In this document: positions 1-64,000 of the stretch, one piece after another
How the letters are laid out: each line of letters begins with the position of its first letter
Position numbering within the stretch: position 1 is the stretch's first letter
Assembly: GCA_017400135.1 (NCBI GenBank)
Contig: JAFPVJ010000004.1
Coordinates: 1-64,000, forward strand
Direction of reading: 5' to 3'
DNA from: Bacteroidales bacterium
Lineage (GTDB): Bacteria; Bacteroidota; Bacteroidia; Bacteroidales; UBA932
DNA: 64,000 nucleotides
The notes under the pieces: model-generated
Database searches by the model: none
What the model saw: the letters and a program-made list of their open reading frames with translations, nothing else
What the model was told of the DNA's origin: nothing
Made by a program: the position numbers and the translations under genes

Positions 1-189
1 AGCAATACGTTCGGGAACAGTTGCTACAGCAATACGTTCGGGAACTACTTCCAGAGCAACACGTTCAGGAACGACTGCTACAACAACACGTTCGGGAACG
101 ATTGTGGCGGCAACACATTCGGGAACAGTTGCTACAGCAATACGTTCGGGAACTACTTCCAGAACAATACGTTCGGGAACAACTTCCAG
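1..189 (+). repeat. 27-bp tandem repeat, about 7 units
   Basis: Seven imperfect 27-bp units, each containing a form of AACACGTTCGGGAAC, encode the 9-residue protein repeats. The array runs off the left edge, so copy number is a minimum. Units 1 and 5, and 2 and 6, are nearly identical, which suggests duplication of two-unit blocks. Confidence 0.85.
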
Positions 190-402
190 TATGGGACTGT
201 GTTTGAGGGAGTTACCTATGTCAATGTCCCTGGGTCCAATTCTCCCACAAAATACTGCACCATCCTCGCCGGTACCAGCGGAACGAATGGCAATAACAAG
301 CTGACAATCAGCTTTGTTGTAAACAAGAGTTATCCGCAGTTTGCCGGCAAGAATACCGCCGGAACGCTCAAGATCTGGAACCCCGCAGACCTGGCCGAAT
401 AG
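1..402 (+). CDS. Repeat protein with 9-residue NTFGN repeats, 3' end only
   Basis: The frame is open from base 1 to the TAG at 400-402, so only the C-terminal 133 residues are visible. The first about 63 residues are seven 9-residue units of the form [S/N]NTFGN[S/Y/D/N][C/F][Y/Q], which suggests a stacked beta-helix-like solenoid. A non-repetitive tail of about 70 residues follows and ends NPADLAE. No catalytic motif is visible. Cys, Asn and Phe recur at fixed phase, as expected for ladder positions. A strong hairpin follows the stop codon. Similar Asn-rich repeat proteins occur in gut Bacteroidota and phages, but I do not know a function for this one. The repeat reading is solid; the role is unknown. 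Confidence 0.75.
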   Translation, partial: SNTFGNSCYSNTFGNYFQSNTFRNDCYNNTFGNDCGGNTFGNSCYSNTFGNYFQNNTFGNNFQYGTVFEGVTYVNVPGSNSPTKYCTILAGTSGTNGNNKLTISFVVNKSYPQFAGKNTAGTLKIWNPADLAE

Positions 403-411
403 CACCCCCTG

Positions 412-450
412 TTCTCCTATTGCTGCACGATATATGCAGCAATAGGAGAA
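412..450. terminator. Hairpin after the repeat-protein gene
   Basis: A perfect 15-bp inverted repeat (412-426 with 436-450) with a 9-base loop starts 10 bases after the stop codon. There is no strong T-run on either side, so it may be a processing or boundary structure rather than a classical intrinsic terminator. Confidence 0.6.
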
Positions 451-453
451 TAA

Positions 454-466
454 TTCCACCCATCTC
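454..466 (+). repeat. Recombinase-flanking repeat, left copy
   Basis: TTCCACCCATCTC is found here, 98 bases before the recombinase start, and again at 1779-1791 just after the gene. An 11-base inverted copy lies at 1862-1872. This placement makes it a candidate core site for the adjacent tyrosine recombinase. Confidence 0.5.
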
Positions 467-563
467 CCGACCAATGGATTTTGAAACGAGTTGAAAATCA
501 TTGATGTAATGCGGTATTTCGATACGACGCGCAAAAGTTGTTCCCGAATTAATCCGTATATCT

Positions 564-1733
564 ATGAATGAAAGACTCACTTGCAAAATCCGCTATCGTC
601 TGGTCTTGAACCGGAGCGGGAGGCTGAATGCCAGGGGCGAGGGCCTCGTCCAAATCGAATGTGAGCAGTATGGCCGGAAGATCTATTTCTCCACCCGAAC
701 CTATGTGCGCCCGGATCAATGGCACCGTGGGCTTGTCGTGGGCAATGAGCTCGCCGACGGCTTGAATTACTGCCTGTACAAACAGATCCAGGAAGTGGAG
801 AGGATAGAACTTGAATACATCAAAAGGGGCGTGTCCGTCACGCTGCCAATGATGAAAGAGGCAGTCCGATCCCATCTTTCGCCTGGGGCGAGACTTTCAG
901 AATTCGGTTCCGAGGTGGTCCAGCAGAGCGACCGGAAGAGCCTGACCAAGCTCAATTACAAGACGCTCCTGAATAACCTGGAAAAGTTCCGAAAAGGCAC
1001 ACTGGTAACAGATATCGACTATCAGTTTGTGGTCTCCTATGACCGGTGGTTGCGGGAAAGCGGTATCGCCCATAATACCCGGATCAGCAGGCTCCGGTTG
1101 CTGCGTGCCCTGTTGAACGAGGCGAAGAAAAGGGATATTATCCTTTCTAATCCGTTCGACCGGTTCAAGATCCAGGGAATGGTCTCAAAGAAGGGCTACG
1201 TCAATCCGTCGCAGCTGAGGAAACTGGAGAACCTTAAACTGAGCGGAAAGGAGGACATCGTCCGGGACGCTTTCCTTTTAGGATGTTATACAGGTCTTCG
1301 CTTTTCGGACATTACGACCCTACGCTCGGAGCACATCACTGGGGACGGGTGGATTCACAAAAAGATGGTTAAGACCGGCTTCATTGTGGATATACCCATC
1401 ATCCAGCTATTTGAAGGGAAAGCCGAGGCAATGATCCGGAAGTACAAAGGGGATATCGGACGCTTGACAAAGGAGATTGGGGACAATGCAAGTGTCAACA
1501 AAACGCTGAAACCCCTTCTCGAGAAGGTCGGTGCGGAGTCGAAAATCACCTTTCACTCCAGCCGCCATACATTCGCGACTCTCCTGACCCAACAGGGCGT
1601 AGATTTACCTACTATCCAAAAGCTGTTGGGCCACCAGAAACTCCAGACGACGCAGATCTATTCAGAAACAGACAAAGCGACTATTGCCAAGAACCTACAC
1701 ATCAAGAAAAAGCCCAGGAAGAACGCCGACTAA
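564..1733 (+). CDS. Tyrosine recombinase/integrase
   Basis: 389 residues, the usual size for Bacteroidota site-specific tyrosine recombinases. An N-terminal arm/SAM-like core-binding region (about 1-215) precedes the catalytic domain. Catalytic residues are visible: Arg246 in TGLRFSD, His331 and Arg334 in HSSRHTF, His357 in LLGHQK and the nucleophile Tyr366 in TQIYS. The tail is Lys-rich. It would cut and rejoin DNA through a 3'-phosphotyrosine intermediate. The start at 564 is the first of two close ATGs (564, 568) and the only one in this frame. The gene is flanked by copies of TTCCACCCATCTC. Whether it is an element integrase or a local invertase cannot be settled from sequence. No excisionase is seen. 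Confidence 0.9.
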   Translation: MNERLTCKIRYRLVLNRSGRLNARGEGLVQIECEQYGRKIYFSTRTYVRPDQWHRGLVVGNELADGLNYCLYKQIQEVERIELEYIKRGVSVTLPMMKEAVRSHLSPGARLSEFGSEVVQQSDRKSLTKLNYKTLLNNLEKFRKGTLVTDIDYQFVVSYDRWLRESGIAHNTRISRLRLLRALLNEAKKRDIILSNPFDRFKIQGMVSKKGYVNPSQLRKLENLKLSGKEDIVRDAFLLGCYTGLRFSDITTLRSEHITGDGWIHKKMVKTGFIVDIPIIQLFEGKAEAMIRKYKGDIGRLTKEIGDNASVNKTLKPLLEKVGAESKITFHSSRHTFATLLTQQGVDLPTIQKLLGHQKLQTTQIYSETDKATIAKNLHIKKKPRKNAD

Positions 1734-1777
1734 ACTCCACGGGAGGGCATAAAAAACTCCCGGCCAAATTAGAAATA

Positions 1778-1872
1778 GTTCCACCCATCTCTAACGCAGT
1801 ACGGCGCACCGCAGCAGCCGGGAGTAAATCCCTTGCTGAGGTGCGCTTTTCTGCGCGTAGTATGGGTGGAAC
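1778..1872. repeat. Large imperfect palindrome containing the recombinase-flanking repeat
   Basis: GTTCCACCCAT (1778-1788) is matched by its reverse complement at 1862-1872. Inside, a nearly perfect 13-bp pair (GCGCACCGCAGCA against TGCTGAGGTGCGC) closes on a short loop, and intermediate bases also pair partly. The whole can fold as one long bulged hairpin. It lies 45 bases after the recombinase stop. A -7-like TACCTTTG on the minus strand (1877-1884) sits just outside it. It could be a recombination site, a terminator, or both. Confidence 0.6.
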
Positions 1873-1996
1873 ACTGCAAAGGTAACAATTATTTTGAAGA
1901 GTGCGATGTATGTTCATCAAGAAGTATATGAAAAAACGCATGGCGGGGGGTATCCTGAAACCTCCATAAACGGGCCTCAGATGCCCTACAACGAAC

Positions 1997-2004
1997 TATC
2001 TTTC
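1997..2004 (+). promoter_or_regulatory. Possible promoter of the TS-like gene
   Basis: TATCTTTC differs by one base from the TAnnTTTG -7 element and lies 34 bases before the ATG at 2039. No clear -33 element is seen, so this is weak. The rest of 1873-2038 shows no convincing gene. Confidence 0.3.
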
Positions 2005-2038
2005 GGAATAAGTATAATCCCTCAAACGATATCACACC

Positions 2039-2674
2039 ATGAACAAATACCACGAAATATTAAACCATATCATACTGGATGGGAAGAGCCAGAAGAACAA
2101 GAAAGGCAACATCCGATACCTCCTTAACCAGCAGTTATCAATGACTCCCGGGGATCTCCTGGACATTTTCGAGGGGCACAACCTTGCCCGCAAGAAACTA
2201 AAGAATGAACTGGATCTGTTTACCCACGGAATCCGGGACGTGGAGAAATACAGGGAAGCGGGCATCTCCTGGTGGGACTATGTGGGCCCCATCCTCGTGA
2301 ATAGCTACCCGACCTATTTTGAGAAGCTGCCTCCCCTGGTCGCACGGATTAATCGAGAGAAGAGGAACAGCAAGAACTATGTGCTGTTTTTGGGCGCGAC
2401 TGATGCCGAAAGCAATCAGGCGCCATGCTTGAGCCTGATTCAGTTTCAGATTGATTGTGGAGAACTGGTCTTGACCGCTTACCAGCGAAGCTCCGACGCC
2501 AGTCTGGGGCTCCCTGCCGACATCTACCACCTGTACCTCATCTCCAGGCAGATTGACTTGCCCTTGAAATCAATTACTCTATTCCTGGGGAACGTGCACA
2601 TTTATGAGAATAACCTATCCAACACCGAACGTCTCTTGAACGGTGAGGATGTACGCTTTGAGCTAAACGTTTAA
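2039..2674 (+). CDS. Thymidylate-synthase-fold protein, possible dCMP hydroxymethylase-like enzyme
   Basis: 211 residues, shorter than ThyA (about 264). Recognisable TS landmarks in order: Glu57 in NELDLF (catalytic Glu position), Trp79/Asp80, Cys130 in APC (nucleophile position), Arg150 and Asp153 in YQRSSD, LGLPADIY in place of the family LGxPFNIA, and His187/Tyr189 in VHIYENN. The Asn that selects dUMP (Asn177 in E. coli ThyA) is Asp161 here. In T4 dCMP hydroxymethylase the same position is Asp and selects dCMP. The N-terminal phosphate-binding Arg region (DRTGTGT-like) and the paired Arg before the Cys are not conserved, so activity is uncertain. It follows a recombinase in an atypical-GC island, which fits a mobile or phage-derived nucleotide-modification gene. 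The family assignment is good; the substrate is inference. Confidence 0.7.
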   Translation: MNKYHEILNHIILDGKSQKNKKGNIRYLLNQQLSMTPGDLLDIFEGHNLARKKLKNELDLFTHGIRDVEKYREAGISWWDYVGPILVNSYPTYFEKLPPLVARINREKRNSKNYVLFLGATDAESNQAPCLSLIQFQIDCGELVLTAYQRSSDASLGLPADIYHLYLISRQIDLPLKSITLFLGNVHIYENNLSNTERLLNGEDVRFELNV

Positions 2675-2686
2675 GCCCGAGGGCGC

Positions 2687-2938
2687 TCAAATGTCATTCA
2701 AACGGCGGCTGGGCGCTTTTCGTTCGGCATACTGCAAGTCAATAGAGAACAGACAACGAGGCTGCGTAATGTAGACCCGTTGCTGGCTATATCGATTATA
2801 CCTCCAGTACGTGTATAGCGTTTCAGGCCCATCCTGCAATGTCCCGACAAAGTGGCACTTCTTCCCGAATAAGTAGAATACGGTCCCGGGCTGGAGTGCC
2901 TCAGGTGTAAAAGACTCAGCTGTGGCCTTCGTGCACAT
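2687..2938 (-). CDS. Small protein of unknown function
   Basis: 83 residues, convergent with the TS-like gene (12 bases between stops). I do not recognise a family. Composition looks protein-like: aromatic and basic patches around YTYWRYNRY and no low-complexity runs. No signal peptide or membrane segment. The only promoter-like signal is TACCTTTG at 2943-2950 on the same strand, which would place the transcript start within a few bases of the ATG and give a leaderless or nearly leaderless message. It could be an accessory island gene; it could also be spurious. Confidence 0.45.
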   Translation of the reverse strand: MCTKATAESFTPEALQPGTVFYLFGKKCHFVGTLQDGPETLYTYWRYNRYSQQRVYITQPRCLFSIDLQYAERKAPSRRLNDI

Positions 2939-2942
2939 ACCA

Positions 2943-2950
2943 CAAAGGTA
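2943..2950 (-). promoter_or_regulatory. -7 element for the 83-residue ORF
   Basis: TACCTTTG (reverse complement of 2943-2950) fits the Bacteroidota TAnnTTTG element and lies 5 bases before the start codon. No good -33 partner is visible. Confidence 0.4.
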
Positions 2951-2963
2951 CTGAGAAAAGCAT

Positions 2964-2989
2964 AAAAAAAGCCCCCTTTTGAGAGGGGC
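2964..2989 (-). terminator. Leftward intrinsic terminator at island edge
   Basis: On the minus strand a short GC stem (GCCCC at 2971-2975 pairing with GGGGC at 2985-2989) is followed by seven T. No intact leftward gene feeds it today. It may insulate the small leftward ORF, or be left over from the neighbour lost at this junction. Confidence 0.5.
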
Positions 2990-3090
2990 GGGAGGAAAGC
3001 GAAATAACCACCTTTTTTGTGCACGTGTCGTTTTGACCGGTTAGCTCCTGGGGGATGCGCATTTCGATTTGACTTTAGACACGCTTCGTT

Positions 3091-3900
3091 TTGCCGATTA
3101 TATCTTTCTCCCTGAAGGAATGGGGCGTCGAGACTTTCTGGGTATCGTTCTTCTATGGCGTCTGTATCAACCTCCAGAACTATGGCATCGACCAGAGTTT
3201 CACGCAGCGCTACATCGCTGCGAAGGATGACAAGTCGGCGGCAAAATCGGCTTTTTCCGGAGCGATGATGTATATCCCGGGGACGTTCCTGTTCGTGATG
3301 GTCGGCTCGCTGCTGTGGATGTTCAGCGCCACGCATCCGGGCCTGATTCCCGCGGAGGTGAGTTCCCAGTCCGATGCCGTCTTCCCCTGGTACATCGTCA
3401 ACCGTCTGCCGCACGGCATCAGCGGCCTGCTGGTCGCGGCGATCATTGCAGCGGCGATGAGCACGGTGGCTGCGACGCTCAATTCCGGATCGACGGTCTT
3501 GCTGGAGGATTATTTCAAACGCTTTTTCCCGGGGAAGGCTTCTGAGGGGCGCAACATCCGTTTCCTGCGCTCGATGACGGTTCTCCTGACGGTCGCTTCC
3601 ATCTGCGTGGCGGTGGCCGTGATGAACGTGAAGAGCGCCTTGACCGCATGGTGGGGGATGCAGAGCGTCCTGTCGGGTGGCATGCTGGGTCTCTTCCTGC
3701 TGGGAGCCTATTCGAGGCGCACCACCTCGACGCAGGCCATCATCGCGACCGTGCTGGGCCTGCTGGTCGTGGTGTACATTACCTTCGGTCAGAAGATCCT
3801 GCCCCTGCCGGGCTGGATCCACCTCAACCTTTCCATCGCCCTCGGTACCCTGACCCTTTTCTTTGTCGGCTGGCTCCTGGCCACGCTGAAACGGCGGTAG
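3091..3900 (+). pseudogene. 5'-truncated sodium:solute symporter (SSF)
   Basis: About 265 residues match the C-terminal half of the SSF/SSS transporter family: NLQNYGIDQSFTQRY, then helices including IIAAAMSTVAATLNSGSTVLLEDY and later membrane spans, ending in ATLKRR. A complete relative of 495 residues lies at 47495-48982. Upstream frames are closed (TAG at 3076) and homology begins abruptly near 3103, so the N-terminal half, with several membrane helices and much of the transport path, is gone. The only start in frame is a TTG at 3091 with no promoter. The break coincides with the end of the accessory island, so truncation by insertion or deletion is the likely cause. The gene is otherwise open and probably decayed recently. 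Confidence 0.8.
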
Positions 3901-3944
3901 TCAATCCTGGGCGAGGGAGGCTGCGAGGGTATAGCCGGATCAGA

Positions 3945-3973
3945 AAAAGCCCCGGGATGACCCCGGGGCTTTT
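3945..3973. terminator. Bidirectional terminator between SSF remnant and efp
   Basis: AAAAGCCCCGGG (3945-3956) pairs with CCCGGGGCTTTT (3962-3973). The A and T tracts let it work in both directions for these convergent genes. Confidence 0.85.
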
Positions 3974-3995
3974 CGTGTTCTGAAGCGGATCGAAT

Positions 3996-4565
3996 CTATT
4001 TCACCCGCTGGCCGTAGCTGCGGTCGGTGGTGTTGACCGTAATCATCTCGCCCGTCTCGATGAAGAGCGGGACCATAATCTTGGCGCCAGTCTCGAGGGT
4101 AACCTCCTTGAGGGCGCTGGAAGAAGCGGTGTTGCCTTTGACGGCCGGCTCGGAATACGTCACCTGGAGGGTCACGTAGGTCGGCAGTTCACAGGTCAGG
4201 CAACGCTCCTCGGGCTCCGTGAGGAACATCATCTCCACGTGCTGGCCTTCCTTCATCAGGTCGGCGTTCTCGACGACCTCGTGGGGCAGGGTGATCTGCT
4301 CGTAGGTCTCTTCGTGCATGAAGTTGAAGGCCTCTCCGTCATCATAGAGGAACTGGTAGGGACGGCGCTCGACGGAAATGACGTCGATCTTGGCGCCGGC
4401 GGTGAAGGTGTTCTCCAGGATGCGGCCGTTCTCGAGGTTGCGGAGCTTGGTCTTGACGAAAGCGGGGCCTTTGCCCGGCTTGACGTGCTGGAAATATACG
4501 ACGACGCAGGGCTTGCCGTTGTAGTCGATGTAAAGTCCGTTCTTGAAATCAGCTGTTGTTGCCAT
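3996..4565 (-). CDS. efp: Translation elongation factor P
   Basis: 189 residues, full length. EF-P binds between the ribosomal P and E sites and relieves stalling at polyproline stretches. The sequence has the KOW-like N-terminal domain and two OB-fold domains. The tip-loop motif KPGKGPAF is present with Lys32 at the usual post-translational modification position. The C-terminus RSYGQRVK replaces the common GxYxxR ending. The gene is monocistronic: it is convergent with the SSF remnant across a bidirectional terminator and has its own promoter at 4605-4627. No efp-modification gene is nearby. Confidence 0.97.
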   Translation of the reverse strand: MATTADFKNGLYIDYNGKPCVVVYFQHVKPGKGPAFVKTKLRNLENGRILENTFTAGAKIDVISVERRPYQFLYDDGEAFNFMHEETYEQITLPHEVVENADLMKEGQHVEMMFLTEPEERCLTCELPTYVTLQVTYSEPAVKGNTASSSALKEVTLETGAKIMVPLFIETGEMITVNTTDRSYGQRVK

Positions 4566-4604
4566 AAAAACTATAAATTATTGTTAATCGCATTTTTGAA
4601 CTCG

Positions 4605-4627
4605 CAAAAGTAATACTTTGCAGCAAA
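4605..4627 (-). promoter_or_regulatory. efp promoter
   Basis: On the minus strand, TTTGC (4623-4627) and TACTTTTG (4605-4612) approximate the -33 and -7 elements, 40 bases before the efp ATG, in an AT-rich stretch. Confidence 0.6.
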
Positions 4628-4637
4628 TTATGCAAGA

Positions 4638-5903
4638 TTACCTTAGAATCACTGCGTCGCGGTCGGGACTGACGGAAATGATCGTGACGGGGCAGCCGGT
4701 GCCGGTCTCGATGAAACGGACATAGTCCCGGAAGGCCGCGGGCAGGGCGTCGTAGGAGCGGAATCCGCTGAGATCCGTTTTCCAGCCCGGGAATTCCTTG
4801 TACACAGGCGTGATTCCGGCCGTGTCGTAGGGGATGGTGTCGCTCTCCTGCCCGCCGGACCGGTAGGCGACGGCCGCCTTGACGGTGTCAAATCCGTCCA
4901 GGACGTCGGACTTCATCATGATCAGGTCGGTCACGCCGTTCATCATGACCGAATACTTGAGGGTCGGGAGGTCCAGCCAGCCGGTGCGGCGGGGACGACC
5001 GGTCGTGGCGCCGAACTCGTGCCCGACCTGGCGCAGGCGTTCGCCGTCCTCGTCGAAAAGTTCGGTCGGGAACGGCCCGCTGCCGACCCGTGTGCAGTAG
5101 GCTTTGAAGATGCCCCAGACGCGGCCGATCCGGCTGGGTGCGACGCCGAGTCCCGTGCAGACGCCGGCGGCCATCGTGTTGGAGGAGGTGACGAAGGGAT
5201 AGGAGCCGAAATCAATGTCGAGAAGCGACCCCTGGGCCCCTTCGGCCAGGATGGGGATGCCTTCGTCGAGGGCCTGGTTGATGTACCATTCGCTATCGAT
5301 GAACTTTAGTCCCTTCATGGCTTCGACGGCGTCGAACCAGGCCTGCTCAGCGCTTTCGAGATCGAAGTCAGGCTGGGGGAGGCCGGACAGCTGACGCAGG
5401 TGCCGCTCTTTGAGCGCATTGTATTTCACCTTGAAATCGGGAAGGAGAAGGTCGCCGGCGCGAAGGCCGTAGCGGCCGGTCTTGTCCGCGTAAGCGGGCC
5501 CGATGCCCCGGAGCGTGGATCCGATCTTGCCCTTGCCCAGCGCGCTTTCGCTGGCGGCGTCCAGCATGCGGTGCGTCGGCAGGATGAGGTGCGCCCGTTT
5601 CGAGACGAGCAGCCGTTCCGGCACGGAAACGCCCATGGCTTCGATCGCACGGATTTCTTCCATCAGGACCGTCGGGTCGATCACGACACCGTTGCCGATG
5701 ACATTGGCGGTATCTTCCCGGAAAATGCCGGAAGGAACCGTGTGCAGGACAAAGGATTCGTTGCCGAAGACCAGCGAGTGGCCGGCGTTCGGTCCTCCCT
5801 GGAAACGGGCGACGATCTTGTAGCCGGGGGTGAGCACGTCCACCATTTTCCCTTTTCCTTCGTCTCCCCATTGGAGACCGAGTACGACGTCAATTTTGTT
5901 CAT
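4638..5903 (-). CDS. purA: Adenylosuccinate synthetase
   Basis: 421 residues, full length. It joins IMP and aspartate using GTP to form adenylosuccinate, the first committed step to AMP. The N-terminal GDEGKGK P-loop-like motif with the catalytic Asp, the GPNAGHS motif, the IGPAYADK segment and the TTGRPRRTGWLD region are all present. It is last in the leftward run glnN-dapF-dapL-purF-purA and starts 2 bases after the purF stop, so translational coupling is likely. Pairing purF (entry to purine synthesis) with purA (AMP branch) fits purine supply. Confidence 0.97.
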   Translation of the reverse strand: MNKIDVVLGLQWGDEGKGKMVDVLTPGYKIVARFQGGPNAGHSLVFGNESFVLHTVPSGIFREDTANVIGNGVVIDPTVLMEEIRAIEAMGVSVPERLLVSKRAHLILPTHRMLDAASESALGKGKIGSTLRGIGPAYADKTGRYGLRAGDLLLPDFKVKYNALKERHLRQLSGLPQPDFDLESAEQAWFDAVEAMKGLKFIDSEWYINQALDEGIPILAEGAQGSLLDIDFGSYPFVTSSNTMAAGVCTGLGVAPSRIGRVWGIFKAYCTRVGSGPFPTELFDEDGERLRQVGHEFGATTGRPRRTGWLDLPTLKYSVMMNGVTDLIMMKSDVLDGFDTVKAAVAYRSGGQESDTIPYDTAGITPVYKEFPGWKTDLSGFRSYDALPAAFRDYVRFIETGTGCPVTIISVSPDRDAVILR

Positions 5904-5905
5904 GT

Positions 5906-7315
5906 TTATAGATTTTTATCAGGTTCTTGCAAGTGTCCGTACAGGTCTGTCGGATAGTCTCCATCGAAACAGGCCGCACAAAGTCCCCGTCCTCCGGCCG
6001 CTTCGGAAAGGGCCTGCCGGGAAAGGTAGTGGAGGGAATCCGCGCCGATGAAGCGACGGATCTCTTCCACGGAAAGCCGGGCGGCGATCAATTGGTCGCG
6101 CGTCCCGGTATCGATGCCATAGAAGCAGGGGCAGGAGTAAGGCGGGCTGGCGATTGCCAGATGAACCTCCTTCGCCCCGGCATCCCGCAGCAGCGTGACG
6201 ATCTTCCGGGAAGTGGTCCCCCGGACGATGGAATCGTCAATGACCACGATGCGCTTGCCGGCGATGACGCCTTCCATAGGACTGAGTTTCATCCGAACGC
6301 CCAAGTCGCGCATGTGCTGGGCCGGCTGGATGAAGGTCCGGGCCACGTACATGTTTTTCAGCAGGCCCATCTCGTATGGGATGCCGCTCGCTTCCGAATA
6401 GCCGAGCGCAGCGGCATAACCCGATTCCGGGACGGCCGTGACCAGGTCGGCCTCTACCGGATGCTCGCGCCAGAGTAGATGGCCGGTCTTCTTGCGGAAG
6501 GAATACACGCTTTGCCCGTCGATGACGCTGTCGGGACGGGCGAAATAGATGAATTCCATGGCGCAACTGCGGTCTTTCGTTTCCTGGGCGAACCGGGAGG
6601 AATGCAGACCTTCTCGGTCGATGCGGAGGATTTCCCCGGGCGCGATGTCCCGCAGGAAACGGGCGCCGATGCCCCGGAAGGCGCAAGTCTCGCTCGCGAC
6701 GACGTAACTGTCGCCCAGGGCCCCCAAAGACAGGGGGTGGAAGCCGTAGGGATCCCGGAAGGCATAGAGGGCTTCCGGCGTCAGGACGACGGCGCAGTAG
6801 GCTCCGTCCAGCAACAGGGTGGCGGAAAGGATGCCGGCCTCCCGGCCTCCCTGTCCGTGATGACGGCCGATGAGGTGCCCCAGCAGTTCGCTGTCCGAGG
6901 TCGAGACCATCAGCTGCCCCTCGCTCTCCAGAAGGGATTTCAGTTCGTCGGAATTGACCAGGTTGCCGTTGTGGGCGACGGCGAATTCGCCTTTCGCGTC
7001 ACTCATCCGGAAGGGCTGGATGTTCTCCCGGCCCCCGACATCCGTGGTCGGATAGCGGACGTGTCCGATGCAGGAATCGCCGGGCAATTCCTTCAATATG
7101 CTGTCGGTGAAGACGTTGCGGACCAGCCCCGGCTCCTTGTGCAGCCGTATCTTCCCATCTGGGCCGTATGCAGCGATGCCGCAGCCCTGCTGCCCCCGGT
7201 GCTGGAGGTGCTGCAGGGCGATGCAGGCCGCCCGTGCCGCATTTCCGACGCCGAAGGCCGCAAACACGCCACACTCTTCGTGAATCTCCGACAGTGAACT
7301 ACAATCCATCGACAA
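5906..7315 (-). CDS. purF: Amidophosphoribosyltransferase
   Basis: 469 residues. It makes 5-phosphoribosylamine from PRPP and glutamine. A short propeptide (MSMDCSSLSEIHEE) precedes the Ntn nucleophile Cys15 of ECGVF, which should be exposed by self-cleavage. The glutaminase domain (HRGQQ, HNGN) is followed by the phosphoribosyltransferase domain with VVIDDSIVRGTT. The start overlaps the end of dapL by 17 bases; Met3 is an alternative start. The C-terminal Cys in CAACFDGDYPTD matches the family pattern. It lies in one operon with dapL upstream and purA downstream. Confidence 0.96.
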   Translation of the reverse strand: MSMDCSSLSEIHEECGVFAAFGVGNAARAACIALQHLQHRGQQGCGIAAYGPDGKIRLHKEPGLVRNVFTDSILKELPGDSCIGHVRYPTTDVGGRENIQPFRMSDAKGEFAVAHNGNLVNSDELKSLLESEGQLMVSTSDSELLGHLIGRHHGQGGREAGILSATLLLDGAYCAVVLTPEALYAFRDPYGFHPLSLGALGDSYVVASETCAFRGIGARFLRDIAPGEILRIDREGLHSSRFAQETKDRSCAMEFIYFARPDSVIDGQSVYSFRKKTGHLLWREHPVEADLVTAVPESGYAAALGYSEASGIPYEMGLLKNMYVARTFIQPAQHMRDLGVRMKLSPMEGVIAGKRIVVIDDSIVRGTTSRKIVTLLRDAGAKEVHLAIASPPYSCPCFYGIDTGTRDQLIAARLSVEEIRRFIGADSLHYLSRQALSEAAGGRGLCAACFDGDYPTDLYGHLQEPDKNL

Positions 7316-8507
7316 AGCGTTTCAGTCTTTCCATAGCCTGGGCCGTGCGTCCGGGGTCGCCGAAGGAAGTGATGCGGAAATGGCCCTTCCCTTCGGCGCC
7401 GAAGCCGGATCCGGGTGTGACGACGATGCCCGTCGCGGTCAGGAGCCGGTCGAAAAACTCCCAGTCATCCATACCTTCGGGCGTCCGTGTCCAGACATAC
7501 GGCGCGTTTTCCCCGCCGGAAGCCGACAGGCCGGCGCTCCGCAGCCCTTCCCGGATGATGCCGGCCGTACGGAGATAGCCGTCCGTGATTTCCCGCGTCT
7601 GCTTCCGTCCGTCCGCGGTATAAATGGCCGCCGCTCCGCGCTGGGCGACGTAGGAGGCACCATTGAACTTGCAGCCCTGGCGGAATTCCCACAGGGGCCC
7701 CAGTCCCATTCTCTGCCCCGAGGAGGTGCAAACGGAGAGTGCCTTCGGAATGACGGTATAGCCGCAGCGTACGCCGGTGAATCCGGCGGTCTTTGAGAAA
7801 CTGCGGAACTCGATGGCGCATTCGTCCGCGCCCGCTATTTCGTAAATCGACCGGGGATAAGTCTCGTCCCGGATGAAGGTCTCGTAGGCGGAATCGAAGA
7901 GGATCAGGCTGTCGTGCTCCCGGGCGTAACGGACCCATTCCGAGAGGTGCTCGCGGGTGATGACGGCTCCGGTCGGGTTGTTGGGAAAACAGAGATAGAT
8001 GATGTCCAGCCACCCTTGGGGGATCTCTCCGGCATAATGGTTTTCCTCGGTGCAGGGGATGAAGCGGACCTGCCGGCTGTCGAGCAGGTTCGCGTCGACG
8101 TAAGCCGGATAGACGGGATCGGGTATGCCGACGATGTTTTCTCCGGCGAAGAGGTCCAGGATGTTGCCCAGGTCGCTCTTGGCGCCGTCGTTCACGAAGA
8201 TTTCATCGGCGTCGACCGCGATGCCCCGGGATCGGTAGTCGCCTTCTGCGATGGCCTCCCGCAGCCAGTCGTAGCCGTTTTCCGGCCCGTATCCGTGGAA
8301 AGATTCCGCTTGCGACAGATCGTCGACGGCCCGGTGCATGGCCTGGATGACGGCCGGCGCAAGCGGCTGGGTGACATCGCCGATGCCCAGGGGGATCACG
8401 TCGGCATCGGGGTGTGATGCCCGGAAAGCGGCTACCCTTCGGGCCACTTCCTGAAAAAGATAACGGTGCCGGACTTGCAGGAATCCGGAGTTGATGCGTG
8501 CAGGCAT
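7299..8507 (-). CDS. dapL: LL-diaminopimelate aminotransferase
   Basis: 402 residues. It is a fold-type I PLP enzyme converting tetrahydrodipicolinate directly to LL-diaminopimelate with glutamate as amino donor, bypassing the acylated intermediates. Seen are the N-terminal INSGFLQVRHRYLF, the GYGPENGYDWLREAI segment, PNNPTGAV and the Schiff-base Lys in FRSFSKTAGFTGVRCGY. Its upstream neighbour is dapF, the next pathway step, 13 bases away. The product feeds lysine and peptidoglycan. The dapL-dapF pair is typical of Bacteroidota. Confidence 0.95.
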   Translation of the reverse strand: MPARINSGFLQVRHRYLFQEVARRVAAFRASHPDADVIPLGIGDVTQPLAPAVIQAMHRAVDDLSQAESFHGYGPENGYDWLREAIAEGDYRSRGIAVDADEIFVNDGAKSDLGNILDLFAGENIVGIPDPVYPAYVDANLLDSRQVRFIPCTEENHYAGEIPQGWLDIIYLCFPNNPTGAVITREHLSEWVRYAREHDSLILFDSAYETFIRDETYPRSIYEIAGADECAIEFRSFSKTAGFTGVRCGYTVIPKALSVCTSSGQRMGLGPLWEFRQGCKFNGASYVAQRGAAAIYTADGRKQTREITDGYLRTAGIIREGLRSAGLSASGGENAPYVWTRTPEGMDDWEFFDRLLTATGIVVTPGSGFGAEGKGHFRITSFGDPGRTAQAMERLKRFVDGL

Positions 8508-8520
8508 AACGTTCAGTTGT

Positions 8521-9369
8521 TCAGTCGTTCAGTATCGTTCCTTCGAAGACGGTCTCGGCGGGCCCCTTCATCCAAACTTCCTTCGTTTCGGGGTCCCAGC
8601 GGACGAAAAGATTGCCGCCGTCCATGCGGACGGAGCAGCCTTCGGGCCGGGTGAGTCCGGCCATCGCCATGGCGACGGCAGAAGCACAGGCGCCCGTGCC
8701 GCAGGCCGCCGTGATGCCGCTGCCCCGCTCCCAGACCCGCATGCGGATGAGGGTGGGGGACAGGACCCGGACGAATTCGACATTGACCCGGTCGGGAAAC
8801 ATGGGGTCATGCTCCAGGACGGGCCCGATCTCCGGAAGGTTGAGGGCATCGGGATCCGGCACGGACAGGACCAGATGGGGGTTGCCCATGTCGATGGCGG
8901 TACCGGTCCAGGTATGGCCGAGGGCGCTGACCGGACGCTGTATCAGCGTGCCGCAGCCGCCGTCCGGCAGGCATACTTCCAGCGGAACGCCGGGGCCCAT
9001 CCCGACGGTGACGGCTCTGACGGCCCCGCCCTCATCCAGGTCCAGCTCCAGGGTCTTGATGCCGGAGAGCGTCTCCAGGGTCAGCGTGGTCTTGGGGGAG
9101 AGTCCCTTGTCGTGGATATAACGTCCGACGCAGCGAGCTCCGTTGCCGCACATCCGGCCTTCGGAACCGTCCGCGTTGAAGATACGCATGCTGAAATCGG
9201 CCACGTCCGACCCGCCGATCAGGATAAGGCCGTCGGAGCCGATACCCTTCCGCCGGTCACTCCAGCGGCGGGAAAACGCAGCGGGATCCGGGATGGGGTG
9301 CTGCAAGACATTGACATAAATATAGTCGTTGCCCAGCCCCTCCATCTTGGTGAAAGGGATTGTGCGCAT
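8521..9369 (-). CDS. dapF: Diaminopimelate epimerase
   Basis: 282 residues from the ATG at 9367-9369. The frame is open further upstream, but that part is antisense-like sequence lying inside the GS gene, so the later start is chosen; it leaves a 4-base gap after the GS stop. It is a PLP-independent epimerase of LL- to meso-diaminopimelate with two catalytic Cys: MCGNGARC and ACGTGACA. The N-terminus IPFTKMEGLGNDY matches the family. It sits between glnN and dapL, so transcription with both is expected. Confidence 0.95.
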   Translation of the reverse strand: MRTIPFTKMEGLGNDYIYVNVLQHPIPDPAAFSRRWSDRRKGIGSDGLILIGGSDVADFSMRIFNADGSEGRMCGNGARCVGRYIHDKGLSPKTTLTLETLSGIKTLELDLDEGGAVRAVTVGMGPGVPLEVCLPDGGCGTLIQRPVSALGHTWTGTAIDMGNPHLVLSVPDPDALNLPEIGPVLEHDPMFPDRVNVEFVRVLSPTLIRMRVWERGSGITAACGTGACASAVAMAMAGLTRPEGCSVRMDGGNLFVRWDPETKEVWMKGPAETVFEGTILND

Positions 9370-9373
9370 CGGT

Positions 9374-11560
9374 CTAGTTGATGAAGAGCAACTCACGGTA
9401 TTTCGGCAGGGGCCAGAGGTCGTCGTCGACGATCTCTTCCAGCTTGTCGAGAGGTTTGCGGATGGCGGCGAGGCTTTCCGCGATCTCGTGGTAAGCCCGG
9501 GCCTTCTCGTATTCGCTTTCCAGGACATTCGCTTTCTTCCGGGCTGCGACCATGGCCTCCACCCGCTCCCGGATGACAGACACGAGATCGGAGATCTTGT
9601 CGACCAGATCCAGCGAGACCGCCGCCTTTTCCAGATAGGTGTCGGGATAGACATCCTTCATCAGGGAAACGTTCTTGAGCAGGCGGTTCTGATAGGAAAG
9701 CGCAGCAGGGACGATGTGGTTGGCGGCCATGCGGCCCATCACGCGGGATTCGATCTGGATTTTCTTGGAATAGATCTCCCACTTGACCTCATTGCGGGCC
9801 TCCAGCTCTTTCTGCGTGTGGATGCCGAGGGAGGTGAACAGGCGGATGGATGCGGGGGTCGTGAAAGCCTTGATCATTTCAGGGACGCTGGTTTCCGTAT
9901 CCAGCCCGCGCCGCTTCGCTTCGGCCTGCCACTCGTCGGAGTACCCGTTCCCCTCGAAGCAGATGACATCGAGAATGCTCCGGATGATGGGCTTGAGGGT
10001 GTCCATGACGGCGACATTGAGTTCCTTGCCTGCAGCGAGTTCCCGGTCCAGATCCTGTTTGAAAAGGAGCAACTGTTCGGCCACGGCGGCGCTCAGCACG
10101 GTCATCGCGCCCGCGCAATTGGCGCTGGAGCCGACGGCGCGGAACTCGAAACGGTTGCCCGTGAAGGCGAAGGGGGAAGTACGGTTGCGGTCCGTGTTGT
10201 CCATGAAGATCTGAGGGATCTCGACGATGCCGACGGAAGTGCCTTTCTTGCCGGCAATCTCGATGGGCGTTCCGGACGGGCATTCCAGCAGCTTGTGCAG
10301 GGCGTCGGTCATGGCCCGGCCGAGGAAGGCGGATACGATGGCCGGCGGCGCTTCATTGGCGCCGAGACGGTGGGCGTTGGTCGCGGAAGCGATGGAAGCC
10401 TTCAGGAGGGCATTGTGACGCTGGACGGCCGCAAGAACGTTGACAAAGAAGGTGACAAACTGGAGGTTGCCTTTCGCATCCTTTCCCGGAGCGAGCAGCG
10501 AAACGCCGGTGTCCGTCCCCAGGGACCAGTTGTTGTGCTTGCCGGATCCGTTGATGCCGGCGAAAGGCTTTTCGTGCAGCAGGACGACGAATCCGTGCCG
10601 GCGGGCCACCTTGTACATCACCGTCATGATCATCTGGTTCTGGTCGTTGGCCAGGTTGACCTCGCCGAAAATGGGCGCGAACTCGAACTGGTTGGGCGCC
10701 ACCTCGTTGTGGCGGGTCTTCAGCGGGATGCCGAGTTTGTATCCCTCGATCTCCAGGTCGCGCATGAAGGCGGCGACACGGGAAGGGATGGCCGCGAAAT
10801 AATGGTCATCCAGCTGCTGGTTTTTGGAAGAAGCGTGTCCCATCAGGGTGCGCCCGGTGAGCATCAGGTCCGGCCGGGCGGCGTACAGATCCTCGTCGAT
10901 GAGGAAATACTCCTGCTCCCAGCCGAGATACGAATGCACTTTCCTGACCGCCGGGTCGAACAGGCGGCAGACGGGCAAGGCAGCGTCACTGACGGCCTTG
11001 AGGGCCTTGCGGAGCGGGGCCTTGTAGTCCAGGGATTCGCCCGTGTAGGCGATGAACACCGTCGGGATGCAGAGGGTGTCCTCCTGGATAAAAACGGGAG
11101 AGGTCGGATCCCAGGCCGTATAGCCGCGGGCTTCGAAGGTGGCGCGCAGGCCGCCGCTGGGGAAGGAGGAAGCGTCCGGTTCCTGCTGGATCAGGGATTT
11201 CCCGTCGAAGGCTTCGATCATGCCTCCCTTCCGGTCGTATTCCAGCAGGGAGTCGTGCTTTTCCGCCGTCAGATCGTTCAGGGGCTGGAACCAGTGGGTG
11301 ATGTGGGTCACCCCGTGCTCCAGGGCCCAGGTCTTCATCCCGTCGGCGACCTTGTCGGCCGTGTCCATATCCAGCGGTTTCCCGTTGTCAATGCAGTCGA
11401 TCAGGGCATCGTAGGTCCTGATGTCCAGGTATTTCCGCATCTTGTCGCGGTTGAAGGCAAGCTCTCCGAAATAGGAGGACGGCCGCTCGGCGGGGGCTTC
11501 GACTTCGACGGCCTTTTTCTTGAAGGCGTCTTGGACGACGTTGAATCTCAGTTTGCTCAT
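9374..11560 (-). CDS. glnN: Glutamine synthetase type III
   Basis: 728 residues, the size of the GSIII family (about 700-730) and far longer than GSI (about 470). It makes glutamine from glutamate, ammonia and ATP. Visible motifs include the N-terminal YFGELAFN, GWEQEYFLID, NEVAPNQFEFAP, NQMIMTVMYKVA and KPFAGINGSGKHNNWS. It is first in the run glnN-dapF-dapL-purF-purA, which groups ammonia assimilation with nitrogen-consuming pathways. The 74-base gap upstream is AT-rich, but I see only a poor -7 candidate. GSIII is the main form in Bacteroides. Confidence 0.96.
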   Translation of the reverse strand: MSKLRFNVVQDAFKKKAVEVEAPAERPSSYFGELAFNRDKMRKYLDIRTYDALIDCIDNGKPLDMDTADKVADGMKTWALEHGVTHITHWFQPLNDLTAEKHDSLLEYDRKGGMIEAFDGKSLIQQEPDASSFPSGGLRATFEARGYTAWDPTSPVFIQEDTLCIPTVFIAYTGESLDYKAPLRKALKAVSDAALPVCRLFDPAVRKVHSYLGWEQEYFLIDEDLYAARPDLMLTGRTLMGHASSKNQQLDDHYFAAIPSRVAAFMRDLEIEGYKLGIPLKTRHNEVAPNQFEFAPIFGEVNLANDQNQMIMTVMYKVARRHGFVVLLHEKPFAGINGSGKHNNWSLGTDTGVSLLAPGKDAKGNLQFVTFFVNVLAAVQRHNALLKASIASATNAHRLGANEAPPAIVSAFLGRAMTDALHKLLECPSGTPIEIAGKKGTSVGIVEIPQIFMDNTDRNRTSPFAFTGNRFEFRAVGSSANCAGAMTVLSAAVAEQLLLFKQDLDRELAAGKELNVAVMDTLKPIIRSILDVICFEGNGYSDEWQAEAKRRGLDTETSVPEMIKAFTTPASIRLFTSLGIHTQKELEARNEVKWEIYSKKIQIESRVMGRMAANHIVPAALSYQNRLLKNVSLMKDVYPDTYLEKAAVSLDLVDKISDLVSVIRERVEAMVAARKKANVLESEYEKARAYHEIAESLAAIRKPLDKLEEIVDDDLWPLPKYRELLFIN

Positions 11561-11634
11561 AATGACGATGCTTCTTTTAGGATACTAACAACTTTGTAAG
11601 ATAAGAAAAAATTCACAATAACCGATAAAATGAA

Positions 11635-17663
<6,029 letters not shown>

Positions 17664-17671
17664 ATAAAACA

Positions 17672-17699
17672 AAAATCCGGTCCTTGGGGTAGGACCGGG
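17672..17699 (-). terminator. Hairpin with T-run immediately before carAB
   Basis: On the minus strand CCGGTCCT pairs with AGGACCGG around a short loop and is followed by ATTTTTG, ending 8 bases before the carAB ATG. It is about 45 bases after the DUF4783-like gene and could be its terminator. It also lies between a promoter-like element (17703-17733) and the carAB start, so it could attenuate or cap the carAB message. Confidence 0.65.
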
Positions 17700-17702
17700 T
17701 TA

Positions 17703-17733
17703 CAAATATAAAAACAGGATTTATTTTGCGCAA
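17703..17733 (-). promoter_or_regulatory. Probable carAB promoter
   Basis: On the minus strand TATATTTG (17703-17710) is an exact TAnnTTTG match, with TTGC (17730-17733) 19 bases upstream as the -33 element. Transcription would start at the base of the leader hairpin. Confidence 0.6.
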
Positions 17734-17740
17734 GATTTTT

Positions 17741-18151
17741 TTAAGGCATCGGCTCGATTTTGATGTGCTGGATCTTGTAGCCGGGGCCGTCGATGTTGAC
17801 GAAAAGGGTGACCAGAAAGGTCTCGCCGCCCGTCTTGAGCGAGCCGATAGCGTATTTCTTATTGCCTTTGCCGGCGGTGTGGGAAATGGTGAAAGAGCGG
17901 GGTACGTTGTTGTCGAAGAAGCTCTTCACGATCTGGCGCGCCTGGTTCTTGCTGCAGTTGTTGGACTCGGAACCGATGCTGACGTCGAGGTTGTCCGCGA
18001 ACCAGGCCGACAGGCTTTCCCCGTCGCCCAGAGATATATATTTGGAAATCGGTACGAATACGTCGTATTCTCCGCTTTGCGCCCGCGATACGCCGGACAG
18101 GGCCAGCAGCAACCCGACGGCGAGGACAAGTATTTTAGTTGTTCTTTCCAT
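17741..18151 (-). CDS. Exported DUF4783-like protein
   Basis: 136 residues from the ATG at 18151; an earlier in-frame start at 18181 would put extra residues before the signal peptide. A clear signal peptide (MERTTKILVLAVGLLLALSG, cleavage near SRAQ) has no lipobox Cys, so the product is probably periplasmic. The mature part, with NCSKNQARQIVKSFFDNN and a C-terminal beta-rich segment ending KIEPMP, resembles the DUF4783 family of Bacteroidota, thought to have an NTF2/cystatin-like fold. Function unknown. It is divergent from rlmH and upstream of carAB. Confidence 0.75.
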   Translation of the reverse strand: MERTTKILVLAVGLLLALSGVSRAQSGEYDVFVPISKYISLGDGESLSAWFADNLDVSIGSESNNCSKNQARQIVKSFFDNNVPRSFTISHTAGKGNKKYAIGSLKTGGETFLVTLFVNIDGPGYKIQHIKIEPMP

Positions 18152-18168
18152 ACTGCGTAAGGAATTGA

Positions 18169-18199
18169 TTGCAAATATCAAGCCACCTGCTTATCTTTG
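18169..18199 (+). promoter_or_regulatory. rlmH promoter
   Basis: TTGC (18169-18172), a 19-base spacer and TATCTTTG (18192-18199) fit the Bacteroidota consensus. The ATG follows 10 bases later, so the leader is very short. Confidence 0.65.
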
Positions 18200-18208
18200 C
18201 TAGGAAGT

Positions 18209-18682
18209 ATGAAGATAAGTTTGATCACCGTCGGAAAAACCGATGTGAAATGGGTGCGGGAAGGTCTGGACCTTTATGTGTCCCGTCTTTCCCACTATGT
18301 CCCATTCACCTTGGATGAGATCCCCGAGCTGAAGAACGTCTCTTCCCTGACCCAGGACCAGATCAAGGAGAAGGAAGGGGAACTCGTCCTGAAGCGGATC
18401 AAGGATGCCGACGAAGTAATCCTGCTGGACGAGCGGGGAAAGGAGCTGCGTTCCGTGGAGCTGGCGGCCTTCCTGGAGGACAAGCTGGCCCGTGGCGGCC
18501 GGGACCTCGTCTTCGTCATCGGGGGTGCCTACGGCTTCTCCGGCAGGATGTATGACCGGGCCGATGCGAAACTGTCCCTGTCCCGCATGACTTTTTCGCA
18601 CCAGATGGTTAGAACGATTTTTGCAGAGCAGTTATACCGCGCATTTACGATTATCAAGGGAGAACCCTATCATCACGAATGA
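18209..18682 (+). CDS. rlmH: 23S rRNA (pseudouridine1915-N3)-methyltransferase
   Basis: 157 residues. It is a SPOUT-class methyltransferase that methylates pseudouridine 1915 in helix 69 of 23S rRNA using SAM. The N-terminus MKISLITVGKTD, the segment VILLDERGKELRS, the SAM-binding knot FVIGGAYGFS and the C-terminal HQMVRTIFAEQLYRAFTI with EPYHHE are diagnostic. The ATG at 18209 is preferred over an upstream TTG because it sits right after the promoter. Its stop overlaps the next start in ATGA, so it is translationally coupled to the histidine kinase gene. Confidence 0.96.
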   Translation: MKISLITVGKTDVKWVREGLDLYVSRLSHYVPFTLDEIPELKNVSSLTQDQIKEKEGELVLKRIKDADEVILLDERGKELRSVELAAFLEDKLARGGRDLVFVIGGAYGFSGRMYDRADAKLSLSRMTFSHQMVRTIFAEQLYRAFTIIKGEPYHHE

Positions 18683-21600
18683 GTTCCATTCTGAAAAAGA
18701 TACGTTTCAAGGACTGGGTGGCGCTGGCATTGCTTTTTGTCAGCCTGGTTTTCCTGGTTCTCTCGCTGCCGTTTGACTCCGGCAGCGTGGATACGGGAGG
18801 CGAAGCCCGTAAAGTGGGCCGCCAGCTGTCCCGGAGGATGATCAGGCTGGAGGCCTACATGCAGGAGACGTTGCACGAGAAGGATGAGAGCTGGCTGGAG
18901 CTGACTCCTCTGCCCGAGGATATGGTCATCTATAAATATGTCGATGACACGCTCCGGGCCTGGGGCAACCAGTTCTCCCTCAAGAACGACGACATCTCGC
19001 ACCGGATGGTGTATCCGATGTTCTCCAATCCCAAGGCGCAGTTCGAGTCCCCGCTGACGGCCGTGACCGCGGAGCCGTCCCTGATCTGCATGGGCCCGAA
19101 ATGGTACCTGGTCAGGAATCTGGTCCAGGACGAGGTGGAAATCATCGGCGGGCTCGAGGTCGTCGACGAGTATGACGCCAGCCTGCCCAACAAGGTGAAC
19201 CGCCGCCTGCGTCTGCCGGCCAAATACAATGTCCGTCCCCTGTCCCACAGCGGCGGGTCCACGGTCGAACTGGACGGCCGTCCCGTATTCAAGGTGGTGT
19301 CGGAATCCCTGCAGCGGGACCCGCAGCGCCATTCCGCCTTCGTGTGGCTTTCCTTCGCCTTTTTCGCGGCGGCGGCCCTGCTGTTCCTCCACAACAGGAA
19401 AACACTCCGGCGCTATGCGGTCGTGTTGCCCGCTTTGATGGCGGTGACGGCGGCCCTGTATTTCTGGGGGCGGGGCGCCAACATTCTCAGCAGTCTCTTT
19501 TCTCCGGCGGTCTATGCGGACGGCAACGTCCTCTATTCGCTGGGCGCCGTGTTCATCCTCAACATCGGCCTCATCCTGCTGGTCCTTTGTACCTATTTCG
19601 TCCGTCTGGACCTGTACGGCAGGGTGAAGGGAAGCATCCGGCTGGACCTGCTGTCCGTCCTGGGCGTCCTGCTGATTCTGGGAATCTGGGTGTATTCCAT
19701 TTTCGTGGTCCGCAGCATCGCGCTCAATTCGAGCATCTCCCTGGAACTGTACAAATTGAATGAACTGTCACCCTGGTCGGGACTGGTGTATCTGTTCTTC
19801 ATAGCGCTGCTGATGGTGATCTCGCTCCTGCTGCAGATGCTTCGCCCGGCGTTCCGGAAGTGGCTCGGCATCCGCTATGATGCCTTTTCCGCTTCCTCGC
19901 GCGTCATCCTGGCCCTCCTGTTCTCCATCACGCTGGTCCTTGTGACGGCCCTGGCCGGATTCCGGAAGGAAGAGAGCCGCCAGGCCGTGTGGGCAAACCG
20001 CCTGTCCATCGACCGCGACATCGTGGCGGAGTTGAACCTGCGCTCGCTGGAACGGCCCATCGACCGGGACGGCGTCATCGCCGCCATCGCGGGCATGCCC
20101 AACAGCGCCGGCATCATCCTGAACCGCATCACGGACAACTACATGTCCCGCTTCACGCAGGATTATGACATCTCCGTCTACCTCCTGAACGAGTCTGAAG
20201 CGACGCAGGAAGGAGCCGACTTCCTACGCCGCAAGATGGAAGGGGGCGAGCCGGTGGCGAAAGGGTCCCGTTTCCTCTATTCCTATCCCGTCGGCGTCCA
20301 TGCCGTCTACACCGGCGTGTTCCGTTATTACAACGCATATACGGGCGTGACGGACATGCTGATAGAGCTGGAGCCGAAGGCCAACAAGCAGGACAAGGGT
20401 TATTCCACCTTGCTCGGCGTTTCTGCGCCGGGACGGGTGCTCATTCCCTCGAGCTACGACTATGCCAAATACAACGGGCGGGAACTGGTCGCCCTGCGGG
20501 GCAACTATGCCTACCCGACGGTATTGAACGACAAGCAGGAACACATCATCTATCAGACGGATCAGTCCCGTTTTGTCGAGGACGGCTACCTCCATTTCGT
20601 CAACCGGATTTCCGACGAGGATGTCATCGTGATTTCCCGGCCGAAGGTCAAGGCGAGCCGCTTTGTGACCGGCGGCGTATTCCTGGCCCTGATGGCGTTC
20701 TTTGCGCTGACCCTGTTGCTGCTTACGCGCCGGCACCGTTCGGCGACCGTTTTCGAGAAGAACTATTTCCGTTCCCGCGTTTCCAGCGTGCTGGTCCTGT
20801 CCCTGGTGCTCACCCTGGTCGTCCTGGCCGCCGTGAGTGTGTATTTCGTCTATGACCGTAGCGCCGAGAACCTCTCTTCGATGATGTCGGACAAGGTCAA
20901 TTCCATCCAGGCGCTGCTGGAGGCGGCCTGCCGGGATGCGAAGTCGGTCGACGACTTGGGGAGCAAGGAGTTCAAGGATGCTTTCGAGTCCGCGAGCAAC
21001 ACCCTGAAATCCGACATTACCTTATACGGTACGGACGGCAAGGTGTTCGATTCCACGACGCCGGAGATTTTCGACCGCCTGCTGCTGGGCTGCCGCGTAA
21101 ACCAGGTCGCCTTCCATGCGATCACACACGAGAACAAGCGTTACTTCATCCAGCGCGAGAAGATCAGCGGCAAGCCCTACAGCGCCCTTTATGCCCCGAT
21201 CCGGAATGCGGAAGGAAAGATCCTTGCCCTGATGAGTTCCCCTTACACGGGGGAGAACTATGACCTGATGATGGATGCCGTGATGCATTTCGTCACGATC
21301 CTCACCGTATTCCTCATCCTGCTGATCATCGCTCGTTTCATGATCCGCGCGATCGTGGGCAAGATGTTCAAGCCGCTGGAACTGATGGGCAAGAAGATGA
21401 GCGCCGCGGATGTCGAGAGCCTGGAGCATATCCGTTACGACAACGACGACGAGATCACTTCGCTGGTGCGCTCGTACAACCGCATGGTCGACGACCTGAC
21501 CCGGAGTACCCGGGAGCTGGCACAGGCAGAACGCGACAAGGCCTGGAGTGCGATGGCCCGTCAGGTCGCCCACGAAATCAAGAACCCGCTGACGCCGATG

Positions 21601-22245
21601 AAGCTCCAGATCCAGCGCCTGATCCGGCTCAAGGAGCGGAATGCGCCGGGCTGGGAGGACCGTTTCGATGAAATGTCTGCGATCGTCCTGGACCATATCG
21701 ACATCCTGACGGAGACGGCCAACGAATTCTCCACCTTCGCCAAACTGTACAGCGAGGAACCCACGCGCATCGACCTGGACCGCCTGATTCGGGAGGAACT
21801 GTCGATGTTCGACAACAAGGAGGGGATCAGCTTCGAGTACCTGGGCCTCGAGGGCGTGACGGTGATGGGACCGAAACCGCAGCTGACGCGGGTGATCGTC
21901 AACCTGGTCGCCAATGCGGTGCAGGCCGTGGAGGGCCGTCAACAGGATGAATTGGAACACGGGGAAGAGCCGGCGCCGGGCCGTGTTCTGGTCCAGCTGC
22001 GCCAGTCGTCGGAGGACGGATTCTATGACATCGTCGTGGAGGATAACGGACGCGGCGTGTCGGAGGAGAACCGTCCCAAGCTGTTTACCCCCAACTTTAC
22101 GACCAAGACCGGTGGCACGGGCCTGGGTCTGGCGATCAGCCGCAGCATCCTGGAGAAATGCGGTGCCACGATCGAGTATTCCACTTCTTTCGCCTTGGGC
22201 GGGGCCTGTTTCACCGTCCGTTACCCGAAACAATTAAAAGGATAA
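18679..22245 (+). CDS. Large NtrY-like membrane sensor histidine kinase
   Basis: 1188 residues. In order: a membrane helix at about 13-33, an extracytoplasmic region to about 220, six predicted helices between about 222 and 432, an extracytoplasmic region about 435-655, helices near 660-680 and 700-722, a sensor region about 725-865, a helix at about 868-890, a HAMP-like linker, HisKA with phospho-acceptor His965 in AHEIKNPLTPMKL, and a C-terminal HATPase_c with the N box (NLVANAVQAV), VEDNGRGVS and GGTGLGLAIS. It autophosphorylates and should pass phosphate to a response regulator, but none is encoded nearby. The signal is unknown. The start overlaps the rlmH stop. The kinase core is certain; the multi-segment sensor is much larger than in classical NtrY. 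Confidence 0.93.
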   Translation: MSSILKKIRFKDWVALALLFVSLVFLVLSLPFDSGSVDTGGEARKVGRQLSRRMIRLEAYMQETLHEKDESWLELTPLPEDMVIYKYVDDTLRAWGNQFSLKNDDISHRMVYPMFSNPKAQFESPLTAVTAEPSLICMGPKWYLVRNLVQDEVEIIGGLEVVDEYDASLPNKVNRRLRLPAKYNVRPLSHSGGSTVELDGRPVFKVVSESLQRDPQRHSAFVWLSFAFFAAAALLFLHNRKTLRRYAVVLPALMAVTAALYFWGRGANILSSLFSPAVYADGNVLYSLGAVFILNIGLILLVLCTYFVRLDLYGRVKGSIRLDLLSVLGVLLILGIWVYSIFVVRSIALNSSISLELYKLNELSPWSGLVYLFFIALLMVISLLLQMLRPAFRKWLGIRYDAFSASSRVILALLFSITLVLVTALAGFRKEESRQAVWANRLSIDRDIVAELNLRSLERPIDRDGVIAAIAGMPNSAGIILNRITDNYMSRFTQDYDISVYLLNESEATQEGADFLRRKMEGGEPVAKGSRFLYSYPVGVHAVYTGVFRYYNAYTGVTDMLIELEPKANKQDKGYSTLLGVSAPGRVLIPSSYDYAKYNGRELVALRGNYAYPTVLNDKQEHIIYQTDQSRFVEDGYLHFVNRISDEDVIVISRPKVKASRFVTGGVFLALMAFFALTLLLLTRRHRSATVFEKNYFRSRVSSVLVLSLVLTLVVLAAVSVYFVYDRSAENLSSMMSDKVNSIQALLEAACRDAKSVDDLGSKEFKDAFESASNTLKSDITLYGTDGKVFDSTTPEIFDRLLLGCRVNQVAFHAITHENKRYFIQREKISGKPYSALYAPIRNAEGKILALMSSPYTGENYDLMMDAVMHFVTILTVFLILLIIARFMIRAIVGKMFKPLELMGKKMSAADVESLEHIRYDNDDEITSLVRSYNRMVDDLTRSTRELAQAERDKAWSAMARQVAHEIKNPLTPMKLQIQRLIRLKERNAPGWEDRFDEMSAIVLDHIDILTETANEFSTFAKLYSEEPTRIDLDRLIREELSMFDNKEGISFEYLGLEGVTVMGPKPQLTRVIVNLVANAVQAVEGRQQDELEHGEEPAPGRVLVQLRQSSEDGFYDIVVEDNGRGVSEENRPKLFTPNFTTKTGGTGLGLAISRSILEKCGATIEYSTSFALGGACFTVRYPKQLKG

Positions 22246-22249
22246 GTAT

Positions 22250-23332
22250 ATGAAAAAGTTATTTGTTGTGATGATGGCGGTCCTGCTGTTCGCATCCTGT
22301 GCGAAACAGGCGCGCATACCGGTTTACGTGTGGGGTTCCCCTGCCGCGGACGAGAACGCCCTTCGGGAGCAATATGCCTTATTCAGGCAGCACGGGGTCA
22401 CGGGTGTCTGCTTCAATTGCGGATGGGACCTGGAAATGATGGCGAAAGCCTCCGCCCTGGCCCACGAATACGGCCTGGAATACCATGCGTGGATTCCGAC
22501 GATGATCGACGGCGGGCAGGATCCTTCCTGGTACACGGTCAACCGCCTGGGCGAGTCGTCTTACGACCGTCCCGCGTATGTGCCGTATTACAAGACCTTG
22601 GATCCGCACAATCCGGAGGTCATCGAATACCTGGTCAACCGCTATTCGGAAGCCGCCGCCATCCCGACGGTGGATTACGTGCAGCTCGACTATATCCGCT
22701 ATGCCGACGTGATCTTGTCGCGCGGCCTGTGGGACAAGTACGGCCTCGAGATGAACGAGGAATATCCGGAGGCGGACTATTGCTATTGCGACGACTGCGT
22801 GGAGGACTTCAAGTCCAAGACGGGGATCGACATCCGGGCGATGGAGGATCCTTCGAAGTGCGAGGAATGGGCCGAGTTCCGCTGCAACGTGGTGACGGCC
22901 CTGGTCAACCGGATCGCGGCAGCGGTCCACACGCAGGGCAAGAAGATCAGCGCGGACGTTTTCCCGGGACCGGACAGCTATGCGCGCTGGATGGTCCGCC
23001 AGCAATGGAACGACTGGGCGGTCGACGCCTTCTTCCCGATGAATTACAACGACTTCTACCTTGAGCCGGCCTCCTGGGTCGGTGACGTCACGCGGGAGGA
23101 AGTCGTCAGTGTCGCCGAGCGGGACATCCCGGTCTACAGCGGCCTGTTCATCTGCAAGGATTGGCAGAACAAGGACCAGATTGAGGATCCCGAAGGCCAC
23201 GGCCTCCTCCCCTCCGAACTGGAAGAAGCCGTCCTCGGCGCCATGGACGCCGGAGCCGCCGGCATCTGCCTCTTCAGCGCCGGTTCCATGACCCCCGACC
23301 ACTGGGCCGTCCTCGACCGCCTGATCAGGTAG
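22250..23332 (+). CDS. Lipoprotein, glycoside-hydrolase-like (GHL10/DUF187-like) TIM barrel
   Basis: 360 residues. SPII signal MKKLFVVMMAVLLFASC with lipid-attachment Cys17, so probably anchored in the outer membrane. The mature protein has barrel-like features: VYVWGSP at the first strand, YGLEYHAWIP, VDYVQLDYIRYAD (carboxylates at a strand end), ISADVFPG and DAFFPMNYND. The LDYIRY/MNY pattern is typical of the GHL10 (DUF187) proteins related to glycosidases. The substrate is unknown. It starts 4 bases after the kinase stop and is likely cotranscribed. A large inverted repeat follows the gene. Confidence 0.8.
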   Translation: MKKLFVVMMAVLLFASCAKQARIPVYVWGSPAADENALREQYALFRQHGVTGVCFNCGWDLEMMAKASALAHEYGLEYHAWIPTMIDGGQDPSWYTVNRLGESSYDRPAYVPYYKTLDPHNPEVIEYLVNRYSEAAAIPTVDYVQLDYIRYADVILSRGLWDKYGLEMNEEYPEADYCYCDDCVEDFKSKTGIDIRAMEDPSKCEEWAEFRCNVVTALVNRIAAAVHTQGKKISADVFPGPDSYARWMVRQQWNDWAVDAFFPMNYNDFYLEPASWVGDVTREEVVSVAERDIPVYSGLFICKDWQNKDQIEDPEGHGLLPSELEEAVLGAMDAGAAGICLFSAGSMTPDHWAVLDRLIR

Positions 23333-23344
23333 ACATTCGAGCCG

Positions 23345-23416
23345 GAGAAGGCAGTGTGCTGCAGGAAGCATTCCCCGAAGGGTTCAATTCTGCTTCCTGC
23401 AGCACACTGCCTTCTC
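23345..23416. repeat. 26-bp perfect inverted repeat between convergent genes
   Basis: Bases 23345-23370 are the exact reverse complement of 23391-23416, with a 20-base loop. With one G-U pair the RNA stem reaches about 30 bp. It lies between the convergent GHL10-like and der genes. It may act as a shared terminator, though no T-run follows, and it is far longer than a normal one. It may instead be a small fold-back element. Confidence 0.85.
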
Positions 23417-23429
23417 TGGCTGGGAAAAT

Positions 23430-24740
23430 CTATTTCTGCCGGATAAAGATCTGGATCGGGCAGCCGCAGAAGTTGAAGAACGACCGCAACTGGTTCTCCA
23501 GGAAACGCTTGTACGGGTCCTTGACATACTGCGGGAGATTGCAGAAGAACGCGAAGGACGGGAAACGCGTAGGGAGCTGGGTGATGTACTTGATCTTCAC
23601 ATACTTCCCCTTCCAGGCCGGCGGCGGAGTCTCCTCGATGACCGGCAGCAGCGCCTCGTTCAGCCGCGCCGTCGGGATTTTCTGCGCATAATTGGCCGAC
23701 ACGTCGGCGATGGCGTCCAGGACATTCAGGATCCGCTGCTTCTCCGTCACGGAAGTGAAGATGATCGGCACGTCGTCGAAAGGCGCGATCCGGCGCCGGA
23801 GCGCCTCGGTATAATCCCGCATCGTGTTGCTCTCCTTCTCGAAGAGATCCCACTTGTTGACCACGATCACGCAGCCCTTGCGGTTGCGCACAATCAGGTT
23901 GAACACATTCATGTCCTGCGCCTCCATGCCCTGTGTGGCATCGATCATCAGCACGCACACATTCGCATTCTCGATCGCCCGGATGGACCGCATCACGGAA
24001 TAGAACTCCAGGTCCTCGTGGACCTTGGACTTGCGCCGCATGCCGGCCGTATCCACCAGCATGAATTCGTGGCCGAACTTGTTGAAATAAGTCGCGATCG
24101 AATCGCGCGTTGTGCCGGCGACGGGCGTGACGATATTCCGCTCCTCGCCCAGCAGGGCGTTGGTCAGCGACGACTTGCCCACATTCGGCTTGCCCACGAT
24201 CGCCACGTGCGGCAGGTCGGGCCGGTCCTGTGGATCGGGCCCCTCATCCGGAGGCAGCACCCGCACGATCTCGTCCAGCAGGTCCCCGGTCCCGCTGCCG
24301 TTGGCCGCGGAAATGCTCCAGATCTCACCCAACCCAAGTCCGTAGAAATCGTACGCGTCGTACATCTTGGCGCCGGAATCCACCTTGTTGACACAAAGGA
24401 TCACCGGCTTCTTGGACCGCCGCAGCACGTCGGCGATTTCGGCGTCGTAGTCCGTGATGCCCGTCGCGGCTTCCACCATGAAAAGAACCACATCCGACTC
24501 GTCGATCGCAATCTGCACCTGCTGGCGGATCGCCGACTCGAAGACGTCGTCGGAGTTGGTGGTATAGCCGCCGGTATCGACGACGCTGAACTCCCGGCCG
24601 CACCACTCGCAGCGGCCGTAATGGCGGTCGCGGGTCACGCCCGCGGTGTCGTCGACGATGGCTTTGCGCATGCCGACAAGGCGGTTGAAGAGGGTGGACT
24701 TTCCGACATTCGGCCGGCCGACGATGGATACGAGTGACAT
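23430..24740 (-). CDS. der: Ribosome-assembly GTPase Der (EngA)
   Basis: 436 residues with two tandem GTPase domains, the hallmark of Der. Domain 1 has [17 protein letters not shown] and NKVD; domain 2 has [19 protein letters not shown] and NKWD. A KH-like C-terminal domain follows and ends IQIFIRQK. It acts in 50S subunit maturation. It is last in the leftward run engB-prs-small membrane protein-der, starting 5 bases after its neighbour's stop. Confidence 0.97.
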
Positions 24741-24745
24741 AGACG

Positions 24746-25000
24746 TTACGCTTTTTTATACAGGCTGCAGCCTTCGCAGGAGGGATCCGTGCTCCCCGTG
24801 CAGGCTGCGTGCAGGGGGCGCTCCTTGCGGTCCAGTTCCTCCATTTCTTCCTTCATGCAACGGATGCCCAGGCGCCGCATCTCCTTGTTGGAACCGACCT
24901 CGTACTCGGGGAAACGCCCGTCTTTCCGGAAGAGTATGTTGAAACACATTCCGAAGACGCCGAGCCCGACGAGGACCAGTGTGACAAGGAATAGGGTCAT
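24746..25000 (-). CDS. Small membrane-anchored protein of unknown function
   Basis: 84 residues. One N-terminal membrane helix (about 3-23) is followed by a basic, probably cytoplasmic tail with four Cys, two of them in [12 protein letters not shown] near the C-terminus; such a pattern could bind metal. The spacing to prs upstream (9 bases) and der downstream (5 bases) supports a real operon member. I do not recognise a named family. Confidence 0.65.
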
Positions 25001-25009
25001 GCCTGGGGA

Positions 25010-25987
25010 CTAATGGATGAATTCCGAACTGATCGGCTCGTAATTGTAGATCTTGCGGATGATGCGGGCGAAGACGCCGGTCATCGAAATGACCTTGATC
25101 TTGCTGGTATCGACCGCGGGATCCGTCGTGAGCGGGATGGTGTCGGTGATATAGACCGCCTTGAGGGCCGAGTTGTTGATATTCTCGAAAGCCTTGCCGG
25201 AAAGGATGCCGTGGGAAGCGCAGGCCATCACGCTGGCGGCTCCTTTGGACATCAGCACGTCGGCTGCCTTGCTCAGGGTGCCGGCCGTGTCGATCATGTC
25301 GTCGACGATGATGATGTTCTTGCCTTCCACTTCGCCGATGGCCGTGATTGAAGAGACGACGTTGGCCCGCTCGCGGGACTTGTGGCAGATCACCACCGGG
25401 CAGCCCAGCTCACGGGCGTAGGTGTTGGCCCGCTTGGCACCGCCCATGTCCGGCGCGGCGATCGCGAGGTTGTCGATGCCCAGGGACTTGATGAACGGGA
25501 TGAACACCTTGCTGGCATATATGTGGTCCACGGGGAAGTCGAAGAACCCCTGGATCTGGTCGGCATGGAGGTCGCAGGTCATCACCCGGTCTGCGCCCGC
25601 AGCCTTCAGGAGGTTGGCGACGAGCTTGGCTCCGATCGACACGCGGGGGCGGTCCTTACGGTCCTGGCGTGCCCAGCCGAAGTAGGGGATCACGGCGATC
25701 ACCTTGTCGGCGGAAGCCCGCTTGGCGGCATCGATGGTGAGCAGAAGCTCCATCAGGTTGTCGGTCGGAGGGAAGGTGGACTGGATGAGGAAGACGGTCG
25801 CACCACGCACGCTCTCAGTAAAAGCGGGCTGAAACTCGCCGTCGCTGAACGGGGTCACAACCAAGTCTCCGAGCCGGTAGGGTCCTTCCCCTTCTTCGCG
25901 GGAAGCGTTCAGCTCGTCAACGACTTTGGCAGCAAAATCTTTGGATGCCCGGCAGGCAAACAATTCGATGCGGTGTTCTTTGATCAT
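25010..25987 (-). CDS. prs: Ribose-phosphate pyrophosphokinase
   Basis: 325 residues. It makes PRPP from ribose 5-phosphate and ATP, the shared precursor of purines, pyrimidines, His, Trp and NAD. Class I features: IPYFGWARQDRKDRPRVSIGAKLVANLL, VMTCDLHADQIQGFFD, the PRPP loop NIIIVDDMIDTAGT and a C-terminal RKIYNYEPISSEF. It starts 2 bases after the engB stop, so coupling is likely. Confidence 0.96.
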   Translation of the reverse strand: MIKEHRIELFACRASKDFAAKVVDELNASREEGEGPYRLGDLVVTPFSDGEFQPAFTESVRGATVFLIQSTFPPTDNLMELLLTIDAAKRASADKVIAVIPYFGWARQDRKDRPRVSIGAKLVANLLKAAGADRVMTCDLHADQIQGFFDFPVDHIYASKVFIPFIKSLGIDNLAIAAPDMGGAKRANTYARELGCPVVICHKSRERANVVSSITAIGEVEGKNIIIVDDMIDTAGTLSKAADVLMSKGAASVMACASHGILSGKAFENINNSALKAVYITDTIPLTTDPAVDTSKIKVISMTGVFARIIRKIYNYEPISSEFIH

Positions 25988-25989
25988 GA

Positions 25990-26586
25990 CTATGTTGCAG
26001 ATAAAATGGATTCAATGAAGGAAAGGATCTCTTCCTTGCCCTTGCCGGTCTCGGCGGAACTGAGGAAACAGGGGGGCAGTTCCTCCCAGGACTCGAGCAG
26101 CCGCTCCCGGTCCCGGGCGATCTGGTTCTCCAGGGCGACCGGGCCCAGTTTGTCACACTTGGTGAAAATAATGGCGAAGGGAATGCCGTTCTCCCCGAGG
26201 TCGCAGAGGAAATCCCAGTCGGCGGCCCCGATATCGTGGCGTGCGTCGATCAGGACGAAAAGGATCTGCATCTCGGCGGAATTGAAAACGTAATCCCGGA
26301 CGATGGTCCGGAGTTCGTCGCGGCCCTTCTGCGAAAGCTTGGCGTAGCCGTAGCCCGGCAGGTCCACCAGATACCAGCGGTCGTTGATGAGGAAATGGTT
26401 GACCAGTTTGGTCTTTCCGGGGGTGGAAGAGGTCATCGCAAGCTTGTGGTTGCCTGCGAGCATGTTGATCAGGGAGGATTTGCCCACGTTGGATCGGCCG
26501 ATGAAGGCGAACTCAGGCAGGGCCGGCGACGGTTTCCTGTCGGTCCGGGTGCTGCTTCCGGCGAATCGGGCTGAAACAATCTTCAT
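25990..26586 (-). CDS. engB: Ribosome-biogenesis GTP-binding protein EngB (YsxC/YihA)
   Basis: 198 residues. It is a single-domain TRAFAC GTPase for late 50S assembly. Motifs: FIGRSNVGKSSLIN (G1), SSTPGKT (G2), VDLPGYGYA (G3, characteristic of EngB) and TKCDK (G4). It is first in the leftward operon engB-prs-ORF84-der. Two ribosome-assembly GTPases thus flank prs. Confidence 0.96.
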   Translation of the reverse strand: MKIVSARFAGSSTRTDRKPSPALPEFAFIGRSNVGKSSLINMLAGNHKLAMTSSTPGKTKLVNHFLINDRWYLVDLPGYGYAKLSQKGRDELRTIVRDYVFNSAEMQILFVLIDARHDIGAADWDFLCDLGENGIPFAIIFTKCDKLGPVALENQIARDRERLLESWEELPPCFLSSAETGKGKEEILSFIESILSAT

Positions 26587-26607
26587 ATCCTTTCTTCAAA
26601 TGCAATG

Positions 26608-26615
26608 CAAAGATA
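26608..26615 (-). promoter_or_regulatory. engB operon -7 element
   Basis: TATCTTTG on the minus strand, 21 bases before the engB ATG; no clear -33 element. It is back to back with the rightward promoter at 26640. Confidence 0.5.
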
Positions 26616-26639
26616 GGAAAAAAAGCCTTTATTTTTTGC

Positions 26640-26647
26640 TAAATTTG
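26640..26647 (+). promoter_or_regulatory. -7 element of the xseAB-glycogen operon
   Basis: TAAATTTG is an exact TAnnTTTG match 22 bases before the xseA ATG. It is the only promoter-like signal seen before the run of closely packed genes to ribF. Confidence 0.5.
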
Positions 26648-26669
26648 CAACAGTTGCTGATGCTTTGAG

Positions 26670-27776
26670 ATGGAAAATGATTTTGTGGATTTACTGACCC
26701 TCCAGAGGGGCTTGCAAGAGGGGATAGAGGACCTGTTCCCGGACCGGATCCGGGTGCGGGCGGAGGTCAGCTCGGTGGGTGTGAAGGGGGGGCATTGCTA
26801 TCTCGAGCTCTGCCAGACTGAAAAGGGCAGGGTGGTGGCCAAGGTCCGGGCCGTCATCTGGCGCGACCGCTATTTCCTCCTTTCCGCCATGTTCCGGGAA
26901 GAAACCGGTTCCGACCTGCAGGCCGGGATGACCATCCTCGCCGGGGTTCGGGTCTCCTACCATGAAGTTTTCGGCTTGACGCTCGTCGTCGAAGAACTGG
27001 ATCCGGGGATGACTCTCGGCGAGCAAGAGCGGATCCGGCGCGAGACCATCGCCAAACTGGAGGAGGAAGGCCTGATCGACCGGCAGAAGTCCCTCACGCT
27101 GCCGGACCTGCCCTACCGCCTGGCGGTCATCTCGACCGATACCGCCGCCGGCTGGGGCGATTTCCGCCACCACCTGACGGAGAATGAATACGGCTTCCGT
27201 TTTCAGGTGGACCTGTTCGAAGCGACGATGCAGGGCGAGTCGGCGCCGGCCTCCATTTCGGATGCCATCGACGCCGCCGTGGCCTCGAAAGAACCTTACG
27301 ACGCCATCCTGATCCTGCGCGGCGGCGGGTCCAATTTCGACCTGGCCTGCTTTGACGATTACGGCCTGTGTTTCAACATCGCGAGCTGCGACATCCCGAT
27401 CCTGACGGCTATCGGGCACGAGCGGGACCGCCACGTGGCGGACCTTGTCGCCTATCAGGATGTCAAGACGCCGACGGCCCTGGCGGACCTGTTCCTGGAT
27501 CTCTACATCGGGGAGGACGAAACTATTTCGAGCTATGTCACCCGCCTGCGCCTGGCCTTCGTGAATAAGCTGAACGCGATGTCCTCCCGCATCGAACTAC
27601 TCGCCTCGCGCATCAAGGCGGCGGACCCCCGCGGCATCCTGTCCCGGGGCTATGCCCTCGCGACCGACGCGAAGGGGGTGATTCTGAAAAGTGCGGCCGC
27701 CGTCCAGCCCGGAGACCGGGTGGACGTGCTGTTCGCCGACGGCAAACTGAATTGTACGGTAGATGGAAAAGTTTGA
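26670..27776 (+). CDS. xseA: Exodeoxyribonuclease VII large subunit
   Basis: 368 residues, shorter than the E. coli protein (456). The N-terminal OB-fold (about 15-105), the catalytic region with TAAGWGDF, IRGGGSNFDLACFDD-like sequence and TAIGHERDRHVADLVA, and the C-terminal segment DPRGILSRGYAL are present. The long coiled-coil insertion of the family is much reduced, which accounts for the length. With XseB it degrades single-stranded DNA from both ends. The xseB start lies inside the end of this gene. Confidence 0.95.
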   Translation: MENDFVDLLTLQRGLQEGIEDLFPDRIRVRAEVSSVGVKGGHCYLELCQTEKGRVVAKVRAVIWRDRYFLLSAMFREETGSDLQAGMTILAGVRVSYHEVFGLTLVVEELDPGMTLGEQERIRRETIAKLEEEGLIDRQKSLTLPDLPYRLAVISTDTAAGWGDFRHHLTENEYGFRFQVDLFEATMQGESAPASISDAIDAAVASKEPYDAILILRGGGSNFDLACFDDYGLCFNIASCDIPILTAIGHERDRHVADLVAYQDVKTPTALADLFLDLYIGEDETISSYVTRLRLAFVNKLNAMSSRIELLASRIKAADPRGILSRGYALATDAKGVILKSAAAVQPGDRVDVLFADGKLNCTVDGKV

Positions 27777-27939
27777 TTACAAGGAAGCGGTCGCGACCCT
27801 GGAGAAGATCCTTGCCAAGGTGGAGGATCCCGCGACCGGCATCGATGACATCGACAAATATGTGCGGCAGGCGGAAGAGTTGACTTCCCGTTGCCGGGAA
27901 TATCTGCGCAGCGTGCGCGAAAAAGTGGACGCGATATGA
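27763..27939 (+). CDS. xseB: Exodeoxyribonuclease VII small subunit
   Basis: 58 residues, starting MEKFDYKEAVATLEKILAKV. The two-helix family pattern is clear: YKEAVATLEKIL, then a linker, then YVRQAEELTSRCREYLRSVREKV. Several XseB chains bind one XseA. It overlaps xseA by 14 bases and its stop overlaps the glgB start (ATG at 27936), so three genes are translationally linked. Its short length makes it easy to miss. Confidence 0.92.
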   Translation: MEKFDYKEAVATLEKILAKVEDPATGIDDIDKYVRQAEELTSRCREYLRSVREKVDAI

Positions 27940-29927
27940 ACATTTACGACACAGACCCGTATCTGATGCCCTTCAAGGAGGCCATCGATGCCCGTCACAG
28001 CCGTATCCAGGCCTGCCGGGACCGTTTTGCCAAGGATGGTTCGCTCAGCGCCGGGATCAACAACCATCTGTACTACGGCTTGCACCGGGAAAAGGATGGA
28101 TCCTGGATCTTCCGCGAATGGGCGCCCAACGCCACGCGGATCTGGATGGTCGGCGAATTCAACAACTGGCACCGGACCGAAGGCTGGGCGCTCAAGCCCA
28201 TCGGGGACGGGAGCTGGGAACTGCGCGTTCCCGGGATGCTGCTGCACCACGGCGCGCTGTACAAGCTTTTCATCGAATGGCCCGGAGGCGGCGCCGAACG
28301 TCTGCCTTCCTACGCCACCCGCTGCGTCCAGGACCCGGAGACGAAGGTCTTCTGCGCGCAGGTCTGGGATCCGACTCCCTACCGGTGGAAACACGGCCGT
28401 GCCGGCAAGCGCCCCCATCCCCTGATCTACGAGTGTCATATCGGAATGAGCGGCGAGGAGGAGAAGGTGTCTTCCTTTGAAGATTTCCGCCGGAACGTCC
28501 TCCCGAAGGTGGCGGACCTGGGCTACAACGTCCTGCAGATCATGGCCTTGCAGGAGCATCCCTACTATGGCTCCTTCGGCTATCAGGTGTCCAATTTCTA
28601 TGCCCTCAGTTCGCGTTTCGGCACGCCCGAGGAATTCAAGGCGCTGGTGGATGACGCCCACGGGAAAGGGATCGCCGTCGTGATGGACCTGGTCCATTCG
28701 CACAGCGTCAGCAACGAGGCGGAAGGCCTGAGCCGCTTCGACGGCCGCGAGGACCTGTATTTCTACAATGGTCCGCAGGGACACCATCCCGCCTGGGATT
28801 CCCGCTGCTTTGACTATGGCAAGGACGAGACCAAGTACTTCCTGCTCTCCAACTGCAAGTTCTGGATGGAGGAATACCGCCTGGACGGGTTCCGTTTCGA
28901 CGGCGTGACCAGCATGCTGTACTGGGACCACGGCCTGGGCAAGGATTTTGGCGATTACGCCCTCTATTTCGACCAGGGCGTGGACGAGAACGCCGTGACC
29001 TACCTCGCCCTTGCGAACATGCTGGTTCATGAGATCGCTCCCAACGCCTTCACCATCGCGGAGGACGTCAGCGGCATGGCCGGCCTGGCCGCGCCATTCC
29101 GCAAGGGAGGCATCGGTTTCGACTTTCGCATGTCGATGGGCGTGGCGGACCACTGGATCAAGTGGATCAAGGAGCGCCGCGACGAGGACTGGTCGCCCGG
29201 AGAAATCTGGTGGGAGCTGACCAACAAGCGAGAGGATGAGAAGACCATCAGTTACGCCGAGTGCCACGACCAGGCGCTCGTGGGTGACAAGACCCTGATA
29301 TTCAGGCTGATGGACAAGGAGATGTATTTCTCGATGGCGAAGGACTCGCAGAGCCTGGTCGTGGACCGGGGGATCGCCCTGCACAAGATGATACGCCTCA
29401 TTACCGCCGCGACGGCGGGGGACGGCTATCTCAACTTCATGGGCAACGAGTTCGGGCATCCCGAGTGGATCGACTTCCCCCGGGAGGGGAACGGCTGGTC
29501 CTACGCCCACGCTCGCCGGCAGTGGTCGCTCGCGGAGCCGGACTACCTGCGCTACAAATACCTGCGCGACTTCGACAAGGCGATGGTGCGCTATATCAAG
29601 AAGAATCATATCCTCTCGGCGCGCCCGGTGCTGCTGGTCGCGGACGAGGAGAAGAAAATATTGATATTCAGCAGAAATAACAGTATCTTTGCATTCAATT
29701 TCCATCCGACCGGCTCTTTTGCCGATTATGGATTTTCGGCTCCGGCCGGCACGTACAGGCTCGTAGGGAGCACGGATGACAAGGCATTCGACGGTTTCGG
29801 CCGCCTCAAGGCGGGGGAGACCCACGTGTCCATCCATGAGAAATCACCGAACGGAAACCCTTCCTTCGATGATACGCTTTACCTATACCTGCCCGGCCGC
29901 TGTGCGGCGGTATATGAAAAACTGTAA
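27936..29927 (+). CDS. glgB: 1,4-alpha-glucan branching enzyme (GH13)
   Basis: 663 residues from the ATG at 27936, which overlaps the xseB stop; the frame extends upstream inside xseB and that part is discarded. The N-terminal CBM48 (FREWAPNATRIWMVGEFNNW) leads into a GH13 barrel with nucleophile Asp322 in GFRFDGV, acid/base Glu376 in IAEDVSG and a YAECHDQ motif, then a C-terminal beta domain. The style (YECHIGMSGEEEKV, FMGNEFGHPEW) is of the eukaryote-like branching enzymes common in Bacteroidota. It creates alpha-1,6 branches in glycogen. First of five consecutive glycogen genes. Confidence 0.95.
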   Translation: MNIYDTDPYLMPFKEAIDARHSRIQACRDRFAKDGSLSAGINNHLYYGLHREKDGSWIFREWAPNATRIWMVGEFNNWHRTEGWALKPIGDGSWELRVPGMLLHHGALYKLFIEWPGGGAERLPSYATRCVQDPETKVFCAQVWDPTPYRWKHGRAGKRPHPLIYECHIGMSGEEEKVSSFEDFRRNVLPKVADLGYNVLQIMALQEHPYYGSFGYQVSNFYALSSRFGTPEEFKALVDDAHGKGIAVVMDLVHSHSVSNEAEGLSRFDGREDLYFYNGPQGHHPAWDSRCFDYGKDETKYFLLSNCKFWMEEYRLDGFRFDGVTSMLYWDHGLGKDFGDYALYFDQGVDENAVTYLALANMLVHEIAPNAFTIAEDVSGMAGLAAPFRKGGIGFDFRMSMGVADHWIKWIKERRDEDWSPGEIWWELTNKREDEKTISYAECHDQALVGDKTLIFRLMDKEMYFSMAKDSQSLVVDRGIALHKMIRLITAATAGDGYLNFMGNEFGHPEWIDFPREGNGWSYAHARRQWSLAEPDYLRYKYLRDFDKAMVRYIKKNHILSARPVLLVADEEKKILIFSRNNSIFAFNFHPTGSFADYGFSAPAGTYRLVGSTDDKAFDGFGRLKAGETHVSIHEKSPNGNPSFDDTLYLYLPGRCAAVYEKL

Positions 29928-29935
29928 GATTTGAT

Positions 29936-31876
29936 ATGGCTTTTTTGAGATTCAACAAGTCCGAACTGGTCAACCTGTCCTATTCGCTCAAGCGTGAGAT
30001 CATCTCGGCCAGCAAGACGGGAGCGTATTGCAACACCTCCATCCTGACTTGCAACACCCGGCGCTACCACGGCCTGCTCGCCGTGACGCTGGACCGTTTC
30101 GGCGGAGACAAGTTCCTGCTGCTGTCCTCCCTGGACGAGAGCCTGATCGTGAACGGCAAGCAGTTCAACCTGGGCATTCACTGCTACGGAGAATTGTATG
30201 AACCCCGCGGTCACAAGTATGTCGTCGATTTCGAGGGCGATCCCGTGCCGCAGATCACCTACAAGGTGGGGGACATCCTGTTCCGCAAGAGCATCCTGCT
30301 CGTCCCCGACCAGGACCAGGTCCTGATCAAGTTCGAGTTGCTGGAAGCGCCCGCCAAGGCCACGCTGCAGCTGCGGCCTTTCCTGGCCTTCCGCAACATC
30401 CACGCGCTGACGAGCCAGAACGCCGAGGCCCGCACGAGCTACGAGAGCGTCGCGAACGGCGTGTCGTTCCGGATGTACCCCAACTTCCCGGACCTCAACC
30501 TGCAGGTCAGCGACTCGAAGGCGAAGTTCGTGTCCGCGCCCTACTGGTACAACGGCATCACCTATTCCGACGAATACCGCCGCGGCTTCGACTGCAAGGA
30601 GGACCTGTTTGTCCCGGGTTGGTTCGAAATGACCCTTGCGCCCGGATCGGAGGTGGTATTCTCCGCCTCGATGAAGGAGGAGGCGCCCGCCGGTTTCAAG
30701 CGCAAGTTCAACGACCGCCTGCGCGTCACGCCGCCGGTCACCGACAGCCGCGACCAGCTGGTGCGCTGCGCCGACACGCTGGTCTGCAACCACAATTACC
30801 GCAAGAAGGTCACCGCCGGTTTCTCCTGGCTCTATACCGGCTTGCTTCGTGAGACTTTGCAGGCGCTCGCGGGCCTGACCCTGTACGCCAAGGGCGATGC
30901 CGCCGAGTTCGAGGAGATCCTGGACAACATCGTCGCCGACGAGCAGGAGCGGCTTTTCTGCCGCACTACCCAGGTCGAGGCGCCCCTTTACATGACCTGC
31001 ACCCTGCAGGCTTACCTGGACTTCGGCGCCGATCCGGCCCGGGTCTGGAAGAAATATGGCACCGTGATGCGCGGCATCGTGGAAAGCTATGTGCCGGGCG
31101 AACGCAAGGAAGTCGCGATGCAGCCCGACGGCCTGCTCTGGGCCCAGATGGACGGAGTCGCCCTGTCCTGGATGAACGCCTATATCGACGGCCGCGCGGT
31201 GACCGAACGGGCCGGCTACCAGGTCGAGACCAACGCCCTGTGGTACAACGCCATCTGCTTCGCTCTGGAGATGGAGCGCCGCTACGGTTCCGGCAACGGG
31301 GATTTCGTCACCCGCTGGTCCCGCGTCCGCGACCTGATCAAGGACAACTACCAGAAGACCTTCTGGAACGACTATATCGGCTGCCTGGCCGACTATGTGG
31401 ACAACGATGGCCAGCATCTGGAGATCCGTCCCAACCAGCTGTACGCTGCCTGGGTCAAGTATTCGCCGATCGAGGAGGAGATCATTCCCCAGATCATCCG
31501 CGTCGTGGACCGCGAGCTGCTGACCCCGCGCGGCATCCGTACCCTCAGCCCCCGCGACGTCCTCTACAAGGGCGTTTACGACGGGTCCCAGATCGAGCGT
31601 GACCGCGCTTATCATAACGGCAGCGCCTTCCCCTTCCTGCTCGAGCCATACGCAGACGTGTGTTTCCGTGTCAAGGGCGAGTCCTTCACGGCGAAGGCCC
31701 GTGCCCTTGTGGACGGCTTCTACGAGGACTTGGGCAAGCATGGCGTCGGCGCCTTCTCCGAGCTGTATGACGGCGATCCGCCCCAGGAGCCGCACGGCGC
31801 CATTTCTTCGGCGCTCAGCACCGCGGCCCTGCTTGCGATCGAATATAAGTTGAACCAAAACCGCCTTGAGAGATGA
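29936..31876 (+). CDS. Glycogen debranching enzyme, amylo-alpha-1,6-glucosidase type (GH133)
   Basis: 646 residues. The N-terminal bacterial GDE domain (TGAYCNTSILTCNTRRYHGLL) precedes an (alpha/alpha)6-barrel with LLRETLQALAGL, PDGLLWAQMDG, QVETNALWYNA, IRPNQLYAAW and a C-terminal PYADV region. The NTRRYHGLL and RPNQL motifs are typical of the GDE_N_bact/GDE_C proteins, predicted to remove alpha-1,6 branch glucose units. No isoamylase (GH13) domain. It starts 8 bases after glgB, and its stop overlaps the next start (ATGA). Confidence 0.92.
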   Translation: MAFLRFNKSELVNLSYSLKREIISASKTGAYCNTSILTCNTRRYHGLLAVTLDRFGGDKFLLLSSLDESLIVNGKQFNLGIHCYGELYEPRGHKYVVDFEGDPVPQITYKVGDILFRKSILLVPDQDQVLIKFELLEAPAKATLQLRPFLAFRNIHALTSQNAEARTSYESVANGVSFRMYPNFPDLNLQVSDSKAKFVSAPYWYNGITYSDEYRRGFDCKEDLFVPGWFEMTLAPGSEVVFSASMKEEAPAGFKRKFNDRLRVTPPVTDSRDQLVRCADTLVCNHNYRKKVTAGFSWLYTGLLRETLQALAGLTLYAKGDAAEFEEILDNIVADEQERLFCRTTQVEAPLYMTCTLQAYLDFGADPARVWKKYGTVMRGIVESYVPGERKEVAMQPDGLLWAQMDGVALSWMNAYIDGRAVTERAGYQVETNALWYNAICFALEMERRYGSGNGDFVTRWSRVRDLIKDNYQKTFWNDYIGCLADYVDNDGQHLEIRPNQLYAAWVKYSPIEEEIIPQIIRVVDRELLTPRGIRTLSPRDVLYKGVYDGSQIERDRAYHNGSAFPFLLEPYADVCFRVKGESFTAKARALVDGFYEDLGKHGVGAFSELYDGDPPQEPHGAISSALSTAALLAIEYKLNQNRLER

Positions 31877-33159
31877 GAGTGCTTATGTTCGGCTGGGAGT
31901 TTCCTCCCCATATCGCCGGCGGTCTGGGCACCGCCTGCGAAGGCATTGTGAAGGGTCTCGCCCACAACGGCGTGGAGACGCTCTTCGTGATGCCCTCCGC
32001 CTCCGGAGACGAGGACCAGAGCGCGACGACCATCCTCAATGCGAGCGACGTGGAAGTGCGCAACGTCAGTAGCACGGTCGAGGAGTTCATCAACAAGACC
32101 AAATACGTATATGTGGATTCCAGCCTCGTGCCTTACGTGGATCCGGAGGAGTATTTCTCCGCCATCGAGGAGATGAAGCGCGAGGGTCGGCTGGAGACGA
32201 CGGTGGGCTTCGGCCAGAAGTTCAAGTTCTCCGGCAAATACGGCGCGACCCTGATGGAAGAGGTCGCCCGCTATGCGCAGGTCGGCGGTACGATCGCGAT
32301 GCAGTATGTCGACCGCTTCGACGTCATCCACGCCCACGACTGGCTGACCTATCTCGCCGGCATCGCCGCCAAGGAACTGACGGGCAAGCCCCTCGTGGTC
32401 CACGTCCACGCCACTTCATACGACCGCGGCGACGAGAAACATATCGACACCCGCGTCCTGGACATCGAGACCCGCGGCATGCAGGCGGCGGACCGCGTGG
32501 TCACCGTCAGCGACCTGACGCGCAACATCGTCATCAACCGCTACCATATCGATCCCGCCAAGGTCGTCACGGTCCACAACGCCGTGGACTTCAGCGGCCG
32601 GGAGAATCTCCAGGTGGAGCGCGGCGTCCGGGACAAGGTCGTAACCTTCCTGGGCCGCATCACCTTCCAGAAGGGCCCCGAATACTTCATCGAAGCCGCG
32701 GCCAAGGTCCTGAAACGGACCAAGGGCGTGCGTTTTGTGATGGCCGGCAGCGGCGACATGATGAACCGGGCCATCCGCCAGGTAGCGCGCCTGGGCATCT
32801 CCGACCGCTTCCATTTCACGGGCTTCCTTCGCGGCGCGGACGTCCAGAAGATGTTCGCCCTCTCCGACGTCTACATCATGCCGTCGGTCTCCGAGCCCTT
32901 CGGCATCTCCCCGCTCGAAGCGATGCGGACCGGGGTGCCTTCCATCATTTCCCATCAGTCCGGTGCCGCCGAGGTCCTGAAATACGCCTTCAAGGTGGAT
33001 TTCTGGGACGTGGACGCGATGGCTGACGACATCTATGCGCTGCTCCAGTACCCCGTCCTTTCGCAGTTCGCCGCCAAGAAGGGTTTCGACGAAGTGAATG
33101 AGCTGAAATGGAACAACGCCACCGCCAAGTTGAAAAAAGTTTACGAATCGCTGATATGA
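31873..33159 (+). CDS. GT4 glycosyltransferase, glycogen/alpha-glucan type
   Basis: 428 residues, GT-B fold. The N-terminal loop MFGWEFPPHIAGGLG is the glycogen-synthase-like nucleotide-sugar/acceptor signature. The C-terminal domain has the GT4 retaining motif EPFGISPLE, with Glu341 and Glu349 as the EX7E pair. DRFDVIHAHDWLTYLAG matches GT4/GT5-like proteins. Placed between the debranching enzyme and a GH57 amylase, it likely takes part in alpha-glucan priming or extension; donor and exact role are not known. ATGA overlaps exist at both ends. Confidence 0.85.
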   Translation: MRVLMFGWEFPPHIAGGLGTACEGIVKGLAHNGVETLFVMPSASGDEDQSATTILNASDVEVRNVSSTVEEFINKTKYVYVDSSLVPYVDPEEYFSAIEEMKREGRLETTVGFGQKFKFSGKYGATLMEEVARYAQVGGTIAMQYVDRFDVIHAHDWLTYLAGIAAKELTGKPLVVHVHATSYDRGDEKHIDTRVLDIETRGMQAADRVVTVSDLTRNIVINRYHIDPAKVVTVHNAVDFSGRENLQVERGVRDKVVTFLGRITFQKGPEYFIEAAAKVLKRTKGVRFVMAGSGDMMNRAIRQVARLGISDRFHFTGFLRGADVQKMFALSDVYIMPSVSEPFGISPLEAMRTGVPSIISHQSGAAEVLKYAFKVDFWDVDAMADDIYALLQYPVLSQFAAKKGFDEVNELKWNNATAKLKKVYESLI

Positions 33160-34361
33160 ACAAGAAGAGCATTTGCCTGTACTTCCAGGTGCACCAGCCT
33201 ACCCGGCTCCGCCTCTACCGTTTTTTCGATATCGGGAAAGACTCCCACTACTATGACGACTTCGGCAACCGGACCAACATCCGGCGGGCCATCCAGGAAT
33301 GCTATCTTCCGATGAACGCCATCCTGCTCGAGCAGCTGAAGGCGAAGAAGGGCGCGTACAAGGTGGCGTTCTCCATTGCGGGATCCACGCTCGAGATGTT
33401 CGAGCGCTATGCTCCCGAGGTGATCGACAGCTTCCGGGCCCTCGCTGACACGGGTCAGGTCGAGTTCCTCTGCGAGACGTATTACCATTCCCTGGCCTCC
33501 CTGGCTTCCCAGGCCGAGTTCAAGCACCAGGTCGTCAAGCAGCGGGACAAGATCGAGGAGCTCTTCGGCGTCAAGCCGGTGACCTTCCGCAACACCGAGC
33601 TGATCTATTCCGACAGCATCGGCGCCGCCGTGTATGACATGGGCTTCAAGACGATGCTGACCGAAGGCGCCAAGCACATCCTGGGCTGGAAGAGCCCCGA
33701 CTACGTGTATTCCTGCGCGGCGCAGCCCAAGCTGAACGTGCTGATGCGCAACTGGTCGCTCAGCAACGACATCGCCGTGCGTTTCTCCCACACGGACTGG
33801 GATGTGTGGCCGCTGACGGCCGAAAAGTATGTGGAGTGGCTCCGCGGGGCCGAGGGCGACATCGTCAACCTTTTCCTGGATTACGAGGCCTTCGGGATCT
33901 TCCATCCGGCGTCGAGCGGCATCTTCGACTTCATGCGGGCTCTGCCTGACGCGGTGCTCGCTGACGGCACGATGCAGTTCGTGACGCCCGCCGAGGCCGT
34001 GAAGAATCACAAGAGCGTCGGCCCCGTCGAGGTGGAGGACGCGATCTCCTGGTCCAACGTGGAGAGCGACATGACCGTCTATCTGGGCAACGAGCTCCAG
34101 CAAGACGCCTTCAACAAGCTCTACGGACTGACCGAGAAACTGTCCATCCTGGGCGATCCCGTGCTCTGGGCGGACTTCGGGCATCTCCAGGAGAGTGCGA
34201 ACTTCTACTATATGGGCACGCAGTTCTTCTCGGACGGCATGCCGCGGAAATTCGCCAATCAGTACGAGACGCCCTACGAAGCCTTCATCAACTACATGAA
34301 CATCCTGAGCGATTTTATCATCCGGGTGAACGACGCAATGGCAGTGAGAAATGAGCGATAG
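33156..34361 (+). CDS. GH57 alpha-amylase-like enzyme
   Basis: 401 residues from the ATG at 33156, which overlaps the GT4 stop; upstream open frame is discarded. The N-terminus ICLYFQVHQPTRLRLYRFF is the GH57 His-X-Gln-Pro signature. Glu148 in TFRNTELIY is the expected nucleophile, and Asp242 in FLDYEAFG is at the usual acid/base motif. No signal peptide, so it is cytoplasmic and likely acts on the cell's own glycogen or maltooligosaccharides. It overlaps the next gene by 11 bases. Confidence 0.92.
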   Translation: MNKKSICLYFQVHQPTRLRLYRFFDIGKDSHYYDDFGNRTNIRRAIQECYLPMNAILLEQLKAKKGAYKVAFSIAGSTLEMFERYAPEVIDSFRALADTGQVEFLCETYYHSLASLASQAEFKHQVVKQRDKIEELFGVKPVTFRNTELIYSDSIGAAVYDMGFKTMLTEGAKHILGWKSPDYVYSCAAQPKLNVLMRNWSLSNDIAVRFSHTDWDVWPLTAEKYVEWLRGAEGDIVNLFLDYEAFGIFHPASSGIFDFMRALPDAVLADGTMQFVTPAEAVKNHKSVGPVEVEDAISWSNVESDMTVYLGNELQQDAFNKLYGLTEKLSILGDPVLWADFGHLQESANFYYMGTQFFSDGMPRKFANQYETPYEAFINYMNILSDFIIRVNDAMAVRNER

Positions 34362-37300
34362 CGTGAAGATCAACCCCGACTATCTGTTCGAGGTAAGCTG
34401 GGAAGTTTGCAACAAGGTCGGCGGCATCTATACCGTGGTTTCCACCAAGGCTCTTTACCTCAAGGCGCAGCTGAAGCGGCACCACATTCTGATCGGTCCG
34501 GACGTTTGGATGGACGTTGAGGCCAATCCCGATTTCATCGAAGATCCGTCCCTGTACGCCCGCTGGAAGACGCAGGCGGCCAAGGAAGGCTTGCGCGTGC
34601 GTATCGGCCGCTGGAACGTGCCGGGCCGTCCGACCGCGATCCTGATCGATTACAAGAGCCTGCTCGACCGCCAGGACCGGATCCTCGGCCAGCTATGGGA
34701 GAGTTTCGGCGTGGATTCGATCACCGGCAACTGGGACTACAAGGAGTCCGCGCTGTTCGGCTATGCCGCCGGTTGCGCGATCGAGAGTTTCTACAAGCAC
34801 AACCTCTTTTCCTCCGACAAGGTTGTGGCGCAGTTCCACGAATGGCAGACCGGCGCCGGTTTGCTGTACCTGAAAGAGCACTGCCCCGCCGTCGGTACGG
34901 TCTTCACGACCCACGCCACCATCGTCGGCCGTTGCATCTGCGGCAACAATTATCCGCTCTACGGCCGTTTCAACGAGTACAACGCGGACGAGATGGCGTC
35001 CCGGCTGGGCGTTAAGGCGCGTTACAGCCTGGAGTCCAAGTCCGCGCAGAACGCCGACGTCTTCACGACGGTGAGCGACATCACGGCGCGCGAATGCGAG
35101 CATTTCGACGGGCGTCCCGTCGATATCGTGACTCCGAACGGTTTCGAAGACAGCATCACGCCGTCTTCCAAGGAGGCGTTCTTCGAGAAGCGGGCGAAGG
35201 CCCGGGCGAAGATGGTCGAGGTCGCTTCCGCGATGTGCGGGACCCCGGTCGGCAAGGACGCGCTCCTCGTGGGCATCGGCGGCCGGTACGAGTTCCGCAA
35301 CAAGGGCATCGACATCTTCATCGACGCCCTGGCGGCGCTGGACCGCGAAGGCTGCAAGGACCGCCAGGTCTGCGCCTTCATCATGATTCCCTCCGGCCAC
35401 AACGGACCGGACCGCAACCTGCTCCGGAAGCTATCCGGCGAGGGTTGCGCCGACTATACGACCCAGGTCACGCACCAGCTGATGAACCCGGAATGGGATA
35501 CCGTCACGCGCCGTTTCGCGGAGCAGGGCCTTTACAACCATCCGGAGAGCGACGTCAAGGTCTTCTTCGTGCCGTCATATCTCAACGGCTCGGACGGCAT
35601 CTTCGACATGAAGTACTATGACCTGATGTCGGGCCTGGACCTGACGCTCTTCCCGTCCTATTACGAGCCCTGGGGGTATACCCCGCTGGAGAGCGTGGCC
35701 TTCGGCGTCCCGACGCTGACGACCAGCCTGGCCGGCTTCGGTCTCTGGGTGCGCAACCACTATGGCAAGCCGCATCCGGGCATCACGGTCGTGGACCGGG
35801 ACGACGACAACTATGACGCGGTCGTCGACGCGGTCAAGTCCCGCATCCGGGAACTGGCCTCCATCGACCAGGATACCCGCCTGAAATATATGGAAAATGC
35901 CAGGGAGCTGTCACGTATCGCACTCTGGCAGAATCAAATAGAATATTACAAGCAAGCCTATTCGCTTGCCCTCGAAAAAGTAGTGTCCAGGATGGGAGAG
36001 TACCCGTCCCTAAAAGAAGAAAGATTAATGAAAGAGAACGAAACACAGATCAGCGCCCCGACCTGGAGAAGCGTGATGGTGACCCGGCATCTGCCCGATG
36101 CCCTGGCCGGACTGGAGAAACTGAGCGAGAACCTCTGGTGGTGCTGGAATGATTCCGCCAAGGCCCTGTTCAAGACCGTGGATCCGGTCATCTGGCACAA
36201 TTCCGGTCACAATCCCCGCGAGGTGCTGGATACCGTGAGCCTCAAGCGCTTCAAGCAGCTGGCCCAGGATCCCGAGTTCCTGGCCCGGATGAACGAGGTG
36301 CTCGCGGAGTTTGACGCCTACATGGCCGCCAAGGCCGAGAGGACCGATCCTTCCATCGCTTATTTCAGCATGGAATACGGTCTGGATACTTCCCTGAAGA
36401 TTTATTCCGGTGGCCTGGGCATCCTGGCCGGCGACTATCTCAAGGAGACCAGCGACATGAACGTCAACCTCGTTGCGGTCGGCCTGCTGTATCGCTACGG
36501 CTATTTCACCCAGAAGATAACGGCCTACGGCGACCAGGTCGCCGAATACGACGCCCAGGACTTCCTGCGCATTCCGGCGAAGCCGGTCTTCGACGAGGCG
36601 GGCAACTGGCTCACGACGAAGGTCGCTTTCCCGGGTCGGACGCTCAATGCGCGTGTCTGGAAGGTGGCGGTTGGCCGCACTGACCTCTATCTGCTGGACA
36701 CCGACTATGAGGCCAACCTGCCCGAGGACCGTCAGGTGACCTACCATCTCTACGGCGGCGACTGGGAGAACCGGCTCAAGCAGGAGTTGCTCCTCGGCGT
36801 GGGCGGCATCCGCGCCCTGCGCGCCCTGGGTATCGACACACAGGTCTACCACTGCAACGAGGGCCATGCGGCCTTCATCGGCCTGGAGCGCCTGCGCGAA
36901 TACATCCAGGACAAGAACCTGGACTTCGCGGAAGCGATGGAAGTGGTCAAGGCTTCCTCCTTGTTCACGACCCACACGCCCGTGCCCGCCGGCCACGACG
37001 CCTTCGACGAAGGTCTGCTGCGCAAGTACATCGGCCATCTCCCGGAGCAGTTGAAGATCAGCTGGGAGACGATGATGGGCCTCGGCAAGGTGCGCGCCAC
37101 CGATCCGGGCGAGAAGTTCTCCATGAGCATCCTGGCCGCCAACGTGTCCCAGAATGTCAACGGCGTCTCGATGCTGCACGGCAAGGTCAGCCGTGACATC
37201 TTCGCGAACATGTATCCCGGCTATCTCCCGGAGGAACTGCACATCAGCTATGTGACCAACGGCGTGCACTATCCGACCTGGGCTTCCAAGGAATGGAAGG

Positions 37301-38592
37301 CCCTCCACGCCACGGTCTTCGGCGAGGAGTTCAAGACCCATCACTATGACAAGGCCTGCTTCGAGGGGATCTATAATCTGACCGACGCCCAGGTCTGGGA
37401 CGTCCGCAAGATCCTGAAAAAGGAACTGGTTCGCATCATCAATGACCGCCTGGGCAACCAGGCGCTGAGCAGCCACTATTCTCCGAAACAGATCGTCAAG
37501 ATCAAGGACACGCTCAATCCGGACGTGCTCACGATCGGTTTCGCCCGCCGTTTCGCGACCTACAAGCGCGCAACCCTGCTCTTCACGGACTTGGACCGGC
37601 TCGATGCGATCGTCAACAACCCCGCGCGTCCCGTCCAGTTCATCTTTGCCGGCAAGGCCCATCCCGCCGACAAGGCCGGCCAGGACCTGATCCGTCAGAT
37701 CATCGAGATCTCCAAGCAGGACCGTTTCATCGGCAAGATCGTCTTCGTGCCCGGTTATGACATTTCGCTGGCCAAGCGCCTGGTCCAGGGCGTCGACGTC
37801 TGGATGAACAATCCCACGCGTCCCCAGGAGGCTTCCGGCACATCCGGCGAGAAGGCTGCGATGAACGGCGTGATGCATTTCTCCGTCCTCGACGGATGGT
37901 GGGTCGAAGGCTACAAGCCGGGCGCCGGCTGGGCCCTCCCGCAGGAGCGCACCTACGACGACCAGAGCTACCAGAACGAGCTCGACGCCGCGACGATCTA
38001 CAACATCATCGAGAACGAGATCGCGCCGGCCTATTACGACAAGGATGCCAAGACCGGGATGTCCGCCGAGTGGATCAGCTACATCAAGAACACCGTCGCG
38101 CAGGTGGCGTGCAACTTCACGACCAACCGCATGCTGACGGATTACTGCAACCAGTACTACCTCCCGCAGGCGGAGCGTTCCGCCAGCATCTGCGCCGACG
38201 ATTTCGAGAAGGCACGCCGGATCGCCCTCTGGAAGAAGGAGGTGCGCCGGGGCTGGGAGAACCTGTCCGTCGTGTCGTACACGCAGCCGGCTGCCTCCTA
38301 TTCGCTGTCCCCGGACAACGAACTGAAGGCGGAGGTGGTGCTCAACATCGGCGACCTCAAGCCCGAGGATATCGGCGTGGAGATGCTCTTTACGACCTCC
38401 GATCGGAAGGGACGCCTGCACCTGAACAATCTCTTCGAATTCACCCTGGTGGAATTCAACGACGGGGTGGCGACCTTCCAGGCTTCCATCCTTCCGGAGG
38501 TGACGGGCCTGTACCAGGTGGCGACGCGTGTCTATCCCAAGAACGCGGATCTGCCGCATCGGCAGGATTTCCCGCTGGTCAAATGGCTGTAA
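34351..38592 (+). CDS. Fusion of glycogen synthase (GT3) and alpha-glucan phosphorylase (GT35)
   Basis: 1413 residues. Residues 1-559 are a GT3 glycogen synthase of the yeast/animal type: FEVSWEVCNKVGGIYTVV, FHEWQTGAGLLYL, TTHATIVGR and SYYEPWGYTPLESVAFG; it would use UDP-glucose. Residues 560-1413 are a short-form alpha-glucan phosphorylase: DUF3417-like NLWWCWN, YFSMEYGLDTSLKIYSGGLGILAGD, CNEGHAAF, ARRFATYKRA and the PLP-binding Lys1168 in EASGTSGEKAAMNG. It releases glucose 1-phosphate. The junction keeps Met560 preceded by a purine-rich AAAGAAGAAAGA stretch, so the phosphorylase start may still work on its own. One chain thus joins synthesis and breakdown of glycogen. No ADP-glucose pyrophosphorylase gene is in the cluster, which fits a UDP-glucose route. 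Confidence 0.93.
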   Translation: MSDSVKINPDYLFEVSWEVCNKVGGIYTVVSTKALYLKAQLKRHHILIGPDVWMDVEANPDFIEDPSLYARWKTQAAKEGLRVRIGRWNVPGRPTAILIDYKSLLDRQDRILGQLWESFGVDSITGNWDYKESALFGYAAGCAIESFYKHNLFSSDKVVAQFHEWQTGAGLLYLKEHCPAVGTVFTTHATIVGRCICGNNYPLYGRFNEYNADEMASRLGVKARYSLESKSAQNADVFTTVSDITARECEHFDGRPVDIVTPNGFEDSITPSSKEAFFEKRAKARAKMVEVASAMCGTPVGKDALLVGIGGRYEFRNKGIDIFIDALAALDREGCKDRQVCAFIMIPSGHNGPDRNLLRKLSGEGCADYTTQVTHQLMNPEWDTVTRRFAEQGLYNHPESDVKVFFVPSYLNGSDGIFDMKYYDLMSGLDLTLFPSYYEPWGYTPLESVAFGVPTLTTSLAGFGLWVRNHYGKPHPGITVVDRDDDNYDAVVDAVKSRIRELASIDQDTRLKYMENARELSRIALWQNQIEYYKQAYSLALEKVVSRMGEYPSLKEERLMKENETQISAPTWRSVMVTRHLPDALAGLEKLSENLWWCWNDSAKALFKTVDPVIWHNSGHNPREVLDTVSLKRFKQLAQDPEFLARMNEVLAEFDAYMAAKAERTDPSIAYFSMEYGLDTSLKIYSGGLGILAGDYLKETSDMNVNLVAVGLLYRYGYFTQKITAYGDQVAEYDAQDFLRIPAKPVFDEAGNWLTTKVAFPGRTLNARVWKVAVGRTDLYLLDTDYEANLPEDRQVTYHLYGGDWENRLKQELLLGVGGIRALRALGIDTQVYHCNEGHAAFIGLERLREYIQDKNLDFAEAMEVVKASSLFTTHTPVPAGHDAFDEGLLRKYIGHLPEQLKISWETMMGLGKVRATDPGEKFSMSILAANVSQNVNGVSMLHGKVSRDIFANMYPGYLPEELHISYVTNGVHYPTWASKEWKALHATVFGEEFKTHHYDKACFEGIYNLTDAQVWDVRKILKKELVRIINDRLGNQALSSHYSPKQIVKIKDTLNPDVLTIGFARRFATYKRATLLFTDLDRLDAIVNNPARPVQFIFAGKAHPADKAGQDLIRQIIEISKQDRFIGKIVFVPGYDISLAKRLVQGVDVWMNNPTRPQEASGTSGEKAAMNGVMHFSVLDGWWVEGYKPGAGWALPQERTYDDQSYQNELDAATIYNIIENEIAPAYYDKDAKTGMSAEWISYIKNTVAQVACNFTTNRMLTDYCNQYYLPQAERSASICADDFEKARRIALWKKEVRRGWENLSVVSYTQPAASYSLSPDNELKAEVVLNIGDLKPEDIGVEMLFTTSDRKGRLHLNNLFEFTLVEFNDGVATFQASILPEVTGLYQVATRVYPKNADLPHRQDFPLVKWL

Positions 38593-38601
38593 TTCTCTGA
38601 G

Positions 38602-39504
38602 ATGGTCGTAGCCACCGGCTTTTTCGACGGCGTCCACCGGGGTCACCGGATCGTGATCGAGGCGCTGGTCCGTGCCGCGCGGGAGCGGGGCACGGAGAGC
38701 GTCGTCGTCACGTTTTGGCCCCATCCCCGCAATGTCCTGCAGAACGACGCGCGGGGTCTGCGGCTGTTGTCATCCTTCGCCGAGAAGGAGGCGATGCTGC
38801 GGGGGCTGGGCGTGGACCGGATGGAGACGATTCCGTTTACCCGGGAGTTCAGCCGCCTGACGACGGAGGAATATCTGCGCTCGCTGGTGATGGAGCGTTT
38901 CGGGGCGGACGCCATCGTGCTGGGCCCCGACAACCGCATCGGCTACAAGTCCGGGACGACGGACGAGATCGCGGCGATCGCGCAGGGAATGGGCTTGGAA
39001 GTGATCCGCACCGAGCCGTTCATCCTGGATGGGGTGACGGTTAGTTCGACCAAGATTCGGGCTGCGCTGGGTTCCGGGGATGTTTCCCTGGCCCGGGAAA
39101 TGCTGGGCTATGCCTATCCCTTGTCCGGCATCGTCGTGGAAGGAGACCGGATTGGACGTACCATCGGTTTCCCGACGGCCAACATGCAGCCGACGGATCC
39201 GCTGAAGGTGGTTCCCTCGAACGGCGTGTACCTTTGCCGGGTGCATACCCTGGGCCGGGACTTCCATGGGATGACCAACATCGGCACGCGGCCCACGGTG
39301 ACCGGCGTGACGGCGGGGGAGGCCCTGTCCAGCAAGGTCCGTACGGTCGAGACGCACATCTTCGACTTCGACGAGGAAATCTACGGCCTCGACATCCGCG
39401 TGGAATTCCTGCAGCGCATCCGCTCCGAGCAGCGTTTCGCCTCCCTGTCCGAGTTGCGGAATCAGCTCGTCCGCGACCGCGCCCTCTGCCAGTCCCTGCT
39501 ATAG
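38602..39504 (+). CDS. ribF: Bifunctional riboflavin kinase/FAD synthetase
   Basis: 300 residues. N-terminal FAD-synthetase nucleotidyltransferase domain: TGFFDGVHRGH (HxGH-like) and the later SSTKIR. C-terminal flavokinase domain: GRTIGFPTANMQP, NGVYLCRV, GMTNIGTRPTV and VETHIFDFDEEIYG. It turns riboflavin into FMN and FAD. It starts 9 bases after the GT3-GT35 gene and is probably the last gene of that transcript. Confidence 0.96.
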   Translation: MVVATGFFDGVHRGHRIVIEALVRAARERGTESVVVTFWPHPRNVLQNDARGLRLLSSFAEKEAMLRGLGVDRMETIPFTREFSRLTTEEYLRSLVMERFGADAIVLGPDNRIGYKSGTTDEIAAIAQGMGLEVIRTEPFILDGVTVSSTKIRAALGSGDVSLAREMLGYAYPLSGIVVEGDRIGRTIGFPTANMQPTDPLKVVPSNGVYLCRVHTLGRDFHGMTNIGTRPTVTGVTAGEALSSKVRTVETHIFDFDEEIYGLDIRVEFLQRIRSEQRFASLSELRNQLVRDRALCQSLL

Positions 39505-39523
39505 GATAATTAAAAATTATTCG

Positions 39524-39531
39524 TATATTTG
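39524..39531 (+). promoter_or_regulatory. greA promoter -7 element
   Basis: TATATTTG, an exact TAnnTTTG match, 76 bases before the greA ATG, in an AT-rich stretch after ribF. The predicted leader is about 70 bases. Confidence 0.55.
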
Positions 39532-39545
39532 CAGTCGCAAAAGGG

Positions 39546-39574
39546 GTTCTGCCGTCCAGGCAGGACTCTCTTTT
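39546..39574 (+). terminator. Leader hairpin with T-rich tail before greA
   Basis: GTTCTGCC (39546-39553) pairs with GGCAGGAC (39559-39566) around GTCCA and is followed by TCTCTTTT. It lies within the predicted greA leader. It may terminate read-through from ribF or attenuate greA. Confidence 0.45.
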
Positions 39575-39607
39575 GATTACTTTGTTTGACAGATAACCAA
39601 CAGTAAT

Positions 39608-40078
39608 ATGCCACAATTCCACTACATGACGGCGGAAGGCCTGGAGAAAGTCAAGGCCGACCTCGCCGAAGCTCTCGCCCAGCGTCCGGTGATCTCCGCG
39701 CAGATCGCGGAGGCCCGCGAGAAGGGCGATTTGTCCGAGAACGCCGAGTACGAGGCGGCCCGCGAAGCGCAGGGCCTGCTCGAAGTCAAGATCGCCAAGC
39801 TCCAGAACCTGGTTGCCAACGCCAAGATCATCGACGAGAGCCAGCTGAATACCGACGTCGTCCGGATGATGAACAAGGTCAAGGTCCAGAACCTGGCCAA
39901 CAAGATGGTGATGGAGTTCACCATCGTCGGCGAGACCGAGGCCGACTTCGCCCACGGCAAGCTGGCTGCCACCACCCCCATCGGCAAGGCCCTCATCGGC
40001 CACGCCAAAGGAGAGGTCGTGGAGGCCCAGGTCCCTTCGGGCGTGATGAAGTTCCAGATTCTCGACATTTCAATCTAA
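39608..40078 (+). CDS. greA: Transcription elongation factor GreA
   Basis: 156 residues. The N-terminal coiled coil (MTAEGLEKVKADL, RPVISAQIAEAREKGDLSENAEYEAAREAQ) carries the acidic tip Asp/Glu residues that trigger RNA cleavage in backtracked polymerase. The C-terminal FKBP-like domain has SVVLxPxGKALIGHAKGE-like sequence (TPIGKALIGHAKGEVVEAQVP). Full length. A HIT-family gene follows 6 bases after the stop, so they are likely cotranscribed. Confidence 0.96.
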   Translation: MPQFHYMTAEGLEKVKADLAEALAQRPVISAQIAEAREKGDLSENAEYEAAREAQGLLEVKIAKLQNLVANAKIIDESQLNTDVVRMMNKVKVQNLANKMVMEFTIVGETEADFAHGKLAATTPIGKALIGHAKGEVVEAQVPSGVMKFQILDISI

Positions 40079-40084
40079 AGCAGC

Positions 40085-40489
40085 ATGGCCACGATCTTCA
40101 CGCGTATCGCCAATGGCGAAATCCCTTCCTGGAAGGTTGCCGAGAGCGAGGATTTCTACGCTTTCCTCGACATCAGTCCCCTTGCCAAGGGTCACACCCT
40201 CGTGATCCCGAAGAAGGTGGAGGACGACTACATTTTCCACCTCGACGAGGAGACCTACGCCGGCCTCTGGGCTTTCGCCCGCAAGGTCGCCGTTGCCCTC
40301 AAGGCCGCCGTCCCGTGCCAGCGGGTCGGTGTCGCCGTGCTGGGCATGGAAGTGCCTCACACGCATATCCACCTCGTTCCGTTGCAGACGGAAGGGGACC
40401 TGGATTTCCGGAAGGAGCGTCCCGTGGTGACGCCCGAAGAACAGACGGCCATCGCCGCATCCATTCTGAAAGAGTATGAGAAACTGTAA
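40085..40489 (+). CDS. HIT-family nucleotide-binding protein
   Basis: 134 residues. It starts TIFTRIANGEIPSWKV, and the histidine-triad motif PHTHIHLVPL is complete with its three His. It probably hydrolyses adenosine phosphoramidates or dinucleotide polyphosphates; the substrate is not known. It is between greA and a lipoprotein gene whose start overlaps its end by 14 bases. Confidence 0.93.
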   Translation: MATIFTRIANGEIPSWKVAESEDFYAFLDISPLAKGHTLVIPKKVEDDYIFHLDEETYAGLWAFARKVAVALKAAVPCQRVGVAVLGMEVPHTHIHLVPLQTEGDLDFRKERPVVTPEEQTAIAASILKEYEKL

Positions 40490-41597
40490 GATGATCGCCC
40501 TGGGCCTGCTGGTCCTGGCAGCCGCCTCCTGCGGCAAGAATACTTCCATCAAGGGTACGCTCGCCGATGCGCCTGGCCGTCAGGTCGTCGTCAAGTATCT
40601 GGATGTCAATGCGCCCAAGGTGCTGGACACGGTCAAGACCGATGCTTCCGGCGCATTCAGGTATGGCTTGAATGTCAAGGAAGGGCAGCCTCAATTCGTG
40701 TACCTGTATTATGGCGACACCAAGATCGCGTCTCTCCTTCTCCAGAAGGGTGACAAGGTGACGGTTGCCGCCGACACGCTCGGCCGTTACAGCGTCGAGG
40801 GCTCCGAGGAGAGCGTCAAGTTGCAGCAGGTGGAGCAGGATTTCTCCGCTTTCCTGTCGGATTTGAGCGCTACGATTGAGGGCGCGCAGGAAGGGGATGT
40901 CGCGGTGAACCGCGAGATATCCAAGAAATATGTCGCGTATTATCGCAATGCCCTGAAGTACATCCTGTCCAACCCCCACTCCCTGACGGTCATTCCGGTC
41001 CTGTACCAGAAGATCAACGAGGACTTCCCGGTGTTCAAGGAGGACAGCGACGCCATCTATTTCCGGAGCGCCAGCGATTCGCTGAAGACGGTTTATCCTG
41101 AATCGGCCTACGTGAAGGCGCTGGACAAGGAGGCTGTCCGTCGGCTGAAACTGATGGATCTCGCACTCAAGTTGAAGGAGGTCCAGCCCATGAGTTATCC
41201 CGATCTCGAGATTGCGGACAGCAAGGGCGGGAAGGCGAAGCTTTCCGAGGTGGATGCCAAGGTCGTTCTCCTGTATTTCTGGGATGCTTCCGATGCGGCG
41301 CAGAAGATGTTCAACATCGATCAGCTCCTGCCGCTGTATAAGGAGTATCATCCGAAGGGTTTCGAGATCTATTCCGTCAACGTGGATCCGGACAAGACGC
41401 TCTGGGGCACGACGGTCAAGAACCAGCAACTGCCCTGGATCAACGTCTGTGACGGTTTCGGTGCCGCGAGCGTGGCGCTGCAGCGCTACAACGTGACGGC
41501 CCTGCCGGCTTTCTACCTGATTGCCGGCGGCGAGCTGGTCAGCGAGCCCGTGACGGGCATCGACGGCCTGAAGAGCTATCTGAAGAAGATTCTTTAG
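40476..41597 (+). CDS. Thioredoxin-fold lipoprotein lacking CxxC
   Basis: 373 residues. SPII signal with lipobox LAAASC (Cys19). The N-terminal half (KGTLADAPGRQVVVKYLDVNAPKVLDT to GSEES) is like the DUF4369-type beta domain before TlpA-like thioredoxin domains in Bacteroidota. The C-terminal TlpA/AhpC-like domain keeps VVLLYFWDAS, the KGFEIYSVNVDPD segment and the cis-Pro region ALPAFYLI, but the redox WCxxC is replaced by WDASDAAQ. It thus cannot be a normal disulfide reductase. An alternative start at 40491 follows the HIT stop directly. The stop overlaps that of convergent tsaB by 4 bases. Confidence 0.8.
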   Translation: MRNCKMIALGLLVLAAASCGKNTSIKGTLADAPGRQVVVKYLDVNAPKVLDTVKTDASGAFRYGLNVKEGQPQFVYLYYGDTKIASLLLQKGDKVTVAADTLGRYSVEGSEESVKLQQVEQDFSAFLSDLSATIEGAQEGDVAVNREISKKYVAYYRNALKYILSNPHSLTVIPVLYQKINEDFPVFKEDSDAIYFRSASDSLKTVYPESAYVKALDKEAVRRLKLMDLALKLKEVQPMSYPDLEIADSKGGKAKLSEVDAKVVLLYFWDASDAAQKMFNIDQLLPLYKEYHPKGFEIYSVNVDPDKTLWGTTVKNQQLPWINVCDGFGAASVALQRYNVTALPAFYLIAGGELVSEPVTGIDGLKSYLKKIL

Positions 41598-42448
41598 AAA
41601 AGTTTCTTTGCGCTGACGGTGGCGACAAATTGCTTGAGGTAGAACGGTTCGAAGTACGCTGTGTCTTCGAACCGTTTTTCTTTGTACGCCGCCATTGCTG
41701 GCCTTAGCATAACATCGGCTCTGGGGCAGCAACCAATGAAACGGGCGTTCGCGGCGGGCGACTGCGGGGCCGGCGACGGGTTGAGGGGAGCCACTGTGAG
41801 GGGGCTCTGCCCCCTACTATCCCCCGCGGCTCCCGGGCTACCGACATCGCCTTCGGCTCCGTCCCGCCCTCCGCCGGGCGCTCTGAGGAGCGCCTTTTTA
41901 CCATCTGCGAATGCCTGGATGACGTCCTTGCATTTGAGGGCGCCGTCGCCGATGAAGAGGACGGGGCCTTCGGCGAGGCGGTCGGCAAAGGTGGTCTCGT
42001 CGACGATGACGGGGGCGGTCTCGGTCAGTTGGCGGCCGTCGGGAGTGAAGACTGCGGTATAGACCTCCATCCGGCGGGCGTCGATCATCGGAACGATGTA
42101 TTTGCAGCCATCCGGGACGAGTCCGTCGTCGATGGCTTGGGCGACCAGGGTATCCAGCGTCCCGATCGCGATCAGGGGCAGGTCGGCGCCGAAGCATAGG
42201 CCCTTCGCCGTGGAGGAACCCACCCGCAGGCCGGTGTAGGAACCGGGGCCCTTGCTGACGCAGACGGCGTCGCAGTCGCGTGCGGTCAGCCCCTGCTCCC
42301 GCAGCATCTCATCCAGGAAAACGGCGGTCAGCGAAGCCTGGCTGCGGGGTACCTCGGTAGACTTGTACGCCACGATGCGCCCTTCTTCCGACAGGGCGAC
42401 GGAAGTCAGGGAAGTGGACGTCTCGATATAGAGTATACGGTCCCGCAT
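41594..42448 (-). CDS. tsaB: tRNA t6A biosynthesis protein TsaB with internal insertion
   Basis: 284 residues against about 225-235 in the family. TsaB is the scaffold partner of TsaD in forming N6-threonylcarbamoyladenosine at position 37 of ANN-decoding tRNAs. Family motifs: ILYIETSTSLTSVAL, VSKGPGSYTGLRVGSSTAKGL and a YFEPFYLKQF tail. Residues about 186-233 (Gly/Ala/Pro/Ser-rich) have no counterpart in the family and correspond to a GC-rich palindromic stretch; the normal sequence resumes at NARFIG. It follows cvpA by 3 bases. The insertion sits in the C-terminal part, where a surface loop could tolerate it. Confidence 0.92.
   Translation of the reverse strand: MRDRILYIETSTSLTSVALSEEGRIVAYKSTEVPRSQASLTAVFLDEMLREQGLTARDCDAVCVSKGPGSYTGLRVGSSTAKGLCFGADLPLIAIGTLDTLVAQAIDDGLVPDGCKYIVPMIDARRMEVYTAVFTPDGRQLTETAPVIVDETTFADRLAEGPVLFIGDGALKCKDVIQAFADGKKALLRAPGGGRDGAEGDVGSPGAAGDSRGQSPLTVAPLNPSPAPQSPAANARFIGCCPRADVMLRPAMAAYKEKRFEDTAYFEPFYLKQFVATVSAKKLF
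41750..41893. repeat. Palindromic insert inside tsaB
   Basis: About 144 bp (48 codons), in frame, made of nested hairpins: AGGGGGC/GCCCCCT (41799-41815), GGGAGCC/GGCTCCC (41786-41792 with 41828-41834) and GGCGCTC/GAGCGCC (41877-41883 with 41888-41894). Its base composition differs from the gene on each side. Boundaries are set by where family similarity stops and resumes, so they are approximate. Confidence 0.6.
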
Positions 42449-42451
42449 GGA

Positions 42452-42949
42452 TTATTGCTTGAACAGCAGGGCTTTCAGATAAGGGAATACCTTATACGCC
42501 GCATCCCGCAGGGGAGCGTACAGGACCGACTGGTCGAGCGTCTCGGGCTTGACCAGGGAGAATTTCAGGTTGATCGTATCGAAAAGGATCAGGAACAGGC
42601 CGATGATCAACGCCCCCTTGAGCAGCGAGAAGATCATTCCCAGCATCCAGTTGAGCCAACCCAGGTCCACCGCCTTGAACAGCTTCAAGATCAGCTTGCC
42701 GACCAGGTGCAGCAGCAGGGATACAACGATCAGGATCAGCACGAATCCGGCGATGTTCAGGACCGTCTCCGATACGTTGGGGAAATACTGCCGCAGCCAT
42801 TCGCAGGCCATTTCGGAGAAATGGAAGGCCAGCCAGATGCCCAGGATGACGGAAACGAGGGAGACGACTTGGGCGATGAAACCGTGCTGGATGCCGCGCA
42901 CGATGGCGGGGACGAAACATACCAGCAATATGATGTCCAGGGTACTCAT
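42452..42949 (-). CDS. CvpA-family membrane protein
   Basis: 165 residues from the ATG at 42947-42949. The same frame stays open far to the right as antisense of ileS; that extension is not a gene. Four hydrophobic helices (about 5-25, 28-48, 63-88 and 103-125) and the start STLDIILLVCFVPAIVRGIQHGF match the CvpA/colicin V production family of inner-membrane proteins. Role in this organism unknown. It precedes tsaB by 3 bases and is divergent from ileS. Confidence 0.88.
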   Translation of the reverse strand: MSTLDIILLVCFVPAIVRGIQHGFIAQVVSLVSVILGIWLAFHFSEMACEWLRQYFPNVSETVLNIAGFVLILIVVSLLLHLVGKLILKLFKAVDLGWLNWMLGMIFSLLKGALIIGLFLILFDTINLKFSLVKPETLDQSVLYAPLRDAAYKVFPYLKALLFKQ

Positions 42950-42951
42950 AA

Positions 42952-42986
42952 TTTGTTGTAAAAAATCCTTGGATTGACTATATTTG
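42952..42986 (+). promoter_or_regulatory. ileS promoter
   Basis: TATATTTG (42979-42986) fits the -7 element exactly; TTTG at 42952-42955 is a possible -33 at slightly long spacing. It is 26 bases before the ileS ATG. Confidence 0.6.
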
Positions 42987-43012
42987 TCGGTTACAAAATT
43001 AGCCAAAAAATA

Positions 43013-46000
43013 ATGACATTCAAAGAATACAAGGGACTGGATCTGGTGGGCGTCGGAAACGACATCCTGGAGCGCTGGAAACGCAATTCCGCGTTCGAGA
43101 AGTCGCTCGCCTTGCGGGACGGCGCGCCGGAGTTCATCTTCTTCGAAGGACCTCCTTCGGCGAACGGCATGCCCGGCATCCACCACGTGATGGCGCGTTC
43201 CATCAAGGACGCCGTCTGCCGTTACAAGACCCAGACCGGATACCTGGTGCGCCGCCGCGCCGGCTGGGACACCCATGGACTGCCCGTGGAGCTCGGCGTC
43301 GAAAAGAAGCTCGGCATCACCAAGGAGGACATTGGCACGAAGATCAGTGTCGAGGAATACAACCGGGCCTGCCGCGAGGAGGTGATGAAGTACACCGCCG
43401 AGTGGCGCAACCTCACCGAGCGCATCGGCTACTGGGTGGACATGGACGACCCGTACATCACCTACGACAACCGCTATATCGAGACCCTCTGGTACCTGCT
43501 GAAGGACATCTACGGCAAGGGCTACCTCTACAAGGGCAAGTCCATCCAGCCCTACAGCCCCGCCGCCGGCACGGGCCTCAGCTCCCACGAGCTCAACCAG
43601 CCCGGCTGCTACCGCGACGTCAAGGACACGACGGTCTGCGCGCAGTTCAAGTCCCTCGACGAGGAAGGCTTGTACTTCCTCGCCTGGACCACGACGCCCT
43701 GGACCCTGCCGTCCAACACGGCGCTCTGCGTGGGCCCGAACATCGATTATGTCCGGGTGCGCAGCGCCAATCCCTATACCGGCATTCCCGCGACCTACAT
43801 TCTGGCGAAGGACTTGGTCGGCGCCTGGTTCAATGAAAAGACCCCGTACGAGGTGCTTCCGGGCACGGTCAAGGGCACTGAGCTCGCCGGCATGCGCTAC
43901 GAGCAGCTGATTCCCTGGTTCCGTCCCGACGAGGGTGCATTCAAAGTCATCCTGGGCGACTATGTCACGACCGAGGATGGTACCGGCATCGTCCACATCG
44001 CGCCGACTTTCGGTGCCGATGACGCAAAAGTCGCGAAGCTCGCCGGCGTCCCCGGCCTGTTCGTGGCCGATAAGGACGGCGCTCCGCAGGCCCAGGTGGA
44101 CCCCCGCGGCCGTTTCTACCGCGTCGAAGACCTGGATCCGGCCTATGTGGCCGACCGGGTCGATCCGAACTACACGGAGTGGGCGGGCCGCTATGTCAAG
44201 AACGCCTATGACGACAGCCTTCCCGCGGACGCCCCGACCCTCGACATTGACATCTGCGTGATGCTCAAGGCCGAAAACAAGGCCTTCCGCATCGAAAAGC
44301 ATACGCACAACTATCCCCACTGCTGGCGCACGGACAAGCCCGTCCTCTATTATCCGCTGAATTCCTGGTTCATCAAGGCCACGGCGGTACGCGAGGAGAT
44401 GATGGCCCTCAACGACCAGATCGTCTGGAAACCCGAGGCCACCGGCACGGGCCGTTTCGGCAAGTGGCTGGAGAACATCCAGGACTGGAATCTCAGCCGC
44501 AGTCGCTACTGGGGCACGCCGCTCCCGATCTGGCGCACCGACGACGGCAAGGAAGAGATCTGCATCGGCAGCGCCGCCGAGCTCTATGCCGAGATCGAGA
44601 AGGCGGTCGCGGCCGGCATCATGGCCTCCAATCCGCTCAAGGACAAGGGCTTCGACCCGGCGGACATGTCCAAGGAGAACTACGACAGGATCGACCTGCA
44701 CCGGCCGTACGTGGACGAGATTTTCCTCGTGAGCCCTTCCGGAAAGAAGATGACCCGCGAGACCGACCTGATCGACGTGTGGTTCGATTCCGGCTCGATG
44801 CCGTACGCCCAGACGGGCCTGCGCGGCAAGGATACGCCGGACTTCGGCTGCACGGCCGATTTCATCGCCGAAGGCGTCGACCAGACGCGCGGCTGGTTCT
44901 ACACCCTGCACGCCATCCACACGATGGTCAGCGGTACGCCGGCCTTCAAGCGCGTGATTTCCAACGGGCTGGTCCTGGACAAGAAGGGCGAGAAGATGTC
45001 CAAGCGCCTGGGCAATGCGGTGGACCCGTTCCAGGCGATGGACACCTACGGCCCCGACCCGCTGCGCTGGTACATGCTGACCAACGCCCAGCCCTGGGAC
45101 AACCTCAAGTTCGACGAGGCCGGCGTGGACGAGGTGCGCCGCAAGTTCTTCGGCACCCTCTACAACACCTATTCCTTCTTCGCGCTCTATGCGAACGTGG
45201 ACGGCTTCGACCCGAAGGCGCCCGCCGTACCGTACGCCGACCGCCCGGAGATCGACCGCTGGATCATTTCCCTGCTCAACAGCCTCATCCGCGACGTGCG
45301 CGCCGCCTACGAGGACTATGATATCACCCTGGCCGGACGCCTGATCCAGGACTTCGTCTGCGACCACCTGTCCAACTGGTACGTGCGCCTCAACCGCAAG
45401 CGTTTCTGGGGTGGTGAACCCGGTACCGACAAGCAGGCCGCCTACCAGACGCTGTACGAGGTGCTGTGCGATGTCGCCGTCCTGGCGGCCCCGATCGCCC
45501 CGTTCTACATGGACCGGCTCTATCTGGACCTCGTTCCGGACGGGGAGGAGTCCGTGCATTACGTGACGATGCCCGAGCCCGAGACATCTCTGATCGACAC
45601 CGATCTGGAAGAACGGATGGCCCTGGCCCAGAAGGCGACCTCGATGGTGCTCGCGCTCCGGCGCAAGGTCAACATCAAGGTGCGCCAGCCCCTGTCCAAG
45701 CTCGTGATTCCCGTCATCTCCGACAAGGTCCGCGCCCAGCTGGAGAAGGTGAAGGACATCCTCCTCGGGGAAGTCAACGTCAAGGAAGCCGAATTCATCG
45801 CCGACACCACCGGCATCATCACCAAGAAGATCAAGCCCAATTTCAAGACCCTGGGCAAGATCTACGGCAAGCAGATGAAGGAGATTGCCGCCGCGTTCTG
45901 CGCTTTCGACCAGCAGACCATCTCCGAGATCCAGGCCGCCGAGACCGAGGGACGCACCTATACGCTCGCCCTGCCTTCCGGTCCGGTCGAATTGAACCCT

Positions 46001-46810
46001 GGGGACTATCAGATTTCCTCCGAGGACATGCCGGGCTGGCTGGTCGGATCCGAGGGGGCGCTCACGATCGCCCTGGATATCGAGGTGACGGACGCCCTGC
46101 GCAACGAAGGTATCGCCCGCGAACTGGTCAACCGCATCCAGAACATCCGCAAGGACAGCGGATTCGAGGTGACGGACAAGGTCGCCGTGACGATTTATGC
46201 CGCCGGCGCCGACTATGACGAGATTTCCTACTCCCTCGCCTCCTACAAAGACTATCTCGCTTCCCAGACCCTCGCCGTGTCCGTGGATCTCGCGCCGCTC
46301 GCCGACGCCCCTGCGACCGCCGTAGAAGTCGAATGGAGCGAAACACCCATAAAGATCAACGTCGTAAAAGAAAAGAATATGGCAGAAGTAAAGAAAAAAG
46401 CCAAAGACGCGCAGCCGGTCGAGAAGACCCGCTATTCCGACGAGGAGCTCGCCGAGTTCCGCGTCATCATCGAGGACATGCTGGCCAAGGCCCGCTCGGA
46501 GTACAACAAGCTCCGCCAGGTCGTGATGCACAACGGCAGCAACGACATCGAGGACACCTCCCCGTCTTTCAAGACGGTCGAGGACGACGGCGCCAACCAG
46601 CTTTCCAAGGAAGAGGCGAGTGCGCTCGCCCAGCGTCAGTACAAGTTCATCCAGAACCTCGAAGCTGCCATCGCGCGCATCGAGAACAAGACCTACGGCG
46701 TCTGCCGCGTCACCGGCAAGCTGATCCCCAAGGAGCGGCTGCGCCTCGTGCCGCACGCCACGCTGACGGTTGAAGCCAAGGAGATGCTGGCCAAATCCGG
46801 AAAGAACTGA
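43013..46810 (+). CDS. ileS: Isoleucyl-tRNA synthetase fused to a DksA/TraR-like domain
   Basis: 1265 residues from the ATG at 43013; the open frame upstream uses a TTG within the promoter and is rejected. Residues 1-1122 are a class I IleRS: the HIGH-like segment GPPSANGMPGIHH, the editing domain WTTTPWTLPSNTALCV, KMSKR in KKGEKMSKRLGN, and anticodon-binding and C-terminal regions. Residues 1123-1265 begin MAEVKKKAKDAQ and match the Bacteroidota DksA/TraR-like protein: a helical coiled-coil region, then a remnant zinc-finger motif YGVCRVTGKLIPKERL with only one Cys. In relatives these are usually adjacent separate genes. The Met at the junction is kept and preceded by AAAAGAAAAGAAT, so an independent start is possible. 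Confidence 0.93.
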   Translation: MTFKEYKGLDLVGVGNDILERWKRNSAFEKSLALRDGAPEFIFFEGPPSANGMPGIHHVMARSIKDAVCRYKTQTGYLVRRRAGWDTHGLPVELGVEKKLGITKEDIGTKISVEEYNRACREEVMKYTAEWRNLTERIGYWVDMDDPYITYDNRYIETLWYLLKDIYGKGYLYKGKSIQPYSPAAGTGLSSHELNQPGCYRDVKDTTVCAQFKSLDEEGLYFLAWTTTPWTLPSNTALCVGPNIDYVRVRSANPYTGIPATYILAKDLVGAWFNEKTPYEVLPGTVKGTELAGMRYEQLIPWFRPDEGAFKVILGDYVTTEDGTGIVHIAPTFGADDAKVAKLAGVPGLFVADKDGAPQAQVDPRGRFYRVEDLDPAYVADRVDPNYTEWAGRYVKNAYDDSLPADAPTLDIDICVMLKAENKAFRIEKHTHNYPHCWRTDKPVLYYPLNSWFIKATAVREEMMALNDQIVWKPEATGTGRFGKWLENIQDWNLSRSRYWGTPLPIWRTDDGKEEICIGSAAELYAEIEKAVAAGIMASNPLKDKGFDPADMSKENYDRIDLHRPYVDEIFLVSPSGKKMTRETDLIDVWFDSGSMPYAQTGLRGKDTPDFGCTADFIAEGVDQTRGWFYTLHAIHTMVSGTPAFKRVISNGLVLDKKGEKMSKRLGNAVDPFQAMDTYGPDPLRWYMLTNAQPWDNLKFDEAGVDEVRRKFFGTLYNTYSFFALYANVDGFDPKAPAVPYADRPEIDRWIISLLNSLIRDVRAAYEDYDITLAGRLIQDFVCDHLSNWYVRLNRKRFWGGEPGTDKQAAYQTLYEVLCDVAVLAAPIAPFYMDRLYLDLVPDGEESVHYVTMPEPETSLIDTDLEERMALAQKATSMVLALRRKVNIKVRQPLSKLVIPVISDKVRAQLEKVKDILLGEVNVKEAEFIADTTGIITKKIKPNFKTLGKIYGKQMKEIAAAFCAFDQQTISEIQAAETEGRTYTLALPSGPVELNPGDYQISSEDMPGWLVGSEGALTIALDIEVTDALRNEGIARELVNRIQNIRKDSGFEVTDKVAVTIYAAGADYDEISYSLASYKDYLASQTLAVSVDLAPLADAPATAVEVEWSETPIKINVVKEKNMAEVKKKAKDAQPVEKTRYSDEELAEFRVIIEDMLAKARSEYNKLRQVVMHNGSNDIEDTSPSFKTVEDDGANQLSKEEASALAQRQYKFIQNLEAAIARIENKTYGVCRVTGKLIPKERLRLVPHATLTVEAKEMLAKSGKN

Positions 46811-46816
46811 TCCGGT

Positions 46817-47404
46817 ATGGCGCTCTCCAAAGGGAAGAAACTGCTGATCCTGGGAGCCACCCTCGTCATCGTCGATCAGGTCATCAAGGTCCTGGTCAAG
46901 ACGAATATGTCGATCGGGGAGCATTTCAGCGTCATCGGCAACTGGTTCCAGATCCTCTTCATCGAAAACGAGGGGATGGCCTTCGGCATGAAGTTCGGAG
47001 GAGCGCTCGGGAAATATCTCCTGACCTTCTTCCGGATCTGCCTCTTCGCCGCGCTGTCCTGGTGGATTTCGAGCCTGATCAGGAAGGACAAGGCCCCGAT
47101 GGGCGTGCTGGTCGGCCTGACGCTGATCGCCGCCGGCGCCCTGGGCAACATTATCGACTGCCTTTTCTACGGGCTGATCTTCGAGCCCCACGTCCCCTTC
47201 ATGCAGGGCCGGGTGGTCGATATGCTCTATTTCCCGATCATCGATACGACCTGGCCGAAATGGCTGCCCTGGATCGGAGGCAAACCCTTCACTTTCTTCG
47301 ACCCGGTCTTCAATTTCGCGGACAGCTGCGTAACGGTCGGCGCCTTCTACCTGATCCTTTTCCAGTGGAAGTTTTTCTCCAAAGAGGAAAAGAAGGAAGA
47401 GTAA
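46817..47404 (+). CDS. lspA: Lipoprotein signal peptidase (signal peptidase II)
   Basis: 195 residues, four membrane helices. Catalytic Asp residues are in GNIIDCLFYG and FNFADSCVT. The N-terminal VDQVIKVLV and NEGMAFG motifs match. The loop before the second Asp is longer than in E. coli, as in Bacteroidota relatives. It removes signal peptides from prolipoproteins, many of which are encoded in this window. It is 6 bases after ileS and is followed by a strong terminator. Confidence 0.95.
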   Translation: MALSKGKKLLILGATLVIVDQVIKVLVKTNMSIGEHFSVIGNWFQILFIENEGMAFGMKFGGALGKYLLTFFRICLFAALSWWISSLIRKDKAPMGVLVGLTLIAAGALGNIIDCLFYGLIFEPHVPFMQGRVVDMLYFPIIDTTWPKWLPWIGGKPFTFFDPVFNFADSCVTVGAFYLILFQWKFFSKEEKKEE

Positions 47405-47432
47405 TCCTTTGTCAATCAGAGATTCTGTCATG

Positions 47433-47461
47433 TACCCTCTTTTCGGAGAGGGTATTTTTTT
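47433..47461 (+). terminator. Intrinsic terminator after lspA
   Basis: TACCCTCT (47433-47440) pairs with AGAGGGTA (47447-47454) around TTTCGG and is followed by seven T. It ends the ileS-lspA transcript. Confidence 0.9.
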
Positions 47462-47462
47462 G

Positions 47463-47470
47463 TATATTTG
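47463..47470 (+). promoter_or_regulatory. -7 element of the SSF/Tat-enzyme operon
   Basis: TATATTTG immediately follows the terminator and is 24 bases before the SSF ATG. A -33 element would fall inside the terminator hairpin and is not clear. Confidence 0.55.
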
Positions 47471-47494
47471 GAAACGGACAAGAAGGCTTTCTCC

Positions 47495-48982
47495 ATGGCT
47501 CTGAACGGATTCTCCATACTGGACTGGCTGGTCATCGCCGCTTTCCTGGCGCTGATGGTCGCGATCGGTTTCCACGTCTCGCGCCGCAACAGGAACGAGA
47601 CCGATTATGCGCTGGGCGGCCGGAACATGAATCCGTCCATGGTGGGACTATCCCTTTTCGCCACCCTGATGAGCACGCTCAGCTACCTGTCCTATCCCGG
47701 CGAAATGATACGCTACGGCCCTGTGCTCTTCTTCGGCATCCTGGCTTATCCGCTGGCCTATTTCGCCGTGAAGCGTTTCCTGATCCCCCGTTTCATGGAG
47801 AGTAACGTGACGAGCGCGTATGAGATCCTGGAGATCAAGCTGGGGAAGGGGACCCGGCTGCTGGCGACCGTCTTTTTCCTGCTCCTGCGTTTCCTGTGGA
47901 TGTCCACGGTCATCTATGCGACGGTCTCCGCCGCGCTGATTCCCATTTTCGGGATCGATCCGTCCTACACGCCGCTGATCACCATCCTGCTGGTCCTCAT
48001 CACGCTGCTGTATACTACGATGGGCGGCCTGCGGGCCGTGGTGCTGACGGACGTACTCCAGTCGGGAATCATGTTCCTGGGAGCGATTCTCGTGATCGGA
48101 ATCATTGCTTTTCGGATCGGGGATGTGCATCGGATCTTCAATCCCTCGCTGATTGGCCACTGGGAGCCGATAGACTGGGGTTTCGATGCGACCAAACGGA
48201 TGACGGTCGGCAATATCCTGATCATGCGTTTCGTCTGGCAGATCTGCACCTCCGGCTCCGACCAGATGGCCATCCAGCGTTATCTGGCGACGAAAGACGT
48301 CCGGAGCGCTTCGCATTCATACAAGATTTCGCTGATCGCCAACGCCGGCATCGAACTGCTGCTGGCCGCTGCGGGATTCATGGTCCTGGCCTACTTCTCC
48401 TACCATCCCGGGATGATGGCTCCGGGGACGAATATAATCGACGATGCGGACACACTTTTCCCGCGCTTCATCCTGGTGGGGCTGCCGGCCGGGTTGACCG
48501 GCCTCATCGCGGCCGCCCTCATGGCGGCGGCGATGTCCAGCCTCTCATCGGGCCTGAATTCTTCGGCCACGGTGATCTTGGAGGATATCATCAAGCCCTA
48601 CGCCCGTCGTCGGGTTCCGGATGAGAAAAAGGATCTCAGGAGCATCAAGCTCGTCTCGCTTCTGCTGGGCCTGGCCGTGACCGTATCCTGCTGGTTCGTC
48701 TCGCGTGTGACGGGCAACCTGCTGGATGTCGTGGTCAAGGTGGTCAACCTGGTCGTGGCGCCGCTCTTCGTCCTGTTCTTCATGGCCCTGTTCGTCAAGG
48801 GCGCGACCGACCGGGGAACGATCTTCGGCGGACTGCTATCCTTCGCCGTCGCCATCGCCATTTCTTTCTTCGAGATTTTTGGGATCAAACCCCTGTGGAT
48901 CATGCCATTTGCCTTGATTGCGGGCATCCTGGGAGGTTTAATCGCCAGCTTTGTCGGGAACCGTATCAAGAGTTTGAAATAA
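47495..48982 (+). CDS. Sodium:solute symporter (SSF family)
   Basis: 495 residues, about 13 membrane helices, from the ATG at 47495 (an in-frame TTG at 47468 lies in the promoter). Family signs: ALGGRNMNPSMVGLSLFATLMSTLSYLSYPGE with the Na-site region, ILLVLITLLYTTMGGLRAVVLTDVLQ, and AALMAAAMSSLSSGLNSSATVILEDI. It would import a small solute with Na+; the subfamily resembles sugar or sialate-type transporters but the substrate is not known. It heads a run with a lipoprotein, two Tat-type enzymes and a ceramidase-like protein, so it may take up their product. Confidence 0.92.
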   Translation: MALNGFSILDWLVIAAFLALMVAIGFHVSRRNRNETDYALGGRNMNPSMVGLSLFATLMSTLSYLSYPGEMIRYGPVLFFGILAYPLAYFAVKRFLIPRFMESNVTSAYEILEIKLGKGTRLLATVFFLLLRFLWMSTVIYATVSAALIPIFGIDPSYTPLITILLVLITLLYTTMGGLRAVVLTDVLQSGIMFLGAILVIGIIAFRIGDVHRIFNPSLIGHWEPIDWGFDATKRMTVGNILIMRFVWQICTSGSDQMAIQRYLATKDVRSASHSYKISLIANAGIELLLAAAGFMVLAYFSYHPGMMAPGTNIIDDADTLFPRFILVGLPAGLTGLIAAALMAAAMSSLSSGLNSSATVILEDIIKPYARRRVPDEKKDLRSIKLVSLLLGLAVTVSCWFVSRVTGNLLDVVVKVVNLVVAPLFVLFFMALFVKGATDRGTIFGGLLSFAVAIAISFFEIFGIKPLWIMPFALIAGILGGLIASFVGNRIKSLK

Positions 48983-49015
48983 ATGTCGTATCTTGTATCG
49001 GAAATGACTGTTTCG

Positions 49016-50365
49016 ATGAAAAAGATACTCCCTTTTATCTTCCTTGTATTGGTTTTCTGTTCTTCCTGCGATGTCCGGAAGAAGGTATTGGTGAGCGGTC
49101 AGATGACCGCGGAGCGGATCTATTCCGGGTTCGCGGATGCGCACGACACCTACAATGCGATTTCGCCGGCGAGCGACGGCCGGATCTATTATGTGTTGTC
49201 CTCTCAGCGCTTTGACGTGGGCGGGCAGTTCTACCGCTACGATCCCGCGACGGGGGAGAGCGAGTTTGTCGCCGACCTTTCCGAGGCCCTCGGGGAGAAA
49301 CAGCAGAACTACATCGCCCAGGGCAAGAGCCACGTGGAGTTCACGGAGGCCGACGGCAAGCTCTGGTTCGCCACGCACGCCGGCTACTACCAGATCATCG
49401 ACGGTGCCGAGCAGATGCCCGTGACGGCCCCGGAGGGCTGGAAACTCTATCCCGGCGGTCATTTCGTCAGCTACGACATGGCGACCGGGCAGATCGAGGA
49501 CCTGGCCCTGGCGCCGGCGGGCGACGGCATCATCACGATGGCGATGGACCGCGAGCGCAAACATCTGTACGGTCTGACCTGGCCCCACGGGATTTTCATC
49601 GACTATGACATCACGGACAAGAGCCTGCGCGACCTCGGCCCCGTCACGAAGGCCGGCGAGATGGGTCTCGGCACGCCCGAATTCCGCGTCATCTGCCGCT
49701 CGATGTTCGTGGATCCGCGCGACGGCAATGTCTACTGGTCTACGGCCGACGGCGACATCTGGACCTACAACCCGTCCTTCGAGGCGCCCCGGATGGTCGA
49801 AGGCGTGGACCTGCGCATCGATTATTTCGGCCACTATGACCCCGCCGACGCCGGCAGCATGGGCTACAACTGGCGCAAGATCTGCTGGTATGCCCCCGAG
49901 GGCAAGGCCTACGGCGTCCACGGCAATTCGGGTTATCTTTTCTCCTTCGATCCCCGGGAGAAAAAGATCGAGATTATCGAGCGCATCACCTCCGAACCGT
50001 CCCGTAAATGCGGCATGGGCGACCAGTTCAGCTACGGCTACCTCGGATTCACCATCGACCCCCGGGGGACCATCTTCTACCTGACGGGCGCCCCCATCTA
50101 CAAGGATGGCAAGCGCGTGGCGGGCCTGGACAAGATCAACATGGGCGCGGCCAAGGGCCTCGAGTACCTCCATGTCGTGACTTACAATATTCCTGAAAGG
50201 CGTTACCAGGACCTGGGACCCGTCTTCTATGAGGACGGCAGCTTCCCGACCTACGTCAATTCCATCGCCCTGGGCGCTGACGGCAACGTCTACACCCTGG
50301 CCCGTTTCCTTCACGAGGGCAAGGAAATCGAAGACCTGATCAAGATCAAACTGAATTACAGATAG
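49016..50365 (+). CDS. Beta-propeller-like lipoprotein of unknown function
   Basis: 449 residues from the ATG at 49016 (in-frame ATGs at 48983 and 49004 are upstream). SPII signal MKKILPFIFLVLVFCSSC. The mature part has repeated blade-like units: DGRIYYVLSSQ, GKLWFATHAGYY, KHLYGLTWPHG, GNVYWSTADGDIW, GKAYGVHGNSGYLFSFD, GTIFYLTGAP and GNVYTLARF. This suggests a seven-bladed propeller for binding or catalysis at the cell surface. The family is not named with confidence. Four bases separate it from the aminotransferase gene. Confidence 0.75.
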   Translation: MKKILPFIFLVLVFCSSCDVRKKVLVSGQMTAERIYSGFADAHDTYNAISPASDGRIYYVLSSQRFDVGGQFYRYDPATGESEFVADLSEALGEKQQNYIAQGKSHVEFTEADGKLWFATHAGYYQIIDGAEQMPVTAPEGWKLYPGGHFVSYDMATGQIEDLALAPAGDGIITMAMDRERKHLYGLTWPHGIFIDYDITDKSLRDLGPVTKAGEMGLGTPEFRVICRSMFVDPRDGNVYWSTADGDIWTYNPSFEAPRMVEGVDLRIDYFGHYDPADAGSMGYNWRKICWYAPEGKAYGVHGNSGYLFSFDPREKKIEIIERITSEPSRKCGMGDQFSYGYLGFTIDPRGTIFYLTGAPIYKDGKRVAGLDKINMGAAKGLEYLHVVTYNIPERRYQDLGPVFYEDGSFPTYVNSIALGADGNVYTLARFLHEGKEIEDLIKIKLNYR

Positions 50366-50368
50366 ACT

Positions 50369-51736
50369 ATGAGCAAGAATATGACCCGCCGGGCCTTCAT
50401 CACGGCCCTTTCCACCGGGGCGGCCGCCGCTGCCACGGCCAACGTGGTGCGTCCGATCGAGAGCGTCACGGCGCTCGCCTCCAAGCACAAGAAACTGGCC
50501 CTCTTCGGGGGCACCCCCGTGGCGCCTGACAAGCAGTGGCCCAAATGGCCCTACGTCGACGAGAAGATCGTCGCTAAGGTGGCGGATACGGTAAGGACCG
50601 GCAAATGGTGCCGCAAGGATGTCAAGGGCGGCAACGTGGACACTTTCGAGCAGGCTTACGCCGAACTGCTCGGCGCCCGCGGTTGCGTCTGCACCGGTTC
50701 CGGCACCCAGGCCCTCCACACGGTGGTCGAGGCCCTGGGCATCGGTCCCGGTGACGAGGTCATCACCTCGCCCTATACCGACATGGGCACCATTGCGAGC
50801 ATCCTCAGCGCCCGCGCCCTGCCCGTGCTGGCCGACATCGACAAATACTCCTTCCAAATCGACCCTGAGGACGTCGAGCGCAAGATCACCCGCCACACCA
50901 AGGCCATCATGCCCATCCACATCATGGGACAGGCCTGCGAATTGGACAAGATCCTGGACATCGCCCGTCGCCACAACCTGAAAGTCATCGAGGATGCCTG
51001 CCAGGCCCACCTGGCCGAATACCGCGGGCAGAAATGCGGCACCATCGGCGATGCCGGCTGCTTCAGTTTCCAGTCCTCCAAGGTCTTGGCCTGCGGAGAA
51101 GGCGGCGGCATCGTGAGCAACAATCCCAAGCTCCTGGAAGACTGCTACACCGTCCAGAACCACGGCACGGACCGTCTCGGCCGTTCCGTGACCATCGGCC
51201 CCAAGTACCGGATGAACGAGCTCGAGGCGGCCATCCTGCTGGGTCATCTCGAACTCGCCCTGGAGCAGAATGAAAAACGAAACGAGAACGCCCGCTACCT
51301 GTATAAGAAGTTCGAGGGTTTCGAGCCCCTCGTGCCTCAGAAGCTTTATGAGGGCGGCGAACACGGCTCCTTCTACCTTTACACCTGGTCCTTCCGCGAC
51401 GAGCACTGGGACGGCATTTCCCGTGAGGCCTTCCTGAAGGCGGTCGCCGCCGAGGGCATCAAGCTCAGTCCCTACATCAAGAACGGCCTGCACAAGGAGC
51501 CCTGGACGGACAATATCCTGGGACGTCGCGAGTATCGTGCGATGTACACGCCCGCCCGCCTGGAGCAGTTCAAGGACGAACTCTACCTGCCGGGCGTGGA
51601 CTGGGTCTGCGACCACATGGTGATGCTCTGGGCCGGCGGTCCGCTGCTGGCTGGCAAGAAGGACATGGACGACCTCGTCAATGCCATCATGAAGGTCTAT
51701 GAGAACCGGGAGCAGCTCCGCGGCCTTGAAATCTGA
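50369..51736 (+). CDS. DegT/DnrJ/EryC1/StrS aminotransferase with Tat signal
   Basis: 455 residues. The N-terminus MSKNMTRRAFITALSTGAA is a twin-arginine leader (RRAFI) with a hydrophobic stretch and an Ala-rich cleavage zone; a cytoplasmic DegT enzyme would lack this. The fold-type I core follows: GSGTQALHTVVEALGIGPGDEVI, FSFQSSKVLACGEGG with the Schiff-base Lys, YRMNELEAAILLGHLE and a C-terminal small domain. Family members aminate keto-sugars or cyclitols; some have lost the Lys and act as dehydratases, but Lys is present here. Export of a folded PLP enzyme to the periplasm is inferred. Next to a Tat-type Gfo/Idh/MocA oxidoreductase. Confidence 0.9.
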   Translation: MSKNMTRRAFITALSTGAAAAATANVVRPIESVTALASKHKKLALFGGTPVAPDKQWPKWPYVDEKIVAKVADTVRTGKWCRKDVKGGNVDTFEQAYAELLGARGCVCTGSGTQALHTVVEALGIGPGDEVITSPYTDMGTIASILSARALPVLADIDKYSFQIDPEDVERKITRHTKAIMPIHIMGQACELDKILDIARRHNLKVIEDACQAHLAEYRGQKCGTIGDAGCFSFQSSKVLACGEGGGIVSNNPKLLEDCYTVQNHGTDRLGRSVTIGPKYRMNELEAAILLGHLELALEQNEKRNENARYLYKKFEGFEPLVPQKLYEGGEHGSFYLYTWSFRDEHWDGISREAFLKAVAAEGIKLSPYIKNGLHKEPWTDNILGRREYRAMYTPARLEQFKDELYLPGVDWVCDHMVMLWAGGPLLAGKKDMDDLVNAIMKVYENREQLRGLEI

Positions 51737-51742
51737 CGCATT

Positions 51743-53050
51743 ATGCACGGTTTTCTGATTGCAGCCCTGGTGGGGCTCAAGTTGTTGACCTTCGACGTGG
51801 ATGCGACGCCGCCCGTAGGCAGTGAGCTGACCTACCAGCAGATGGAAGCCTCGTGGGACCTGTCACTGCGGGCGCGGGGCATCGTTCTGCTGGGCGCGGG
51901 CGATCCCATCGTCCTTTGCGCCGTGGACTGGATCGGCATAGCCAATGAGAGCCAGGATGCCTTCAAGGAGGCCCTGGCGGCGGCTGCCGGCACGACGCCG
52001 GACCGTGTCGAGGTACATACGCTTCACCAACACGACGCACCGATCTGCGATTTCACTTCGGAAAAGATTTGCCTCGAGAAGGGGATGGATCCCGGGCCGT
52101 TCGAGGGGACCTTTCAGCGGCAGGTGATTGCGACGCTGGCGTCCCGGATCGCTGCGACGCTGGATCAGGCCCGCCCGGTGACGGCGGTCGGATTCGGCAG
52201 CGCCAAGGTGCGCAAGGTCGCGTCGAGCCGCCCGGTTCGCCTGCGGGACGGGACGATCGGTACGCGCTATTCTTCGGAGAAACGCCCTGAATACCAGGGA
52301 CTTCCGGAAGGGCTCATCGATCCAGAGCTCTCCATGGTCAGTTTTTGGGACGGGGATGAACCGCTGGCAGCGCTGAGCTTCTATGCGACGCATCCGCAGA
52401 GTTATTACCGGACGAAGACGGCCAATCCGGATTTCCCGGGCGTGGCCCGGATGATGATGGACCTGGCCGATCCGGATGTGCTGCACGTCCATTTCAACGG
52501 GGCTGGCGGCAACGTCGCGGCGGGGAAGTACAACGACGGTAGCCACAAGATGCGCCGCATCCTGGCCAAACGGCTCGAAAGGGCGATGCGCAAGGCCTGG
52601 CGGCGGACAAAGCGGGCGGACATCGAGTCTGTGGCTTGGGAAACCGAGCCGCTGCTGCTGCCCGCCAATGAGAAGATTGCCGAGCTGGAGGATTCCCTGG
52701 TTACGCTTGCCCGAGCGCCGCTGACCAACTGTGCCGGGACGTTGGGTTGGTACCGGCGCCGTGCCGAAGGACGCACGATCAATGCCGCCTGCCTGGCGGT
52801 CAATGACGTGCGCGTCCTGTTCATGCCGGGCGAACTGTTCGTCGAATACCAGTTGGCGGCCAAGAAGATGCGGCCTCGGCAACACGTGGCGATGGCGGCG
52901 TACGGGGATTACGGCCCGTTCTACATCGGCACGCGCGAGGCGTACGAGACGGATATCTATGAGGTGCGCTCGAGCCCGGTGACGGCGGAGTCCGAGGCTA
53001 TCATCCTGGACAAATTGGAAGTTTTATTGAATAAATGTGATCGGAAATGA
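51743..53050 (+). CDS. Neutral/alkaline ceramidase-like protein
   Basis: 435 residues. The pattern DVDATPPVGSELTY, VVLCAVDW-like strand, VEVHTLHQHDAP, LSFYATHPQSYYR and VHFNGAGGNVAAGKYNDG matches the PF04734 N-terminal domain of neutral/alkaline ceramidases, including His-rich metal-ligand motifs. True ceramidases are longer (about 650 or more) and have a C-terminal Ig-like domain, absent here. In many environmental genomes such short forms sit with Gfo/Idh/MocA genes, so an amide or glycoside substrate other than ceramide is possible. The N-terminus is hydrophobic but not a clear signal peptide. The stop overlaps the next start (ATGA). Confidence 0.8.
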   Translation: MHGFLIAALVGLKLLTFDVDATPPVGSELTYQQMEASWDLSLRARGIVLLGAGDPIVLCAVDWIGIANESQDAFKEALAAAAGTTPDRVEVHTLHQHDAPICDFTSEKICLEKGMDPGPFEGTFQRQVIATLASRIAATLDQARPVTAVGFGSAKVRKVASSRPVRLRDGTIGTRYSSEKRPEYQGLPEGLIDPELSMVSFWDGDEPLAALSFYATHPQSYYRTKTANPDFPGVARMMMDLADPDVLHVHFNGAGGNVAAGKYNDGSHKMRRILAKRLERAMRKAWRRTKRADIESVAWETEPLLLPANEKIAELEDSLVTLARAPLTNCAGTLGWYRRRAEGRTINAACLAVNDVRVLFMPGELFVEYQLAAKKMRPRQHVAMAAYGDYGPFYIGTREAYETDIYEVRSSPVTAESEAIILDKLEVLLNKCDRK

Positions 53051-54399
53051 CGAACCGGAGGGATTTCTTGAAACAGGCGGCGGCCGGAGTCGCTGCGCTT
53101 TCGATGGGGGATTTCGCTTTTGCGGCGCTCCCGCGGCAGGCCCGTGTGATCGGGGCCAACGATACCGTGCGCCTCGGCGTGGTCGGTGTCAATTCGCGCG
53201 GTCGCGCGCTGGCGCAGAATTTCGCCAAGATGCCGCTTTGCGAGGTGACCAGCCTGTGTGACTGTGACCTTAAGGCGCTCGAGAGCTGCCAGGCGGTGGT
53301 GGAGGAAGTGACGGGGAAGCGTCCCCGGGGCGTGCAGGACTACCGCAAGATGTTGGAGGACAAGGAGCTGGACGGCATCGTGATCGCGATGCCGGACCAC
53401 TGGCATGCGACGGCGGCCATCATGGCGATGCGCGCCGGCAAGCACGTGTACCTGGAGAAGCCCACTTCCCACAATCCGGCGGAGAATGAGATGCTGCTGA
53501 AGGCGGAGCGCAAGTACAGCAAGTCCGTGGTGACGGTCGGGACGCAGCGGCGTTCGTGGCCGAACTGTGTGGCTGCGATAGAGGAGCTCAAGAGCGGCGC
53601 GATCGGCGAGGTGCATTATGCCAAGTCTTGGTACAGCGCCGCGCGCAAGTCCATCGGCGTGGGCAAGGTCGTTCCTGTCCCGGAGCATTTCAACTGGGAT
53701 TTCTGGCAGGGACCGGCCAAGCGCGGGCCTGTCTATAAGGACAATCTGATCCATTACAACTGGCACTGGTTCTGGCACTGGGGCACGGGAGAAGCGCTCA
53801 ACAACGGCACCCATTTCGTGGACCTGCTGCGTTGGGGCATGGACCTGCGTTATCCGACGAAGGTCACTTCCGTGGGCGGGCGTTACCATTACACCGACGA
53901 TGACTGGGAGACGCCCGACACGCAGCTGATCTCGTTCCAGTTCGGGGACGAGGCGTACATTTCCTGGGAAGGCCGCAGCTGCAACAACACCATTGTGGAC
54001 GGCAGTTCTTCCGGCGTGGCTTTCTATGGATCCAACGGGTTGTCGTTGTATATGGATGGCGGTAACTCCTACCAGATCCGGGACGTCAAGGGAAAGGTGG
54101 TGAAGGATGTGCAAAGCCAGCTGACCTTTACTGAGGGCGATCGCTTCAATCCGTCCGGCAAGCTGGATTCCTTCCACTTCCAGAACTGGCTGGACGTCAT
54201 CCGCGGCAAGGCCTCCACGCTGAATGCACCCCTCGAGGAGGGTTGTATCAGTACGCAATTGATGCAGCTGGGCAATATCGCCCAGCGCGTCGGCCGCTCC
54301 CTGGACATCGATCCTGAGACCGGCCGCATCGTCGACGATCCGCTCGCCATGTCCTTCTGGGCCCGCGAATACGAGCCCGGCTGGGCACCGAAGATCTGA
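53047..54399 (+). CDS. Gfo/Idh/MocA-family oxidoreductase with Tat signal
   Basis: 450 residues. Twin-arginine leader MTNRRDFLKQAAAGVAALSM, then a Rossmann NAD(P) domain (VRLGVVGVNSRGRAL) with the family EKP motif in VYLEKPTSHN, and a C-terminal alpha/beta domain with WHWFWHWGTGEALNNGTHFVDLLRWGM. Tat-exported relatives carry tightly bound NADP, as in glucose-fructose oxidoreductase, so a self-contained redox step in the periplasm is plausible. It is not a GH109 by its motifs. Paired with a Tat-type DegT aminotransferase two genes upstream. Substrate unknown. Confidence 0.9.
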   Translation: MTNRRDFLKQAAAGVAALSMGDFAFAALPRQARVIGANDTVRLGVVGVNSRGRALAQNFAKMPLCEVTSLCDCDLKALESCQAVVEEVTGKRPRGVQDYRKMLEDKELDGIVIAMPDHWHATAAIMAMRAGKHVYLEKPTSHNPAENEMLLKAERKYSKSVVTVGTQRRSWPNCVAAIEELKSGAIGEVHYAKSWYSAARKSIGVGKVVPVPEHFNWDFWQGPAKRGPVYKDNLIHYNWHWFWHWGTGEALNNGTHFVDLLRWGMDLRYPTKVTSVGGRYHYTDDDWETPDTQLISFQFGDEAYISWEGRSCNNTIVDGSSSGVAFYGSNGLSLYMDGGNSYQIRDVKGKVVKDVQSQLTFTEGDRFNPSGKLDSFHFQNWLDVIRGKASTLNAPLEEGCISTQLMQLGNIAQRVGRSLDIDPETGRIVDDPLAMSFWAREYEPGWAPKI

Positions 54400-54411
54400 G
54401 TGCTGCTGATT

Positions 54412-54677
54412 GGGCCGGATGGCGGGGCGGTATGGGGCACAACGCTTCGGGCGGGCTCGGCTTTCCTCCTCCGTTGCTCGACGGCTGACATCCTCCCTTT
54501 TAGCCATCGCCTGCGGCGCCGTCTAACGGTCGTCGGACAGACGCCGTCGTGCTGCGGTCCCACCACCTCCTTACAGCTGCGCTGCAGGAGTCGGCGAGTC
54601 CGCGTCACCGCTTCCTCCGTCGGGCCTCGCTTTCCCGCCCTTGCTAGCGTGCCCCATACCGCCCCGCCATCCGGCCC
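54412..54677. mobile_element. 266-bp fold-back element with 29-bp perfect inverted ends (MITE-like)
   Basis: Bases 54412-54440 are the exact reverse complement of 54649-54677. Additional internal complementary blocks (GGGCGGG near each end, and GC-rich hairpins in the middle) let the whole element fold on itself. It starts 13 bases after the oxidoreductase stop. There is no convincing coding sequence and no obvious target-site duplication. It could be a non-autonomous transposable element or a structured RNA. The rest of 54678-54744 shows nothing recognisable. Confidence 0.65.
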
Positions 54678-54744
54678 TGCGTATCCTGGAAATTCCGCTG
54701 CAAAGTCACCCCCTGCGTCCGCTCTCATCGTGACCCCCTCGTCT

Positions 54745-54786
54745 GAGGTAACCCCAAAAAGTTTGACGGGTTTTTGGGGTCACCTC
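54745..54786. terminator. Strong hairpin, possible bidirectional terminator
   Basis: A 16-bp stem with one mismatch: 54745-54760 (ending CCCCAAAAA) with 54771-54786 (starting TTTTTGGGG), loop of 10. A GC stem with A/T flanks resembles a terminator. From 54787 to 54911 I see no gene. Confidence 0.55.
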
Positions 54787-54911
54787 ATTTATATGAATTA
54801 TAGCTCCCGTTGTATTCTCTAGCATGGATCCAGGAACAATTCAAGAGGAGAGAATAATAGGGTTAAAACACGTTGAAACTGCGACAAAACTGCGACTAAT
54901 AGAAAAAGAAA

Positions 54912-54937
54912 AAGCACTTACGTCTCCGTAAGTGCTT
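54912..54937 (-). terminator. Leftward terminator beyond the partial tRNA
   Basis: AAGCACTTAC (54912-54921) pairs with GTAAGTGCTT (54928-54937); on the minus strand it is followed by a T-rich tract. It lies just downstream of the tRNA-Pro 3'-end copy, where the terminator of an intact leftward tRNA gene would be. Confidence 0.75.
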
Positions 54938-54950
54938 GATTTAAAGCCGT

Positions 54951-54983
54951 CTGGATGACTGGACTTGAACCAGCGACCTCCTG
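54951..54983 (-). pseudogene. Partial copy of tRNA-Pro 3' end (att-like repeat)
   Basis: 33 bases identical to 56034-56066, the 3' part of tRNA-Pro (acceptor strand, T arm, variable loop and end of the anticodon stem). The 5' half of a tRNA does not follow; sequence diverges right after CTCCTG. Such a direct repeat is what site-specific integration into a tRNA 3' end leaves behind. Confidence 0.8.
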
Positions 54984-55020
54984 CTGGTTATTGGCCAGAA
55001 AGGTTTGGCTGGGGAGTTTA

Positions 55021-55680
55021 CTACACGCGTATACCATATCGGGTGCATTTTTTCACCCAAGACCGGCGTTCGGTATCGGAAACGCGCTGAAGGACTTCCA
55101 AATAGATGATTTCCTCTCCTGTATGATCTACGCCATGCGTGCAAACGCAGACCATTGTATCCTTCGACAGGGAAATCAAGCGCCCATTTCCGTCCCAGGA
55201 GCTAAACCAAGAGGGCAATGTTATGGCATTGTTCGTGGCATCGTACGTGAAAGGATCCGTCTCGTATAGACCGGGTTCACTCTTCCACCAGTCTTCGTAG
55301 AAAGAAACCGATTGGCCGTCTGCAGAAAAAACAAGGCAGTTGGGATGGGTTTCATTCTTGGCTGATGAAATCGCAGCTCCGTCCACCAGTACAAACTCTT
55401 TAATCACATTCTTACCCATATTGATCTGATAGAGGGCTGTGGTTTTCCAGCCTTCACCGCATACCTTTTTGAGGACATCTTCTCTTGAAATGGTATTATG
55501 GACGACGGGGACCAGGTACTGATACTCAGGAAAGACAGACGACACCTTATATTCGAAATCAAAAGCCGAAGAATACAAATCCGGCTGACGTTCAGACTCC
55601 GGTTGAAGCGCCTTATCGCAGGAAGGCAGAACCATTAACGACAAGGAAAGCGCAAAAGAAAGAATAAAACGGGTGTTCAT
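55021..55680 (-). CDS. Lipoprotein of unknown function within the tRNA-flanked insert
   Basis: 219 residues. SPII signal MNTRFILSFALSLSLMVLPSC, then a polar linker. The mature part is beta-rich with many aromatics (FEYKVSSVFPEYQYLVPVVHN, LPSWFSSWDGNGRLISL, MVCVCTHGVDHTGEEIIYLEVL). No family recognised. Base composition is clearly more AT-rich than neighbours, consistent with a transferred gene. It is the only credible gene between the two tRNA-Pro copies. No promoter is clear. Confidence 0.7.
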   Translation of the reverse strand: MNTRFILSFALSLSLMVLPSCDKALQPESERQPDLYSSAFDFEYKVSSVFPEYQYLVPVVHNTISREDVLKKVCGEGWKTTALYQINMGKNVIKEFVLVDGAAISSAKNETHPNCLVFSADGQSVSFYEDWWKSEPGLYETDPFTYDATNNAITLPSWFSSWDGNGRLISLSKDTMVCVCTHGVDHTGEEIIYLEVLQRVSDTERRSWVKKCTRYGIRV

Positions 55681-55739
55681 AACAAATGAGCCTTAGACAA
55701 CACAAAAATACCAAATAGACCAAACAATCACAAACAATG

Positions 55740-55975
55740 GGCTGGGGAGTTTTTTTGGGGGGGGCACCACTGCTCGAAGAGCATTTACCTCGCTGTTCAC
55801 CGCAAATGGCTCGGCGCACACTCAGAAACAATCTCGCCGTGAACAACCCCGCCTATTTGCCCCTGCTGTTCAAACCAAACGGCCACACAAGGGGCCAGGA
55901 AGACGACGAGCGTGAACAGCGAGTCAGCCCCCGAAAGCCCGGAGGGCTGGGGAGTTTGAGGGGCATGCCCCTCAA
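55740..55975. repeat. GC-rich repeat region in the insert
   Basis: GGCTGGGGAGTTT occurs at 55007-55019, 55740-55752 and 55945-55957. CTCGCTGTTCAC (55789-55800) is inverted at 55912-55923. GAGGGGCATGCCCCTC (about 55958-55973) is a perfect palindrome. The stretch between the lipoprotein start and the tRNA holds no convincing gene. Confidence 0.6.
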
Positions 55976-55998
55976 TGGATATAATTGGTCACCAGACC

Positions 55999-56029
55999 AA
56001 AAAAGCAGGCACCAGATGCCTGCTTTTTT
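55999..56029. terminator. Terminator after tRNA-Pro
   Basis: AAAAAAGCAGGCA (55999-56011) pairs with TGCCTGCTTTTTT (56017-56029). On the minus strand it directly follows the tRNA 3' end with a T-run; the symmetric A/T flanks let it work both ways. Confidence 0.85.
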
Positions 56030-56032
56030 GTG

Positions 56033-56105
56033 TCTGGATGACTGGACTTGAACCAGCGACCTCCTGGTCCCTAACCAGGTGCGCTACCAACTGCGCTACA
56101 TCCAG
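56033..56105 (-). tRNA. tRNA-Pro, anticodon AGG
   Basis: The minus strand folds as a full cloverleaf: 7-bp acceptor CTGGATG/CATCCAG, D stem GCGC/GCGC, anticodon stem CCTGG/CCAGG with loop TTAGGGA, and T stem with TTCAAGT loop. C1-G72 and A73 are the bacterial tRNA-Pro identity pattern. The anticodon reads AGG (A at wobble position 34), rather than the usual TGG, GGG or CGG. CCA is not encoded (ACA follows G72). A 33-base copy of its 3' end lies at 54951-54983. Confidence 0.9.
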
Positions 56106-56182
56106 AAGATTGGGACTGCAAAGATACTACTTTTTTGACCCAAAGCAAATTCTTTTTCAAGAAAATGAGTTATCTTAGCTGT

Positions 56183-56848
56183 ATGAAACGAATTGTGCTT
56201 TTTGTCACGCTGTGTGCGTGCCTGGCGCTGTCCTGCACCCGTCAGCGGCAGGACACTTTGCAGACCGGTGACTTGATTTTCGTCGGCATTCCGGCAGATT
56301 ATACCTTGGATGACACTTCGATGGATGCCGCCATCACGGAAGCGACCGGCACTTCTGACAGCCTGACCCTGATCCATGTTGCCATCGCAGAGGTGGATTC
56401 GGACGGGCAGCCCTGGATCATTGATGCGACGACTAAATATGGCGTGGACCGTCATCCGATGGAGACCTTCCTGACGCAGTTCACGCTGAAGGATGGATCT
56501 CTGCCTATCTTCAAGGTGATGCGGCTGAAAGACGACCATGTCGCCGCGACAGCGGTCGAGCGGGCCAAGATCTTCCTGGGCACTCCCTACGACATAGAGT
56601 TCCTGCCGGACAACGGGGCCTTCTATTGCTCTGAACTGGTCCAGGTCAGCTACCTCACGGACGACGGGTCCCGCATCTTCCCTTCGGCTCCGATGAACTT
56701 CAAGAACGCGGAAGGGGAGTTCCCCGTCTATTGGACGCAACTGTTCGCCCTGATCGGCCAGGAGATTCCGCAGGACGTTCCCGGCACCAACCCCCAGGGC
56801 ATGGCTCAGGATCCGAATCTGAAGCCGGTGAATGTTACCATTCATTGA
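56183..56848 (+). CDS. YiiX/YebB-like papain-fold lipoprotein
   Basis: 221 residues from the ATG at 56183 (the frame opens earlier at 56135 but without signal features). SPII signal MKRIVLFVTLCACLALSC. The body has GDLIFVGIP, LIHVAIAEVD with the catalytic-type His, and AFYCSELVQVSYL with the Cys, the circularly permuted NlpC/P60 (DUF830/YiiX) arrangement. Such enzymes are predicted amidases or thioesterases on cell-envelope or lipid substrates; no substrate is known here. TATCTTAG at 56171-56178 may be its -7 element. Confidence 0.82.
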   Translation: MKRIVLFVTLCACLALSCTRQRQDTLQTGDLIFVGIPADYTLDDTSMDAAITEATGTSDSLTLIHVAIAEVDSDGQPWIIDATTKYGVDRHPMETFLTQFTLKDGSLPIFKVMRLKDDHVAATAVERAKIFLGTPYDIEFLPDNGAFYCSELVQVSYLTDDGSRIFPSAPMNFKNAEGEFPVYWTQLFALIGQEIPQDVPGTNPQGMAQDPNLKPVNVTIH

Positions 56849-56872
56849 ACGAACCATCAACCAAACCGCTGA

Positions 56873-57901
56873 ATGATGAAAAAACTGACTGTCGCCGTAC
56901 TCGGCATGATCCTTTCCCTGAGCGCCTTCGCCCAGATGATGCCGGACTCGACCTTCCAGGTCGTTGCCTATTGGGACAAAGGGGACGCGATCTCATACAA
57001 TTGTAAGTCCCGTAATGTCCGGATTATAACGGACGGCACCGAAAACGAACAGTTCTCGACTTCCGACGTCCGTACGTTTGAGGTCATCGACCAGACGGAT
57101 ACGTCGTATACGCTGAGGATGAGCTATTCGGATGCGTTTTCTTCCCAGTTGAGCGAGGGGCTGGATTCCGACATCTTCTCCACGCTCTGGTCAAAGGAAA
57201 AGATTGATTTCCAGACCGACCAGCTCGGGACGCTTCAAAGGTATCTGGACCTGGACCGGATGCTGGATAGCGTGGCAGAGAGCGTTCCGGGTGTGGTCGA
57301 TGAGGTCAGCGCCCGCTACAAGAAAAAGGACCTGAAAGAGATGGGCTTTGACAGGGAAGCGTGGATCGAGCGTTTCTCCGCCACCTTCAGCAACCGTGAG
57401 ATGCTGTACACGGCTTGCAACAAGGACATTGCCCCTTTCTTCTACTACCACGGCGTCCGTCTCGATCCCAAGCAAGAGTATGTGATTGAAAAGGAATACC
57501 CGAACGTTATCGGATCACAAAGCTTAAATGCAGACATGCATTTCTGGGTGGATGAGGAAAAGAGCGATTCCGTCGCCGTCGTCATCTTTTCCCATGCGGA
57601 AGCCGACGGGGAGAGCCTGATTCCTACGCTGCGGGATGCCGCCCTTTCCTTATTGAGAGCCAGCCTGTCACCGGAGGAATATGAGGAATCCGCCCCTGTG
57701 ATCATGCTCCAGTTTGACAAGAGCCAGATGAGCATCACCTTCTCGGAGGACACCGGGACGCTCATCGATCTCGGGAGCGGCTGGCCTGTCCAGTATTTCT
57801 CTGAGGTCCGCATCACCATCAAAGCGGCGGACGGGACCTCCGAGGTGGTTACGACGGTCGATATTGAATATAAAGACCCGGAGGAGGAGGCTAGTCAATA
57901 G
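56873..57901 (+). CDS. Exported protein of unknown function
   Basis: 342 residues. Signal peptide MMKKLTVAVLGMILSLSAFA, cleavage after AFA; no lipobox. The mature protein is acidic, with alternating beta segments and a helical middle (RYLDLDRMLDSVAESVPGVVDEVSARYKKKDLKEM). I do not recognise a family. It starts 24 bases after the YiiX-like gene and is probably cotranscribed. The last 11 bases overlap the end of the convergent GH92 gene. Confidence 0.7.
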   Translation: MMKKLTVAVLGMILSLSAFAQMMPDSTFQVVAYWDKGDAISYNCKSRNVRIITDGTENEQFSTSDVRTFEVIDQTDTSYTLRMSYSDAFSSQLSEGLDSDIFSTLWSKEKIDFQTDQLGTLQRYLDLDRMLDSVAESVPGVVDEVSARYKKKDLKEMGFDREAWIERFSATFSNREMLYTACNKDIAPFFYYHGVRLDPKQEYVIEKEYPNVIGSQSLNADMHFWVDEEKSDSVAVVIFSHAEADGESLIPTLRDAALSLLRASLSPEEYEESAPVIMLQFDKSQMSITFSEDTGTLIDLGSGWPVQYFSEVRITIKAADGTSEVVTTVDIEYKDPEEEASQ

Positions 57902-60101
57902 GTTCCGGGCCCATCGTGAAGACCAGCGAGCCGCCGGATTGGATGGCGGAGAGGGGGAGGGAGGTGCCGGTGAAGGGCTCGCCGTTCAGCGTCATACCCA
58001 AAATATAAATGTCTTCGGGGCCGATTTGGGCACCGTCGGCGGTCTGGGTCCGGATGCGGAATTCCCCGCCGCCGGGCAATGAAACCGTGGCGCTGCGCAC
58101 CGAGGGACTTCCGATGTCCAGGAGGCCGCTGCAGGGCGCGACGGGGTAGAGCCCCAGGGCACTCCAGACGTACCAGGCCGACATCTGGCCGCAGTCGTCG
58201 TTGCCGCAGAGGCCGTCCAGGGCGTCGCTGTACATTTCCTTTTTGATCCGCGCAACCATCTCCTGGGTCTTCCAGGGCTGCCCGGCGTCGTTGTACAGAT
58301 AGGCGACGTGGTGGCAGGGCTCGTTGCCGTGGGCGTACTGGCCGATCAGGCCGGTGATGTCCGGCACGACGATGTCATCCGCCGTCAGCTCAGTGGCGAA
58401 CATTTCATCCAGCTTGGCGCCGAAGGCCGCGGGGCCGCCGTACAGCTCGACCATCCGCGCCCGGTCGTGAGGCACGTAGAAGGTGTACTGCCAGGCATTG
58501 CCTTCGATGAAATCCTGGTCGTGGGCCGCCGTCTGCAGGGGGTTGAACGGTTCCTTCCAGCTGCCGTCTTCGCGGCGGGCGCGCATGAAGCCCACCGAAG
58601 GATCGAAGACGTTGGCATAATTCCCCGCCCGCTTTTCGAAATACGCAGCCTCGTCATCTTTGCCTAGCTTGCGGGCCACCAGGGACAGGCACCAGTCGTC
58701 GTAGGCGTATTCCAGGGTCTTGGAAACGGAACTGTGGTCCAGGCCCGTGGGAATGTAGCCGTAGACCTTGTAGGGCCAGACGCCGCGGTCCGGGTCTTCC
58801 GCGATGGACTTCATCGCCGCCCAGGCTTCCTCGTAGTCGAAGCCGCCGAGGTCCTGCAGGATGGCGTCCGCAATCACCGGGACGCTGTGGTAACCGATCA
58901 TGCAGAAGGTCTCGCAGGTGCCGTATTCGTTGATGGGCAGCATTCCGATCTGGCGGTAGCGCTCCAGCATGGAGCGGATGAACGCCACATTGCGATCCGG
59001 GCAGATGAGGTTGTAGAGCGGATGCACGGCGCGGTAGGTGTCCCACAAGGAATAGTTGGTGTAGAGCGCGCCTGCCGGCGAATGGTGCACTTCCTTGTCC
59101 CAGCCGCGGTAGCCGCCGTCCACGTCGGTGATGAGGTTGGGAACGACCATCGTGTGGTAGAGGGAGGTGTAAAAGATGCGTGCCTCTTTTTCCGTGGCGA
59201 AAGTGGCCTGGATGGGGGAGAGGGCAGCCTCCCATTGGGCGGCGGCCTCACGCGCGACCTCGCCGAAAGACTTGTCTCCCAGTTCGGCGAACAGATTGGC
59301 CCGAGCCGCTTCGCAACTGACGGTCGAGACTCCGATGCGCACGAGCAAGGGCTTCTCCGTGGGAACGGCGACGTGCAGCTTGGTCATGCGCTCGGCGGCC
59401 ACGCCCGGTTCGAGGGCCTGCCCATCCGCATAGCCTGTCCAGAACGCCACCGGCTCCGACAGTTCGGCGCAGAAATACAGGACGTGGTTGCTGATGAATC
59501 CGTACGAGCGCCGGAATCCCTCGATGTGGCGCCCGTCCGTGCAGCGGACGTCGGCTTCATAGATGCCGCCGTCGTTGCCGTGGAGCATGTCGAAGAGCAG
59601 GCCGGGGCGCTGTTCGGGGCCCTGGAAGGTGAAGCGGTAGAAGGCGCAACGCTGCGTCGCGGTCATCTCGCAGCGGATCACGTTCTCATCGAGCGTGACG
59701 GCATAATAGCCGGGGCGCGCCGCTTCCGAATTGTGATCGAAATGCGCGCGATAACCCTCTCCCGGTCCGTTTCCGGGCTCGAAGACGGGGTCTCCGGTCA
59801 CCGGCGTCAGCAGCAGGTCGCACATATCGGGCGCTCCCGTGCCGCTCATGTGCGTTTGGGAGAAGCCGAGCAGGGTGTTGTCGTCGTGGTGATAGCCCGC
59901 GCAGTGCTGCCAGTCGTTCAGTCCCGTGTCCGGGCTGGGAGAGACCATGCCGAACGGTACGGTGGCCCCGGGGAAGGTGTGCCCGTTGAAAGCCGTGCCG
60001 ATCAGGGGATTGACGGCATCGACGAGTTTCGGTTTCGGCTGGCAGGCAGCCAGCAGAAAGAGAACAGGGAGCAGGACGCCCCATCGACGTGCAGCATGCA
60101 T
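57891..60101 (-). CDS. GH92 alpha-mannosidase, lipoprotein
   Basis: 736 residues. SPII signal MHAARRWGVLLPVLFLLAAC. The mature start VDAVNPLIGT.FNGHTFPGATVPFGMVSPSPDTG is the GH92 signature. Family motifs continue: GYHHDDNTLLGFSQTHMSGTGAPD, YSLWDTYRAVHPLYNLICP, GNEPCHHVAYLY and CGNDDCGQMSAWYVWSALGLYPV, with the Glu and Asp residues used for Ca-dependent exo-alpha-mannosidase action. It probably trims host or yeast-type mannans or N-glycans at the surface or in the periplasm. No SusC/D genes adjoin it. Confidence 0.95.
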   Translation of the reverse strand: MHAARRWGVLLPVLFLLAACQPKPKLVDAVNPLIGTAFNGHTFPGATVPFGMVSPSPDTGLNDWQHCAGYHHDDNTLLGFSQTHMSGTGAPDMCDLLLTPVTGDPVFEPGNGPGEGYRAHFDHNSEAARPGYYAVTLDENVIRCEMTATQRCAFYRFTFQGPEQRPGLLFDMLHGNDGGIYEADVRCTDGRHIEGFRRSYGFISNHVLYFCAELSEPVAFWTGYADGQALEPGVAAERMTKLHVAVPTEKPLLVRIGVSTVSCEAARANLFAELGDKSFGEVAREAAAQWEAALSPIQATFATEKEARIFYTSLYHTMVVPNLITDVDGGYRGWDKEVHHSPAGALYTNYSLWDTYRAVHPLYNLICPDRNVAFIRSMLERYRQIGMLPINEYGTCETFCMIGYHSVPVIADAILQDLGGFDYEEAWAAMKSIAEDPDRGVWPYKVYGYIPTGLDHSSVSKTLEYAYDDWCLSLVARKLGKDDEAAYFEKRAGNYANVFDPSVGFMRARREDGSWKEPFNPLQTAAHDQDFIEGNAWQYTFYVPHDRARMVELYGGPAAFGAKLDEMFATELTADDIVVPDITGLIGQYAHGNEPCHHVAYLYNDAGQPWKTQEMVARIKKEMYSDALDGLCGNDDCGQMSAWYVWSALGLYPVAPCSGLLDIGSPSVRSATVSLPGGGEFRIRTQTADGAQIGPEDIYILGMTLNGEPFTGTSLPLSAIQSGGSLVFTMGPEPID

Positions 60102-60122
60102 AGGAAGGCAGTTTAATCAAAC

Positions 60123-60130
60123 CAAAGATA
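60123..60130 (-). promoter_or_regulatory. GH92 -7 element
   Basis: TATCTTTG on the minus strand, 21 bases before the GH92 ATG. No certain -33 element. Confidence 0.5.
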
Positions 60131-60181
60131 TCGTTTTTCCGCCGACTATGCAACGATAGGTGCGGGAACGGCAAAAAATAC

Positions 60182-60189
60182 TACCTTTG
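60182..60189 (+). promoter_or_regulatory. MATE transporter -7 element
   Basis: TACCTTTG, exact TAnnTTTG match, 8 bases before the ATG at 60198; the transcript would be almost leaderless. Confidence 0.5.
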
Positions 60190-60197
60190 TCTCCGCA

Positions 60198-61529
60198 ATG
60201 GAAGGCATGGACGGACATTACGGATACAGGCGCATCCTGCGGGAACTGTGGCCGATGGTGCTGACCATCATCGTGACCTCGGTCTACAGCATCGTGGACG
60301 GCTGGTTCATCTCGAACTATGCCGGCAGTACGGCGTTCGCGGCGATGAACATCATCTGGCCGGCTGTGGCGATCATTTCGGCCTTGGGGCTGATGGTCGG
60401 CGCCGGGGGCAGTGCGTTGGTGTCCAAGACCTTCGGCGAAGGGAACGTCGAGCGGGGCAACCATACTTTCACGATGCTGATCCGCCTGACTTTCGTCGCG
60501 GGTCTGGTCATCTCGGCGTTGTTCTTCCTGGTCATGCGTCCCGCGGCGATTGCCCTGCGGGCGGAAGGGGAGATGGTCCGCTATGCCGTCCTGTACGGGC
60601 GTATCCTCACGGCGGCCCTGCCTGTCTATATGCTGCAACTTGCCCTCCAGCCCTTCTGCATGGTGGCGGGGAAGCCGGGGATCGCGACGATGACCAGCAT
60701 CGCCTGCGGACTGACCAATATCATCCTGGATGCGCTGTTCGTGGCGGTCTGCGGCTGGGGCCTCACCGGAGCGGCCATTGCTACGGCCATTTCCTTCGTG
60801 GTTGGCGGCGCGATTCCGACCGTGTTCTTCGCTTCGCGGCGCAATACCACGCCCCTGCGCTTCCTTCCGGACAGCCCGTCGGACTGGCCCGCCATCGGGC
60901 AGTCGCTGTCGAACGGCCTGTCCGAGTTCGTCGGGAATATTTCCTTCAACGTCGTGGGGATCTGCTACAACCTGCAGCTGATGAAATACATCGGTGAAAA
61001 CGGTGTGTCGGCCTACGGGGTCCTGATGTACATCGGCTTCATCTTCGGCTCGGTCTTCATCGGCTACAACATGGGCATCTCGCAGGTCATTTCCTACAAA
61101 TACGGGGCAGGGGACAAGGCGGAATTGCGCAGCCTGCTGCACAAGAGCTGCGTGCTCATCGCGCTGGCCGGCCTGGCGATCACGCTCGTCATCGAACTCT
61201 TCGCGCCCCGGCTGTCCGCCTTCTTCGTCGGATACTACCCGGCCTTGCGCGACCTGACGACCTACGCGATGCGTATCTACATGATTTCCTTCCTGCTCTG
61301 CGGCTTCAACATGTTCGCATCGGCCTGGTTCACAGCGCTCAACAACGGCCCTGTTTCGGCGCTGATTTCCTTCACCCGCACCCTGGTCTTCGAGCTGGGC
61401 TGCGTCTTCCTCCTGCCCGCCCTGCTGGGCATCGACGGCATCTGGCTGGCGGTGAATGTAGCCGAAGTCCTAGCTCTCGCCCTCTCCGCCGCCCTGGTCC
61501 TGGGCCTGCGGAAACGGTACGGCTACTGA
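60198..61529 (+). CDS. MATE-family efflux transporter
   Basis: 443 residues, about 12 membrane helices in two homologous halves. The start LWPMVLTIIVTSVYSIVDGWFISNYAGSTAFAAMNI fits the MATE/NorM-like group, as does ALGLMVGAGGSALVSKTFGEG. It would expel cationic compounds or drugs using Na+ or H+. It is divergent from GH92 and monocistronic. Specificity is not predictable. Confidence 0.93.
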   Translation: MEGMDGHYGYRRILRELWPMVLTIIVTSVYSIVDGWFISNYAGSTAFAAMNIIWPAVAIISALGLMVGAGGSALVSKTFGEGNVERGNHTFTMLIRLTFVAGLVISALFFLVMRPAAIALRAEGEMVRYAVLYGRILTAALPVYMLQLALQPFCMVAGKPGIATMTSIACGLTNIILDALFVAVCGWGLTGAAIATAISFVVGGAIPTVFFASRRNTTPLRFLPDSPSDWPAIGQSLSNGLSEFVGNISFNVVGICYNLQLMKYIGENGVSAYGVLMYIGFIFGSVFIGYNMGISQVISYKYGAGDKAELRSLLHKSCVLIALAGLAITLVIELFAPRLSAFFVGYYPALRDLTTYAMRIYMISFLLCGFNMFASAWFTALNNGPVSALISFTRTLVFELGCVFLLPALLGIDGIWLAVNVAEVLALALSAALVLGLRKRYGY

Positions 61530-61532
61530 GTG

Positions 61533-62158
61533 CCCGCCTCGGCGGCGGAATAATTCCTTCCTGTCAAGTATGGTTTTTCTGGCCTTTCTGAAAGAGGGGC
61601 TAGGTACTCTTCTGAATAAACAAACGGCTATCCAGAAACACAAACTGTAAAGGGCAGCGAGGAGGATGGTGAGCCAAATATAAATACAAGAATCGTCAGC
61701 AATAGAATCTGCTGCATGATGGAGGATGTATACATAAGCAAACCCGGCTATGGCAGTGAGGAGGAGTATGGGAAACCACCAACTGTGACTCGCGACCATC
61801 AATGCCCATCCCTTAGTGCGTACGATCCCATCTTTCAAATACCCGTTCAATTCAGGCTTGTTTTTACCCGGTTTCGCCTCCATTTCGAAGATTTTGAATG
61901 CCCCGGGCTCCAGATAATCGCCAAATGTAACTTTAGCGAATGAATCCTCACTTGGGCCGTTCTTCGGTTCTACCGGGAAACTCTGAATGACTTTAGGGGG
62001 CGTACCGGCTCGACGAGCTGGCATGACTTCATATCCTTCAAATAGATTCTGAAAGGATTATTAGGAGAGACATCGTCCTTCAGGATGATTTTTTTCGACC
62101 CATTGAACAAGCCGATCAAGCCTAACGACCAGTCAAGACATTGACTTAATGTTGTCAC
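61533..62158 (-). pseudogene. Membrane-protein gene split by a frameshift
   Basis: Two overlapping minus-strand frames join into one plausible protein. The first (GTG at 62158 down to TAG near 61970) gives MTTLSQCLDWSLGLIGLFNG to SCQLVEPVRP. The second continues PKVIQSFPVEPKNG, then EPGAFKIFEMEAKPGKN, two membrane helices (about WWFPILLLTAIAGFAYVYIL and YIWLTILLAALYSLCFWIAV) and a basic tail. The frames meet at a run of five C near 62002. The second frame runs on into the MATE gene, so the true stop is unclear. No family recognised. It is either a decayed gene, a sequencing error, or a real frameshift site. Confidence 0.5.
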
Positions 62159-62281
62159 AAAGTCAGTGACGCCAGTAAAAATAGATAAAAGATAGTTATT
62201 CAGTAGTTACATAATAAACAAAAATAGTAAAAAATGTGGATTTTATGTAACTTTGCCATCCCGCCGGATGTCGGCGGAATT

Positions 62282-62366
62282 GGAGGTGTGGCCGAGTGGT
62301 CGATGGCGGCAGTCTTGAAAACTGTTGAACGGCAACGTTCCGGGGGTTCGAATCCCTCCGCCTCCG
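62282..62366 (+). tRNA. tRNA-Ser, anticodon TGA
   Basis: Acceptor GGAGGTG pairs with CGCCTCC (one G-U), discriminator G. The anticodon loop CTTGAAA gives TGA. A long variable arm, typical of class II tRNA-Ser, lies between the anticodon and T arms, and GGTTCGAATCC forms the T loop region. No encoded CCA. A terminator follows. Confidence 0.93.
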
Positions 62367-62378
62367 CGAAGTGGTAGC

Positions 62379-62415
62379 AAAAAATCGCGTCAAGCTTGCT
62401 TGAACGCGATTTTTT
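62379..62415. terminator. Terminator after tRNA-Ser
   Basis: AAAAAATCGCGT (62379-62390) pairs with ACGCGATTTTTT (62404-62415); the loop itself can form a small TCAAG/CTTGA stem. Confidence 0.85.
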
Positions 62416-62429
62416 GATGGCAATTCGCA

Positions 62430-62862
62430 AGCCCCGCCGCCGGCGGGGAGGGATGTCGGAGGGCGTAAGCCCGACGACATCCCGGAGGCTGAGGGAGGCT
62501 AAGGGGGTACGGGGATAACTGCTGCCGAATAGTCCGAAACACCGCGATTTCGTACGCTTCGGGAACATCACTGTGTTTGAACCGTCCGAAACCCTGGGTT
62601 TTCGTTCGGTCCGGGAACGGTACTGCTTTGGCAATAGCTGCGAGGCCGGGAGATAACCGTTAGTGGGGGCAAGAAAGACCCGTTTTGCACCGCGAACCTG
62701 CAAATAATCGCCCTCCCGGTGCAAGGCGGGGCCTGTTTGCACCCCGAAGCATCAAAAACATGGTTTGAAGGTGCAAATCGGGGGTATTTTGCACCTCTAT
62801 CGGCTGTTTGAATTAAAAGAAGGAGATTATCCCTTTTTGATTGCTTATCGCAAGCCCCGCGC
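62430..62862. repeat. Non-coding, repeat- and hairpin-rich stretch
   Basis: No convincing gene. Seen: GGGATGTCG/CGACATCCC hairpin (62450-62483); two 35-base direct repeats starting GTCCGAAAC and ending GGGAAC at 62532-62566 and 62584-62618 (28 of 35 identical, 52-base spacing); and palindromes GGTGCAA/TTGCACC at 62718-62743 and GGTGCAAA/TTTGCACC at 62770-62795, with another TTTGCACC at 62683. The direct repeats suggest a multi-copy intergenic element family. Confidence 0.6.
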
Positions 62863-64000
62863 CTACAATCGCTTCAACGTCGTGACCAGCGTCACGGCGC
62901 AGCCGGGCTCCAGGCGGGTTTCGTAGCCGCAGATCCAGGTGCCGGGATTGGGCGAATCGACTTCCTTCAGGGGCGAGTCGTAATCTTTCGGGTCGGATGA
63001 CCAGATGCGGTATTCTACCGGGCCCCCTTCCGTGTGTAGCAGCATGCGGACGCCGTTCTTAGACAAGACAATGCCCTCCGAAGTCAGCGCCGGTTCAGCC
63101 TCCGACACCAAGGTCCATCGGACGGCAGCCGGGCGCTCCGCCGGGGCGGCGAGCCGGTCGCTCACTTCCAGATACCTTTCCTCACAAAGCACCACCGTTC
63201 GTTCCGCCAGTGCCAGGTCCCCCCAGAAAACGGGCGTCAGATCCATCCGCACACCGAGACGCGCCCCTTCGGAATAGAACTCCCGGACCGTCGCCGTCCC
63301 CGCGATCCGGTGGTCGCGGCCGTTGACGGTCAAGGTGTTGTGCTGCCGGTTGTTGTAGCGGAACAACTTCCAGCGCCAGGTCTCCTGGGTCTTGTCCCAG
63401 AAGTCCTGGTGGAAAGCTTCGAAGGCCTTCTCGGTCCGGGCATACAGTTCCGCTCCGTAATCCATCGCCCAGCGTACACCCCACGCGTCATAGACAAAGG
63501 ATCCCGCGTCCATGTGCCCGTGGTTGCTGATGGCCTTGCCGCCCTTGACGGCCAGGTACTGGTCCTCCGGGCCGTCTTCCCAGCCGGTCCGCACCAGCAC
63601 GACGGGCGTCTCTCCGCGTCCGGTGAACACCTTTTCCTGCGGCGCCCGGACTTGGGAGAAATCCAGTTTCGAGGCATACAGGACGAGCAGGGGCAGGAAG
63701 CGGTCGGGGAAACGGTGGTACGCTCCGTCGTGGAGCAGCCGCAACTCGTTGTACAGCAGGGAAGGATCATCCTGCCGGGCCGCGAAATACCACATCCCGG
63801 AATGCGGCGTCTCCGCCGCGGCGTTGTCATAGAAATTGAACATCCGGTGCGTGGTGCCGCAACTGTAAAGGACATAGTAGGGCGTCCGGGCGAATCCTTC
63901 CACCTCACTCAGGCCGTAGTCAGTTCCCAGGCAGCTTTCCATCAGGGTCAGCATGAAAGCCTCATAGACGGTGCCGTATTCCCAGTAACCCGGGCCTTCG
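62863..64000 (-). CDS. Heparinase II/III-like protein, 3' part
   Basis: The frame is open to the right edge; about 378 C-terminal residues are visible, starting EGPGYWEYGTVYEAFMLTLM. Family signs: SEGPGYWxYGT-like start, SNHGHMDAGSFVYDAWGVRWAMDYG (His-rich catalytic/metal segment), RQHNTLTVNGRDH and the C-terminal beta-sheet domain with EERYLEVSDRL. This matches the PF07940 heparinase II/III-like lyases, which cleave uronic-acid polysaccharides such as heparin, heparan or alginate; the substrate cannot be set from this part. No promoter is visible, since the 5' end lies outside the window. Confidence 0.88.
   Translation of the reverse strand, partial: EGPGYWEYGTVYEAFMLTLMESCLGTDYGLSEVEGFARTPYYVLYSCGTTHRMFNFYDNAAAETPHSGMWYFAARQDDPSLLYNELRLLHDGAYHRFPDRFLPLLVLYASKLDFSQVRAPQEKVFTGRGETPVVLVRTGWEDGPEDQYLAVKGGKAISNHGHMDAGSFVYDAWGVRWAMDYGAELYARTEKAFEAFHQDFWDKTQETWRWKLFRYNNRQHNTLTVNGRDHRIAGTATVREFYSEGARLGVRMDLTPVFWGDLALAERTVVLCEERYLEVSDRLAAPAERPAAVRWTLVSEAEPALTSEGIVLSKNGVRMLLHTEGGPVEYRIWSSDPKDYDSPLKEVDSPNPGTWICGYETRLEPGCAVTLVTTLKRL

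What the first reader, a model, noticed from the sequence alone, without database searches (positions are those of the whole stretch)
2039..2674. Thymidylate-synthase-like protein with the dUMP-selecting Asn replaced by Asp, next to a recombinase
Cys130, Arg150, Asp153, His187 and Tyr189 align with catalytic/binding residues of ThyA, but the position of E. coli Asn177 is Asp161. It is established that T4 dCMP hydroxymethylase has Asp at this position, and that this Asn/Asp choice steers dUMP against dCMP. A short TS-fold enzyme with this change in a mobile-looking island suggests a modified-cytosine or nucleotide-based conflict system. The loss of the N-terminal phosphate-binding Arg motif means it may instead be a divergent or inactive form.
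Basis: partly seen in the sequence, partly recalled or inferred. Interest (0 to 1): 0.7.

Follow-up and report, generated by a model that had tools for sequence, protein, structure and literature searches.

The report
Gut phage thymidylate-synthase-like enzyme with Asp177
A phage that jumps around the chromosomes of gut bacteria carries, at its right end and in its relatives often beside a DNA methylase gene, a strongly conserved relative of thymidylate synthase whose active site looks built for cytosine instead of uracil, which suggests that a common kind of human gut phage may chemically mark its DNA.

Summary
Window 2039-2674 encodes a 211-residue thymidylate-synthase-superfamily protein, and Asp161 stands at the E. 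coli Asn177 site: 11 residues after the catalytic Arg, as in T4 gp42, without a gap. In 193 distinct family proteins Cys130, Arg150, Asp153, Asp161, His187 and Tyr189 are invariant, and dN/dS is low where it could be estimated, so it is not decaying. The 'island' is the right end of a Mu-like prophage of at least 35.8 kb, related to hankyphage, inserted in a sodium/solute symporter gene with a 5-bp target duplication. The family (69-94% identity in the search tables) is spread through phages of Bacteroidota; the next phage records listed are ordinary TS at about 28%. In 93 of 150 non-redundant loci a D12-type DNA methylase gene is the neighbour, in either order, usually within 100 nt. [quoted passage not shown] unlike it, it lacks the water-activating Asp (Gln here) and both second-subunit phosphate arginines (Lys-Asn here). 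Best reading: an active one-carbon transferase for a cytosine nucleotide that serves phage DNA modification. Substrate, product and purpose are inferred. Structure prediction could not be run. New variant of a known kind.

The parts
2039..2674 (+). Thymidylate-synthase-superfamily gene, 211 aa; Asp161 at the E. coli Asn177 site; no C-terminal tail
1..402 (+). 3' end of a repeat-rich phage tail-region protein (9-residue NTFGN-type repeats, 27-bp units); its likely 5' part is at the end of own contig C7 (62432-63373)
   Evidence: a homologue in one piece (467 aa) in L029; 'tail-region' is my reading from position
564..1733 (+). Tyrosine recombinase (389 aa) carried by the phage
   Evidence: Pfam Phage_integrase 2.8e-20 and Phage_int_SAM_5 4.7e-17; same position in L029 and L118
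2687..2938 (-). Small antisense ORF (83 aa) of unknown function, no Pfam match at 0.01
   Evidence: uncertain gene
3028..3102 (.). Right terminus of the prophage with two AAACGA repeats (3028-3033 and 3086-3091, on the minus strand), like those at both ends of hankyphage p00; phage DNA ends at 3102
   Evidence: homology with L029, L118 and L119 stops at 3103, 3102 and 3102
3103..3107 (.). Right copy of the 5-bp target duplication TCTTT (left copy at own contig C7:30669-30673)
3108..3900 (+). 3' part of the host gene interrupted by the prophage, read by me as a sodium/solute symporter (5' part at C7:30000-30673)
   Evidence: empty site joined in a script gives one 488-aa open frame; family name from the sequence by eye, no family search run

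Best explanation
It is an active, tail-less member of the thymidylate synthase superfamily, made by a Mu-like temperate phage, that uses a folate one-carbon unit at C5 of a cytosine nucleotide (dCMP most likely, CMP possible) instead of dUMP. The phage uses the product, in many relatives together with an adjacent DNA methylase, to change the bases of its DNA and so escape restriction; the gene sits near the phage right end, the place where Mu carries its own anti-restriction gene mom (recalled). Shown: superfamily, invariant catalytic set with Asp at 177, purifying selection, position in the phage, operon-like pairing with the methylase in relatives. Inferred: cytosine substrate, methyl or hydroxymethyl product, phosphorylation by host kinases and incorporation into DNA, anti-restriction purpose.
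For: Asp at 177 is invariant (193 of 193); Asn-to-Asp there can switch TS from dUMP to dCMP, and Asp179 is essential in T4 dCMP hydroxymethylase (PMC8670742 and PMC6400193, passages read). Equivalents of the catalytic Cys, Glu58, Arg166, Ser167, Asp169, His207 and Tyr209 are all kept. As in T4 gp42 the C-terminal tail is absent, Trp83 is absent (Val/Cys or gap) and Lys is usual at the Arg21 site. A D12-type DNA methylase gene lies beside it in 93 of 150 non-redundant loci (55 of the 79 with more than 1.2 kb on both sides), same strand, 88 of 93 within 100 nt or overlapping, 50 MT-TS and 43 TS-MT; the Pfam D12 match was tested on two representatives and the p00 protein. At least 29 changes of arrangement on a quick tree (117 rows with a known state). 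In one phage a different DNA methylase (N6_N4_Mtase) is just before the gene (L234). The gene is near the phage end: 55 of 105 viral loci hold at most 1 kb of sequence after it.
Against: The hydroxymethylase signature of PMC6400193 is not met: three residues before the Cys is Gln127 (150 of 150) instead of Asp/Glu, and no Ser-x-Tyr is present (SY and TY dipeptides instead). Arg126'/Arg127', which hold the phosphate in TS and T4 gp42, are Lys/Asn. In hankyphage p00 no dCTPase, dNMP kinase or glycosyltransferase appears among the families shown (25 of 100 PHROG families and 25 of 39 Pfam families for 39 proteins), so a modified dCTP would have to compete with normal dCTP. 57 of 150 loci have no methylase of this cluster nearby (some of them cut by a contig end), and the window's own prophage shows none in C7 or beside the TS gene. 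No modification of any such phage DNA is known to me.
Confidence: 0.45

Rival explanations
1. Same chemistry but another substrate: a ribonucleotide (CMP), a free nucleoside, or a pyrimidine already in nucleic acid; the product is not a DNA precursor.
For: Lys112 replaces Arg126' as in the CMP-preferring enzymes MilA and BcmA (PMC5175136, passages read). Lys112-Asn113 is invariant in 150 of 150, whereas 14 of the 15 reference rows have Arg-Arg there (Microbacterium phage Nebulous: Thr-Arg), so binding of a 5'-phosphate probably differs.
Against: Ser151 is kept at the Ser167 site (Ala in MilA), and MilA A176S gains on dCMP and loses on CMP; no biosynthetic partner genes were recognised nearby.
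Confidence: 0.2
2. An ordinary auxiliary thymidylate synthase that boosts dTMP for phage replication, as annotated.
For: Annotated so in hankyphage records. Three of 13 genus genomes that carry it show no other TS gene, while 23 of 387 genomes without it show none (Fisher p 0.045), and the own genome shows no ThyX.
Against: Asp at 177; His147, Trp83, both second-subunit arginines and the C-terminal tail of TS are changed or absent; none of 8 NCBIfam TS models reaches its cut-off. Ten of the 13 carriers have a further TS match. folA, seen beside thyA in 2 of 8 relative loci printed (L086, L101), is also not found in two of the three genomes and lies at a contig start in the third, so the absence may be an assembly gap.
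Confidence: 0.12
3. A prophage-borne exclusion or host-takeover factor that acts by draining or poisoning a pyrimidine pool when a rival phage infects or at induction.
For: Cargo position near the phage end, and presence in phages of different make-up (a gene cluster that I read as tyrosine integrase, without a family search, in 5 of 150 loci).
Against: Frequent pairing with a DNA methylase gene instead of a recognisable sensor or toxin partner.
Confidence: 0.12
4. A catalytically dead or purely binding/regulatory TS-fold protein.
For: Several ligand-binding residues of TS are replaced; TS itself can bind RNA (recalled).
Against: Complete invariance of the nucleophile and catalytic residues, and dN/dS of 0.02-0.15 in four pairs.
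Confidence: 0.06

Closest known systems
Hankyphage (Bacteroides phage p00, BK010646; Mu-like transposable phage with a diversity-generating retroelement)
   Same: TS gene 76.9% identical near the right end; Mu-like transposase (own copy 39% identical); AAACGA repeats at both ends
   Different: The window's phage has a tyrosine recombinase before the TS gene where p00 has the retroelement, and no adenine methylase after it. 'Thymidylate' does not occur in the main text of three papers that discuss hankyphage (PMC6199706, PMC12135933, PMC12629997; supplements not searched)
T4 dCMP hydroxymethylase (gp42)
   Same: Asp at 177, no C-terminal tail, Trp83 lost, Lys at the Arg21 site, catalytic Cys/Glu/Arg/Asp/His/Tyr
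   Different: Gln instead of Asp145, no Ser-x-Tyr, Lys/Asn instead of Arg123'/Arg124'; separate clade in the tree, though one joint clade is not rejected (p-AU 0.215)
MilA / BcmA CMP hydroxymethylases
   Same: Asp at 177 and Lys at the Arg126' site (residues from PMC5175136, passages)
   Different: Ser kept at 167; no extra C-terminal domain as in MilA; no antibiotic genes recognised nearby
Bacterial ThyA
   Same: Same superfamily, about 22-28% identity to full-length host ThyA of the genus
   Different: 211 against 264 aa; Asn177, His147, Leu143, Trp83, Arg126/127 and the C-terminal tail are changed or absent
Mu mom (recalled)
   Same: Anti-restriction modification gene at the right end of a transposable phage
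   Different: Unrelated protein and chemistry; an analogy of position only

Membership tests
Thymidylate synthase superfamily (Pfam PF00303) | Profile match over the curated cut-off | tested here: met
   63.9 bits against 24.3
Thymidylate synthase superfamily (Pfam PF00303) | Catalytic Cys, Glu58, Arg166, Asp169, His207, Tyr209 equivalents | tested here: met
   invariant in 150 of 150 non-redundant members
dTMP-forming ThyA | NCBIfam equivalog cut-off | tested here: not met
   best of 8 models 49.7 bits against a cut-off of 327
dTMP-forming ThyA | Asn177 | tested here: not met
   Asp in 193 of 193
dTMP-forming ThyA | C-terminal tail that closes over folate | tested here: not met
   protein ends about 40 residues short
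dTMP-forming ThyA | Four phosphate arginines (21, 126', 127', 166) | tested here: not met
   Lys21, Lys112, Asn113, Arg150
T4-type dCMP hydroxymethylase | Asp at 177 (Asp179 of T4) | tested here: met
   same spacing from the catalytic Arg without a gap (sequences)
T4-type dCMP hydroxymethylase | No C-terminal tail; Trp83 replaced | tested here: met
T4-type dCMP hydroxymethylase | Asp/Glu three residues before the Cys (Asp145) | tested here: not met
   Gln127 in 150 of 150
T4-type dCMP hydroxymethylase | Ser-x-Tyr (Ser94, Tyr96) | tested here: not met
   NSYPTY in this region; the local alignment is uncertain
T4-type dCMP hydroxymethylase | Common clade with gp42 | tested here: inconclusive
   not in the best tree, not rejected (p-AU 0.215)
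T4-type dCMP hydroxymethylase | Makes 5-hydroxymethyl-dCMP | not testable with these tools
   needs an enzyme assay
MilA-type CMP hydroxymethylase | Lys at 126', Ala at 167, Asp at 177 | tested here: not met
   Lys112 and Asp161 yes, but Ser151 at 167
Mu-like transposable (hankyphage-type) prophage | MuA-type transposase | tested here: met
   39% identity to the p00 protein over 18-646 of 679
Mu-like transposable (hankyphage-type) prophage | 5-bp target duplication at an insertion inside a host gene | tested here: met
   TCTTT on both sides, empty site open
Mu-like transposable (hankyphage-type) prophage | Random choice of target | not tested
   one insertion only
Mu-like transposable (hankyphage-type) prophage | Diversity-generating retroelement | tested here: inconclusive
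   none noticed in the ORF list of C7 or in the window end; no dedicated search, and the contig gap is not covered

The most novel reading that the evidence does not exclude
A branch of the thymidylate synthase fold that came to cytosine on its own, separate from T4 gp42 and MilA, with a different water or proton relay (Gln127, Lys112, Asn113), whose product is combined with the work of the partner D12-type methylase to give a base mark not yet described, carried by a very common phage group of the human gut.
Probability: 0.15. Interest if true: 0.85.

Novelty: new variant of a known kind. Interest (0 to 1): 0.5.

Why it matters
Hankyphage-type phages are described as globally widespread in human gut Bacteroides (PMC6199706, PMC12135933), and the passages I saw say nothing of modified DNA. 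A conserved cytosine-type TS often paired with a DNA methylase predicts a modification, and one deletion strain plus mass spectrometry would decide it. It may also bear on how these phages cross between species with different restriction systems, and it offers a natural enzyme family in which to ask which residues set base choice and methyl against hydroxymethyl outcome in the TS fold.

Tried and rejected
Loss of host thyA as a sign that the phage gene makes dTMP: suggestive at first (3 of 13 against 23 of 387, Fisher p 0.045). Followed with folA and an epimerase-like neighbour gene: folA is not found in G000 and G032 either and lies at a contig start in G317; the neighbour gene in G000 is not followed by thyA, and G032 has only distant copies (39 and 38%). 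Not decidable from incomplete genomes; dropped as evidence.

Intermediate homologues: in the phage collection 21 records are listed at 75.9-77.8% and the next listed place is 27.7% (23 records in the 60-80% band, 213 below 60%; 23 and 1339 at the laxer limit, where some short partial matches reach 34%). In plasmid records 3 are at 60-80% and the next listed is 25.6%. Among 395 genomes of the phylum only the own genome and G605 pass 1e-17. The viral and genome contig scans keep only the best 80, so they cannot show a gap.

Tree: the family is one clade (100/100) on a very long stem; its place inside the superfamily is not resolved.

Accessory nucleotide enzymes in hankyphage p00: none in the families displayed, but only the first 25 of 100 and of 39 families were shown, and 39 of the record's 48 annotated features (two of which are repeats) were scanned; the long tail genes and a few short ORFs were left out.

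Literature: searches (no paper), 61, 83, 84, 85, 110 and 111; no title or abstract start in these listings treats this gene. PMC7644841 (a B. fragilis phage with 'thymidylate synthase' 5 times) was seen only as a listing, and whether the TS of that phage or of phiB124-14 (PMC3338817, passages) belongs here was not tested. Passages, not whole texts, were read of PMC6199706, PMC12135933, PMC8670742, PMC6400193, PMC5175136, PMC3338817 and PMC12629997. The library lacks most subscription journals and preprints.

Superposition on ThyA, gp42 and MilA: not done, see below.

Full report
What is there. The ORF at 2039-2674 (+) encodes 211 residues. It matches the thymidylate synthase family in Pfam (1.7e-17), PHROGs (1.5e-26) and, with a profile of 46 relatives, E. 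coli ThyA in the PDB (4e-15); none of the 8 NCBIfam TS models matched reaches its cut-off. Alignment with host ThyA of the genus and with T4 gp42 gives these correspondences (E. coli numbering as used in the papers, or recalled): Glu58 = E57, Trp80 = W79, Cys146 = C130, Arg166 = R150, Ser167 = S151, Asp169 = D153, His207 = H187, Tyr209 = Y189, all kept; Asn177 = D161; His147 = L131; Leu143 = Q127; Trp83 = V82 (Cys in 64 of 70 proteins) or a gap; Arg126' = K112; Arg127' = N113; Arg21 = K21; C-terminal tail absent. R150 to D161 is 11 residues, as in E. coli and T4 gp42, so the Asp claim does not hang on a gap.

Is it more than chance or decay? 249 loci with a strong match were collected, repeats included, and genes were extracted from 248; 246 are 211-213 aa, one is cut by a contig end (L229) and one gave no frame at the expected start (L029, frameshifted). 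Among 193 distinct proteins of at least 200 aa, the window's included, the residues C130, R150, D153, D161, H187, Y189, E57, K112, N113, Q127 and S132 are each invariant. Seeds of some scans contained such residues, but the 12 proteins from whole-genome searches and the 70 distinct proteins, whose seeds did not contain D161, agree. Of 10 pairs tested, dN/dS could be computed for four: 0.039, 0.033, 0.021 and 0.146; synonymous sites were saturated in the other six.

Where it sits. The first 3 kb of the window have about 50% G+C against about 60% in most of the rest. Own contig C7 carries a MuA-like transposase (39% to hankyphage p00). The left flank of that prophage is the first part of a gene that I read as a sodium/solute symporter; the last part of the gene is at window 3108-3900. 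A 5-bp repeat TCTTT stands at C7:30669-30673 and window 3103-3107, and the joined empty site is a single open frame of 488 aa. The prophage is therefore at least 32,700 + 3,102 bp, broken between contigs inside a repeat-rich gene. AAACGA repeats lie at both ends, as in p00, and homology to L029, L118 and L119 ends at window 3102-3103.

Distribution. 13 of 400 genomes of the genus carry the gene. In the phylum sample the own genome and one other, G605, of 395 carry it (71% identity). The genome collection scan found 260 relatives and kept 80; 79 titles name Bacteroidia (by my knowledge of the names, nearly all Bacteroidales) and one a short Fibrobacter MAG contig. Viral collection scans gave 226 and 214 relatives, 80 kept each, 75-94% to the window protein and 69-87% to that of G605. 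In the phage records the listed family members end at 75.9% and the next listed place is 27.7%.

Neighbours. In 150 loci with TS under 97% identical, a gene of one methylase cluster (PF02086, 1e-9 and 3e-20 for two representatives) is adjacent on the same strand in 93: 50 before and 43 after the TS gene, 88 of the 93 within 100 nt or overlapping. Restricted to the 79 loci with more than 1.2 kb on both sides it is 55. On a quick tree the three states (before, after, none; 117 rows) need at least 29 changes; errors in that tree inflate the count. A small HTH-like gene (weak Mor and HTH_29 matches under their cut-offs) is present in 52 and a reverse-transcriptase cluster in 46 of the 150. The window's own prophage shows no such methylase in C7 or beside the TS gene.

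How it most likely works. Asp at 177 is the known switch from uracil to cytosine, and positions 177 and 147 were the two that best separated TS genes of modified phage contigs from others (PMC8670742). Lack of the tail and of Trp83 is shared with T4 dCMP hydroxymethylase, whose site is open to ordered water (PMC6400193). But the two signatures given there for hydroxymethylation (Asp/Glu three before Cys; Ser-x-Tyr) are not met, so I do not file it as a member of that family; it may make a methyl or a hydroxymethyl product. Lys at 126' recalls MilA, while Ser at 167 recalls enzymes that take deoxynucleotides (PMC5175136), so dCMP is favoured and CMP remains open. The methylase pairing and the phage-end position point to DNA marking against restriction. 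Substrate, product and purpose are inferred.

What I could not do. The tree does not settle whether the family is kin of gp42 (p-AU 0.215) or of ThyA (p-AU 0.42).

Verdict. Observation confirmed; interpretation partly supported; a new variant of a known kind, in a widespread phage group that can be induced in laboratory Bacteroides strains.

Noticed in passing
window 564-1733 with repeats at 449-466, 1774-1791 and about 1862-1872: The phage tyrosine recombinase is flanked by an 18-nt direct repeat (AATARTTCCACCCATCTC) with an inverted partial copy, next to a repeat-rich gene; it may switch or shuffle that gene, in place of the retroelement of p00. No inverted copy of the whole segment was seen in L029 or L118.
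   Followed up: partly
window 1-211 and own contig C7 end (63373): 27-bp tandem units (NTFGN repeats) in a tail-region protein; the assembly breaks here, which may mean length variation.
   Followed up: partly
own genome G000, relatives G032 and G317: No TS gene besides the phage one was found in three of 13 genomes that carry it; folA is not found in two of them and lies at a contig start in the third. Possibly assembly gaps, not shown.
   Followed up: partly
L289:95-1012 (Microbacterium phage Albedo): Another phage TS with Asp at 177 but with the C-terminal tail and Met at 147: a possible dCMP methylase of a different branch.
   Followed up: no
L234:6706-7986: In one phage the gene just before the TS is an N6_N4_Mtase DNA methylase, of another family than the usual neighbour.
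   Followed up: partly
L118: A 3-kb contig titled Fibrobacter sp. MAG holds the same phage end with 92% TS identity; mis-binning or a wider host range.
   Followed up: no
window 2687-2938 (-): Small antisense ORF of 83 aa between the TS gene and the phage end, without a Pfam match; a terminator-like hairpin on the minus strand at 2989-2971 lies before it, not after.
   Followed up: partly
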